The position numbers and the translations under genes are program-made. Below the pieces are notes generated by a model, which saw nothing but the letters and a program-made list of their open reading frames with translations, did no database searches and was not told the origin of the DNA. Positions 1-46,321 of a stretch of 46,321 bases of DNA are shown here, piece after piece. How positions within the stretch are numbered: position 1 is the first letter of the stretch; each line of letters starts with the position of its first letter. The DNA comes from Candidatus Solibacter usitatus (GTDB lineage Bacteria; Acidobacteriota; Terriglobia; Bryobacterales; Bryobacteraceae). The stretch covers positions 1-46,321 of the forward strand of contig JACRBC010000143.1 in the NCBI GenBank assembly GCA_016213245.1. Direction: 5' to 3'.

Positions 1-611
1 ACGCTGATGATCGCGCTCTCGCCCACCGCCCGCGCCATTCTCCCGATCAGCTCCGCGTGCTCTTCCGGCACCGAATAGCCCACCGTGTCCGGCAGGTTGA
101 CCGTTCCGGCGCCCGCCGCCACCACCGCCAGCGTCACCTGCTCCAGAAAGTCCGGATCCGTCCTCGTGGCGTCCTCCGCCGAGAACTCCACGTCCTCGGT
201 GAACCGGCGCGCCAGCTCCACCGCCGCGCACGCCTCGTCCAGCACCTGCTGCCGGCTCTTCTTCAGCTTGTACTTCAGATGGATGTCGCTCGTGGCGATG
301 AAGGTATGGATTCTCGGCCGGTGCGCCGGCTCCAGCGCGCTCGCCGCCCGCTCCACGTCCAGCTTGCAGGCCCGGCTCAGCGCCGCCACCCGCACCCACG
401 GCAACTCCGTGCTGATCACACGCACCGCCTGGTAGTCGCCCTCCGACGCGATCGGAAACCCGGCCTCCAGGATGTCCACCCCAAGCTCTGCCAGCTTGTT
501 GGCCATCCTCAGCTTCTCCGGTACCGTCATTGAACACCCGGGCGACTGTTCGCCGTCCCGGAGCGTCGTGTCGAATATGTATACCCGCTGCCTGTTCTGC
601 AACTCTGCCAT
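1..611 (-). CDS. leuA: 2-isopropylmalate synthase, N-terminal part (cut by window edge)
   Basis: First committed step of leucine synthesis: condenses acetyl-CoA with 2-oxoisovalerate in the cytoplasm. Reading the minus strand from the ATG at 611 gives about 203 residues opening [20 protein letters not shown], with the family signature [12 protein letters not shown], then [10 protein letters not shown], the [15 protein letters not shown] segment and NLPDTVGY. All are typical of the catalytic TIM barrel of the LeuA/homocitrate synthase family. The C-terminal half and the regulatory domain lie outside the window. The order of motifs fits LeuA better than citramalate or homocitrate synthase, but without the C-terminus these cannot be fully excluded. 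A LysR-type gene diverges from it across 412 bp that contain a 15-bp tandem repeat. Confidence 0.93.
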
Positions 612-645
612 GTTCGCTTCGCGCTCCTTGCTTCCAACCCAACCC

Positions 646-843
646 CGACCGTCCCAATCTCGACCGTCCCAATCTCGACCGTCCCAACCCCGACCGTCCC
701 AACCTCGACCGTCCCAATCTCGACCGTCCCAACCCCGGCCGCCAGAGCCCCGACCGTCAGGGAGGGGGTCCCCCCCGTCGTTGCCCCGACCGCCAGAGCC
801 CCGACCGCCAGAGCCCCGACCGGTAGGGACGGGGTCCCCCCCC
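646..843. repeat. 15-bp tandem repeat block ending in ggggtccccccc motifs
   Basis: Units of 15 bp run head to tail: CGACCGTCCCAATCT at 646, 661 and 706, with variants CGACCGTCCCAACCC/T at 676, 691 and 721. They grade into CGGCCGCCAGAGCCC at 736 and CGACCGCCAGAGCCC at 787 and 802. Two units run into a GGGGTCCCCCCC tract, near 765-776 and 831-843. The block lies in the 412-bp gap between leuA (starts 611) and the LysR gene (starts 1024), within the leuA leader or upstream region. The 15-bp period keeps all frames open, so apparent ORFs here (QPRPS-type repeats) are artefacts. Apart from this block and a TATAAT hexamer near 943, I see nothing else in the gap. Confidence 0.9.
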
Positions 844-942
844 TAGGCCATGCTTCCACTCGGCCCGCCCCTGGTGGTCACCGTAGCGGGGCCGAGCCGT
901 TCTTCCTCCATTGTGCAGGCCCATGCTCGATTTGGCCAATTT

Positions 943-948
943 ATAATG
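943..948 (+). promoter_or_regulatory. possible -10 box for the LysR gene
   Basis: A perfect TATAAT hexamer lies 75 bp upstream of the LysR start, in a short AT-rich patch. No convincing -35 box is found at the usual spacing, so this is a weak call. Confidence 0.3.
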
Positions 949-1023
949 CTCGGGCCTTGAATAACAGACGGCGATGTAATAAGTTTAGTAAATGGGAGCC
1001 AAGCCTCTCATCAGGCGCCAGCC

Positions 1024-1911
1024 ATGGAACTCTATCCCCTCAAGGTCTTCCTCACCGTCGCCAGCGAACGGAGCTTCTCCCGCGCCGGCGAGAAGTTGTT
1101 GAGAACACAGCCTGCTATCTCTCTCGCCGTGCAGCGTCTCGAGGCCGAGCTCGGCGAAAAGCTCCTCGATCGCACTGGCCGCGAGATGATCCTGACCGAC
1201 GCCGGCAAGATCGTCCTCGACTACTGCCGCCGCTTCGAGAACCTCGAGCGCGACCTCGACAACGCCCTCGCCGAACTCCGCGACATGGCCTCCGGCCGCC
1301 TGTCCATCGGAGCTAATGAGTCTACAAGCCTGTATTTGCTACAACATATCGTCAATTATCGAAGGTTGTACCCGAAGGTGAAGATCCAGGTTCGCCGCTC
1401 GCTCTCCAGCAAGATCCCTACCCAGTTGATCGACGGCGATCTCGAGCTCGGCGTCATCAGCTTCGACCCCGAGGACGAACGTCTCACCACCACCACCATC
1501 TACACCGACCACCTCGCCTTCGTTGTCTCTCCCCAGCATCGTTTTGCCACCCGCAAGTCCATTTCAATCACAGAGTTGGGCATGGAGACCTTCATCGCCC
1601 ACAACGTCATCAGCCCGTACCGCGAGGTGGTCATCCGCGCCTTCCAGCGCAGCAAGGTCCAGCTCAACATGGACGTCGAGATGCCCACCGTCGAGACCAT
1701 CCGCAAGATGGTCCAGCGCAATGAGGGTGTCGCCTTCCTACCCAAGATGTGTGTCGAGCAGGAAGTCGACCAGCAACTTTTGGCTGAGGTCATAGTTGAA
1801 GAATTACGCGTTGAACGGCACATTCGATTGGCTTTTCCTGCTCGGCGAGCCTTGAGCCACGCTGCCCAGGCCTTCCTCGAAGTCGTCCAGTCCCAGAAGG
1901 CCGGCGCCTGA
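1024..1911 (+). CDS. LysR-family transcriptional regulator
   Basis: A 295-residue protein of standard LysR length. Residues about 3-62 form the winged HTH (FLTVASERSFSRAGEKLL then TQPAISLAVQRLEAELG and LLDR), followed by a linker helix and a periplasmic-binding-protein-like effector domain from about residue 90 (GRLSIGANES). Near the end, EGVAFLPK is the usual second-half core motif. It diverges from leuA. LysR proteins often control the gene they diverge from, so leucine-linked control is a reasonable inference but is not shown here. The effector is unknown. The start codon is ATG. A decayed minus-strand gene lies just downstream. Confidence 0.9.
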   Translation: MELYPLKVFLTVASERSFSRAGEKLLRTQPAISLAVQRLEAELGEKLLDRTGREMILTDAGKIVLDYCRRFENLERDLDNALAELRDMASGRLSIGANESTSLYLLQHIVNYRRLYPKVKIQVRRSLSSKIPTQLIDGDLELGVISFDPEDERLTTTTIYTDHLAFVVSPQHRFATRKSISITELGMETFIAHNVISPYREVVIRAFQRSKVQLNMDVEMPTVETIRKMVQRNEGVAFLPKMCVEQEVDQQLLAEVIVEELRVERHIRLAFPARRALSHAAQAFLEVVQSQKAGA

Positions 1912-1914
1912 GTC

Positions 1915-2947
1915 GCGGCCGGACGTCCACCCGCGCCACGATGTGCATGGCCACTTTCCCCGCCGGCTGGGCCGCCGGCACGAAGACACGGCCTGCGCTG
2001 AAGTTACGGGTTTGACGGACCTGCGTCACCGTGAACCCGGTCACCTGGAACCGGCCCTCGAACGGCGCCTGGGCGAAGCGGACGTCGGAAAGGCGATAAG
2101 TGTCGAAAAGTGTCGAATTGTGTCGAACCAGGGGCTCGAGGGCGACGCCGTGGCGCCTCAGCAGGTCGATGACCTCCTCCCATTCCCGGGGGACAATGTA
2201 GCCCATCGGGGCCTTGATCACCGGCGCCGGGCTTCAGCGCGGTCGGCGGCCACCGCTGCCGCTCGGGCGCTCCGGGCGGAGGAGGCGACGATGTCGATGG
2301 AGATCCTCATGATGCCGTAGTGGGACCAGACGCGGGTCCGGAACGACTTCAGCGAGTGGGACTCCACCAGCAGGGCGGCGCGGTTGTGCGCCGCCGCGTA
2401 GCCGGTGGAGTTGCCCGGGCTGGCCGCCGACGCCGCGCCCCTCGACGTAGGACCGGCCACGTGGCCGAGCTTCTCCAGACCCGCCATGAGGCCAGGCAGG
2501 TAGGTGCGGGCGACCCATTGGCCGACCGCCGGGGCGATGTCCTGCTCGGTGTGGGTGGCGACGGTGACGTCGTAGTGGTTGTCGATGAGCAGTTGCGGCC
2601 GCCTCGGGCGTGAAGGCGTGGTCCTTGGAGACGATCAGGGCATAGAGGGTGCGGCCTTCACCGGCGGTCCCGATGGAGTTCAGGCGGGCGAAGGGGGAGG
2701 CTTTCTCCAGGGCGCGACAGAAGTCGACCGCCTCCTGATAGGCGCCGGCCTGCCGGAAGGCCGTCTTTTCAGCATGGGTCAGCAGGCGCGCGGGCGCCGC
2801 CGCGGTGCTCTCGGCCAGCGAGCGCGCCTGGCGCATGACCGGCGTTTCGGCCAGCGACTGCGGCGGCATGGGCGGCACGGCAACGGTCTGGAATGCCAGA
2901 ACAAGGACGGGCGAAGTTGAAGCAGGCAGGCTAGCGGTGGGGCGCAT
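1915..2947 (-). pseudogene. decayed M14-family zinc carboxypeptidase
   Basis: Three minus-strand frames carry successive pieces of one protein. Piece one (2947 to about 2597) has a signal-like N-terminus, then LLTHAEKTAF and GEGRTLYALIVSKD. Piece two (about 2592-2218) has IDNHYDVTVATHTEQDIAP, STGYAAAHNRAALLVESHSL and FRTRV. Piece three (2221 to about 1915) has APMGYIVPREWEEVIDLL and ends early. From knowledge of acidobacterial M14 proteins, the stretch with the HxxE zinc ligands should lie between pieces one and two. It is missing, and the usual segment between IDNH and YDVT is also gone. The catalytic-type Glu (LLVES) remains. Several deletions and frame changes make a working enzyme unlikely. 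The 5' end overlaps the stop of the upstream kinase by 17 bp. Confidence 0.75.
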
Positions 2948-5900
2948 CCAGGACGGTGCGCACCTTGGAGGCCAATTGCCCGGGCGTGAAGGGCTTGGGG
3001 AGAAACCTGGCGCCCTCAGCCAGGACGCCGTGGCGGGCGATGTCGTCGCCTGTGAAGCCCGACATGTACAACACTTTGATCTCCGGCCGCAGCGACTCCA
3101 ACTGGCGCGCCAGTTCGCGCCCGCTGAGACCCGGCATCACCACATCGGTGAGGACGAGATCGATGCGCTGGCCCGGCTCCTGGCAGATAGCCAGCGCCTC
3201 CACGGGGCTGCCGGCGGTGAGGATCCGGTAGCCGAAGACAGCCAGCGCCTGGGCGGCAAACCGGAGCACCTCGGGCTGATCCTCCACCAGCAGGACCGTT
3301 TCTGTCCCCGCCAGCGCCATCTCAGGTTCAGCGCTGCCGGGGAGGGCCGCGCTGGCGTCCACCTGGGGCAGGTAGATTCGGAAAGTGGAGCCTTGTCCGG
3401 GCTTGCTCGCCACCTCGATGAACCCGCCGCTTTGGGCGACAATGCCCTGGACCATGGACAAGCCCAGCCCGGTGCCTTTACCGGTTTCCTTGAGCGTGAA
3501 AAACGGTTCGAAGATGTGCCGGCGGGTGGCCTCGTCCATGCCCACTCCGTTGTCGCTGACAATGAGCAGAATGTAGCGCCCGGCCGGGGTGTCAGGAGGA
3601 TGGCGGCGGCCCGATGTACCGATCTCAACGGCTGCCGTTTCCAGGATGAGCACGCCGCCACGGGGCATGGCGTCTCTGGCGTTGACTACGAGGTTCATGA
3701 CCACCTGCTCGATCTGGTGCGGGTCGGCGTTGATCCTCCAATCGCCATCTCCCAGCATCACGCGCACGTCCACGTCTTCCCCCACCATGCGCACCAGCAT
3801 CGGGAGCATGCCGCGGATCAGGTCGTTGACGTGCAGCACGCATGGCTGCAAATCCTGCCTGCGGCTGAAGGCCAGCAGTTGCCGGGTGAGAGCGGCGGCG
3901 CGCTCGCCGGCGTTGTTGATCTGTTCCAGGCTGGACCTGAGCGGATTGGAGTCCTCCATTCCGCTCAGCAGCAACTGGCTGTAGCCGTTGATCACCGTCA
4001 GCATGTTGTTAAAGTCGTGCGCCACCCCGCCGGCCAGCCGGCCGACCGACTCCATTTTCTGCGCCTGTAGCAGGCGTTGTTCAGCCAGCTTGTGCTCGGT
4101 AATGTCCGTGAAACTGACGATCACCTGCGAGCATGCCCCCGCTTTGTCCAACACCGGGTGGGCGTTGCACAGCACCCACACCGGATCCTGCCCGGCGCCG
4201 CCGATGATGCCGTAGACCTGGTGGCTGATGGCTACGCCAGTTGTGAGCACACGGTTGACCGGGTACTCCTCCACCGGCAGCGGAGTCCCATTCTCTCGCA
4301 GGAAGTGCCATTCCGGATCGGCTGCGGCCTTGCCGGCCATCTGATCCATGGTCAGCCCCAGGAGCGTGGCGGCCGCGGGGTTGCACAGCTCGATTGTGGT
4401 ATCGGGGCGATGGACCACCACTCCGGCGTTCAGGTTCTCAATCAGGCTGCGGTAGCGCGATTCGCTCTCCCGCAACTGCTCCTCGGCGCGCATGCGCTCC
4501 GTGACGTCCATGCCCAAGCCGACCAGGCCGGCCTGTCTGCCATCGGGGCCGTTGAGCCGCACCTTGACCACTTCCAGGTGATGGATCTGCCCATCGGCGA
4601 ACAGGACATGTTCGTGCGAAACGTGGGGCGTATTCTGCGCCGAGGCGGCCCGGTCGGAGGCCATGCAGGCTTCGGCAGAGGCCGGGTCGAAAACCTCGGA
4701 GTAATGGGATACCGAGAGGAACCGCTCCTCGGAGATGTCGGCCGACAGGCAGAAGGCTTGGTTGATGAACATCACGCGCCCCGCCTGATTCTGCATCCAA
4801 ATCCCGATCGGAGCGTTGTCCAGCACGGCCTGCAAGATAGCCTGCCGCTCCCGGATGGCCTGCAGCGCCCGCTTTCGTTCCGTCACATCGCGGAACATGC
4901 AGAGGTGACCGGCATAGAGCCGGTCCACCATCATCGGCACGTAGTCGCGTTCGATAATGCGGCCGTCCGCCAGCAGAAGTTCCTCTTCCAACACGGGCGC
5001 CCGCGAGCGCAATACCTCCCGCAGCCGTTCCAGGAACTTCGCGGGTTCGAGAAACAGCGGCTGGCAGCGGCCGGCCACCTCCAAGCAGTCAGCGTCCAGG
5101 AAATCGTCCGGCGAGGCCGTGCCGCCGAACATCTCGCAAAAAGCCCGGTTCGTCATGAGAATCCGGCGCCTGTCGTCCACCACCATCACCGCCGTGTGTA
5201 TGTTGTCGAGCAGAACGGAGAGCAGTGCCGTGGTGCGCTGCCGCTCCGACTCCGACAGTTTGGCGGCTGTGATGTCCTCCTTTACGGCAAGGTAGTGGGT
5301 GATCCTGCCGGAAGCGTCTCTCATCGGGCCGATGGTGGCACGCTCCCAATAGGAGCCTCCGTCCTTCTTTTTGTTGTGAAACTCCCCCGTCCAGACGCCG
5401 CCGGAGGAGATAATTGCCCAGAGCCGCGTATATTCGCCCGGCAGCGTGTCACCGGACTTCAGCAGTCGCGGGTTCCGGCCGCGGACCTCCTCCAGACTGT
5501 AGCCGGTCAGCTCAACGAACTTGGGGTTCACGTATTCGATGTTCCCGTTCGCGTCGGTGATCATCACCGACACCGGCGTCTGCTCCACCGCCTGGGAGAG
5601 CCGGCGGACATGGCTCTCCGCCGCACGCAGACTCGTGATGTCGCGATTGGATCCGCGCTGGCCCAGCCAGTTTCCCTTCTCGTCCAAGATGGGCTGGCAG
5701 CAGTGTCCCAGCCAGCGCATCTCTCCGTCGCGCCGCACGATGCGGAACTCCAGTTCGCAGGCGGCCGGGACGTGGTCGAGCGGCTCCCAATGGCCTGCGA
5801 ACAGCGGCTGGTCGGCAGGATGAATGAGGCGCCGGAAAAGCCCAGGATCGGCCTCGAACTCCTGCGGAGTGAAGCCGGTGATGCGCTCGCACGAGGGCGA

Positions 5901-6299
5901 GTTGTACAGGAAGCGGCCCGCCGGATCGAGCCAGTATTCCCAGTCGTAGGTATTGTCGGCCACCACCTGGTACTTGCGTTTGGACTCCCGCAGCGCCGCG
6001 GCCGACTCCCGAAGATCACGTTCCCGCCGCCGGGCGCGCATTACGGCCATCGTGGACCCAACCGAGCCCAACACCGCCAGCACCACAAACGGGAGATAGT
6101 AGGCCGCCGCGCGATCGGGCTGCGCCGGGGCGGCCTGAGGCGCGGCCCACACCACCTGCACCACGGCAACCGTCCATGGCGCCGCGAAAATCAAGCGGAG
6201 GCCCAACTGCTTCAACCGGGCAACGGTTCTCATGGTTGCCGAGTGCACCCTGTATTGAGTATTTGCATTGATTGTCTCGCGGCCACCTGCGGAAAGCAA
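2931..6299 (-). CDS. multi-PAS hybrid histidine kinase with receiver domain
   Basis: A 1122-residue sensor kinase. One or two membrane segments lie near residues 32-80, followed by a short coiled linker. About five PAS modules follow; recognisable openings are YQVVADNTYDWEYW, VEQTPVSVMITDANGNIEYV, LLDNIHTAVMVVDD, VLDNAPIGIWMQNQAG and LIENLNAGVVVHRPD. The HisKA box has its phosphoacceptor at H761 (GGVAHDFNN), then the N box (NLVVNARDAM), G boxes (SDNGVGMD, GKGTGLGLSM) and a C-terminal receiver with D1052 (VLTDVVMPG). The fused receiver suggests a phosphorelay or self-control, with the output partner elsewhere. An in-frame ATG at 6233 (MRTVARLKQ) is a plausible alternative start that leaves a more normal gap to the divergent gene. 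The signal is unknown; many PAS modules suggest several cues. Confidence 0.92.
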   Translation of the reverse strand: MLSAGGRETINANTQYRVHSATMRTVARLKQLGLRLIFAAPWTVAVVQVVWAAPQAAPAQPDRAAAYYLPFVVLAVLGSVGSTMAVMRARRRERDLRESAAALRESKRKYQVVADNTYDWEYWLDPAGRFLYNSPSCERITGFTPQEFEADPGLFRRLIHPADQPLFAGHWEPLDHVPAACELEFRIVRRDGEMRWLGHCCQPILDEKGNWLGQRGSNRDITSLRAAESHVRRLSQAVEQTPVSVMITDANGNIEYVNPKFVELTGYSLEEVRGRNPRLLKSGDTLPGEYTRLWAIISSGGVWTGEFHNKKKDGGSYWERATIGPMRDASGRITHYLAVKEDITAAKLSESERQRTTALLSVLLDNIHTAVMVVDDRRRILMTNRAFCEMFGGTASPDDFLDADCLEVAGRCQPLFLEPAKFLERLREVLRSRAPVLEEELLLADGRIIERDYVPMMVDRLYAGHLCMFRDVTERKRALQAIRERQAILQAVLDNAPIGIWMQNQAGRVMFINQAFCLSADISEERFLSVSHYSEVFDPASAEACMASDRAASAQNTPHVSHEHVLFADGQIHHLEVVKVRLNGPDGRQAGLVGLGMDVTERMRAEEQLRESESRYRSLIENLNAGVVVHRPDTTIELCNPAAATLLGLTMDQMAGKAAADPEWHFLRENGTPLPVEEYPVNRVLTTGVAISHQVYGIIGGAGQDPVWVLCNAHPVLDKAGACSQVIVSFTDITEHKLAEQRLLQAQKMESVGRLAGGVAHDFNNMLTVINGYSQLLLSGMEDSNPLRSSLEQINNAGERAAALTRQLLAFSRRQDLQPCVLHVNDLIRGMLPMLVRMVGEDVDVRVMLGDGDWRINADPHQIEQVVMNLVVNARDAMPRGGVLILETAAVEIGTSGRRHPPDTPAGRYILLIVSDNGVGMDEATRRHIFEPFFTLKETGKGTGLGLSMVQGIVAQSGGFIEVASKPGQGSTFRIYLPQVDASAALPGSAEPEMALAGTETVLLVEDQPEVLRFAAQALAVFGYRILTAGSPVEALAICQEPGQRIDLVLTDVVMPGLSGRELARQLESLRPEIKVLYMSGFTGDDIARHGVLAEGARFLPKPFTPGQLASKVRTVLDAPHR

Positions 6300-6322
6300 C
6301 GAAATTAAATGGACCAGATTGA

Positions 6323-6328
6323 TATACT
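6323..6328 (+). promoter_or_regulatory. extended -10 promoter, possibly giving a leaderless mRNA
   Basis: TATACT preceded by TGA matches an extended -10 (TGn-TATAAT, 5 of 6 in the hexamer). The ATG of the next gene begins at 6335, only 7 bp past the box, where transcription would be expected to start. No Shine-Dalgarno sequence precedes the ATG, so a leaderless mRNA is inferred. The -35 region is weak. Confidence 0.5.
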
Positions 6329-6334
6329 GACGCT

Positions 6335-8086
6335 ATGGTACGCCTCATCGCCTGGACCGGATGTGCCGCCGCTCTTCTCCTGTGCGGCTGTGGAAAGCAG
6401 AAACCCGACCCCGTGGCGTTTCAGCAATTGACCGGCGATTTCGTTTATTCCTCGCTGGCGCTGTCTCCCGTATCGGCCACCTCGGCCGGCTATCACAGCC
6501 ACAACGGGGTGGCGCTCGATCAGGCGCTCGACGATTTCAGCGCCGCTGGAATCGGCAGGCAGCGGCAGCACTGTGTCGATTGGAAGCGCCGGCTCGCCGG
6601 CCTGGACCGCGCGGTGCTGGACGCAGATGCCCGGGCGGACCTGGAGCTGATGGAGTCCCAGGTGGAGGCCTGGCTGCTCGAACTGGACGTCATCCAGAGC
6701 TACCGCCACAACCCCACCGTGTACGTGGAACTGGTGGGCAACGCGATCTTCACCCCCTACAGCGTGGACTATGCCCCGGCGGCGGAGCGCTGGCGGCACA
6801 TCGTCGCCCGGCTGAAAGGCGTGCCGGCGCTGCTCGAGGCCGGCAAGTCCAACCTGGTGGACTCCAATTCAGTCTGGGCGAAGGTGGCTGTCGAAGAGAA
6901 CGAGGGCAACCTGGCGCTGGTGGAGACCGAGTTTCCCGCCAAGGTCCCGGCGGAGTTGAAGAGTGAGTACGACGGCGCCGCGCGTGCCGCCGCCTCGGCC
7001 ATGCGCGCCTTCAACGAGCACCTGCGCGGGCTGAAGGATGCCGGTGCGCAGGGCTGGCGGCTGGGCGCGGAGAAGTACGCCGCGAAGTTCAAGACCGTCA
7101 TCGGCGCAGGCGCGACGCCGGAGCGGCTGCTGGCCGACGCCGAGGCCGAGGTGCTGCGGGTGCGCAAAGAGATGTTCATGGCCTCCCTGCCGCTGCACGT
7201 GAAGTACTACCCGGCGCACAAGGACCGCGTGGACCTGAACCTGATCGTGGGCGAGACGCTCAAGAAAGTGGCGCGGAAGCACGTCAAGCCGGAGGCCTAT
7301 TTCGACGAGGCGGAGAAGACTCTGGCCGAGACGCGCGAGTTCCTCCGGTCGCATGAAGACGCCCTGGTGAAGAGCCCGCCGCGCGACAACCTCAAGCTCA
7401 TCCCCACGCCGGAGTTCATGCGCGGCATCTACGGCGTGGGCGGCTTCAACCCCGCGCCGGCGCTGCAACCGGAGCTTGGCGCCTTCTACTGGCTGACGCC
7501 CATTCCGAAAGAGTGGCCGAAGGAGCGCGCCGAATCGAAGCTTCGCGAGTACAACGATTACGGGCTGCGCATCCTGACGATTCATGAGGCGATTCCCGGC
7601 CACTACGTGCAATTCGAGTACGCCGCCGGCATCGAGCCGAAGGAGCGGCGGCTGCTGCGCGGGGTGTTCGGCAACAGGCTCTACATCGAGGGCTGGGCGG
7701 TGTATGCCACCGAGGCGATGCTCGACGCCGGCTACAAGAAGGACGATCCGGAGATGCGGCTGACCTTCAGCAAGCAGTTGTTGCGGGCCATCGCCAACAC
7801 GATCCTCGACATCAAGCTGCACACGCAGGGCATGACGGATGAAGAGGCGATGAAGCTGATGCTGGAACGGACCTTCCAGGAGAAGGAAGAGGCCGTGGCC
7901 AAGCTCCAGCGGGCGAAACTCAGCTCCTGCCAGTTGCCCACCTACTTTGCGGGCTACCGGGCGTGGAAGGAGCTGCGCAAGGCGGCGCAGGCCAAACCGG
8001 GTTTCCAGGCAGGCGAGTTCCACAGGCGGGCGCTGCAAGCCGGGGCGCTGCCGCTGGGGTCGCTGCGTAAGGTGCTGGGGCTGTAG
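6335..8086 (+). CDS. DUF885-family lipoprotein, putative metallopeptidase-like
   Basis: A 583-residue protein with a lipoprotein signal: hydrophobic segment then the lipobox LLCGC, predicting lipidation at Cys19 and a membrane-anchored mature domain. The body matches DUF885: helical, with TIHEAIPGHYVQFEY (H417, E418, H423), then a downstream EGWAVYATEAM stretch. The HE...H plus downstream Glu pattern resembles zinc-peptidase chemistry, but the substrate is not established for most members. It diverges from the sensor kinase. The start is set by the lipoprotein signal; a TATACT box lies just upstream and no ribosome site is visible. Confidence 0.88.
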   Translation: MVRLIAWTGCAAALLLCGCGKQKPDPVAFQQLTGDFVYSSLALSPVSATSAGYHSHNGVALDQALDDFSAAGIGRQRQHCVDWKRRLAGLDRAVLDADARADLELMESQVEAWLLELDVIQSYRHNPTVYVELVGNAIFTPYSVDYAPAAERWRHIVARLKGVPALLEAGKSNLVDSNSVWAKVAVEENEGNLALVETEFPAKVPAELKSEYDGAARAAASAMRAFNEHLRGLKDAGAQGWRLGAEKYAAKFKTVIGAGATPERLLADAEAEVLRVRKEMFMASLPLHVKYYPAHKDRVDLNLIVGETLKKVARKHVKPEAYFDEAEKTLAETREFLRSHEDALVKSPPRDNLKLIPTPEFMRGIYGVGGFNPAPALQPELGAFYWLTPIPKEWPKERAESKLREYNDYGLRILTIHEAIPGHYVQFEYAAGIEPKERRLLRGVFGNRLYIEGWAVYATEAMLDAGYKKDDPEMRLTFSKQLLRAIANTILDIKLHTQGMTDEEAMKLMLERTFQEKEEAVAKLQRAKLSSCQLPTYFAGYRAWKELRKAAQAKPGFQAGEFHRRALQAGALPLGSLRKVLGL

Positions 8087-8247
8087 GGGAGGCGGCGTTC
8101 CGTCCGATCAACCCTCGAGCGCAGTGCCGCACCGCGAGCCGGGGTCATTGCATCGAGAGCCTTGCGGTCTGTGGTCTCGACTACCGCGAATCCGCGGCCA
8201 TTCATCCCGGCGGCGCGACCTCATCCGGCGCTCCCGGCTGGCCGGCC

Positions 8248-10746
8248 TTACCGCTGCATGGCGGAGTATTCCGACTCCAGCCGCAGTTGCTCGCCGGGCT
8301 TCAGCCTGCGCTTGGGCGACCACACGCTCATCGTCACGCGGCTGGAGTTCTTGGCCGAAAAGGCCAGCGTGGCGCGGTCGGCCTGCTCGGGCGGAAAGGC
8401 GTGCACCAATGTGAGCCCGGAGGGCGCGTGCACGGCGCGCCACTCACCGGCAGGGCGCTGGCCGCTCGGGTAGTTCTCCTCGCCCGCGGGTTGCCCGTCC
8501 GGCTCGATCAACTTCTTCCGAACGCCCTTTCCGTCCACGGCGCGAAACTCGACTACAGCATCCTCCAGCGGACCGGGGGCGCCGTCGAACTGCGACTGGA
8601 GCGTGACGTCGATTGGATCGGCTCCGCCGTTTTCCACCACAGTCTCGGTCTGGAGCCGCGCCTCATCGCCAGCCAGGCGGAGCAGGCGTCGCAGCCGCAG
8701 CCCGTTGGGGCTGGTCCCCACGAGCGTCAACGCAGCACCGCCGGACTCCGAGGACACCTCCCAGCGCACCGGGTAGGCCGGCGCATTGACGAAATCGGCA
8801 TAAGCCGAGACGCTGAGCCCGCTCCGGCCGGGGTAGTTCATCTCGACCGGGACGGGCTGGTTGAGCAGTTCCCTCTGCGTGCGCTGGTCGATGATGCTGA
8901 TCACCCGCCCGTTCAGTTCGGGCACAACCAGGACCTTCAGCGCGGCGTTCTTGAGCGTGACCACCGGATGGGATTTCAGGCTGTCGAGGAACTGCTTGGA
9001 ATACATCTCCTTGGGCCCGTCTTCCCCGAGGTGCCGGATGCCGGCTCTCTCGGCATCGGCGAGGAAGAGGTTGAAGCGCCCCGATAGAGAGTCCAGCCCG
9101 CGCGGCTCATAACGGCCGTCCCGCACCACGAATTGCTGATCGCGGCGCAGTTCGAGATAGCGCAGGGACATCTGCGCGATGAGCACATGGCGGCGCGTGG
9201 CGTCGTCATCGGCGGCGGCCATCGCCTGCGTCAACAGTCTGTTGGCCTGAGCCAGTTGTGCGCCGGCGAAGGCCGGCGCGCGGCAGCACCACCAGTGCTG
9301 GCCTTCGCCCTGCGGCGCGGGACGCGCCATGTTGCGCACCAGTTCGAGGTAGGCGCGCATGGGCTGGGCCGCCTTGCCGTAGTAGACATCATGAAACTCG
9401 TCGACGGCCTTCCAGACGTCGCTCTTCGAGTTCCAGAGTAGCCTGGCGATGACGTAAGCCCGCAGCGCGCCGTCCGAGCTTCCGGCGGCGTAGGCGCCCT
9501 GCATGAACAGTCCGGCCACGCCGTGGCGTTTGTACATGGGAACGTCGGCAGCCAGTTCGTCGAAGTCCGGAACCGGCAGCAGGAAGTGCGAGAAGTTGGC
9601 GTTGTAGTGCCAGACGTAGACGTTGCTGGTGATTCTGGTCCACGCCTTCAGGTTGTTCACGATATAGGCGTTGTGCGGGCACTTCTCGTAGGGGTGGGCG
9701 TTGCAGGCGCCGATGGGACACATCCGGACGCGGACGTTCCGCCGCGGCCGCGTCACCGCGGGAGGCGTCTCGGAATAGAAGTAGGCCAGCGTGTCGATGA
9801 GCTTGTCCGGGTGCGGCTTCCCAACCGCTTCGGCCACGGCATTGACGTAGCGCAGCAGCGGGCCGGCCGCCGAGCCGCCCTCCTCCTGCTCCACCCGGCG
9901 GCAGTTGTCGCACTCGCATTGGCCGCCGTAGTCGTTCTGCGAGACCGAAAAGATGGTGGCCTCGGGGTGCTGCTTGATCCAGCCGAGCACCGCGCCGATG
10001 CTGATGCGCAGCACATCGGGGTTGGTGAGGCACAACTGGGCCTGCTCGCCCCGGCGCTTGCCGTCGATCAGGGAGAAGTACTCGGGATGGTCCTTGAAAT
10101 ACTTGTCCGGCGGAACAATCGAGTAAAAGCTGTGCACGAAGGGGAAGTACTGGATCTTGCCACCCGTGGAATCGTCCAGCGCGCTGGATTGACCATTGGT
10201 CTTGTTCCGGGCCGCCCAGTCCTTGTCGAAGGCCTCGCCCATGTAGACCTCCCGATACTCGAAATCGGGCGTCTGCGTCTCATCGAGCGGCGGAACCTTG
10301 AGCGATGAAATCTTGGGGATGCGGGCGGCGTCCGGGGCCACCCACCGGCAGCCGAGCTTTTCCAGGAACGCGTAGACGCCGTACATGGTGCCGCGCTGGC
10401 GGCCTCCGGCGATCACCAGGTGCTTGCCGGCGGTCTTGAGCGCGAAGCCCTCATGGCCCAGCTTGTCGAAGGGAACGCTGAGCCGGAGCCGGTCGGTGAT
10501 CCGGTTACGGCCCAACAGAATCAGGTTGCCCTTGGCGCCGGCGGAGTCGTCGACCACCTCGAAGCGGGCGCCGGTGATCTGGTTGAGGAAGGTCTGCAAC
10601 TCGGAGGCGGCGCGCAGCTCCGACGGAGAAGCCTCCTTCGCTCTGACGATGGTGTAGGTGGTGCGGCCGTTCGCGGCCAGCGTCAGCGTGGCGGGGCGGC
10701 CGTAGGCCAGCAGGCCCGCGACGGCCGTTAGTATGAGGCGCTTCAT
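8248..10746 (-). CDS. DUF4838 family secreted glycoside-hydrolase-like protein
   Basis: An 832-residue protein with an N-terminal signal sequence (MKRLILTAVAGLLAYG). Residues about 30-135 resemble the alpha-glucuronidase-type N-terminal domain (ASELQTFLNQITGARFEVVDD, YGVYAFLEKLGCRWVAP). A central barrel-like DUF4838 region follows, with FSVSQNDYGGQCECDNCRR and YFYSETPP. The C-terminal 250 residues look like a beta-rich sugar-binding module. The family is thought to act on polysaccharides; the substrate here is unknown. A CECDNC cluster could bind a metal or form disulfides. The gene follows the glycosyltransferase on the same strand with a 13-bp gap, so the two may be co-transcribed. The 161 bp downstream hold nothing I recognise. 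Confidence 0.85.
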   Translation of the reverse strand: MKRLILTAVAGLLAYGRPATLTLAANGRTTYTIVRAKEASPSELRAASELQTFLNQITGARFEVVDDSAGAKGNLILLGRNRITDRLRLSVPFDKLGHEGFALKTAGKHLVIAGGRQRGTMYGVYAFLEKLGCRWVAPDAARIPKISSLKVPPLDETQTPDFEYREVYMGEAFDKDWAARNKTNGQSSALDDSTGGKIQYFPFVHSFYSIVPPDKYFKDHPEYFSLIDGKRRGEQAQLCLTNPDVLRISIGAVLGWIKQHPEATIFSVSQNDYGGQCECDNCRRVEQEEGGSAAGPLLRYVNAVAEAVGKPHPDKLIDTLAYFYSETPPAVTRPRRNVRVRMCPIGACNAHPYEKCPHNAYIVNNLKAWTRITSNVYVWHYNANFSHFLLPVPDFDELAADVPMYKRHGVAGLFMQGAYAAGSSDGALRAYVIARLLWNSKSDVWKAVDEFHDVYYGKAAQPMRAYLELVRNMARPAPQGEGQHWWCCRAPAFAGAQLAQANRLLTQAMAAADDDATRRHVLIAQMSLRYLELRRDQQFVVRDGRYEPRGLDSLSGRFNLFLADAERAGIRHLGEDGPKEMYSKQFLDSLKSHPVVTLKNAALKVLVVPELNGRVISIIDQRTQRELLNQPVPVEMNYPGRSGLSVSAYADFVNAPAYPVRWEVSSESGGAALTLVGTSPNGLRLRRLLRLAGDEARLQTETVVENGGADPIDVTLQSQFDGAPGPLEDAVVEFRAVDGKGVRKKLIEPDGQPAGEENYPSGQRPAGEWRAVHAPSGLTLVHAFPPEQADRATLAFSAKNSSRVTMSVWSPKRRLKPGEQLRLESEYSAMQR

Positions 10747-10759
10747 CAGGACCCTTATT

Positions 10760-11512
10760 CTACTGCCGCGACGTGGACCGGCGCGATGCCGAGGCCAGCC
10801 GCAGCCGCAGGATCGTGGTCAGGATCACCCAGCCGGCGCGAAGGCTGGCCCGCAGGTTGCCGGAGACCTTGTTGACGCCGGCCGCGCGGCAACGGTAAGT
10901 GACGGGGACCTCAAGGACGGAGATGCGCTCTTCCAGCGCCCGGACCTGCATCTCGACGGTCCAGCCGTAATTCCGGTCGCGCATGTGGAGACGCCGCAAA
11001 GCGTCCACAGTGATGGCCCGGAACGGGCCAAGATCGCTGTAGCGATGGCCATAGAGCAGCCGGATGAAGGTGGTGGCGACGAGGTTGCCGAATGCCTGGT
11101 GCGGCAGCAGCGCGCCCGCTTCGGCGCGGCCCAGCGTACGGGAGCCAAGGACCAATGCGGCCCGGCCATCCACGATCGGCTGGAGCAGGAGGCGCGTTTC
11201 GGCGGGGTCCTCGCTGCCGTCGGCCTGCAGGAACACGACGATCGCGGTATCCGGAGGCAGCGCGGCCAGCGCCTTGAGGCAGGCCCCGCCGTAGCCGCGC
11301 CGCGGCTCGAAAACGACCGTCGCGCCGTGCTGGAGCGCCACCGCGGCGGTCGAGTCCGACGAGCCGTTGTCGGCGACAATCACCTGCTGGAACAGCCCCG
11401 GAGGCAGCGCCATGAGCGTGCGGCTAAGCACCGGCTCTTCGTTCAGCGCCGGGATCACCAATGTGACTTTAGGACTGGAACTTCCCGCCATTGCGCCGCA
11501 CGCTTCGGCCAT
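10760..11512 (-). CDS. family 2 glycosyltransferase (DPM1-like)
   Basis: A 250-residue GT-A fold enzyme: VTLVIPALNEEPVLSRTL at the nucleotide-sugar site, VIVADNGSSDST, then FLQADGSEDP supplying the metal-binding acidic pair, and a DLGPFRAI segment typical of polyprenyl-phosphate sugar transferases. It probably transfers a sugar to a lipid carrier or glycan; donor and acceptor are not evident. No C-terminal membrane segment is seen, unlike some relatives. Two ATG starts are possible, 11512 and 11491. The second begins MAGSSSPKVTLVIP and leaves more room for the divergent lepB promoter. It lies 13 bp before the DUF4838 gene on the same strand. Confidence 0.9.
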   Translation of the reverse strand: MAEACGAMAGSSSPKVTLVIPALNEEPVLSRTLMALPPGLFQQVIVADNGSSDSTAAVALQHGATVVFEPRRGYGGACLKALAALPPDTAIVVFLQADGSEDPAETRLLLQPIVDGRAALVLGSRTLGRAEAGALLPHQAFGNLVATTFIRLLYGHRYSDLGPFRAITVDALRRLHMRDRNYGWTVEMQVRALEERISVLEVPVTYRCRAAGVNKVSGNLRASLRAGWVILTTILRLRLASASRRSTSRQ

Positions 11513-11550
11513 GTTTCAATCATGGCATCTCCCGGCGGGCGCCGAACACG

Positions 11551-12069
11551 ATGTGGAAACAAGCTGGATTCTGGTTGCGCGACCTGACGCTGTCGATGCT
11601 CATCGCGCTGGTGGTCATTCTGTTCCTGTACCAGCCGGTGAAGGTGGAGGGCACCAGCATGATGCCCGCGCTCAGCAACGACGAGCGCGTATTCATCAAT
11701 AAGTTCGTCTACAAGCTGGGCCTGGGCGAGGTCGAACGCGGCGACACGGTGGTGTTCTGGTATCCCGGGGACCCGACCAAGTCCTACATCAAACGCGTGA
11801 TCGGGAAGCCTGGGGATATGGTCGAGGTGCGGCAGGGCGCCGTGTATCTGAACGGGGCCATATTGGACGAACCCTACGTACCGGAGGAGTTTCGCGACCG
11901 CGGTTCGATGGCGCCGCTGCGCGTCCCGGCCGGCCAGTACTTCGTCCTTGGGGATCACCGCAGTTCCTCCAACGACAGCCGAAACTGGGGCCCGGTGCCG
12001 CGTGGCGCCATCTACGGCAAGGCCGTATTCGCCTACTGGCCTCCCGAGCGCGTGGGCGTGGTGCGCTGA
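11551..12069 (+). CDS. lepB: signal peptidase I
   Basis: Cleaves signal peptides from exported proteins at the outer face of the inner membrane. With the ATG at 11551 the protein has 172 residues: a short cytoplasmic N-terminus (MWKQAGFWLRD), one membrane helix (about 12-27), the box EGTSMMPAL with nucleophile S36, SYIKRVIGKPGD with general-base K81, and GDHRSSSNDSRNWG near the C-terminus. An upstream in-frame start at 11491 would add 20 residues rich in Arg and Cys and overlap the glycosyltransferase start, so it is less likely. The gene ends convergently with the DUF2905 gene, overlapping it by 37 bp. Confidence 0.94.
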   Translation: MWKQAGFWLRDLTLSMLIALVVILFLYQPVKVEGTSMMPALSNDERVFINKFVYKLGLGEVERGDTVVFWYPGDPTKSYIKRVIGKPGDMVEVRQGAVYLNGAILDEPYVPEEFRDRGSMAPLRVPAGQYFVLGDHRSSSNDSRNWGPVPRGAIYGKAVFAYWPPERVGVVR

Positions 12070-12299
12070 GGGGGCTCACCGCCGGCGGAAGAGCAGACCA
12101 GCACCGAAAGCGCCAAACTCAGCAACAGGCAGGTGACCACCGGAAAGTAAAAGGTGGAGTTGCGCCCCCTGATGACGATGTCGCCCGGCAGGTGGCCCAG
12201 CCGGAACGGCAGGCGCGCCGAGAGCAGCAGCAGCAGCCCGGCGGCTAACAGGGCGGCGCCGGCGAGCATCAGGATGCGGGCCACGGCGGGCACGGACAT
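12033..12299 (-). CDS. DUF2905 small membrane protein
   Basis: An 88-residue protein with two membrane helices (about 8-28 and 52-70) around the loop LPFRLGHLPGDIVIRGRNSTFYFPV, the hallmark of DUF2905. The function of the family is unknown. The ATG at 12299 is the natural start. The same frame stays open upstream as far as 13544, but that extension crosses a structured noncoding region and shows no protein-like composition, so I exclude it. The 3' end overlaps lepB (opposite strand). A candidate large RNA is transcribed away from it, starting about 190 bp upstream. Confidence 0.82.
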   Translation of the reverse strand: MSVPAVARILMLAGAALLAAGLLLLLSARLPFRLGHLPGDIVIRGRNSTFYFPVVTCLLLSLALSVLVCSSAGGEPPQRTTPTRSGGQ

Positions 12300-12456
12300 T
12301 GTTCCAGCATAGCGCTCCGGGAGCGCCGCCGAGTGGGAGAACAAATCCGGTGACGCACGTTTTATGCACAGACAATCCACAGAGGGCGTCCTGCAAGCGA
12401 TTGATTCTAAGGGAAATAAAGATTGAGGAAGAGAGCCGCCGGAGTGCATTTTTCCT

Positions 12457-12485
12457 TTGACTGCAAACCGCAAGTGATGCATATT
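12457..12485 (+). promoter_or_regulatory. sigma70-like promoter of the candidate large RNA
   Basis: TTGACT (12457-12462, 5 of 6 to consensus), a 17-bp spacer and CATATT (12480-12485, 4 of 6). The predicted start of transcription is near 12491-12493, exactly at the 5' strand of the helix that closes the RNA. No plus-strand protein gene follows before the terminators at 13089-13146. Confidence 0.6.
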
Positions 12486-12490
12486 GGACG

Positions 12491-13096
12491 TGGTTCCAAG
12501 AGGTTCACGGAACGGCGAGCCAAAGGGAATGTAGCGGATCCGGAACGGTGATCCGCCGGCGCTGAGACTAAAAGATCCGCCGGTGGGGAGCGAAGGGAGA
12601 TCGGGCATTTCTGGAGGTAAGCCTTCTGTTCGGCAAGCTTGTCTGGGCGCTTTGATCCTGAGGGGCGGCAATCCCGAAGGGGAGCGACGGGCGAGTTGAG
12701 CCGGCGGAAGTGGCGTTGAGCCTGTGGGCAACGGGTTCTGGTTGAAGAACTCCCCGGATGTTCTCGAGATATTCCGAGGAGGGAGACCAGGACGGACCGG
12801 GTTCATGGGGACGGCGTCATGGGACTGAAAAGGTAGGGCAGGAGCTTTGACCCCGCCTTGGCCCGCCCGGCAACGGGTTGGTCGATGTGGGTGAGCGAAA
12901 GGTCGCCTTGAGGTTCCGGCTTCGCACTGGCGATCCAGCCGGCGCGCCGCGTTGCTTTGAAGCGCCAGCGGGCAAATCCCGCAGGTGTGGAGTGACGTGG
13001 TGAGAGCGCCCGGAAAGCCGGATGTGACATGCTCAAGCCTGGCATGCAGGCTGGGGAGCGAGCTGACTCCGAGGGTCACTTGGAACCATTTTTTTT
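12491..13096 (+). ncRNA. candidate large structured noncoding RNA (about 600 nt)
   Basis: No credible protein gene lies between 12300 and 13162. On the plus strand TGGTTCCAAG (12491-12500) pairs perfectly with CTTGGAACCA (13079-13088). That 10-bp helix begins at the start site predicted from the upstream promoter and is followed directly by eight T (13089-13096). Inside are many local helices: 12534-12540 with 12550-12556; 12556-12561 with 12578-12583; 12733-12739 with 12746-12752; a GNRA hairpin CCCG-GCAA-CGGG at 12866-12877; a 10-bp bulged hairpin at 12916-12942; 12968-12972 with 12978-12982; 13036-13041 with 13047-13052. GGGGAGCGA occurs three times. This design (own promoter, ends paired, ornate interior) is that of large RNAs such as OLE, GOLLD and ROOL, but I do not recognise the sequence as any of them. 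Function is unknown. Helices were found by eye, without covariation support. Confidence 0.6.
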
Positions 13097-13146
13097 CGCT
13101 CCCGGGCAGAGGCACAACTCCACCTCCCCGCCGGAGCGTTTTTTTT
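13097..13146 (+). terminator. Rho-independent terminator downstream of the large RNA
   Basis: CGCTCCCGG (13097-13105) pairs with CCGGAGCG (13131-13138) as 8 bp with one bulged C, followed by eight T (13139-13146). It stands behind the first T8 tract (13089-13096), making a tandem terminator on the plus strand. GGCACAA in its loop (13111-13117) can pair with TTGTGCC (13145-13151) to form a pseudoknot. The U-tracts face plus, so it does not serve the minus-strand gene that ends at 13163. Confidence 0.7.
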
Positions 13147-13162
13147 GTGCCTGCTGCCGCCC

Positions 13163-13576
13163 TCAAACGTCGTGCAGTTCCTGGTAGTCGGAGTGAGGCG
13201 CCGAGTACGGGGCCGCCTCGCCGGCCGGGCGCACGTACTTCTCGCGCCTCGGCCGCCAACTGACGAAGTTGCGGCGGCAGGGGTCGCAGCGCCAGCGGTA
13301 CCAGCCCAGCCAGACCTTGAGATCCATCCAGAGATCGCCGTGGTAATACTTGGGGTCCCAGGTGGAGAGATCCATGCGGAAGCAGCGAGGACAGCGGGCG
13401 AAGGCGGAGGCGCGGGCGCCCATGGGACGGATGACGAAGCGCAGCCGGCAGGAGTTGCAGCGGAATGCGTAAAAGCCCAGCAGCGCCAGCAACCGCTCGC
13501 GCAAGCCACGCATCCGCGTGGTTCGAACATCGGATGAATCGCACTCCGGACAGCGGGCGATTCCCTGTCTGGCCAA
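13163..13576 (-). CDS. double zinc-ribbon protein of unknown function
   Basis: A 137-residue cytoplasmic-looking protein with two copies of a CxxC...CxxC zinc ribbon: CPEC (residues 9-12) with CNSC about 30 residues later, and CPRC with CDPC near residues 64-100. Each second CxxC lies in an aromatic, basic context (AFRCNSCRLRF, RWRCDPCRRNF). The duplicated pattern suggests internal duplication and a metal-bound structural or nucleic-acid-binding role; no enzyme motif is seen. It ends 17 bp from the terminator of the large RNA, which runs towards it. It may belong to a minus-strand series with the aminotransferase and HipA-like genes further along, but the latter are transcribed from their own upstream side. 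Confidence 0.75.
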   Translation of the reverse strand: MARQGIARCPECDSSDVRTTRMRGLRERLLALLGFYAFRCNSCRLRFVIRPMGARASAFARCPRCFRMDLSTWDPKYYHGDLWMDLKVWLGWYRWRCDPCRRNFVSWRPRREKYVRPAGEAAPYSAPHSDYQELHDV

Positions 13577-13615
13577 CCTACTCCTCCGGCTGTTGATTTG
13601 CCTGCTAGGCGTAGT

Positions 13616-14497
13616 TTATCCCAAAGTGGCCGGCGATGCGCGGCGCGGTGCGCGGGCGGCGTAGTCCTCCTGCCAGGCGTGGAAAGCCGCCGCCAGCGCG
13701 GCCCTCACCCGGTCGCACGACTTGATGGCAAGGCCCTCGACATGGGAGACAGGCAGAAGGTCGCGCGTGGTGGAGGTGATGAACAGGCCGTCGGCGTTCT
13801 CAAGGTCGTCCAGCGTCAGCGGGCGCTCGACCACGCGGACGCCGGGTACGCGGATCACCTCCAGCAGCAGTTCGCGCGTGATGCCCGGCAGGCACCCGGA
13901 GGTGAGCGGCGGCGTGGCCGCGGTGTCGCCGAAGACGGCGAAGATGTTGGCCGAGGTGCACTCGCTCACCTCGCCGTGCTCATTGAGCAGGACCACTTCG
14001 TCCTGCCCGCGAAGATGGGCCTCCTCGTACCAGACCAGGTTCATGGCCCAGGAAGTAGTCTTGGCGCCGGAAAAGAGGCTTTCGGCGTGGCGGGCGTTGG
14101 GGACGATGCCCAGCCGCGCGCTCGAACCCCACTGGCTGCGGGCGGCGGTGAAGGCGACCAGGTCGGCATCCTGAGCGGTGGGCGGGCCGGCCCACATCGT
14201 GCCGCTGTTGCGCACCACCAGCACGCGCAGGGTGGCGTCGTAGTCCTGGTTGGCGGCAACGAGCGAGAGCAAGATCTTTTCCAGTTCAGGCGGCGTCCAC
14301 GGGAAGGGAATGCGCAGCAGGTCGGCGTCTTTCCTCATGCGCGCCCAATGGCGGTCGAAGGCAAACAAAACGCCGCTGGAGATTTTGATGGTGGAGAAGA
14401 TTCCCCAACCGGAAAAGAGGCCCACCTGGCCCGGCGCCAGGCACAACTCACCGGCCGGGCGGATCTGCCCATTGTGAAGGATCAGGGGGCGAATCAC
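13616..14497 (-). CDS. class IV PLP aminotransferase (BCAT / aminodeoxychorismate lyase family)
   Basis: A 293-residue fold-type IV PLP enzyme when started at the GTG at 14497 (VIRPLILHNGQI). Features are GLFSGWGIFSTIKI near the N-terminus, RMRKDADLLRIP, the lysine region GAKTTSWAMNLV, and the phosphate-binding stretch DEVVLLNEHGEVSECTSANIF, followed by LPGITRELLLE. These fit branched-chain aminotransferase, D-amino acid aminotransferase or 4-amino-4-deoxychorismate lyase; the sequence alone does not separate them. A longer frame reaches back to 14599 but would run into the upstream gene, which ends at 14520, so the GTG start is preferred. The 22-bp gap suggests co-transcription with the HipA-like gene. 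Confidence 0.85.
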   Translation of the reverse strand: MIRPLILHNGQIRPAGELCLAPGQVGLFSGWGIFSTIKISSGVLFAFDRHWARMRKDADLLRIPFPWTPPELEKILLSLVAANQDYDATLRVLVVRNSGTMWAGPPTAQDADLVAFTAARSQWGSSARLGIVPNARHAESLFSGAKTTSWAMNLVWYEEAHLRGQDEVVLLNEHGEVSECTSANIFAVFGDTAATPPLTSGCLPGITRELLLEVIRVPGVRVVERPLTLDDLENADGLFITSTTRDLLPVSHVEGLAIKSCDRVRAALAAAFHAWQEDYAARAPRRASPATLG

Positions 14498-14519
14498 TGT
14501 CCCAGTGTAGCCAAAGCGG

Positions 14520-15353
14520 TCAACGCCAGTTGGGGAAGAGGTGCGGGCGGGCGCGCACCGTGGCCAGCAACAGATCGGGGATGCGCCGGCGGCGCTCAAA
14601 CAGGCGCTCGATCAGCCGTTCGAACTCGGCTTCCTCGCCGCTGATCCAGTCCGGCGGCATCAGCCGCAGAATCTCGTCGCCGGCCGACGGCGAACAATGG
14701 CAGGCGCGATCCAGCCACGGCTGGAAGTCGTCCAGCGAGCGCACCGGTTCGTACACCAGGGGACGGAAGTAGAGGCCCTGCAGCGGAGAATCGTTGAAGG
14801 TCCAGTGCGGGCCGTCGAAGACGTAGCCGTGGTCGACCATCTGGGCGATAAAGCCCTTGCGATTCGGCTCGGCGCCGGGCATGTTCAGCCACTGGCGGAT
14901 GCGGCGGCGGAAGAAGATCGCCTGGCGCGAGTCCGAGTTGGCCGTCCACTTGTCGAAGACCAGCGCGCCCAGGAAGTCCGGCAGGTTGACGACGGAGGCC
15001 AGCAGCGTGTCCGGCAGATAGTCGTACACGGCGTCGGTGTGCGGGTTGCCGGGAAAGGCCGAGCCGAAGTGCCAGCCCGGCGAGACGGGGGCGCGGCCCG
15101 GGCCGAGCTGGTAACAGACTCCGGACTCGGCGGCCAGAAACTCGCCGGAAAGGGAGATGATCCGCACATCGGGCGCCGAGATCTGTAGCGAGCGCAGCAG
15201 CACCGCCGCCGTCCATTCATTGGCCAGGATGCGCCGGTGCTGGGGATTGTCGAAGAACTTGGTGACGTAGAAATTGCCGTCGTCGCCGGCAAGCAGGTGG
15301 GCCTGCGCGCCGCCGCGCATCTTTCTTTCGAGGCGCGTCGCGTGGACCGGCAT
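14520..15353 (-). CDS. HipA-like kinase family protein
   Basis: A 277-residue protein resembling the stand-alone HipA-like kinase family. Visible landmarks are FYVTKFFDNPQHRRILANEW (nucleotide-binding lobe), SLSGEFLAAESG, DTLLASVVNLPDFLGALVFDKWTANSDSRQ (catalytic-loop-like DKW...NSD) and QMVDHGYVFDGPHW (second acidic metal-binding element). No HipB-type HTH antitoxin lies next to it, so a classical toxin-antitoxin role is not supported. Such solitary proteins are common in acidobacteria with no firm function. The downstream neighbour is the class IV aminotransferase, 22 bp away and probably in the same transcript. Confidence 0.75.
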   Translation of the reverse strand: MPVHATRLERKMRGGAQAHLLAGDDGNFYVTKFFDNPQHRRILANEWTAAVLLRSLQISAPDVRIISLSGEFLAAESGVCYQLGPGRAPVSPGWHFGSAFPGNPHTDAVYDYLPDTLLASVVNLPDFLGALVFDKWTANSDSRQAIFFRRRIRQWLNMPGAEPNRKGFIAQMVDHGYVFDGPHWTFNDSPLQGLYFRPLVYEPVRSLDDFQPWLDRACHCSPSAGDEILRLMPPDWISGEEAEFERLIERLFERRRRIPDLLLATVRARPHLFPNWR

Positions 15354-15443
15354 GGGTGGGTAGACTGGAGAGGCGAATGCCGCGCCGCCCCATCTGATTT
15401 AGTGGGGCCGGCCGGCCATCATTCTCAAGGAGAGATTGGAAGC

Positions 15444-15656
15444 ATGGAAGACGACGCGAAGCAGGGTGGAGCGGCGAAGGGGAAAAACGAAGTGGCGCTG
15501 GAGCTGATGAAGTTCATCGCCACCTCCACTGGTTACGGCCGCGGGACGCAGGCCGTCGGGTTCGCCGGCAAGGGCGCCCGCACGCCGGAGGAGCAGGTGG
15601 ACGCGCTGCTGGAACTGTTCGAGCGCTGCCGCGGAGCGGTCGGAAAAGGCGCCTGA
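15444..15656 (+). CDS. small hypothetical protein
   Basis: A 70-residue soluble protein, acidic and lysine-rich at the N-terminus (MEDDAKQGGAAKGKNEVALE), then a compact helical stretch (LELMKFIATSTGYG) and a C-terminal helix (EEQVDALLELFERCRGAVGK). AAGGAGA at 15428-15434 provides a ribosome site upstream of the ATG at 15444, which decides this start over the longer open frame. No family is recognised. The N-terminal helix plus a TPEEQVDALLELFERC end looks like a small adaptor or regulator. It is flanked downstream by a GC hairpin. Confidence 0.6.
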   Translation: MEDDAKQGGAAKGKNEVALELMKFIATSTGYGRGTQAVGFAGKGARTPEEQVDALLELFERCRGAVGKGA

Positions 15657-15678
15657 GAAAGGCCGCCTGAAAAAGTCA

Positions 15679-15699
15679 GGGCGCCCGCAAGGGGCGCCC
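15679..15699. terminator. GC-rich hairpin between convergent genes
   Basis: GGGCGCCC (15679-15686), loop GCAAG, GGGCGCCC (15692-15699): a perfect 8-bp stem located between the small plus-strand gene ending at 15656 and the minus-strand gene ending at 15771. No U-tract follows on either side, so it may act as a transcript-end stabiliser or a weak bidirectional terminator. Confidence 0.5.
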
Positions 15700-15770
15700 C
15701 ACTGAACATCAGGCTGCTTTCAGCCGCACACACGGGCCCGCCGCTCGATAGGCGGCGGCGGTCAGGTCGG

Positions 15771-16322
15771 CTACTTGGCCTTCTTGGCGGCCTTCTTCGG
15801 GGCAGCCTTCTTCGGAGCGGCCTTCTTCGGAGCAGCGGCCTTCTTCGGGGCAGCGGCCTTCTTCGGGGCGGCCTTCTTCGGAGCGGCCTTCTTGGTTGCA
15901 GTCTTCACTTTTGTTTTACTCACCTTTCGCGCGGCGCGTTGGGCCGCTTTCTTGACGGCCTTTGATATGGCCGCCTTCCCAGTCTTACGAACGGGAACTT
16001 GTTTGGTGGCCGGCTTGGCCTGCGCAGGCTTGGCTGGGCGCGCCTTGGCGGGCGCGGCGGTCTTCTTGACCGGCTGGCCGGCCGGTTTCTTCTTTGGCGG
16101 CCTCTTTGCGCGCGCCGGTTTGGCCGCCGGCCGGGCTTCCGCCGGGGGCGCGGGCGCAGCGGCGGGGGGCGCCGGCTCCATCACCTCCGGCCGGTCCTCT
16201 TCAAACTCTTCATCCAGCAACGCGTCGACGCCGCCCTCTCCCACCGCGTCATCGCTGAACGCCGCGTCGAGGTCGGATTCATCGTCGTAGGAATCGAACG
16301 GTCCTGCTATCCAGGGATGCAT
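15771..16322 (-). CDS. histone H1-like lysine/alanine-rich protein with acidic head
   Basis: A 183-residue, strongly bipolar protein. Residues 1-48 are acidic (SYDDESDLDAAF, LLDEEFEEDRPE). A Pro/Ala linker follows, then a basic tail of about 120 residues that ends in repeats of KKAAP / KKAAAP. The tail resembles bacterial H1-like DNA-binding proteins, so nucleoid binding and compaction is the likely role. The acidic head is unusual for that group and could mask the tail or bind partners. Low-complexity repeats mean homology calls must be made with care. It lies between the small protein (convergent) and the transglycosylase. Confidence 0.75.
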   Translation of the reverse strand: MHPWIAGPFDSYDDESDLDAAFSDDAVGEGGVDALLDEEFEEDRPEVMEPAPPAAAPAPPAEARPAAKPARAKRPPKKKPAGQPVKKTAAPAKARPAKPAQAKPATKQVPVRKTGKAAISKAVKKAAQRAARKVSKTKVKTATKKAAPKKAAPKKAAAPKKAAAPKKAAPKKAAPKKAAKKAK

Positions 16323-16396
16323 ATGGATCGAGCCTCCGTATCGGGCTGAATCATTATTAGGATAACTTGTTTTTGCCGCTTGGCAAGTGGCAGTAC

Positions 16397-18058
16397 TCAG
16401 CGGCCGCTGGTCCGGCGGTTCTGAGAAACCGTGGCGAGGCGGGCCGTGGAGCCCTTTTGCGCTACGCCGCGGGCGGCGCCGCGCGCCGCCGCGGCCCGCC
16501 TTGCGGGGGCCGGCAGTTCGCGGAGAACGGCGGGAATAATGAGCAGCTCCCCGCTGCGGGGGGCGTCAAAGAAGGAAGCGTCCAGGCGGGAATTGGCCGA
16601 GACGATCGCGGCCGGGGCGGCAGAGTACCTGCGGGCGATCAACGGCAGGGTATCGCCTTCGGCCACGCGATGCAGGCGCCAGGCGGCGCGGCGCCCGGCC
16701 GGGACCGATTCCAGCGCGGCCAGGATCGAATTGCCCTTGTCCTTTGGCACGCGCACTTCATAGCCGTCCGGGGCGGCGGTTTTCAGAATGCCCGGATTGA
16801 GCTCGCGAAGCTCGGAGACGGCCACGTCGGCGGCGTCGGCGAGCAGAGCCATGCTGGTGGCCGCGCTCATCCGGATGGTGTCGTACTCGAGGGGCGCATC
16901 CTGTGAACTCAAGTCGATGCCGTAGGCCCGCGGGTTCTTGCAGACGATGGCCATGGCCAGAATGGCGGGGACGTAGTTCATCGTGTCGCGCGGCAGCGCG
17001 CGGCGCGAATGCAGCTCCCAGAAATCGGCGTAGCCGGTGCGCTGGACGGCCCGTTCCACGCAGTAAGGGCCGCAATTGTATGCCGCCATGGCCAGGTACC
17101 AGTCCCCAAGCTGCCCATACAGATCGCGCAGGTGCCGGGCCGCGGCGCGGGTCGCTTTCTCCGGATCCAGCCGGTCGTCGGAAAGCCTGGTCACCGCCAG
17201 CCCGTACTCGGCGCCGCGGCTGCGCACGAACTGCCACATTCCGGCGGCAGCCATGTAGCTGACGGCCCGCGGCGCGAAGCCCGATTCGGCCTGCGCCAGG
17301 TGGATCAGCTCCTGCGGGACGCCCTCTTCGTCGAGGACCCGCGAGATCATCGCCCGGTACCTGCCGCTACGCTTCATCCCGTACTCGATCACCCGCTTGC
17401 CGCGCGGGCTGGTGAAGAAATTGATGTAGCTCAGCACCGCGTCGTTGACCGTCAGAGGCAGTTGCGACGAGGCCGCCGCCACCACGGCCAGGGCCTTCCC
17501 CTTCAGCCGCGGGTCGATCGGGAAGGTCAGGTCCAGAATCTCGGGCAGTGGCGACTGGACGAAGACCGGATTCTCGGGAGAGACGCCGGCGCCGAGCGAG
17601 TCGACATCGTAACGGTGGATCAGCCGGATGAGCTCTTCGAACTTCTTTTCCGCCAGATTGCGGTCCGGAGCCGATTCCGGAACGGCGAGCAGCACGTCCA
17701 CCGCCAGGTCGAACTCCCGGCGGGCGTCGCCGGGCTTGCCCTCCTGCAGGAAGAACTTCCCGGAGTGGAAGTGGCGGTCGGCATCGCGGACTGCCTTCTG
17801 CGACTGGGAGAGCACCTCGGACGGGTGCTCCCTGGGAATCAGCAGCACGGGCGGGCGAAGCGCAGTGGGGACCGCATCCCTCGGCGGTTCGGGCTCAACG
17901 GTCGTCTCATGAGCCGCGCGCGTCAGTCCGGCGGGAACCAGGCGGCTGAGCGGGGCGCGGCCAGGCGCAGGCTGGGCCGCCAAGGACAAAGAGAGAGCGG
18001 GGAGCAGGACGGCCAGGCAGGCCAGCGTGGTCCTTATTGGATGATGGCTAAATGTCAT
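16397..18058 (-). CDS. lytic transglycosylase (SLT domain) with C-terminal LysM
   Basis: A 553-residue exported protein that cleaves peptidoglycan between MurNAc and GlcNAc. A signal peptide covers residues 1-28 (TTLACLAVLLPALSLSLAAQ). Residues about 85-150 are helical and TPR-like. The SLT fold runs from about 240: GVPQELIHLAQAESGF with catalytic E258, AAGMWQF, then LAMAAYNCG and NYVPAILAMA. A single LysM lies near 465-507 (VAEGDTLPLIARRYS). This order matches MltD-type enzymes, but MltD usually carries two or more LysM. The Ala/Arg-rich C-terminal tail is low complexity. It diverges from the PIG-L gene across 151 bp. Confidence 0.92.
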   Translation of the reverse strand: MTFSHHPIRTTLACLAVLLPALSLSLAAQPAPGRAPLSRLVPAGLTRAAHETTVEPEPPRDAVPTALRPPVLLIPREHPSEVLSQSQKAVRDADRHFHSGKFFLQEGKPGDARREFDLAVDVLLAVPESAPDRNLAEKKFEELIRLIHRYDVDSLGAGVSPENPVFVQSPLPEILDLTFPIDPRLKGKALAVVAAASSQLPLTVNDAVLSYINFFTSPRGKRVIEYGMKRSGRYRAMISRVLDEEGVPQELIHLAQAESGFAPRAVSYMAAAGMWQFVRSRGAEYGLAVTRLSDDRLDPEKATRAAARHLRDLYGQLGDWYLAMAAYNCGPYCVERAVQRTGYADFWELHSRRALPRDTMNYVPAILAMAIVCKNPRAYGIDLSSQDAPLEYDTIRMSAATSMALLADAADVAVSELRELNPGILKTAAPDGYEVRVPKDKGNSILAALESVPAGRRAAWRLHRVAEGDTLPLIARRYSAAPAAIVSANSRLDASFFDAPRSGELLIIPAVLRELPAPARRAAAARGAARGVAQKGSTARLATVSQNRRTSGR

Positions 18059-18209
18059 TCCAACCTGGCGTCGGACTGCGGTATGAACCTTACATGACTA
18101 TCGACAATTGACTCTATCCCATTAGGGCAACCTGGGTCAACAGTAAACAGGGCCTGTGGCCAACCGCACCGGCAGTGTGGGAGTATGCTATGAGACGGAG
18201 GCCAAGTCT

Positions 18210-20726
18210 GTGATTCCTCGAGGCTTGACGCTACTATTCGCCCTCACCGCTTTGGCCGGCGCCCGCTTGCCGGAGGACCGCGGCGCCGCCGGCCTGTGGC
18301 AGCAGCTCAAGGCTCTGCAGAAGGACGCGCGTGTTCTCTATATCGTCGCCCACCCCGACGACGAGGACGCCGGCACGCTCACCCTGCTCGCCCGCGGCTA
18401 CGGCGCCCAGGTCACCCTGCTCTCCCTCACCCGCGGTGAGTCCGGCGCAAACCTGGTCACCGGCGACTTCTTCGACCGCCTCGGCGCCCTTCGCACTCTC
18501 GAGCACCGTCAGGCCGCCAAGTACTACGGCGTCAATGTCCGCTACACCCGCTTCACTGACTTCGGCTATTCCAAGTCCGTCGACGAGACCTGGCGCAACT
18601 GGCCCCGTCAGGAAGTCCTCGGCGATGTCGTGCGCCTGGTTCGCGAACTCAAGCCGCACGTCATCATCTCCCGCTGGCAGGGCACGGCCCGCGACGGCCA
18701 CGGCCACCACCACGCCGCCGGTCTCCTGGCCCGCGAGGCCTTCGCCGCCGCCGCTGACCCCGCCCGCTTCGCCAATGCAGGCATGAAGCCCTGGCAGGCC
18801 TCCAAGCTCTACAGCGGCAACTGGCGCAAGGGCGAGCCCGATGTCCTCGCCGTCGACGCCGGCGTCTACGACGCCGTTGTTGGCCGCAGCTACGCCGAAA
18901 TCGGCCGCGAGGGCTACCGCTTCCAGAAGTCCCAGGGCATGGGCGCCGTCCTGGCCCGCCCCGGTCCCGCGGTCAACTACTACAGGCTGCTGGAGTCCAG
19001 GGTGAAGGCGGCCGGCCCCGAAACCAGCTTCTTCGATGGCCTGGAATCCGCCATCGCGCTTCCGCCATCGTTGGATCGCTGGGCTCGCAGCGCCCTGGAT
19101 ACCTTCGCGGCCGAAAGCCCCCTCACCTGCGTCGAGGCCCTCAGCGGCGGCTTGCGGGAGGTCAGGCGGCTGCGCGCCGGCGGCAAGAACCCGCAGCTCG
19201 CCGCCGTCGAAGAGAAGTTCGTCCGCGCCCTCGCCCACGCCCTGGCCGTCGAATTGGAGGTCCTGGTCGAACCCCCGGCCGCGCAGGCGGGGCAGGGAAG
19301 TCCCTTCCGCGCCCAGCCCACCATCCGCGCCGCCGGCCCCGGCGACGAGGTCACGGTTTCGCTCACCCTTCACGTCCGCTCCGGCGCCAAGGTCGACGTG
19401 CGCGCTGTCCAGCTCCTCGGCGCGCCCTCCAAGGTGCTCGCGCCGGGCCGCATCCAGTTCACAGCCAGCGGCCAGGCACCCACGGCCGCCAATTGGCGGC
19501 GCGAGAGCCCGCGCGAGCCGAAGTACGTCTATGATCAGGAAGACGGCTTCGGCGCCCCGCTGCCCAAACCTCCGGTCACCGCGCGCGTCGACCTGCGCTT
19601 CGAGGGCCTCGACTTCAGCGTGGAAGGCGTCCCCCAGACCAGCTTCATCGACGCTCTCGGCCTGCAGCACCACGAGGACCTCATCTTCGCCCCATCGGTG
19701 GCCGTCTCCTTCGCCTCGCCGTCCGGCCTGCTGCGGCCCGGCGCCCGCACCCACATGACCGAGGTCGTCTTATCCAACGCCGCCGGCGGCGTGGCCGAAG
19801 GCGTGCTGAAACTCGAGCTGCCCTCCGGCTGGAAGTCTCTCCCCGCCGAGGCGCCCTTCCGCCTCACCCGCGAGGGCGAGCAGGACCGCGTCAGCTTCGC
19901 CGTCACCGCCCCCGCGGATGCCCCGCCCGGCGAATACGCCCTGCGCGCGGTCGCCGAGTCCAAAGGCACGCAATCGTGGCGCGCCTTTGATCGCATCGGC
20001 TACCCCGGGCTCGGCGCCGTCTACCTCGATCCGCAGGCCGCCTGCGTCCTCCGCGTCGCCGATGTCCAGGCCGCGCCCGGCCTCACCGTCGGCTACGTCA
20101 TGGGCACCGGCGACGAGGTTCCGGCCGCCCTGCGCCAGATCGGCGTGGCCGTGGAGATGGTGAACCCCGCCTCTCTCGGAGAGACGGACCTCTCCCGCTT
20201 CCACGCCGTCATGCTCGGCATCCGCGCCTACGCCGCCCGGCCCGAACTCGCCGCCAACAACACGCGCCTGCTGGACTACGTCAACGCCGGCGGCGTGCTC
20301 ATCGTCCAGTACAATACCCAGGAGTTCGACCACAACTTCGGGCCGTATCCCTATTCGATGACCGCCCGCGCCGAAGAAGTGAGCGAAGAGGACGCCCCCG
20401 TGGCCGTGCTCGACGCCGCCAACCCCGTCTTTCACTGGCCCAACGAAATCCGCCCCGAGGATTGGTCCGGCTGGTTCGAACAGCGCGGCTCCAAGTTCTT
20501 CACCACCTGGGATGAGCGCTATACGCCGCTGATCGAGACCCACGACACCGGCCAGCCTCCCCAGAAGGGCGTCTGGCTCCAGGCCCGCCACGGCAAGGGC
20601 CTGTGGGTCTATTGCGCCCTGGCCTGGTACCGGCAGCTCCCCTTCGGCGTCTCCGGGGCACTGCGCATCTTTGCCAACATGGTGAGCCAGGGAGCGCCGG
20701 ACGCGCCCTGGCGGGCGGCGAAGTAG
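18210..20726 (+). CDS. large PIG-L family deacetylase
   Basis: An 838-residue exported protein whose N-terminal domain is a LmbE/PIG-L zinc-dependent N-deacetylase: YIVAHPDDEDAGTL supplies the AHPDDE metal site, with LTRGESGANL and a later DGHGHHHAAG histidine cluster. The family removes acetyl groups from GlcNAc-containing compounds. The middle region is beta-rich (CARDB- or NPCBM-like folds); the C-terminal 230 residues (IRAYAARPELAANNTRLLDYVNAGG) look like a glutamine-amidotransferase-like domain. The GTG at 18210 is chosen because GGAGG lies at 18197-18201, 8 bp upstream, and a signal sequence follows directly (LTLLFALTALAGA). A frame open from 18156 is less likely. The substrate is unknown. 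Confidence 0.88.
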   Translation: MIPRGLTLLFALTALAGARLPEDRGAAGLWQQLKALQKDARVLYIVAHPDDEDAGTLTLLARGYGAQVTLLSLTRGESGANLVTGDFFDRLGALRTLEHRQAAKYYGVNVRYTRFTDFGYSKSVDETWRNWPRQEVLGDVVRLVRELKPHVIISRWQGTARDGHGHHHAAGLLAREAFAAAADPARFANAGMKPWQASKLYSGNWRKGEPDVLAVDAGVYDAVVGRSYAEIGREGYRFQKSQGMGAVLARPGPAVNYYRLLESRVKAAGPETSFFDGLESAIALPPSLDRWARSALDTFAAESPLTCVEALSGGLREVRRLRAGGKNPQLAAVEEKFVRALAHALAVELEVLVEPPAAQAGQGSPFRAQPTIRAAGPGDEVTVSLTLHVRSGAKVDVRAVQLLGAPSKVLAPGRIQFTASGQAPTAANWRRESPREPKYVYDQEDGFGAPLPKPPVTARVDLRFEGLDFSVEGVPQTSFIDALGLQHHEDLIFAPSVAVSFASPSGLLRPGARTHMTEVVLSNAAGGVAEGVLKLELPSGWKSLPAEAPFRLTREGEQDRVSFAVTAPADAPPGEYALRAVAESKGTQSWRAFDRIGYPGLGAVYLDPQAACVLRVADVQAAPGLTVGYVMGTGDEVPAALRQIGVAVEMVNPASLGETDLSRFHAVMLGIRAYAARPELAANNTRLLDYVNAGGVLIVQYNTQEFDHNFGPYPYSMTARAEEVSEEDAPVAVLDAANPVFHWPNEIRPEDWSGWFEQRGSKFFTTWDERYTPLIETHDTGQPPQKGVWLQARHGKGLWVYCALAWYRQLPFGVSGALRIFANMVSQGAPDAPWRAAK

Positions 20727-20778
20727 ACCCGCTCGCGTCAGCGCATAGAGCCGCGCGCGGTAGCAAGCGGGTCCGCCC

Positions 20779-20809
20779 TTGACGCGATCCGGGTAAGACG
20801 CTATCTTAC
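20779..20809 (+). promoter_or_regulatory. promoter and operator of the VapBC-type pair
   Basis: TTGACG (20779-20784), 17-bp spacer, TATCTT (20802-20807). The inverted repeat GTAAGA-cgcta-TCTTAC (20793-20809) covers the -10 box, as expected for an operator bound by an AbrB-type antitoxin. The GTG start lies at 20815, where transcription should begin, and no ribosome site precedes it, so the mRNA is probably leaderless. Confidence 0.7.
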
Positions 20810-20814
20810 TTACT

Positions 20815-21045
20815 GTGAAGACCACCGTTTCCACTAAGGGCCAGATCGTGCTGCCCGCCGAATTCCGGCGGCGCGATGCCATCGAGGCCGGGCAGGCCTT
20901 TGAAGTCGAGCGTGTCGGCCGCGGTGAATACCGGCTGGTGCGGTGCAAGCCCCGGCCGAACCAGGGCCTGGTCGATTGGCTGCTCGCTTGCCCTGGGAAG
21001 GGGTACTTCGTTGCCATCGAATCGGAATCCACGGATACGCTGTGA
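20815..21045 (+). CDS. AbrB/MazE-type (swapped-hairpin) antitoxin
   Basis: A 76-residue DNA-binding antitoxin. The N-terminal half is a classic swapped-hairpin AbrB domain: TTVSTKGQIVLPAEFRRRD, then a turn and EVERVGRGEYRLV. The C-terminal half (PRPNQGLVDWLLACPGKGYF) is the toxin-binding arm. It would neutralise the adjacent PIN toxin and repress its own promoter through the inverted repeat at 20793-20809. The GTG start has no Shine-Dalgarno but sits at the predicted transcription start. It overlaps the toxin by 4 bp (GTGA), which indicates translational coupling. A decayed copy of its 5' end and promoter lies at 24608-24671. Confidence 0.88.
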   Translation: MKTTVSTKGQIVLPAEFRRRDAIEAGQAFEVERVGRGEYRLVRCKPRPNQGLVDWLLACPGKGYFVAIESESTDTL

Positions 21046-21452
21046 CTTACCTGGTGGATGCCAACGTTCTCAGCGAAGCCACCAGGCCATCGCCTGATCC
21101 TGCCGTGCTGGAGTGGCTGAAGCGGCACGAACGCGAGATTGCCGTGGACCCGGTCATCCTCGGAGAAATCCGCTTCGGCATTTTCCTGCTCCCCGCCGGC
21201 CGGCGCCGTCAAAAGCTGGAACTCTGGTTCCAGCAGGGCGCGGCCAAAGCCGTTTGTCTACCCTGGGACGCCGCCACCGGACTGCGCTGGGCCAAGCTGC
21301 TGGCCGCGCTTCGCGCCAAGGGCCAGTCCATGCCCATCAAGGACAGTCTCATCGCCGCCACGGCCCTGCTGCACGGTCTCATCCTGGTGACTCGAAACGT
21401 ACGTGATTTCGGCAAGGCCGGCGTCAAACTGTTCGACCCCTTCTCCCGCTGA
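21042..21452 (+). CDS. vapC: PIN-domain toxin ribonuclease (VapC family)
   Basis: A 136-residue PIN-domain nuclease of typical VapC length. Acidic active-site residues are in place: D6 (TYLVDANVLSE), E42 (VILGEIRFG), D101 (MPIKDSLIAATALLHG) and the C-terminal TRNVRDF (N119/D122). VapC toxins cut tRNA or rRNA when released from the antitoxin; the target here is unknown. The start is the GTG at 21042, which overlaps the antitoxin stop and begins right at the first beta strand. A longer open frame upstream is shadow sequence within the antitoxin gene. Confidence 0.9.
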   Translation: MTYLVDANVLSEATRPSPDPAVLEWLKRHEREIAVDPVILGEIRFGIFLLPAGRRRQKLELWFQQGAAKAVCLPWDAATGLRWAKLLAALRAKGQSMPIKDSLIAATALLHGLILVTRNVRDFGKAGVKLFDPFSR

Positions 21453-21612
21453 CAGCGCAGCGGTGCTCCTCGCGCCTCAAGCCCGCATCCTCTCTCACCG
21501 CAAGCGCCCTGCTCGCTGCTGCATGATGACCCGGCCCCGAAATGAAGGCAACGCCTCTCCCGCAGCCGGCGCGTCAGTTGAAGTGATTCGCTCTGCTTGC
21601 CGTCTGACTCCT

Positions 21613-21626
21613 GGCGCTGCAGCGCC
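21613..21626. promoter_or_regulatory. 14-bp perfect palindrome upstream of the HTH-kelch gene
   Basis: GGCGCTGCAGCGCC is a perfect palindrome ending 28 bp before the GTG start at 21655. A TATTCT hexamer lies just after it. It may be an operator or a small hairpin; no protein is known to bind it. Confidence 0.3.
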
Positions 21627-21654
21627 CGCGGTGGTATTCTGCTGATCGGATTCC

Positions 21655-22932
21655 GTGGCAAAGAACCATCAAGCTCCGGAACTCGACCTGCAATCCTGGA
21701 AGGAGATTGCGGCCTATTTGTGTGTGCACATGCGGACGGCTCAGACCTGGGAGCGTACGCACGACATGCCGGTGCGGCATTTCCCGGGCGCGAAGGGGCG
21801 CGTCGCCGCCAGTTCGGCTGAGCTCGAGGCATGGCGGCGTGCGCAATTTGCACTGCCCTCAGGCCGCCACGGGAGTAGGCGGCGGTTTGTCGCCATCGCC
21901 GCCGCGGTGCCGTTGGTGGGAGTCGCCGCCTGGCTCACGCGGCGGGCTATTGTGCGCCAGGCGCCGGCGGGGCGGCAGCCAGACGCCCTTCCGCTGCTTG
22001 CCTTGGCCCCGACGCCGAGAACGATTCTGCTCGCTCAAGCGGTGGATGGCGGAATCTACGCCGGGCAGGGACAAGGCGGGCCGGCTGGAATCCACAACGA
22101 CCGTTTCGACCGGTACGACCCTTGGACGAACACCTGGACGCCGCTACCCATGCCGACGGACGCTTACGGGCGGGCAAGCGCGGCGTGCGCAGACAGAATC
22201 TACGCTTTTGGCGGCGTCGAGCATGCGGGCCCGCTGGCACGCGTGGACTTCTACGATACATTGCGAAACACCTGGAGCCGCTGCTCCGGCATGCCCACGC
22301 CGCGTACCCATGCGGCCGCCGCCGTCGTCCGCGAAAGCGTCTACGTCATGGGCGGCTCACACGTGTTTGGCGCGAGTTTCGGCACGCAAGCCAATGAATG
22401 TTATCAGCCGGGCACGGACTCGTGGTCCATCCGCCGGCCAATGCCTCGCAAACGAATCGGCCATTGCATTGCCGCGGTGGACGGCAAAATCTACGTCTTT
22501 GGCGGCGCAAGTCAGGCAATTGGGTCCCATGAGGTCGACCTGTACGACCCGGTCACGGACAGGTGGACCACGCTGGACCGCCCCTGGGCCAATGCCAGGA
22601 CCGCCGCGGCGGTTGCCGTGGTCGGCGGACGCATCTACCTCATCGGCGGCCACGACCCCACGGGAACCTGCGGAGCCGTCGACGAGTTCGACCCCTCCAC
22701 GGAAATCTGGGCGGAACGGGCGCAGATGCCGGCGCCGAGGTCTTTCCCGGCGGCAGCCGTGCTGGGCGGCATCATCTATGTGATCGGTGGCGAGAATATC
22801 TCTGGGAAGCTCTCCACGATGGAGACCTTCGACCCGGGCATGGCCCGCGGCCCCTGGTCCGCGCGCTTGCGCACCCCGCTGCGGCCGGCCTTAGCCAGTT
22901 TTCTGCCGTCGTCCCCACGACTCGCCCCCTGA
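21655..22932 (+). CDS. HTH - transmembrane - kelch repeat protein
   Basis: A 425-residue protein in three parts. Residues about 10-65 hold an HTH of the acidobacterial type (LQSWKEIAAYLCVHMRTAQT, then MPVRHFPGAKGRVAASSAEL). Residues about 77-96 form one membrane helix (FVAIAAAVPLVGVAAWL). Residues 115-415 are about six kelch blades (IYAFGGVE, VYVMGGSHV, IYVFGGAS, IYLIGGHD, IYVIGGEN), a beta-propeller on the far side of the membrane. This is the layout of a membrane-bound one-component regulator with an external sensor, though the role is not proven. The gene starts at GTG. The next gene encodes a secreted kelch protein with a closely similar propeller. Confidence 0.78.
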   Translation: MAKNHQAPELDLQSWKEIAAYLCVHMRTAQTWERTHDMPVRHFPGAKGRVAASSAELEAWRRAQFALPSGRHGSRRRFVAIAAAVPLVGVAAWLTRRAIVRQAPAGRQPDALPLLALAPTPRTILLAQAVDGGIYAGQGQGGPAGIHNDRFDRYDPWTNTWTPLPMPTDAYGRASAACADRIYAFGGVEHAGPLARVDFYDTLRNTWSRCSGMPTPRTHAAAAVVRESVYVMGGSHVFGASFGTQANECYQPGTDSWSIRRPMPRKRIGHCIAAVDGKIYVFGGASQAIGSHEVDLYDPVTDRWTTLDRPWANARTAAAVAVVGGRIYLIGGHDPTGTCGAVDEFDPSTEIWAERAQMPAPRSFPAAAVLGGIIYVIGGENISGKLSTMETFDPGMARGPWSARLRTPLRPALASFLPSSPRLAP

Positions 22933-23005
22933 GTCAGAAGCGGTGCGATGTGGCGCCGCGTTTTACCGCTTGCTGCGCAAGCGCACTCCGCGGCACGCTC
23001 GCAGC

Positions 23006-24541
23006 ATGAAATCCACACCCTTACCGCGCAATCATGGCCGCGTGTTTCACACCGGCCTGACAGCCGCCACTCTCGCTGCTATTGCTGCATTCGCCCCACC
23101 GGCGAGCGCAGCCACCTGGACCACCAAGGCGCCAACTCCAACGCCGAGGAGTTGGCATTTTGCGGAGACCGTCGGCGGCATGATCTATGCCGGACAAGGG
23201 GGCGGGCAGCCCCAGGGCCGGTTCGATCGCTACGATCCAGCCACCGACACCTGGACGCAGTGCAGGATGCCTTCGGACACCTACCAGCGCGCCAGCGCCG
23301 TGATCGGAGGTAGAATTTACGCCTTCGGCGGCGTGGAGCATGGAGGCCCTCTGAACAAGGCGGAAGTCTACGACCCGGCTACCGATACCTGGTCAACGCT
23401 CTCCTCCATGCCCACCCCTCGGGCCATCACGGCTGGCGCCGCCGTGAATGGAAGAGCCTACATAGTGGGCGGTTATTTCCACTTCGGCGACTCGACCGGC
23501 ACCGCTGCCAATGAAGCGTACGATCCGGCAACAAATTCCTGGGTCGCGCGAGCCCCAATGCCACGCCCCCGCATCGGCCACTCCGTCGCGGCCGTGGGGA
23601 CGAAGATATTCGTGTTTGGCGGGTACTCCTCTGGCAACATCTACGACATCGTCGATGTCTATGACACGGCATCCGATTCATGGACGACGCTGCCCGTCCG
23701 AATGCCCGTCCCCCGAACCTACTCGGCCATCGCTACGCACGGAACGCGGATCATGCTCCTCGGCGGATTCAACTTTTCCGGAGGGACTCTCGCTTCAGTG
23801 GACGAATACGATACCGCGACGGAGCAATGGACCGCCAGACCGCCCATGCCAACGGCACGCAAGGCGTTCGCAGCCGCGGTGGTCAATGGCACAGTCTACG
23901 CCATCGCCGGGGAGACCGCTGTCTACCTGACGGTGACTGAGGCCTATGGCCCTCTCGAGACACCTGACACGACCCCGCCCGTCATCGAAGACCCGGTCGT
24001 CTCAGGGACCAAGGGCGACAACCTCTGGTACATCAGCAGCGTGAAGGTGGAGTGGATCGTAAGCGACCCCGAGTCCGGCATAGCATCCAAAGCGGGGTGC
24101 GACACCGTGGTACTGACCGGCGACACTGCTGGCGTGACTCTCACCTGCTCAGCCACCAACGGCGCCGGTCTGTACAGTGAGAAGTCAACCACCATCAAGA
24201 TCGATACGACGCCGCCAACGCTGACCTGCGCCGCCAACCCAAGCCTGCTGTGGCCCCCGAACAACAAGATGACTCCGGTGACAGTCCCCGTGGATGTCAT
24301 CGATGCGCTCCCCGGCAAGAACGATTTCGTTCTGGTTTCCGCCACCAGCAACGAGCCGGAAGCCGGCGCCATCCAGGGTTTCACCACGGGGACGGCCTCG
24401 ACTTCCGGCCTCCTGAAAGCCTCGCGGCTGGGCGGCGGCGCCGGCCGCATCTATAGCCTGGCCTATCGCGGCACGGATGAGGCTGGGAACGCCGCCGCCT
24501 GCGTCGCAACCGTGACGGTACCCCACGATCAAGGCAAGTAG
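23006..24541 (+). CDS. secreted kelch-repeat protein with C-terminal Ig-like region
   Basis: A 511-residue exported protein. A signal peptide covers about 1-37 (LTAATLAAIAAFAPPASAA), then six kelch blades (IYAGQGGG, IYAFGGVE, YIVGGYFH, IFVFGGYSS, IMLLGGFNF, VYAIAGE), the same blade order as its upstream neighbour. From about residue 325 it has two Ig-like beta domains introduced by DTTPPVIED and DTTPPTLTC. The ATG at 23006 is chosen because the signal peptide follows; the open frame begins earlier at 22943. Adhesion or ligand binding is likely. It is probably a duplicate of the upstream propeller, freed from the membrane. Confidence 0.82.
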   Translation: MKSTPLPRNHGRVFHTGLTAATLAAIAAFAPPASAATWTTKAPTPTPRSWHFAETVGGMIYAGQGGGQPQGRFDRYDPATDTWTQCRMPSDTYQRASAVIGGRIYAFGGVEHGGPLNKAEVYDPATDTWSTLSSMPTPRAITAGAAVNGRAYIVGGYFHFGDSTGTAANEAYDPATNSWVARAPMPRPRIGHSVAAVGTKIFVFGGYSSGNIYDIVDVYDTASDSWTTLPVRMPVPRTYSAIATHGTRIMLLGGFNFSGGTLASVDEYDTATEQWTARPPMPTARKAFAAAVVNGTVYAIAGETAVYLTVTEAYGPLETPDTTPPVIEDPVVSGTKGDNLWYISSVKVEWIVSDPESGIASKAGCDTVVLTGDTAGVTLTCSATNGAGLYSEKSTTIKIDTTPPTLTCAANPSLLWPPNNKMTPVTVPVDVIDALPGKNDFVLVSATSNEPEAGAIQGFTTGTASTSGLLKASRLGGGAGRIYSLAYRGTDEAGNAAACVATVTVPHDQGK

Positions 24542-24565
24542 GCGCTCACGTTGGTCATCGTCCTC

Positions 24566-24595
24566 AAGCGGGGCAGTCTCCGAACTGCCCCGCTT
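24566..24595. terminator. 12-bp hairpin after the secreted kelch gene
   Basis: AAGCGGGGCAGT (24566-24577), loop CTCCGA, ACTGCCCCGCTT (24584-24595): a perfect 12-bp stem 24 bp past the stop codon. There is no U-tract, so it may terminate weakly or protect the transcript end. Apart from this hairpin and the fossil at 24608-24671, the 318-bp gap up to 24860 shows nothing else I can support. Confidence 0.55.
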
Positions 24596-24607
24596 GGAGC
24601 GACCCGA

Positions 24608-24671
24608 GTGAGACGATGTCCTGGGGGCTGCGAAGGCCACCGTCTCCACCAAAGACCAGGTCTTCCGGCCC
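24608..24671 (+). pseudogene. fossil promoter and 5' end of an AbrB-type antitoxin gene
   Basis: This 64-bp stretch aligns without gaps to 20793-20856 (operator, start and first codons of the intact antitoxin). By hand count about 45 of 64 positions agree, including GAAGNCCACCGT. In frame it reads KATVSTKDQVFRP against KTTVSTKGQIVLP. The start codon GTG is GCG here, one arm of the operator repeat is lost, and no toxin follows. It is a decayed copy, not a gene. Confidence 0.55.
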
Positions 24672-24859
24672 ACCAGTGGAAAACGAATTCGGATCGAAAA
24701 CACCGCCTGTTGCATACAAAGGAGTTGCCAAGTGACCTCACCAATCGTTCTCTCCACTTGGAGCCTTTCGTCCAGATTCAATATCCACCCACTCGCCCCT
24801 TGTCGCCCCGCCCCCGCCCTGCTACACTGGCCCCAATCTGACCGCTGGGATAGAACCTC

Positions 24860-25315
24860 ATGATCAGGCTCAAAGTGAATGGGCTCGCCCGCCAGTTCGA
24901 CGGCGACCCCGACATGCCGCTGCTATGGTACCTGCGCGACACACTCGGACTGACCGGCACCAAGTTCGGCTGCGGCGCCGGCTTGTGCGGCTCCTGCACC
25001 GTCCACCTCGGCGGCGCGGCGGTGCGCAGTTGCATCACGCCGATGAGCGCGGCCGCCGGCAAGAACGTCACCACCATTGAAGGACTCGACCAGGCCGGCG
25101 CCCATCCGCTCCAGAAGGCCTGGAAGACCGCCCACGTCCCCCAGTGCGGCTACTGCCAGCCGGGCCAGATCATGCAGGCCGCGGCCCTGCTCAAGTCTCA
25201 TCCGCATCCGAACGACGCCGACATCGACCAGGCCATGCAGGGCAACCTCTGCCGCTGCGGCACCTACCAGCGCATTCGCCAGGCCATCAAAATCGCCGCC
25301 GGAGGCAAGTCATGA
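24860..25315 (+). CDS. 2Fe-2S subunit of a molybdenum hydroxylase (IorA/CoxS type)
   Basis: A 151-residue electron-transfer subunit. The N-terminal plant-type ferredoxin cluster is bound by C38, C43, C46 and C58 ([14 protein letters not shown]). The second, all-helical domain binds another 2Fe-2S with C96, C99, C131 and C133 ([14 protein letters not shown] and [12 protein letters not shown]). It passes electrons from the molybdopterin subunit. The stop overlaps the start of the next gene (ATGA), showing coupled translation. There is no FAD subunit beside it, matching the two-subunit IorAB layout, in which an external cytochrome-type acceptor is used. Confidence 0.93.
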
Positions 25316-27561
25316 GCCGCATCGACATCTCCACCCGCCGCGGCTTCCTCGAAGGAGCCTTCAGCGCCGGCGCGCTGGTGCTCGCCACTCGCATCCTGCC
25401 GGAGCAGGCCCAGGCCGCGGCTTTGACTGAGACCGCCGTCTGGTCTCCCAGCGTCTATCTCGGCCTGGAAGCCGACGGCACCGTCATCCTCATCGTCCAC
25501 CGCTCGGAAATGGGCACCGGCATCCGCTCGGTGCTGCCGTCGGTGTTGGCCGATGAACTGGAAGCCGACCTCGCCAAGGTCCGCATCGAGCAGGCCCTCG
25601 GCGACAAGAAGTACGGCTCCCAGAACACCGACGGCTCGTGCTCCATCCGCGACTTCTACGACGCCTTCCGCCAGGCCGGCGCCACCGCCCGCCTCATGCT
25701 GGAGCGTGCCGCCGCCGCCCAGTGGAAGGTCCCGGCCTCGGAGTGCCAGGCCCGCCTCCACACCGTCGTCCACACGCCCACCGGCCGCACGCTGCCTTAC
25801 GCCGCGCTCGTCGCCGCCGCCTCCGCGCTGCCGGTCCCGAATAAGAAAGAAATCCGCCTGAAATCCACAGCGGAATTCAGATATATCGGAAAAGACCTGC
25901 CCATTTGGGACCAGCAGGCCATGGTCACCGGCCAGGCCGTCTTCGGCCAGGACGCGCGCCTCCCCGGCATGGTCTACGCCTCCATCGAGCGCTCGCCCGT
26001 CTTCGGCGGCACGGTGAAGTCGTTCAACGACGCCGCGGCGCTCAAGGTGAAGGGCGTCCGGCAGACCGTGCAGCTCGACCACTTCAAGCCGCCCCACCTC
26101 TTCCAGGCCCTGGGCGGCGTCGCCGTCATCGCCGACAATACCTGGTCCGCCATGCAGGGCCGCAAGAAGCTCAAGGTGGAGTGGGCGCCCGGGCCCAATG
26201 CGGACTTTGACTCGGCCGCCTTCAAAACCAGCCTCCAGCAGACCGTGCGCCGGCCGCAAAAAGTGGTCCGCAACATCGGCAACGTCGACCAGGCCTTCGC
26301 CTCCGCCTCCAAGTCCCACGAGGCCGACTACTACTGCCCGCTGCTCGCCCACGCCACCATGGAGCCGCCCGCCGCCGTCGCCGAGGTCAAGGACGGCAAG
26401 GTCTCCGTCTGGGCGCCCGTGCAGGATCCGCAATCGGTGCAGGACGCCGTCGGCGCCGCTCTCGGCATCCCGCCGGCCGATGTCGCCTGCCATGTCACCC
26501 TGCTCGGCGGCGGCTTCGGTCGCAAGTCCAAACCCGACTTCGCCGTCGAGGCCGCGCTGCTCTCCCGCAAGACCGGCAAGCCCGTCAAGGTCGTCTGGAG
26601 CCGCGAGGAGGACCTGCGCTTCGACTTCTACCACACCACCGGCGCCTGCTACCTCAAAGGCGCCCTGGACGCGAAGGGCAACCTCGCCGCCCTGCTCCAC
26701 CGCAGCGCCTTTCCCACTATCGGCTCCACCTTCCAGGCCGGCGCCGATTACGCCATGGACATCGAGTTGGGGATGAGCCTGATCGATCCGCCGCTCGACA
26801 TCCCCCACTTCCGCGCCGAAAACGGCCCGGCGAAGAACCACCTGCGCATCGGCTGGCTGCGTTCGGTCGCCAACGTCTATCACGGCTTCGCGCTGTCGTC
26901 GTTCCTGGACGAAATGGCCCACCTCGCCGGCCGCGACCCGGTCGAATTCCTGCTCTCCTCTCTTGGCCCCGGCCGCAAGCTCGACTTCGCCGATCTCGGC
27001 GGCAAATACTGGAACTACAACCGCACCCTGGCCGACTTCCCCTACGACACGGCCCGCATCCGGCGCGTCGTCGAGCTCGCCGCCGAAAAGTCCGGCTGGG
27101 CGAAGAAAAAACCGTCCCAGGGCCGCGCCCTCGGCATCGCCGCGCTGCACACCTTCCTCACCTCCGTCGCCGCCGTGGTCGAGGTGGAAGTGGACGACGC
27201 TGGCAACGTCACCATCCCGCGCGTCGACTACGCCGTCGATTGCGGCGCCGTCATCAACCCTGACCGCGTCCGCGCGCAGTTCGAAGGCGCGGCCGTCTTC
27301 GGCGCGACCATCGCAATGCTCGGCGAAATTACGGCGAAAGACGGGCGAATTGTCCAGTCTAATTTCAACAACTACCCCATCATGCGCATGAAGGAGGCCC
27401 CGCGCGAGGTGCATGTCCACACCATCGCCTCCCCGGCGCCGCCCTCCGGCGTGGGCGAGCCCGGCGTCCCGCCGATTCCTCCGGCCATCGCCAACGCCAT
27501 CTTCGCGGCCACAGGCAAGCGGCTGCGGGAGCTGCCCATCCGGCGCGTCAAGCTGGCTTAG
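25312..27561 (+). CDS. molybdopterin-binding subunit of an aldehyde/isoquinoline oxidoreductase-type enzyme (IorB-like)
   Basis: A 749-residue large subunit with a twin-arginine signal ([19 protein letters not shown]), so the enzyme is likely exported folded by Tat. Recognisable parts are a xanthine-dehydrogenase-like core: [35 protein letters not shown] (molybdopterin contact), [12 protein letters not shown], and [19 protein letters not shown] near the end with the catalytic-type Glu (GEPGVPP). It hydroxylates aldehydes or N-heterocycles using water; the substrate is not clear. The start is ATG at 25312, overlapping the 2Fe-2S subunit gene by 4 bp; the frame open from 25144 is shadow. Confidence 0.92.
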
Positions 27562-27573
27562 CCGGAAAAGCGT

Positions 27574-27594
27574 ACGTACGTATTGCACGTACGT
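27574..27594. promoter_or_regulatory. double ACGTACGT operator upstream of the Phd-like/PIN pair
   Basis: Two perfect ACGTACGT palindromes (27574-27581 and 27587-27594) separated by 5 bp lie 29 bp before the antitoxin start. Paired palindromes upstream of a toxin-antitoxin operon are the usual autoregulatory site. Centre spacing is 13 bp. Confidence 0.6.
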
Positions 27595-27622
27595 GTAGTA
27601 AGCTGTTGGTGGAGGGATGCTT

Positions 27623-27850
27623 ATGCCCATCTCCGCCACCGAATTGCGCGCCAACATCTACCAGATCCTGGACGAGGCCATCGCCACAGGCACGCCGGTC
27701 GAGGTCGAGCGCAAGGGCGTCGTTCTCCAGATCGTGCCTCCCCGCAAGAAGCGCGACCTGAGCAAGATGCCCAAGAGGAACTGCGTCATCGGCGATTCCG
27801 AGGACCTTGTGCACATGGATTGGTCTGTCTATTGGAATCCCAACCCGTGA
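27623..27850 (+). CDS. Phd/YefM-like antitoxin
   Basis: A 75-residue antitoxin. The N-terminus MPISATELRANIYQILDEAI matches the DNA-binding fold of Phd/YefM, followed by TGTPVEVERKGVVLQIVP. The C-terminal tail (SEDLVHMDWSVYWNPN) is acidic and aromatic, as in toxin-binding tails. The ATG at 27623 is chosen over 27617 because GGAGGG sits at 27611-27616, which leaves 6 bp to 27623 but none to 27617. It overlaps the PIN toxin by 4 bp (GTGA). The ACGTACGT pair upstream is the likely self-control site. Confidence 0.85.
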   Translation: MPISATELRANIYQILDEAIATGTPVEVERKGVVLQIVPPRKKRDLSKMPKRNCVIGDSEDLVHMDWSVYWNPNP

Positions 27851-28221
27851 CCTACTTGGACACGCACGTCGTCATTTGGCTCTACAACTCCGACTGGCGG
27901 CAGTTCAGTCCGCTGGCCTTACGCCGCATCGAGGACGACGATCTTCGCATCAGCCAGGTCAGCATCCTGGAATTGGAGTTGCTGGAGGAGATCGGGCGTT
28001 TGGGGACGCCCGTGCAGGAGGTGGTCAGCACCTTGCAGCACGACTATGAAATGACCGAGTGCGAACATTCATTCCAGGACATTCGCATCGCCGCCGCGTG
28101 GCTTCGCTGGACCCGCGACCCGTTCGACCGCCTGCTCTGCGGTAACGCCCTGGCCGCCGGCGGCGACCTGCTGACGCGCGATGAGAGCATCCTGAAAAAC
28201 TTCCCCAACGCCGTCTGGTAG
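27847..28221 (+). CDS. PIN-domain toxin
   Basis: A 124-residue PIN nuclease of the type often paired with Phd-like antitoxins. Active-site acids are D5 (TYLDTHVVIWLY), E42 (VSILELELL), D91/D94 (RDPFDRLLCGNALA) and D112 (LLTRDESILKNF). RNA is the likely target. The GTG start at 27847 overlaps the antitoxin stop. It differs from the vapC at 21042 in length and motifs, so the two pairs are not recent duplicates. Confidence 0.9.
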   Translation: MTYLDTHVVIWLYNSDWRQFSPLALRRIEDDDLRISQVSILELELLEEIGRLGTPVQEVVSTLQHDYEMTECEHSFQDIRIAAAWLRWTRDPFDRLLCGNALAAGGDLLTRDESILKNFPNAVW

Positions 28222-28346
28222 CGCGCCCCGCGCAAGCGGACCCGGGCCTCCGGAATCGGGCATTTCAGTTGTGCTACGATGCGCTTCAGACGGACGCCTC
28301 ACCTGAGAAATCCCCCGGCGCCCAATATCCCCTTGGAGTGTGCCAA

Positions 28347-30443
28347 GTGAAGGTTTATGAAAGTACCGATGTCCGAAACGTGGCCCTCGCCGGCCACGGT
28401 CACAGCGGAAAGACGACGCTCGCCGCCGGCATGTTGTACGCGGCTGGAGCGACCAACCGCCTGACACGAGTCGACGAGGGCAACACCATCACCGATTTCG
28501 ACGACGAGGAGATCAACCGCAAGCTCACCATCTCCACCTCCATCGCCGCCATCGAGTGGAACAGGAAGAAGATCAACATCCTCGATACGCCCGGCTTCAA
28601 CCTGTTCATGTACGACACCAAGAGCAGTCTGGCCGCGGCCGACTCGGTCCTGATCGTGGTGGACGGCGTCTCTGGCGTCGAGGTGATGACGGAGAAGGTG
28701 TGGGAGTTCGCCGAGGGTTTCAACCTGCCGCGCGTCTTCTTCGTCAACAAGCTGGACCGCGAGCGCAGCGATTTTCAGCGCGCGCTCGACAATATCAGCG
28801 AAGTGTTCGGCCGCTACGCCATCGCCGTGCAGCTTCCCATCGGCGCCGAGCGCGACTTCTCCGGCATCGTCGACCTGATCACGATGAAGGCCTGGACCTA
28901 TGCGCCCGACGGCGACGGCAAGGGCCGCGAGATCCCCATCCCCGACAGCCTCAAGGAGGCCGCCGAGGCCGCCCACGGCGCGCTGATCGAGATGGTGGCC
29001 GAGGGCAAGGACGAGTTGATGGAGAAGTACTTCGAGAGCGGCACGCTGCCGTCGGACGACATCATCAGCGGCCTGCACGACGCCGTCAAGGAGGACAAGA
29101 TCTTCCCCGTGCTGTGCGGCTCCGCCCTGCGCAACATCGGCACCGACCTGGCCATGGAGTTCATGCAGATGTTCTGCCCGAACCCCACCGAGCACCCCTC
29201 CCTGAAGGCCATGGTCGGCGACCACGAGGAAGCCAAGGCCATCACCGACAAGGACCACGTCACCGCCTACGTCTTCAAGACCGTGGCCGACCCCTTCGCC
29301 GGCCGCCTCAGCTTCTTCAAGGTCTGCACCGGCGTGCTGAAGAACGACGCCAACCTCGTCGACATGCGCAGCAAGAGCCTGGAACGCCTGTCGCACGTCA
29401 GCGTGCCCGTCGGCAAGGGCCTGCAGCCGGTCAATGAACTGCACGCCGGCGACATCGGCGTGGTGGCCAAGTTGAAGGAGGTGCTCACCGGCGACACCCT
29501 CTGCGAGAAGGGCGATGCCATCGAGTATCCGAAGGTGGAGATCCCCGAACCCTCCATCGCCTATGCCATCGCCGCCAAGTCGCGCAACGACGAGGACCGC
29601 ATGGGCAACTCGGTGAACAAGATCCTGGAAGAGGACCAGGGCCTGCGCTTCTACCGCGATCCGCAGACCAAGGACTTCCTACTGGCCGGCAGCGGCGGCC
29701 AGCACATCGAGATCATCGTCAGCCGCTTGAAGAAGCGCTTCAACGTCGAAGTGGAGCTGCGCCAGCCCAAGATTCCGTACCGCGAGACCATCCGCGGCTT
29801 CGCCGACGTGCACGGCCGCCACAAGAAGCAGACCGGCGGCCACGGCCAGTTCGGCGACTGCAAGATCAAGATGGAGCCGAAGGAGCGCGGCGCCGGCTTC
29901 GAGTACGCCAACGCCATCTTCGGCGGCTCCGTGCCGCGGCAGTTCATCCCGGCCATCGAGAAGGGCATCATCGAGGCCGCCGCCCGCGGCTACCTGGCCG
30001 GCTACCCGGTGGTCGACTTCAAGGTGACGCTCTACGACGGCAGCTACCACGACGTCGACTCGTCGGAAATGGCCTTCAAAATCGCCGGCCGCAAGGCTTT
30101 CAAGCTCGCCATGGAGCAGGCCAAGCCCGCGCTGCTCGAACCGATCATGAAGGTCGAAGTGGCCGCGCCCGTCGAGTTCGCCGGGGACCTGATGAGCGAC
30201 ATGAACGGACGCCGCGGGCGCATCAGCGGCATGGACACCAAGGGCGGCACACAGATTATCCGCGCCCAGGTGCCGATGTCGGAGATGCTCACCTACCAGA
30301 ACGACCTGACGTCGATGACCCAGGGCCGGGCGTCGTTCTCCATGGAGTACTCGCACTACGACTACGTGCCCGCGCTGAACGCCGAGAAGATCGTCGCGGC
30401 CTACAAGGCGGCGGCCACCGGCGAGGCGGAAGAGGACGAGTAG
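28347..30443 (+). CDS. elongation factor G paralogue (EF-G-like GTPase)
   Basis: A 698-residue translational GTPase with the EF-G domain order: G domain (about 1-270), domain II, III, IV (YRETIRGFADVHGRHKKQTG) and V. G1 is GHGHSGKTTLA, G3 DTPGF, G4 NKLD and G5 GSAL. The switch-I motif usually RGITI reads RKLTI here, and DTPGHVDF is shortened to DTPGF. This points to a second, specialised EF-G rather than the housekeeping copy, perhaps in ribosome recycling or stress. GTG at 28347 is the start: GGAG at 28335-28338 lies 8 bp upstream. A hairpin with a short T-run follows the stop. Confidence 0.9.
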   Translation: MKVYESTDVRNVALAGHGHSGKTTLAAGMLYAAGATNRLTRVDEGNTITDFDDEEINRKLTISTSIAAIEWNRKKINILDTPGFNLFMYDTKSSLAAADSVLIVVDGVSGVEVMTEKVWEFAEGFNLPRVFFVNKLDRERSDFQRALDNISEVFGRYAIAVQLPIGAERDFSGIVDLITMKAWTYAPDGDGKGREIPIPDSLKEAAEAAHGALIEMVAEGKDELMEKYFESGTLPSDDIISGLHDAVKEDKIFPVLCGSALRNIGTDLAMEFMQMFCPNPTEHPSLKAMVGDHEEAKAITDKDHVTAYVFKTVADPFAGRLSFFKVCTGVLKNDANLVDMRSKSLERLSHVSVPVGKGLQPVNELHAGDIGVVAKLKEVLTGDTLCEKGDAIEYPKVEIPEPSIAYAIAAKSRNDEDRMGNSVNKILEEDQGLRFYRDPQTKDFLLAGSGGQHIEIIVSRLKKRFNVEVELRQPKIPYRETIRGFADVHGRHKKQTGGHGQFGDCKIKMEPKERGAGFEYANAIFGGSVPRQFIPAIEKGIIEAAARGYLAGYPVVDFKVTLYDGSYHDVDSSEMAFKIAGRKAFKLAMEQAKPALLEPIMKVEVAAPVEFAGDLMSDMNGRRGRISGMDTKGGTQIIRAQVPMSEMLTYQNDLTSMTQGRASFSMEYSHYDYVPALNAEKIVAAYKAAATGEAEEDE

Positions 30444-30464
30444 TTCAGTTCTCCACAGCGTTCC

Positions 30465-30501
30465 AAAAGGCGGCGCGGCCTTCGGGCTGTGCCGCCCTTT
30501 T
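30465..30501 (+). terminator. Rho-independent terminator after the EF-G paralogue
   Basis: AAAAGGCGGC (30465-30474) pairs with GCCGCCCTTTT (30491-30501) with one bulged C; an inner GGCC/GCT step closes a TTCGG loop. It begins 22 bp past the EF-G stop and ends in a short T-run. Confidence 0.7.
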
Positions 30502-30536
30502 GCGCTCCGCGGCCGGGACGCGCGACGATTGAAGCG

Positions 30537-31910
30537 ATGTTCCGCACACTCGTAGTTCTCATCGCGGCCGCACTGGCGTCTCAGGGCGGGGAACTGCTGG
30601 CCTCTTCGGCCAAGCGCAAGATCACGCCCGCCATTCAGGAGGGCTCGCCCGTCTGGATGGCCGGATTCGGGCAAGGGCGCGCGGCCACCGGCGTGCACGA
30701 CGAGTTGTGGGTGCGCTGCCTGGCGATGAGCACCGGCGGCAGGCCCGTGGCGATTTGCGCGGCGGACCTGATCGGGCTGTTCTGGGACGACGTGGCCAAG
30801 GTGCGCGAGGGCGTGAAGGCGAAGCTCGGCAAGGACGCCGACGTCATCGTCGCCTCCACACACGTCCATGAAGGTCCGGACACGATGGGGCTGTGGGGGC
30901 CGAAGATGGGCGTCAGCGGCATCGACGATGCCTACAACGCCTTCGTCGTGACCAGCGCCGTGGACGCGGCCGCGGAGGCGATCGCCACGCTGCGCCCGGC
31001 CACTCTTCGCGCCGTGAAGGTGACACCGGGCGACGCCGCCGGCTACTACGACGATTCGCGGCCGCCGGTGGTGCACGACCCGGAGATCGTCGCCCTGGCC
31101 GTGGACGGCATGGACCGGCAGCGCATCGCCACGCTGGTGAACTGGTCCAACCACCCCGAGGCTCTGGGCAGCCAGAACACTCTGCTGTCGTCGGACTGGC
31201 CTGCCGGACTGTACGCGCGCCTGGAGCAGTTGGAAGGCGGCACCGTGGTGTTCGTCAACGGCGCGGTGGGCGGCATGCAGTCGCCGCTGGGCGCGAAGAT
31301 CATCGATCCGAAGACGAAGCAGCCGGCGCCCAAGGACAGCTTCCGCTTCGCCGAGGTGGTGGGCGAGTATGTCGCCGATCACATTCATGCCGGCTGGGGC
31401 GAGACTCGGACGGCGCTGAATATCGACGAGATTGTCTATCGCGAATCGATGGTGAAGATCCCGGTCACCAACGCGGGCTTTGAGATGGCGGCGCAGGCGA
31501 ATCTCTACAAGGGGCGTAAGGCGGTGCTGGCGGACAAGACCAACACGTCGCCGGTGGGCTATCTGCGGCTGAGCGCCGCGGGCAAGACTCTGGTCGAAGT
31601 GGCGCTGATCCCCGGCGAATTGTACCCGGAGTTGAGCGCCGGCGGCGTGGTGGCAGACGACCCGGGCGCGGATTTCCCCGGCGCGCCGGTGGAGCCGGCC
31701 ATCAAGAAGCTGATGACCGCTCCCTACCGCATGCTCTTCGGGCTGGCCAACGACGAGATCGGCTACATCATCCCCAAGGCGCAGTGGGACGAGAAGCCGC
31801 CCTACACCTTCGGCGCGCAGAGGCGCTGGTACGGCGAGGTGAACTCGGTGGGGCCGGATGCCGCGCCCGAGATTGCCAGGGCGATGCAAGCGCTGACACA
31901 ACAGCGCTGA
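30537..31910 (+). CDS. neutral/alkaline ceramidase-like secreted hydrolase
   Basis: A 457-residue exported protein. The signal peptide is MFRTLVVLIAAALASQG. The rest matches the N-terminal catalytic domain of the neutral ceramidase family: KITPAIQEGSPVWMAGFG at the start, DVIVASTHVHEGPDTMG (zinc-binding histidines), LVNWSNHPEALG and FVNGAVGGMQSP. The family cuts amide bonds of ceramides; many bacterial relatives, including short ones like this without the C-terminal domain, have unknown substrates. ATG at 30537 is preferred to the earlier in-frame codon at 30489 because the signal peptide begins there. The next gene follows after 62 bp. Confidence 0.85.
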   Translation: MFRTLVVLIAAALASQGGELLASSAKRKITPAIQEGSPVWMAGFGQGRAATGVHDELWVRCLAMSTGGRPVAICAADLIGLFWDDVAKVREGVKAKLGKDADVIVASTHVHEGPDTMGLWGPKMGVSGIDDAYNAFVVTSAVDAAAEAIATLRPATLRAVKVTPGDAAGYYDDSRPPVVHDPEIVALAVDGMDRQRIATLVNWSNHPEALGSQNTLLSSDWPAGLYARLEQLEGGTVVFVNGAVGGMQSPLGAKIIDPKTKQPAPKDSFRFAEVVGEYVADHIHAGWGETRTALNIDEIVYRESMVKIPVTNAGFEMAAQANLYKGRKAVLADKTNTSPVGYLRLSAAGKTLVEVALIPGELYPELSAGGVVADDPGADFPGAPVEPAIKKLMTAPYRMLFGLANDEIGYIIPKAQWDEKPPYTFGAQRRWYGEVNSVGPDAAPEIARAMQALTQQR

Positions 31911-31972
31911 ATGCGGAAAAGTTATACTGAAATCAGGCGATTCTCGCAATCATCCAGCAGCAGGAGATAACG

Positions 31973-33154
31973 ATGTCCAAGCGTGTTGTCATTCTTACCG
32001 GCGGCGGCGACGTGCCGGGTCTGAACGCAGTGATCAAGCAGGTGACCTACCGCGGCGCTGCGATGGATCTCGAGGTGGTCGGCATCCGGCGCGGCTGGGA
32101 AGGGCTGACGCACCTGAACTTTGAAGAGCCCGAGAGCAAGGGCCGCTATATCCTGCCGTTGACGCCGCTGAACACGCGCACGATCGACCGCACGGGCGGC
32201 ACGTTCCTGCACTCCTCGCGTACCAACCCGGCCAAAATGAAGGCCGTGCCGGAGCATCTCAAGGGCCTCGCCTTCCCGTCCAAGGATTCCGAGAAGGACG
32301 GCAAGAAGTTCACCAGCTACGATGTGACCTCGCAGGTGCTCAAGAACCTCGAAGCGCTGGGCGCCGACACCGTCATCGCCATCGGCGGCGACGACACGCT
32401 GAGCTATGCGCGCCGCCTGCACGACGAGGGCGTAAAAGTCATCGCCATCCCGAAGACGATGGACAACGACGTCCAGAACACCGAGTACTGCATCGGCTTT
32501 TCCACGGCCATCACGCGCGCCGAGAGCGCCATTCAGCGCCAGCGCACCACCGTGGGCTCGCACGAGCGCATCGGCATCTTCCGCATCTTCGGCCGCGACG
32601 CCGGCTACACGGCGCTCTACACCGCCTACGTCACCAACATCCGCTGCTGCATCCCCGAGTTCAAGGTGGATCTCGACAAGCTGATCAGCCTGCTGGTGGA
32701 AGACAAGCGCCGCAACCCGTCCAACTACTCGCTGGTTCTCCTGTCGGAGGGCGCGGAGTGGGAGGGCTATAAGACGGTCCACATCGGCGAGGCCGACGCC
32801 TACGGCCATCAGAAGAAGGTCAACGTCGGCGACGCGCTGGCCGCCGAGATCAAGGAGCGCGCCAAAGTGGAGACCATCGTCAGCGACCTGACCTACGACC
32901 TGCGCTCGGGCGACCCGGACTTCACCGACAAGCTGGTGGCCTGCACTTACGGCAACATGGCCATGGACGCGCTGGCCGAGGGCCAGAGCGGCAAGATGAC
33001 CGGCATCGTCAACGGCTGCTTCGACCTGGTGGAGATCCCCGACCCCAAGCTCGGACCCCGCAAGGTGGACCTGGGCTCGATGTACAACACCGAGCGCTAC
33101 CGGCCGAACTACTCGAACAAGCGCGGCTTGCCCATCTTCCTGTGCCGGGCCTGA
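31973..33154 (+). CDS. pfp: 6-phosphofructokinase with PPi-type active-site residues
   Basis: A 393-residue phosphofructokinase that phosphorylates fructose 6-phosphate in glycolysis. LTGGGDVPGLNA opens the phosphoryl-donor site. At 138-142 the motif is GGDDT, with Asp where ATP enzymes have Gly (GGDGS); PKTMDND follows with Lys161 where ATP enzymes have Gly. In the family this Asp plus Lys pair is the mark of pyrophosphate-dependent enzymes, so PPi is the likely donor and the step may be reversible; this is inferred from those residues. D164 and D166 are the catalytic acids. AGGAGA lies upstream of the ATG. A TATACT box is found at 31923-31928. The gene overlaps the methyltransferase start by 1 bp. 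Confidence 0.9.
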   Translation: MSKRVVILTGGGDVPGLNAVIKQVTYRGAAMDLEVVGIRRGWEGLTHLNFEEPESKGRYILPLTPLNTRTIDRTGGTFLHSSRTNPAKMKAVPEHLKGLAFPSKDSEKDGKKFTSYDVTSQVLKNLEALGADTVIAIGGDDTLSYARRLHDEGVKVIAIPKTMDNDVQNTEYCIGFSTAITRAESAIQRQRTTVGSHERIGIFRIFGRDAGYTALYTAYVTNIRCCIPEFKVDLDKLISLLVEDKRRNPSNYSLVLLSEGAEWEGYKTVHIGEADAYGHQKKVNVGDALAAEIKERAKVETIVSDLTYDLRSGDPDFTDKLVACTYGNMAMDALAEGQSGKMTGIVNGCFDLVEIPDPKLGPRKVDLGSMYNTERYRPNYSNKRGLPIFLCRA

Positions 33155-33798
33155 TGCGCCTGCTGGACAAGCTCTTCGGAAAAAAACGCGCGGAACTCAC
33201 GCCGGATCTCGCCACCGAGATCCGGCGTTCGTTTGAAGAGTCGGCCGCCGACGAAGAGCGCTTCCCCTCCACCATCGACCCGCGTATCTACCACGTCAAA
33301 CTGATCGTCGACACGTTCGGCGACCTGTCCGGCAAGCGCGCTCTCGATGTCGGCTGCGGCAAGGGCCGCTTTGCCCGCGTGCTGAAAGAGCACAATCCGG
33401 CGGCGCAAATCGTGGCGATGGACCTGGCTGTGGCGATGCTCGGCTATGCCGATCAGAACCTGGATCGCGTGGCGGCGTCGATGCTCGACCTGCCCTTCGC
33501 CGCGGGGAGTTTCGATGCCGCCTACGCCACCGAGTCGCTGGAGCACGCCGTGGACGTCGAGCGGGCGGTGGGCGAGATGTGCCGGGTGGTGAAGCCCGGC
33601 GGGCGCATCGTGGTCATCGACAAGAACGCCGCGCACTGGGGCCGCCTCAAGACGCCGCAGTGGGAAAAGTGGTTCGGCGCCGAGGAATTGAAGGGACTGC
33701 TGGCCCGGCACTGCCGCCAGGTGGAGTGCCGGCCCGTCTCCTATTGGGAAGACGTCGAGCCCGACGGGCTGTTTCTGGCCTGGACGGCGGTGAAGTAA
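33154..33798 (+). CDS. SAM-dependent methyltransferase (class I)
   Basis: A 214-residue Rossmann-type methyltransferase. Motif I is ALDVGCGKGRFARVL, then QIVAMDLAVAML, ASMLDLPFAAGSFDAAYATE (motif II/IV), and EMCRVVKPGGRIVVIDKN. The substrate is unknown; the order resembles the UbiE/Methyltransf_11 group. The ATG at 33154 shares a base with the pfp stop (TGATG), so translation is coupled. The longer frame from 33142 lies within pfp. No link in biochemistry between the two genes is obvious. The 180 bp to the next gene hold nothing I recognise. Confidence 0.88.
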   Translation: MRLLDKLFGKKRAELTPDLATEIRRSFEESAADEERFPSTIDPRIYHVKLIVDTFGDLSGKRALDVGCGKGRFARVLKEHNPAAQIVAMDLAVAMLGYADQNLDRVAASMLDLPFAAGSFDAAYATESLEHAVDVERAVGEMCRVVKPGGRIVVIDKNAAHWGRLKTPQWEKWFGAEELKGLLARHCRQVECRPVSYWEDVEPDGLFLAWTAVK

Positions 33799-33978
33799 GC
33801 GATCGCCTGGGCTTCAGCCGCTGGCGCCTGTGGGATTGTCGCATGCGCTCGACGGAGTCGACGGCTTCCAACAAGGCGACGAGGCTGAACTCCGCGAGCA
33901 ACTCGAGCCTGCCGGGAACCGAAGCAGCGAGGTTGGCGGCAAGAGCGGCCCGAACTCGCATCGCGGTACTCTCAAGCA

Positions 33979-34596
33979 GTGGAACAGGGTACTGACCACT
34001 GTGCCGGCGGCGCTCCAACCTGGCGGGCTGAAATTGCACGGAGGATCCTAGCGGGTGACCGGGCCGCGGAGGCGCAATTCGTGGAGGCCTATTTCCGGCG
34101 GGTGCTTGCCTTTGCGCGTGCCAGGGTCCGCCGGGAAGACGCGGCTCAGGACCTGGTGCAGGACGTTTTTCTGGCCTGCCTTCGATTCCTGCGCAGAGGC
34201 CCCCTGCGCCAGGAAGAGCGCCTGGATGCGTTCGTTTTGAGCACGGCCAGAAACCTGGCGTACCAGCACTTTCGGAATACCCGCCTGCGCCGCCGCGAAG
34301 TGGATCTGGGCGACAATCATCCGGCGCCCGACTTTCTGCCGCAACTCGAAATCCAGGAACGCAAGGGCCTGGTGGCCTCCGCTCTGCGGCAAATGGAGCC
34401 CGCTGACCAGCAGGTGCTGAGACTCAGCCTGGTGGAGGGCTGGAAGCCCGGGCAGATTGCAGACCACCTCGGTCTGCCGGCGGAGGTCGTCAGGCAGCGG
34501 AAATCTCGGGCACTGAGGCGAATCTCCGAGATTTTGCGAACTTCCCGGTCACGGGCCGCCTCTGAAGGCGACATACAAGTGAGGGAGCCACAATGA
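33979..34596 (+). CDS. ECF-type RNA polymerase sigma factor
   Basis: A 205-residue sigma factor with the two ECF domains. Region 2 spans about residues 25-100 (EAYFRRVLAFARARV, QDLVQDVFLACLRFL); region 4 spans about 130-185, with the HTH in DQQVLRLSLVEGWKPGQIADHLGL then VRQRKSRALRRI. It directs polymerase to a private set of promoters. The start is a GTG at 33979; a later start would still keep both domains. The stop overlaps the anti-sigma gene (ATGA), so the two proteins are probably made in step. Confidence 0.92.
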   Translation: MEQGTDHCAGGAPTWRAEIARRILAGDRAAEAQFVEAYFRRVLAFARARVRREDAAQDLVQDVFLACLRFLRRGPLRQEERLDAFVLSTARNLAYQHFRNTRLRRREVDLGDNHPAPDFLPQLEIQERKGLVASALRQMEPADQQVLRLSLVEGWKPGQIADHLGLPAEVVRQRKSRALRRISEILRTSRSRAASEGDIQVREPQ

Positions 34597-35354
34597 CCTG
34601 CGACCAAGCAAGAGAGCTCCATCTCGCCGAACGGTACGCACGCGGCGAACTCCCCCGCCGGGAAGCCGCCGCATTTGAGGAGCACTATTGGGGATGCGCG
34701 ACTTGCCTGGATGAGATCGAGGCCATTCAGACTGCGAAGTTCGTTCTGAGCGCTTCGGCACACGCCAGGCCGAAAGCATGGCCGTGGAAATGGGCCGCCG
34801 CGGCGGCTCTCCTGACGACTCTCGGCGGCGGTGCGTTCTGGGCCCTGCGGGAGGGCGTAGCGCCGGAGCTTGCGCAAGCCCCGGTTCGGCGGCAGCAGCC
34901 TGCCGGGAGTGTCTACGCTGCCTTGGCGCGCTTCGAGATGCCCACGTATCAACCGTTGCGCATGCGGTCCTCGTCTCCCGTCCAGGCGGCACTTCAATCC
35001 GCCATGGGTCCGTACATGGAGGGCAGGCCCGGTGATTCCATCGCCGGATTGCGCGCCGTAGTGGGGCAGTACCCCGGTTTCGCCCCGGCACGCTTCTACC
35101 TAGCAGCGAGCCTCCTCCAGGCAGGCGACACCGCCGGCGCCAGCCGCGAGTTCAAGCGTCTGATCGCCATGGGAGACAGTGTCTTTCTCGAAGATTCCCT
35201 CTTCCTTCTGGCCCAGGCGGAACTGCTGACCTCACAACCGGGCGAGGCCAGGACGCATCTGAAGAGTGCCGTGGCGCTTGGGGGCGCGCGGCGCACAGCG
35301 GCGCTGCAACTTCTGGAAAGACTGGACCAGATCGACAAGCCTGCCGTACACTGA
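34593..35354 (+). CDS. zinc-finger anti-sigma factor with TPR-like periplasmic domain
   Basis: A 253-residue membrane protein. The cytoplasmic head carries the ZAS-type zinc motif H31-x3-C35-x2-C38 (EEHYWGCATC). A single membrane helix covers about 63-82 (WKWAAAAALLTTLGGGAFWAL). The outer part (about 120-245) has TPR-like repeats (RFYLAASLLQAGDTAGASRE, LFLLAQAELLTSQPGEARTH). It should bind and hold the ECF factor until a signal from outside is sensed. It lies between the sigma gene (4-bp overlap) and the CHAT gene (7-bp gap), which points to one operon. Confidence 0.9.
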   Translation: MTCDQARELHLAERYARGELPRREAAAFEEHYWGCATCLDEIEAIQTAKFVLSASAHARPKAWPWKWAAAAALLTTLGGGAFWALREGVAPELAQAPVRRQQPAGSVYAALARFEMPTYQPLRMRSSSPVQAALQSAMGPYMEGRPGDSIAGLRAVVGQYPGFAPARFYLAASLLQAGDTAGASREFKRLIAMGDSVFLEDSLFLLAQAELLTSQPGEARTHLKSAVALGGARRTAALQLLERLDQIDKPAVH

Positions 35355-35361
35355 ACCAGCG

Positions 35362-38046
35362 ATGAGGCTTGGTGGATTCACGCTCGCCTGGCTGATGGCA
35401 GCGGCCTGCGCCGGTCTGGCTCAGGACTCCGGGCAATTGGAGCGCATTGACGACCTAGCCAACCGCAGCCTGTTCGTGGAAGCCGAAACGCTGGCCCGCG
35501 ATCAGCTCAGCGCCCTCCAGTCCTCCGGCGCGGGCGGAAGTCTGGAAGCCAGCCGGTACATGGTCAAACTCGCGCTTGTGATCCGCCGGTCCGGGCGCCC
35601 CAAGGAGACTGAGATCCCTAAGCTTCTGGCGAAGGCGCTGAGTATCCAGGAATCCTCGCCTGAGCCTGTTCCGAAGGACCTTCTGGAGACACTCGAGGCG
35701 CTGGCCCGCCAAGTGGAATTCCAGGGCGATCTGGCGGGCGCCCGGCGATACGCGGAGCGCGCCGTGGACCTCGCCGCCCGGTCTTTCGGCCCGGAAAGCT
35801 GGGAGTATGTGAACAGCCTGACTTTCTCGGCCACCTCAGCCATGGCCGCGCGTGACTTCACCGAGGCGGCCCGTTTGCTGGAAGAGGCACTCGCCGTGCG
35901 GCGCAGGTTCTTCAGCGACCGGCGCACCTTCCTGGCAATGGGCTTGAACGACCTGGGCATCGCCTATTGGTACCTGAAGCAATACGGCAAGGCCAGGCCG
36001 CTCATCGAGGAGGCGATCCGCATACGGGTGGAGACCCTGGGTGAGTATCACCAGTTGACCGCCGCCGGGGTGCACAACCTGAGCCTGGTGCTGAGATCCT
36101 CCGGTGACCTGCCGGGAGCCATCCAGGTGCAGAAACGGGCGCTCGCCATCAGGGAGAAGATTCTGCCCGCGGGGCATCCAAACCTCGCCAATGGCTATCA
36201 CACCCTGGGCGCGACGCTGCTGGAATCGCGCCAGCCGCGCGAGGCGGTTCCGTACCTGCGCAAGGCACTGGAGCTCAGGGAGTCCGCGCTCGGCGCCGAT
36301 CATCCCGACGTGAACTACGTTCTGGGGAACCTCGGCTTGGCGCTGTTTGTCGACGCGCCCGATGAGGCCCGGTCGCTGGCCTTGCGGGCGGCGGCCAGCT
36401 TCGTCAACCAGCAGCGCACAAGCTTGCAGGGGCTCTCCGAGTCGGAGGCGCTGCGCCTTCGCGACGTCGAATCCGGAGTCCTGGGCGTCGAGCTGACGCT
36501 CTTGGGCAGATTGCCCGCCCCAACTTCCGAGCAGGTTCAGTCGGCTTTCGACGCCGTGCTCCCCTACCGGTTGCTGATCTTCGACGAGTTGTCGACGCGA
36601 AACCGGCGTAGAGAGGATCCGCGATTCACGCCTGTCGTGCGGGCGCAGGAAATCTACATCAAGCAACTGATGGCTGGAAAGGGTGGCGGATCCACGGCGG
36701 ATCTGGCTGCCCGCCTGGAAAAGGCCCGCCAGGAAGTGGAACGCGCCGAGCGGGATTACGCCGCGGTGGATTCCGGTTACCTGCACGCCCGCGCCGCAGG
36801 GCGGGCCGGGGGGGCTGAACTCCGGCGGGCGTTGCCTGCCGGCGCCGCTCTGGTGTCGTATGTCCATTACCAGGATCACCTAGCCCAATCCACATCACCC
36901 GTCTATGCCTACGGGGCGTTTCTGCTGCCGCCGGGCGGCGCCCCGGCCCTATTTGTCCCACTGGGGGCGGCGGCTGAGATCGATCCCCTCATCGAGAACT
37001 GGAGGAAGAAACTGGCTGAGGAATGGGAATCCGGCGGAGGGGCCCCCGCACGCTCCGAGGACCTCTCGCGCGCTGCGGGCCTTCCCCTCAAGGCCCGTCT
37101 GTGGGACCCGCTCGCCGCCAAACTGCACGGCGCCCGGTTCGTGTTGCTCGTGCCCGATGGCCGGATCCACCTCGTGAATCTCTCCGCACTGCCGGGAAAC
37201 GGGAAGTTGTATCTCGCCGAAACCGCGCCGCCTCTCCACATTCTGAGCGCGGAGCGGGACTTGCTGCTTCCGCCGCCGTCCCGGGGGACTGGCCTGCTGG
37301 CCTTAGGCAACCCCGACTTTGGAGCTTCCGATGCCGGGGGCGTTCCGCCACGTGGCCGCGTCCTCAGAGGCGTTTCGGGGGCTTGCCTGGATCCGTCGAA
37401 GCTGAAGTTTGATCCACTGCCGGCTTCCGAGCTGGAAGTGCTTTCGATCGCGCGTCTTTGGGCCCGAACCGGAGAGCCGGTTCACGTCCGCGATCGGTTG
37501 GGCGCGACCGAAGACGCGGTGCGCACACTCGGACAGGGCATGAGAATTCTCCACTTCGCCACGCATGGATTCTCCTTCAAGGCTGTCTGCGACGCCAAGG
37601 CTGATCCCGCCGGCGCCTTTCGGTTGTCCGGCCTGGCGCTGGCCGGGGCAAACCGGCGCGCCCAGGCCGCTTCAGCAGCATCGGACGGCTGGCTCACCAT
37701 GCAGGAAGTCTCCGCCCTGCGCCTGGGGGGCGTGGAGTGGGTGGTGCTGTCGGGATGCGATACCGGCGTTGGGGAAATCGCCGGAAGTGAAGGAGTCCTG
37801 GGTCTCCGAAGGGCATTCCAACTCGCGGGCAGCCGTACGGTGATCATGAGCCTGTGGCCGGTTGAAGACGAGTCGGCCCGGCAGTGGATGGAAGCCCTGT
37901 ATGCGCGACGGCTGAGCCGCGGGCAAACGACCGTGGAAGCGGTACGGGGGGCGAGCCTGGATCTGCTGCGGCGGAGACGCGCGAAGGGTCTGTCCACGCA
38001 TCCGCTGTATTGGGCCTCGTTCGTCGCCGCCGGCGACTGGCGCTGA
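35362..38046 (+). CDS. TPR-CHAT caspase-like protein, exported
   Basis: An 894-residue protein with a signal-like N-terminus (LAWLMAAACAGLAQ). Residues about 100-340 hold TPR repeats of the kinesin-light-chain type (LNDLGIAYWYLKQYGKARPL, YHTLGATLLESRQPREAVPY). The C-terminal third is a CHAT domain, a caspase-fold cysteine peptidase: catalytic H735 in HFATHG and C799 in LSGCDTG, with PVEDESAR and HPLYWASFVAAG at the end. The dyad is intact. ATG at 35362 gives the signal peptide. It is in an operon with sigma and anti-sigma; a role in cutting the anti-sigma or a substrate of it is possible but unproved. Confidence 0.9.
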   Translation: MRLGGFTLAWLMAAACAGLAQDSGQLERIDDLANRSLFVEAETLARDQLSALQSSGAGGSLEASRYMVKLALVIRRSGRPKETEIPKLLAKALSIQESSPEPVPKDLLETLEALARQVEFQGDLAGARRYAERAVDLAARSFGPESWEYVNSLTFSATSAMAARDFTEAARLLEEALAVRRRFFSDRRTFLAMGLNDLGIAYWYLKQYGKARPLIEEAIRIRVETLGEYHQLTAAGVHNLSLVLRSSGDLPGAIQVQKRALAIREKILPAGHPNLANGYHTLGATLLESRQPREAVPYLRKALELRESALGADHPDVNYVLGNLGLALFVDAPDEARSLALRAAASFVNQQRTSLQGLSESEALRLRDVESGVLGVELTLLGRLPAPTSEQVQSAFDAVLPYRLLIFDELSTRNRRREDPRFTPVVRAQEIYIKQLMAGKGGGSTADLAARLEKARQEVERAERDYAAVDSGYLHARAAGRAGGAELRRALPAGAALVSYVHYQDHLAQSTSPVYAYGAFLLPPGGAPALFVPLGAAAEIDPLIENWRKKLAEEWESGGGAPARSEDLSRAAGLPLKARLWDPLAAKLHGARFVLLVPDGRIHLVNLSALPGNGKLYLAETAPPLHILSAERDLLLPPPSRGTGLLALGNPDFGASDAGGVPPRGRVLRGVSGACLDPSKLKFDPLPASELEVLSIARLWARTGEPVHVRDRLGATEDAVRTLGQGMRILHFATHGFSFKAVCDAKADPAGAFRLSGLALAGANRRAQAASAASDGWLTMQEVSALRLGGVEWVVLSGCDTGVGEIAGSEGVLGLRRAFQLAGSRTVIMSLWPVEDESARQWMEALYARRLSRGQTTVEAVRGASLDLLRRRRAKGLSTHPLYWASFVAAGDWR

Positions 38047-38090
38047 TTCCTCCTGTCACGTTCTCTCCCCGGCTGCGACATTCATTCATC

Positions 38091-41000
38091 ATGCACAAAA
38101 CCCGGGCGCGACCCGCCGTTGGGGGAATCAGGTTGCCTGCGTTCTCTCTGATCTTGCTGCTGTCCGCAGTCCCCGCCCTCTGCCAAACCGCCTACCATCT
38201 GCCTTACATCGCCGACGGCGCCAGCGGCGGCCGCATCTCGCGAACCTCCATCGTGCTCGCCAATGTGGGGTCAAAGACCGCCAACGCGGTGGTCACCTGG
38301 ACCAACGACGACGGCACTCCCAGAACAGTGGGTCTGGTGGACATCGGACGGGTCAGCACAACCGCTGTTACGATTCCTCCGGGCGCCGTCAGGCAGATCC
38401 GCACCGACGGCAGTGGCGACGGTTCCGCCGGCGCCGCAACCGTGAAAGCGGAGACTCACCTCGGCGTGTCGGTCGTCCTTTCCGTCTCCGACGCCTCCGG
38501 AACACCAATCGGCGAATCCGTGGTGGAAGCCCCGGAAATCCTCACCATCTCTCGCCTGGTGCTCGACTCCACGGCAGGCGCAAACACAGGCTTCGCGCTT
38601 CTGAACCCCGGAACCGGGGCTGCGGCCATCAGCGCGACGCTGCTCGACTCCACCGGCGCGAAAGTCCAGAACACCTCCTTCAAGCTCGGACCTGGCGGGC
38701 GATTGGAAGCCTGGGCTGGAAGTGACCTCTTCCCCGGAATGGGCGAACTTCGCGGCGCCATCGAGATCGCCAGCTCTGCGCCTGTGGCCGCCCTCGCCAT
38801 GCGCCGCGCTTCATCCTCTCCGGCTGGAGTTCTCTTCCCCGTCGCCGACCCCTCCTCCCGCCGCATGAAGTTTTTCCTGCCTCTGATAGCCGACGGGCCG
38901 TCATCGGGGGCAAGACTCACCACCCTGCTCCTGGTCACCAACCTCGGCGCCGATCCCGCCGATGTGCGAGTTGTGTTCATGCGCGACGACGGGTCGCCGC
39001 TGCCGCTCGCGCTCTCCGGCAACGACGCCGGCAGCGCCTTCGCCGCCCAACTCGCCCCCGGAGCCTCCGCGGTCTGGGAAACCAGCGGCCCCGGCGAGTA
39101 CGCCACGGGAAGCGCCGTCATCCAATCCAACCAGCCGCTGGGCGTGGCCGCGGCGCTGAGGGCCTACGATGAGCAGGGCGCCGTCATTGCGGAAAACGGG
39201 CTTGCCGAGTCTCGCCCGGTGGGGCTTTCGCTGCTGCCGGTGGACTTCGCCAGCGCTCAGACCGCTGGTGTTGCGGCCTACAACCCCACCACGCAACCCA
39301 TCACGCTGACTTTGACACTGTTGGACTCAGAGGGTACCTCTCTTGCCACATCTCAACTCGGGCCTGTCAGCCCGCGTGGGCGGCTGGTCGGCAGGATCGC
39401 GGACCTGTTCCCCGACGCGGCCGGAAACGGCACTGCCCTTCGCATCGGCTCGGGCGGACCCCTGGAAGGCGCAGTCTCCGTCGCCGCAATCCGGGAAATG
39501 CAGGCCGGCGGCTCTTTCGCCAGCTCCGGAGCATCGGCGTTGATAGTCACCGGCGCCGGTCTCACGCTCCGGCCCACACTGGATAGCTCCCGAAGCGCCA
39601 CTGCCCTAATCGGCGCCGCCGGCGGCGCCCTGAGTCTGACCGACGCCAAGGGAACCAAATTCACTCTGACCATCCCGCCGAAGTCGCTGTTCGGCTCGGA
39701 GACCATCCGGATGACCGCTCTGACCAGATTGGACGGGCTGCCTGGCGGCGGTCCGCTCTCGGCCGGCGTGCAGCTTGAGCCCGATGGTCTGGCGCTGTTC
39801 GAGCCGGCCACCTTGCTCATCGAATCTCCCACCCCGCTTCCGGAGAACGCCATTCCCCTGGGCTGGCACGGCACGGGAAAGGGCGCCTACGTGAATCTGA
39901 TTCACCCGGACCCCAAACAGCTTGTCCTGATGCTGAGCCATTTCAGCGGCGCCGGCATCGGCGGAGGCAGCGTGACTTCGCTGCTCATCACCATCGCCGA
40001 TATGATCGACCTGCAGAATTCCATCATCGCCTCCCAATTCATGCGAGCGCGCCAACTGCCGTCCGGCCCCGCCGCCGATGCCGCGCTCCAGCAGGCCTTT
40101 GACGCCATCAAGCAGGCCTTCTACAACGCCATCGAGCCCTTCATGCGCCTGGCCATGTCCAGCGGGGACTTGAATGTTCTGCGCTGTGCCATGCAGTATG
40201 TATACGGATATTCGAGGCAATTGCAGTTGCTCGGGATGGGGGCGGGCGAGACCGGCAACCCCGACCCCGAGTTGAATGAGATCGATGCGGCCATCCGCAA
40301 GTTCCAAACGGATGCCATGCGACTCGCCGACCAGCTCCTGCAGAGGAGATGCACGGAGAGGCGTGATCCTGTCGCCTATCTCGACGTGCTGGCCTTCGCC
40401 CGCCTGAAGTCTCTGCTGGGCTTGCCGGTTGGCACCATCGCCGAAGAAACCAGGGGGTGCTATCCCACTCTCCAGCTTGAGGTCTCTTCCAGGTTGGAAC
40501 TCAAAGGCCCGCAGAGTACCAACGTAGGCACCGTCACCGCCAAGGTCCCACTCCAAGGCGAGCTGGACAAGTACGAAGTCAACCAGGTGTCAGATCCATC
40601 CAAGGACCTCTACGCCTCCTACACCTTCAGCGGAGGAGCGCTGGGGGCCTACACGGCCACAATGGCAGTCCCATCGCTGCCCGCCGGCTGCAGCATCACC
40701 GTCTCCGGCACGCCCGCCACCTACAAAGTGATTCAGAGACAGCTAGAGAACCAAAGCCGCATCAAGTACAAGTTCTTCTCCAAGTACGAGCCCACGGCTG
40801 TCACCCACAGGGGTCAGCAGCTCTGTAGTTTCTGTCCGGTCTTCGACAAGGTGACCGATCGGATTGAAGTGCTGGTGGACCCAGGCACGCCTAAGGATGG
40901 GGCGATAACCACTTGCCCGAGCAACACCACTTTCTCCTCACTCGACTGGTGGTGGGCGGCTTGGGCCACCCTGCAGTCCACCACGACCGTCGCCGGCGAC

Positions 41001-41138
41001 TTGACCTTCGTCACCGCCTGGCAGCCCTTGCCCTCTGGAGAGATTCTGGCAACCAAGGAACTGAACCGTTCGGCCACGATTACCGGCGGTACGGTCTCGG
41101 AAAAGAGCACCTTCAAGCTGGTCGGCGTCCAACAGTAG
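38091..41138 (+). CDS. large secreted beta-rich protein with ZU5-like domain
   Basis: A 1015-residue exported protein. The signal peptide covers about 14-34 (FSLILLLSAVPALCQ). The first 500 residues hold repeated beta modules: YHLPYIADGASGGRISRTSI and later FFLPLIADGPSSGARLTTLL begin each copy, and both have NxGxxxAxV...DDG(S/T)P. Around 500-625 is a ZU5-like domain (AGGALSLTDAKGTKFTLTIP, then VQLEPDGLALFEPATLLIES). The C-terminal region is unassigned, with several Cys. ATG at 38091 is chosen because the signal follows; the frame is open from 37884. It is 44 bp past the CHAT gene, on the same strand. A surface or structural role is likely. Confidence 0.82.
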   Translation: MHKTRARPAVGGIRLPAFSLILLLSAVPALCQTAYHLPYIADGASGGRISRTSIVLANVGSKTANAVVTWTNDDGTPRTVGLVDIGRVSTTAVTIPPGAVRQIRTDGSGDGSAGAATVKAETHLGVSVVLSVSDASGTPIGESVVEAPEILTISRLVLDSTAGANTGFALLNPGTGAAAISATLLDSTGAKVQNTSFKLGPGGRLEAWAGSDLFPGMGELRGAIEIASSAPVAALAMRRASSSPAGVLFPVADPSSRRMKFFLPLIADGPSSGARLTTLLLVTNLGADPADVRVVFMRDDGSPLPLALSGNDAGSAFAAQLAPGASAVWETSGPGEYATGSAVIQSNQPLGVAAALRAYDEQGAVIAENGLAESRPVGLSLLPVDFASAQTAGVAAYNPTTQPITLTLTLLDSEGTSLATSQLGPVSPRGRLVGRIADLFPDAAGNGTALRIGSGGPLEGAVSVAAIREMQAGGSFASSGASALIVTGAGLTLRPTLDSSRSATALIGAAGGALSLTDAKGTKFTLTIPPKSLFGSETIRMTALTRLDGLPGGGPLSAGVQLEPDGLALFEPATLLIESPTPLPENAIPLGWHGTGKGAYVNLIHPDPKQLVLMLSHFSGAGIGGGSVTSLLITIADMIDLQNSIIASQFMRARQLPSGPAADAALQQAFDAIKQAFYNAIEPFMRLAMSSGDLNVLRCAMQYVYGYSRQLQLLGMGAGETGNPDPELNEIDAAIRKFQTDAMRLADQLLQRRCTERRDPVAYLDVLAFARLKSLLGLPVGTIAEETRGCYPTLQLEVSSRLELKGPQSTNVGTVTAKVPLQGELDKYEVNQVSDPSKDLYASYTFSGGALGAYTATMAVPSLPAGCSITVSGTPATYKVIQRQLENQSRIKYKFFSKYEPTAVTHRGQQLCSFCPVFDKVTDRIEVLVDPGTPKDGAITTCPSNTTFSSLDWWWAAWATLQSTTTVAGDLTFVTAWQPLPSGEILATKELNRSATITGGTVSEKSTFKLVGVQQ

Positions 41139-41245
41139 GAGATCGTCCTGGCGGCGGAGAATCGGCGTGCCGCCGGCCCAGATGGACCGTCCGGTCACGA
41201 TTCGCCCCAGGGCGCGACATACTTTACGAACGATGGAGGTGTCTC

Positions 41246-42997
41246 GTGAAAGTCCCCGTGATGATGTGCCTGTTTCTGGCGGGGGTCGCTATTCCACTCC
41301 TGGCACAACCCAGTATGAACTCGACCAAAATCACCAACGCCGCCGGGCGCATCCCTCTCGGCCTTCCTAACCACGGCGCGGCGCCGGGCGGCCTGTTTTC
41401 GTTGGAGGGCCTCGGCGCCGGCAGCGAGTCGCTCCTGACCGCCGCGGGTTTTCCCCTGCCCACCGCCGGACTCGGCGGCTTCAGGCTCAGGCTCACCACC
41501 GCCGGCGCCGCGCTGGACATCCCCGTTCTGGAGCTGTCCCCCGCCGGACTCGTCGCGCTGCTCCCTTCTTCGGCGCCGCCGGGCGAAGCGTCAATTGAAG
41601 TCACCAACCCGCGTGGAGCAAAGGCGTCGTCGGCAATGAGGATCGTGCCCGCCGCTCCGGGCCTGTTCAGCCGCAACGGCCGCGGCAGCGGTCCGGGGGT
41701 GATCTCCAACGTGGCGGACTCCGGCGAGCTCACGCTCAATTCACTTGTGAATTCCGCCCGGCCCGGTCAGCGGGTCGCGCTTTGGGCGACCGGTTTGGGC
41801 AGGATCGAAGGCGATGAGATCGCCGGCGAGTTGCCCGGGGAACGAAGTGTCGATCTGGAAGTCTTCGTCGGCGGCAAGCTCGCCCCCATCGCCTCCAAGA
41901 CCCGCAGCGGATGCACGGACGGCCTGCCGGTGGTTCCCTTCCGCGCCTGCGCCGGGGTCGACCGCATCGACGTTCAGATCCCCGAACTGCAGGGCTGTCA
42001 CGTCCCGGTGGCGGTGCGTGCCGGCGGTGTAATCTCCAATCATGTCTCAATTGCCGTCGCGCCCGATGGCGGCCGCTGCTCCGATCCGGGCGGTCTCCAG
42101 TCCTCCGATTACGAAACGCTCCCTGGCGAGGGGAATGTCACTTTCGGCTCGGTCGCTTTGGTGCGCGCGGAGGTGGGCAGCGGGTCTTCTGGAACCATGG
42201 TGGATAGCGCGTTGGCCTCGTTCCAGCGCCTCGATCTGGCCCGGTTCTTCTCCTTGCGTGGACTTGGAATCGAGACCTCCCCCGGTGCTTGCAGCGTGTA
42301 TGCCTACACCGGCGAGGCGCTCATCGGACAGGAGGAGCCGGTCCAGGGGCAGTTCCTTTCGGCCGGGCCCGAGCTCACACTGAGAGGCCCTCAGGGCATT
42401 CGTCCGCTCAAGTCCAAAGCCGCCGCCGCCGCCGAAGGTGCGGCCTACGAAGCCACCCTGGGTACCAGCACCATCATCGATGGGAATGTCTACCCAGGCT
42501 CGGGAACGCCGTTCCTTGAACCCGGCGCCTACGAGTTGAGTGCCGGCGGCGGCGTCGATGTGGGTGCATTCTCGGTCTCCTTCAATCTCGCCAGGAAGGC
42601 CGCGTGGAAGAGAAACACCAGTCCTTTTACCGGCTTGATGGACACCGTCGTTCGCTCCAAGGACTATCTTGTGGAATGGACGGGAGGCGAAGAGGGGAAG
42701 TTCGTCGTCTTTTATGGATCGGCGGACTCCGGCAGCGCCGACGGCGGCGGCAGCGCTTCCTTCTTCTGTCTCGAGCGCGCCGAAAAGGGTTCCCTCACCG
42801 TGCCCGCCTACATCCTCCAGTCGCTCCCGGGCGGCGGCGGCACCGAGATTCCCGGATTCGGCATCTTCGGAGGCAAGCCCGGCATTCTCGCCCTGATCTC
42901 CGGCCTCGCCGATGTTCGCTCATTTCAGGCGCCTGGAATCCACCTGAGCTCTCTCACCGCCAGCCATATGGATGCTTCAACCGCGGCATTTCAGTAG
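41246..42997 (+). CDS. secreted protein with TIGR03437 (Solibacter-type) domain
   Basis: A 583-residue exported protein with a signal peptide (VPVMMCLFLAGVAIPLLAQ). Residues about 20-260 match the TIGR03437 domain: ITNAAGRIPLGLPNHGAAPG, LVALLPSSAPPGEASIEVTN, AAPGLFSRNGRGSGPGV and ARPGQRVALWATGLG. The domain was named from Solibacter and is abundant in that group; its function is unknown. The remainder is beta-rich and unassigned. The GTG start at 41246 is supported by GGAGG at 41235-41239, 6 bp upstream. It follows the preceding secreted protein by 107 bp and closes the sigma/CHAT cluster. Confidence 0.88.
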   Translation: MKVPVMMCLFLAGVAIPLLAQPSMNSTKITNAAGRIPLGLPNHGAAPGGLFSLEGLGAGSESLLTAAGFPLPTAGLGGFRLRLTTAGAALDIPVLELSPAGLVALLPSSAPPGEASIEVTNPRGAKASSAMRIVPAAPGLFSRNGRGSGPGVISNVADSGELTLNSLVNSARPGQRVALWATGLGRIEGDEIAGELPGERSVDLEVFVGGKLAPIASKTRSGCTDGLPVVPFRACAGVDRIDVQIPELQGCHVPVAVRAGGVISNHVSIAVAPDGGRCSDPGGLQSSDYETLPGEGNVTFGSVALVRAEVGSGSSGTMVDSALASFQRLDLARFFSLRGLGIETSPGACSVYAYTGEALIGQEEPVQGQFLSAGPELTLRGPQGIRPLKSKAAAAAEGAAYEATLGTSTIIDGNVYPGSGTPFLEPGAYELSAGGGVDVGAFSVSFNLARKAAWKRNTSPFTGLMDTVVRSKDYLVEWTGGEEGKFVVFYGSADSGSADGGGSASFFCLERAEKGSLTVPAYILQSLPGGGGTEIPGFGIFGGKPGILALISGLADVRSFQAPGIHLSSLTASHMDASTAAFQ

Positions 42998-43231
42998 TCC
43001 CTTGACTCGCTCGGGAGCCGTCACCGCCCAAGACCGGGGCACAACCCCTCCCCCGTAGTACCATCGGACAGGATTGAATGGAGGCTGAACTCCGGGAGCA
43101 CCTCTCAGGCGGCCGATGAAGCGCAGAGCCTTGAGGTATTCGGCACTGCTGCGGTAGACGCGGCTGGCGGCGAACATCTGGTCGAGGGCGTGGATTTCCG
43201 AGGTGCGGGTAGGGGAGTGCCGGGCGCGCAT
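42977..43231 (-). pseudogene. possible remnant ORF in the gap before the TIGR00300 gene
   Basis: The minus frame from an ATG at 43231 gives 84 residues, with a protein-like start (EIHALDQMFAASRVYRSSAE, LKALRFIGRLRG), then PPFNP and an unstructured Arg/Gly-rich end. The start recalls helical N-termini of larger acidobacterial proteins that continue with a PFN motif, but the rest is absent. It overlaps the stop of the upstream secreted gene. I treat it as a truncated relic, with low confidence. Otherwise the 255-bp gap holds nothing clear. Confidence 0.3.
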
Positions 43232-43252
43232 TGGTATTCTGAATATATCCCC

Positions 43253-44491
43253 ATGACCAAGAAGCACGTAAAGCCTTCGTTGCAAGAGGTCGTTGAAGCC
43301 GAAGGCCACCTGATCGACTCGCACATCATGGAGCAGATCTTCGACACCGTGGTGGAGTACCGCGGGCGATTCGAGGTGGAGCACTTCCATATCGGGAAGA
43401 CCAACGCCGACCCCTCGCGGCTGCGGCTGCGTGTGGAGGCGCCCGACAGCGCGGACCTCGATAAGATGCTCGGCCAGTTGCTGGGCCTGGGCTGCTCGCC
43501 GGTGGACGGCAAGGATGCCGAGTTCAAGCGCGTCGGGCGCGACCGCTGCGCGCCGGAGGATTTCTACTCCACCACCAATCACCGCACGCTGGTGCGGCGG
43601 GGCGGGGAATGGCACGTGGTGGAAAACCAGCGCATGGACGCGCTGGTGGTCTGGCAGGACGGCAAGCCCTGGGCGCGGCGGCTGCGCGATGTGAAGGCCG
43701 GCGACGAGGTGGTGACCGGCATGCGCGGCATTCGCGTCATTCCCGAATCCAAGGAGCGCGACAGGCTGGCCTTCGCCTTCATGGCCAACGGCATTTCCAG
43801 CGAACGCCAGGTGGAGACCGCCGTGCGCCAGACCGCCGCCATGGTGCGCCACACGATGGAGTCCGGGCAAAAGGTCGTCGTGGTGGCCGGACCCGTGGTG
43901 GTGCACACCGGCGGCGCCAAGCCGCTGGCCTCGATGATCCGCAAGGGCTACGTCAGCGCCCTGCTGGCCGGCAACGCCCTGGGCGTGCACGACGCCGAGG
44001 CGGCCATCATCGGCACCTCCCTCGGGGTCCGGATGAGCGACGGCCGGCAGGACGAGCACGGCCATCGCAACCACATGCGCGCCATCAACCTCATCTATCA
44101 CTGCGGCTCCATCGCCGGCGCGGTGAAGAAAGGCAAGCTCAAGCAGGGCATTCTCTATGAGTGCGTGACCCACCGCGTGCCGTTCGTGCTCGCCGGCAGC
44201 CTGCGCGACGACGGGCCGCTGCCGGACACCATCACCGACATGAACGCCGCCCAGGACGCCTACGCCGAACAGCTACAGTCCGCCGGACTGGTGCTCTGCC
44301 TCGGCTCGATGCTCCACTCCATCGCCACCGGCAATATGCTCCCCGGCTGGGTGAAGACCGTCTGCGTCGACATCAATCCGGCGGTGGCCACCAAGCTGAG
44401 CGATCGCGGCACCGGCCAGGCGCTAGGCGTGGTGACCGACGTGGGCATGTTTCTGGAGCTGCTGGACAAGAACCTGTCGGAAGGGAAGTGA
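43253..44491 (+). CDS. TIGR00300 family protein (LOR/SDH-type, ornithine cyclodeaminase-like)
   Basis: A 412-residue enzyme. Residues 1-95 match the LOR/SDH N-terminal domain (EVVEAEGHLIDSHIMEQIFD, FEVEHFHIGK), and 180-405 are the NAD(P)-binding part (VVVVAGPVVVHTGGAKPL, ALLAGNALGVHDAE, HMRAINLIYHCGSIAGAV). In archaea and in the C-terminus of cyanobacterial arginine dihydrolase, this family converts ornithine to proline with release of ammonia. That activity is a good guess, but bacterial stand-alone copies are less studied. The ATG at 43253 is used rather than the earlier 43190. queF follows after 3 bp, so they share a transcript. Confidence 0.87.
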   Translation: MTKKHVKPSLQEVVEAEGHLIDSHIMEQIFDTVVEYRGRFEVEHFHIGKTNADPSRLRLRVEAPDSADLDKMLGQLLGLGCSPVDGKDAEFKRVGRDRCAPEDFYSTTNHRTLVRRGGEWHVVENQRMDALVVWQDGKPWARRLRDVKAGDEVVTGMRGIRVIPESKERDRLAFAFMANGISSERQVETAVRQTAAMVRHTMESGQKVVVVAGPVVVHTGGAKPLASMIRKGYVSALLAGNALGVHDAEAAIIGTSLGVRMSDGRQDEHGHRNHMRAINLIYHCGSIAGAVKKGKLKQGILYECVTHRVPFVLAGSLRDDGPLPDTITDMNAAQDAYAEQLQSAGLVLCLGSMLHSIATGNMLPGWVKTVCVDINPAVATKLSDRGTGQALGVVTDVGMFLELLDKNLSEGK

Positions 44492-44494
44492 ACC

Positions 44495-44896
44495 ATGGCG
44501 AAAAAGAAGGCGTACACCGACCAGCACGCCGCCGCCGGCATCGCCGCGCCGCTGCCGGCGATTGAGTGCTGGCCCAACCAGTATCGGACCGGGTACTCAA
44601 TTGAGATCTCGACCCCCGAGTTCACCAGCGTCTGCCCCAAGACGGGGCTTCCCGACCACGGCACGGTGACGGTGCGCTACGTTCCGGACAAGCAGTGCCT
44701 GGAGCTGAAGTCGCTGAAGCTCTACCTGCTGGCCTACCGCAACCTGGGCATCTTCCAGGAGAACGCCGTGAACCGGATTCTCGAAGACTGCGTCAAGGCG
44801 TGCAAGCCGTACGAGATGACGGTCACCGGCGAGTTCACGCCCCGCGGAGGGGTGTACTCCAACATCACCGCGACGTGGGCCAGACCGGGGAGTTAG
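44495..44896 (+). CDS. queF: NADPH-dependent 7-cyano-7-deazaguanine reductase
   Basis: Reduces preQ0 to preQ1 in the queuosine tRNA-modification pathway. It has 133 residues, the short single-domain (YkvM-like) type. The nucleophile C47 and acid D54 lie in FTSVCPKTGLPDHG, and the QueF motif ELKSLKLYLLAYRNLGIFQE follows. It is 3 bp behind the TIGR00300 gene. No other que gene and no preQ1 riboswitch is visible, so the other queuosine genes must lie elsewhere. Confidence 0.95.
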   Translation: MAKKKAYTDQHAAAGIAAPLPAIECWPNQYRTGYSIEISTPEFTSVCPKTGLPDHGTVTVRYVPDKQCLELKSLKLYLLAYRNLGIFQENAVNRILEDCVKACKPYEMTVTGEFTPRGGVYSNITATWARPGS

Positions 44897-44959
44897 GCGG
44901 GATCGGGCCGGATTGCGTTTGTCAGGCGACTACTACGTCCAGGCGCCTGCCGGAGACGC

Positions 44960-45295
44960 CTACCCGATCCGCAGCAGCCGCTTGCCCCGCCTGCCCGCCT
45001 CGGCCGCGAAACTCCGCCCCATCACCTCGCCGCGGCCCACGTGGCGCGAGTCCAGCGCCCACACATCCACCCACTCATCCCCCGGGTACCACGCCATGAA
45101 CGGCACTATCGCCCCGGATGGCTGGAAGATCCACGCCGGCTTGCCCATCCCCGCCCGCACCCGGCGCACCCATTCCCGCTTGTACTCCTCGGGATGGAGC
45201 CCAGAACGGTTGAACGCCCCGCCTCCGCCCGTCTCCCCACCCAGCGCCGGTACCCCGGCCAGTAACACGTTGCCCAGAAACGCTCGCCTCTGCAT
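44960..45295 (-). pseudogene. short GH26-like remnant behind a Tat-like signal
   Basis: A 111-residue frame. It opens with a twin-arginine-like leader (MQRRAFLGNVLLAGVPALGG), then goes directly into FNRSGLHPEEYKREWVRRVR and WYPGDEWVDVWALDSRH, which look like the C-terminal portion of a GH26-type glycoside hydrolase. The barrel core that should come between is absent. Either a large deletion joined the signal to the tail, or this is a small unknown protein. The start at 45295 is chosen for the leader. I favour decay. Confidence 0.5.
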
Positions 45296-45379
45296 GAGTC
45301 CTGTTCTCTCCTGACGCAATTCGGTGCGTACATGTAGTGATGCCCGGCGGGCCCGGAAGGAGTCGGCAAATCTACTGCC

Positions 45380-46321
45380 TCACCGTCGTTCAGGAGCTTC
45401 CCCTACCGGGCCGAAATGCTCCAGCGGCAGAATCCTCAGCCGCCCCGTCACCGGGTCCATCCAGCGCCAGCCCACCCAGCGCCACGCTCCCGGCGAGGCC
45501 GCCACGGCTCTTCCGTCGCGGATCGCCGCCCAATGCAACTCCGGAAGGCCGTGCAGGGTTGTCAGGCAAGCGCCTGTGGCCGCCTCCCAGATCTTCACGC
45601 TGCTGTCATATGACCCGGAAACCACCTGCTCGCCGTCCGGACTCCACGCGCAGGAATGGACGAGACCCCAGTGCCCGGAGAGCGTCAGCAGGCATGCGCC
45701 GCCGGTCGCGTCCCAGATCTTCACACTGGTGTCCTGTGATCCGGAGACCACCCGCGTCCCGTCCGGACTCCACGCGCAGGAATGGACGAGACTCCTGTGC
45801 CCGGAGAGCGTCAGCAGGCACGCGCCGGAGGCCGCGTCCCATATCCTCACACTTTTGTCATGTGATCCGGAAACCACCCGCGCCCCGTCCGCACTCCACG
45901 CGCAGCAAGAGACGGGGCTCTCGTGTCCGGAGAGCGTCCGCAGGCAAGCCCCGCAGGCTGCGTCCCAGATCTTCACGAAGTTGTCCTCAGATCCGGAAAC
46001 CACCCGCGCACCGTCCGGACTCCATGCGCAGGAAGAGACCGATCCTTCGTGCCCGCAGAGCGTCAACAGGCAAGCGCCGGAGGCCGCGTCCCATATCTTC
46101 ACGGTTTTGTCCTCAGCTCCGGAAACCACCCACGTCCCGTCCGGACTCCACGCGCAGGAAAAACCGCGCCCCTCGTGCCCGGAGAGCGTCAGCAGGCACG
46201 CGCCGGAGGCCGCGTCCCAGATCTTCACGCTGCTGTCATATGACCCGGAAACCACCTGCTCGCCGTCCGGACTCCACGCGCAGGAATGGACGAGACCCAA
46301 GTGCCCGGAGAGCGTCAGCAG
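45380..46321 (-). CDS. WD40-repeat protein, C-terminal part (cut by window edge)
   Basis: The 3' end of a gene that continues past the window. Seven WD40 blades of 42 residues are seen, each like CLLTLSGH...VSSCAWSPDG...VVSGS..D..VKIWDAASGA. They close with a tail (LPELHWAAIRDGRAVAASPG, WMDPVTGRLRILPLEHFGP) of a type I associate with large signalling proteins that place a P-loop NTPase or TIR/caspase domain before the WD40s; that part is not visible here. Repeat DNA is almost identical between blades. The apparent ATG at 46300 is internal; the frame stays open to the edge. The propeller probably acts as a sensor or scaffold. Confidence 0.88.
   Translation of the reverse strand: MLTLSGHLGLVHSCAWSPDGEQVVSGSYDSSVKIWDAASGACLLTLSGHEGRGFSCAWSPDGTWVVSGAEDKTVKIWDAASGACLLTLCGHEGSVSSCAWSPDGARVVSGSEDNFVKIWDAACGACLRTLSGHESPVSCCAWSADGARVVSGSHDKSVRIWDAASGACLLTLSGHRSLVHSCAWSPDGTRVVSGSQDTSVKIWDATGGACLLTLSGHWGLVHSCAWSPDGEQVVSGSYDSSVKIWEAATGACLTTLHGLPELHWAAIRDGRAVAASPGAWRWVGWRWMDPVTGRLRILPLEHFGPVGEAPERR
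45591..46321. repeat. 126-bp tandem repeats within the WD40 gene
   Basis: Units begin at 45591, 45717, 45843, 45969, 46095 and 46221, a period of exactly 126 bp (42 codons). The unit at 45591 and that at 46221, five units apart, differ at one position over the 101 bp that can be compared, closer than to their neighbours. The array continues beyond the window. Confidence 0.92.

Follow-up and report, generated by a model that had tools for sequence, protein, structure and literature searches.

The 46,321-nucleotide stretch of Candidatus Solibacter usitatus DNA analysed here (contig JACRBC010000143.1; hereafter the window) almost certainly carries, on comparative grounds, a conserved gene for a structured noncoding RNA at 12492-13087 of the plus strand. 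We suggest that it encodes a stand-alone large RNA, predicted to be transcribed from its own sigma-70-type promoter. Taken as a single claim, the reading that we favor, namely that of a self-dimerizing structural RNA that acts as a scaffold or compact particle and represents a new family of Bryobacterales type, appears to us reasonably probable. The RNA gene, its secondary structure, a kink-turn signature, a self-complementary loop, the promoter and the tail all emerge from the comparison of homologues. An earlier note on this DNA, made from the sequence alone, had proposed a large structured noncoding RNA, and its proposal is borne out by the homologues, by strong overall covariation and by the absence of conserved coding signs; it had overlooked the array of kink-turns, the palindrome in a loop and a conserved module upstream of the gene. 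The gene and its signals are as follows.

12492-13087, plus strand: large noncoding RNA of 596 nt, from the predicted start to the end of the closing helix (108 distinct full-length homologues and covariation)
12457-12462, plus strand: -35 element TTGACT (promoter scan and conservation in homologues)
12480-12485, plus strand: -10 element CATATT (promoter scan and conservation in homologues)
13089-13096, plus strand: T8 tract, predicted transcript end (direct reading and T-rich tail in homologues)
13097-13146, plus strand: second hairpin with T8 (direct reading; equivalent seen in locus L002)

The signals at both ends of the gene can be read directly and recur among the homologues. The ten bases TGGTTCCAAG at 12491-12500 are exactly complementary to CTTGGAACCA at 13079-13088, the T8 tract follows immediately, and a second hairpin (CGCTCC at 13097-13102 with GGAGCG at 13133-13138) runs into T8 at 13139-13146. 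An equivalent of this second terminator is visible only in the nearest relative, L002, most of the other loci being displayed for only some tens of bases beyond the first tail. The promoter, TTGACT and CATATT separated by 17 bp, is the sole match of the scan in 12050-13300, where shuffled sequences gave a mean of 0.0. Thus the promoter, the perfect 10-bp helix joining the ends with its immediate T8 tract, and the second hairpin terminator, all of which had been noticed earlier, are present as described. At the place of the -35 element, TTGAC or TTGAT is found in all 106 homologues with enough upstream DNA; 17 bp is the best-scoring spacer in 90 of the 106 (with ties broken towards 17), and the distance from the -10 element to the first GG is 6 nt in 100 of them. 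A T-rich tail (at least 8 T in 16) follows the RNA in 96 of 107 homologues. Judged from these alignments, the conservation of promoter and tail is greater than chance would give. The single-sequence fold is also more stable than shuffled sequences (z -6.0, from 20 shuffles only).

The secondary structure is drawn from 173 loci with a profile match, 155 of which have both ends and give 108 distinct sequences, with lengths of 580-642 nt in 103 and of 492-579 nt in five. Consensus folding of this 108-sequence alignment gave 182 pairs. In an APC-corrected G-test against 30 null alignments generated by simulation on the tree, 66 of the 182 consensus pairs covaried at E<0.05 when scaled to the 182 structure pairs. 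With all 179,101 column pairs as the scale, 27 pairs did so, and no pair outside the structure reached E<0.05 (best 0.5). The consensus structure of this test was predicted from the same alignment, and a hold-out was made with related sequences: when the structure from 27 sequences was laid over L001 and 78 further sequences, 82.2% of cells paired, compared with 69.7% when shuffled and 35-47% when slid. In the hold-out, both partners change at 139 of its 181 pairs, and covariation was 0.403 against at most 0.168 when slid. Five of its 33 helices were weak (helices 3, 8, 19, 24 and 31, with 32-50% of cells paired), and these helices of the 27-sequence structure should be redrawn. Covariation is strong overall by both the tree-based null and the hold-out. 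The layout is a closing helix, P1, that joins the ends, and six arms, of which arms 2-4 are grouped behind a long-range helix. The earlier count of at least seven internal hairpins is replaced by this layout of six arms plus a long-range helix, whose parts, apart from arm 6, are listed here.

12492-12508, plus strand: closing helix P1, 5' strand (98.7% of hold-out cells paired, mostly by invariance)
13071-13087, plus strand: closing helix P1, 3' strand (hold-out pairing)
12619-12623, plus strand: long-range helix around arms 2-4, 5' strand (two of five pairs covary at E<0.05)
12918-12922, plus strand: long-range helix around arms 2-4, 3' strand, partner of 12619-12623 (covariation test)
12519-12618, plus strand: arm 1, putative kink-turn with GA 12550-12551 and GA 12588-12589 (G,A,G,A in 108 of 108)
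12624-12709, plus strand: arm 2, putative kink-turn with GA 12654-12655 and GA 12682-12683 (G,A,G,A in 103 of 108)
12711-12819, plus strand: arm 3, putative kink-turn with GA 12747-12748 and GA 12783-12784 (G,A,G,A in 94 of 108)
12821-12917, plus strand: arm 4, putative kink-turn with GA 12849-12850 and GA 12893-12894 (G,A,G,A in 95 of 108)
12926-13023, plus strand: arm 5, putative kink-turn with GA 12959-12960 and GA 12990-12991 (G,A,G,A in 94 of 108)

P1 runs on past an A.A mismatch, so that 12492-12508 pairs with 13071-13087. Its outer nine pairs are near-invariant, and double changes that keep a pair occur only at pair 7, in 1 of 27 and 2 of 79 sequences. Because the helix hardly varies, a covariation test of it, which the earlier note had named as a check, is nearly powerless, and the outer closing helix is thus backed by conservation rather than by covariation.

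Five of the six arms carry a kink-turn signature and are predicted to bend. In each of arms 1-5, one strand consists of three unpaired bases, GA and the outer helix, while the other runs from the outer helix through GA to the inner helix. Kink-turns are defined by a 3-nt bulge, tandem G.A pairs and helices on both sides; these features were found in all five arms, with a short inner helix in arms 1, 4 and 5. If the bulge is 3 nt long, the innermost-facing helix can form its first pair in 108/108, 104/107, 100/103, 106/106 and 104/107 sequences for arms 1-5, respectively, whereas with a bulge of 2 or 4 nt it forms in at most 35%, except in arm 2 with 2 nt (78/103, mostly U-G). The inner (C) helix of arm 1 has a single conserved pair (108/108), the next one forming in 22/108; arm 2 has three conserved pairs, and arms 4 and 5 have about two each. 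Since the inner helix ends after a few pairs in arms 1, 2, 4 and 5, these kink-turns are less standard.

The sixth arm ends in a self-complementary loop.

13032-13056, plus strand: arm 6 hairpin (covariation test and hold-out)
13042-13047, plus strand: loop hexamer GCATGC, self-complementary and predicted to act as the kissing loop of a homodimer (loop counts in homologues)

Among the first 27 homologues, this hexamer is GCATGC in 21 and GCTAGC in 6. At the fixed columns of all 108, it is GCAUGC in 84, and 14 of the other 24 are self-complementary when G-U is counted; the resulting 98/108 was reached in none of 2000 column shuffles (mean 74.9, largest 83). Read by eye, the loops comprise 96 strict palindromes (GCAUGC 84, GCUAGC 7, GUAUAC 2, UCUAGA 2 and ACAUGU 1), five with G-U pairs, four with a 4-base palindromic core, and three in which none could be placed (L052, L062 and L075); these classes are the eye's, the automatic hairpin finder having chosen other registers for some loops and CGGCCG for L075. 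All three pairs of the hexamer change on both sides somewhere among the homologues. Since neighboring bases of a single molecule are unable to pair with each other, the switching between palindromes argues for pairing between two copies. The same argument is made for the kissing of OLE and GOLLD in the available text of PMC12286853. The loop thus covaries between palindromes, five of them strict, as expected of a homo-oligomer, and in the tree-null test of the 108 sequences its pairs are without significance because most sequences share GCAUGC. We consider homodimerization via the arm 6 loop likely, judging from these loop sequences.

The family has been found so far only in one Acidobacteriota order, of Bryobacterales type, where matches to it occur in over half of the genomes sampled. 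A search for homologues, as the earlier note had proposed, revealed relatives in many genomes of this type: DNA matches occur in 27 of 61 genomes (including its own and a weak 38-base match in G050), and R1, a covariance model of the 5' domain, matches 143 of 250 order genomes with completeness of 70 or more, in 59 of 82 genera. The R1 matches are confined to its own family plus one in family f2, to which the DNA search adds a second f2 genome, G039; in the phylum sample R1 matches 2 of 396 genomes, both of its own family. Both R1 searches used stricter filters, which lose weak matches. The 107 order genomes of 250 without an R1 match suggest that the RNA is dispensable in them or too diverged. 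Shorter, diverged relatives were reached through the profile of the upstream module described below, namely L235 (from about 1640; in G075, which is R1-negative) and L242 (from about 1637; in G123), which retain the kink-turn sequence of arm 4 and of arm 1, respectively; the homologue counts are therefore lower bounds. In a collection of species genomes (84,980 genomes), a pattern of the 5' part found 113 stretches whose record titles are Acidobacteria, Bryobacterales, Solibacter, Terriglobia and the like, with the exception of L117, whose title, "Acidimicrobiia bacterium", looks wrong. One host record, Bryobacterales bacterium F-183 (L059), is not labelled a metagenome bin. By hand count, 35 of the 143 positive genomes have two or three R1 matches (for example G036, G028 and G169), some of which, such as those of G204, may be assembly duplicates. 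In G036, both RNA copies have the switched loop GCTAGC. A phage or plasmid element was rejected, since the 5' pattern had no match in viral contigs and the large RNA none in 50,697 phage records (blastn) or in plasmids.

From these patterns we infer that the RNA is transcribed, actually kinks and dimerizes, and we infer its function as well. It would be transcribed from its own sigma-70-type promoter, and a helix would pair its first and last bases, so that six arms project from a closed core, with arms 2-4 grouped behind the long-range helix. Arms 1-5 would each bend at a kink-turn, and the loop of arm 6 would pair with its counterpart in another molecule to give at least a homodimer. By analogy with OLE, ROOL and GOLLD, the RNA would most likely serve as a compact particle or as a scaffold that assembles itself, rather than as a riboswitch, a guide or an mRNA. 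An RNA-only scaffold is our best guess from the analysis as a whole.

Another reading is that of a ribonucleoprotein scaffold, in which the five kinked arms dock a clade-specific protein and dimerization is secondary. Repeated similar modules would suit the repeated binding of one protein. OapC is a protein of the L7Ae type. In the available text of PMC12286853, it may be bound by the kink-turn of OLE. However, PF01248 (the L7Ae family) was found in 0 of 187 order genomes with completeness of 90 or more (the control was positive in 7 of 14 genomes), so that a partner of the kind proposed for OLE is absent from this set and an L7Ae ribonucleoprotein was rejected; ions and contacts between RNA segments probably stabilize the kinks instead. 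Neither does any neighboring gene stay constant across the 108 loci. In the window the neighbors encode signal peptidase I, aminotransferase IV, DUF2905 and, at a score under the Pfam cut-off, a zinc-ribbon-like protein; over the 108 loci, aminotransferase IV occurs at 45, zinc-ribbon at 37, a cluster with a YCF48/BNR-like representative at 37 (typically about 153 bp upstream of the RNA), DUF2905 at 12 and signal peptidase at 7. We therefore give a ribonucleoprotein scaffold limited credence and retain the RNA-only scaffold.

The control of the gene may extend beyond its promoter, as a conserved module lies upstream of it and recurs before a second, smaller RNA-like element.

12356-12437, plus strand: conserved upstream module, 86-position profile (profile R2, E 2.8e-16 here)
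12362-12370, plus strand: DnaA-box-like site TTATGCACA; some 11 bp downstream of it stands a second half-site, ATCCAC
G000:C49:33908-33983, minus strand: second hairpin RNA-like element of about 76 nt, also at L246-L256 and L244, with the same upstream module

Profile R2 was built from 46 loci, the window locus included; one of these aligned loci, L132, apparently lacks the module. The site at 12362-12370 is the sole perfect TTATNCACA, the DnaA-box consensus, in the 46-kb window (0.23 expected). A perfect TTATNCACA lies at -250 to -60 of 84 of the 106 homologous loci, and 69 of 85 such sites are at -130 or -131, compared with 4 occurrences in 582,942 bp of flanking DNA. At E<1e-4, R2 found exactly one match beyond the large-RNA loci, diverged ones included, in 15 of 18 hand-chosen genomes, the exceptions being G123 (none further), G040 (none) and G016 (a single match at 1.0e-4). 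Twelve of 14 inspected module sites, that of G016 included, are followed by a hairpin of some 76 nt that is conserved, the other two belonging to L235 and L242; this inspection omits further sites in G122, G222, G234 and G254. The apex of the hairpin, AUCUC-GGGG-GAGGU, is near-invariant, and its stems vary in sequence yet pair. Rfam gave no match at the first five of these second sites, and a model of the small RNA matches 2 of 396 phylum genomes, both of the same family as the window's genome, and misses G222. As the module stands upstream of both, two unlisted RNAs apparently share one control element, which offers a handle on regulation.

It would be tempting to see in the large RNA a trans-acting regulator tied to replication or growth, whose synthesis is controlled by the DnaA-box-like module and whose targets are RNA polymerase, ribosomes or the small hairpin RNA. 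The frequency of the perfect site and the recurrence of the 86-bp module before the small hairpin would fit this idea. However, the site may belong to another regulator, the large-RNA locus is away from dnaA in three near-complete genomes, and two or three matches occur in about a quarter of the positive genomes. On balance a regulator of this kind seems unlikely, and a link of the module to replication or growth is speculative. Still more doubtful is the combined idea that a protein-free, self-closing, dimerizing particle with five kink-turns is made together with the 76-nt GGGG-loop RNA under the DnaA-box-like module, its number tracking replication or growth; if true, this would be a replication-coupled RNA assembly to which we know of no parallel. 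A replication origin was considered because of the DnaA-box-like site and rejected: the distance between dnaA and the RNA is about 2.14, 0.29 and 3.28 Mb in G182, G183 and G006, respectively, perfect DnaA boxes are scattered and not clustered in these three genomes, and a genome may have, as noted above, two or three matches to the RNA. In 20 samples each of G182 and G183, GC skew was too irregular to be informative. G005 has nine matches to the DnaA ATPase family, eight of them weak and perhaps due to transposon-borne IstB-like proteins.

Returning to the self-dimerizing structural RNA, we propose that it constitutes a new family, unlisted in Rfam 15, the Solibacter-1 motif having been compared by description only. 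No Rfam 15 family reaches its gathering score in the window, and over 20 of 30 homologous loci only two tRNAs do, neither over the large RNA, in agreement with the earlier statement that no known family could be recognized; at E up to 5 there is only a snoRNA match (E 2.5). A box C/D RNA was rejected, with a best match of 12 bits against a cut-off of 39 and no L7Ae in the 187 order genomes. The families OLE, GOLLD and ROOL are in Rfam, and membership in any of them was rejected for want of a match at gathering score. The earlier comparison with the design of these RNAs is thus apt in kind and does not extend to a match with the families themselves. GOLLD has a tRNA-island setting and is carried by phages or prophages, whereas the large RNA matches neither Rfam nor phages. 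Both are large ornate RNAs with a palindrome-covarying loop, that of GOLLD being a symmetric kissing loop that covaries between palindromes (available text of PMC12286853). The same text describes OLE as an RNA of about 600 nt with a kink-turn and a homodimer backed by a palindrome-switching loop; the large RNA resembles it in size, kink-turn signature and loop, the dimer being described for OLE and predicted here, and differs in that OLE belongs mostly to Bacillota while the large RNA belongs to Acidobacteriota, has five kink-turn signatures and lacks an Rfam match. ROOL, of about 650 nt, is described there with no known protein partner and with intermolecular kissing loops, in phages and prophages (PMC12286853); size, the lack of a known protein partner and kissing loops (predicted here) are shared, and unlike ROOL the large RNA is without a match in viral contigs or phage records.

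Two further RNAs invite comparison. The Solibacter-1 motif, named after Solibacter usitatus, an Acidobacterium, is rated "?" and has no Rfam number in the part of PMC2864571 that bears on it (Table 1); of the 113 records, not one is titled Solibacter usitatus, and identity with this motif, set apart by description only, therefore seems unlikely. The Soda Lake RNA (smtA motif) is likewise a large, clade-restricted, structured RNA with no assigned function, and differs in being found only in Thioalkalivibrio, upstream of smtA (available text of PMC11109978). In the open literature, a scope that leaves most subscription papers outside, there was no paper on Bryobacterales noncoding RNA and none under the name "Solibacter-1 motif"; the Acidobacteria names searched for are absent from the main text, as far as available, of papers on 26 and 50 genomes. 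Large structured bacterial RNAs without an assigned function are few. The present one comes with 108 distinct full-length homologues and a covariation-backed secondary structure, and it would add an independent case of predicted RNA homodimerization combined with a repeated kink-turn architecture, so that a further phylum becomes open to tests of why large RNA particles are made by bacteria.

That the gene encodes a ribozyme, or a known housekeeping RNA in disguise, is highly improbable. Its size and the single match in most positive genomes would suit such an RNA, but no Rfam family covers it in the window or in the 20 loci, and RNase P RNA (RF00010) was located elsewhere, not at the large-RNA locus, in 14 of 14 genomes tested, which rules out that identity.

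The idea of a minus-strand protein gene with no RNA (a 503-aa ORF at 12033-13544) has a frame open in its own genome in its favor and is negligible in our estimate, since only 159 of 1618 indels relative to L001 have a length divisible by three, any frame is open end to end in only 22 of 108 homologues, and the DUF2905 domain of the ORF lies outside the RNA. These counts make conserved coding unlikely and suggest that purifying selection on codons is absent across the homologues, in line with the earlier view that the stretch holds no credible protein gene. The DUF2905 gene itself, at 12033-12299 of the minus strand, is in frame at the end of this ORF, which probably crosses the RNA by chance.
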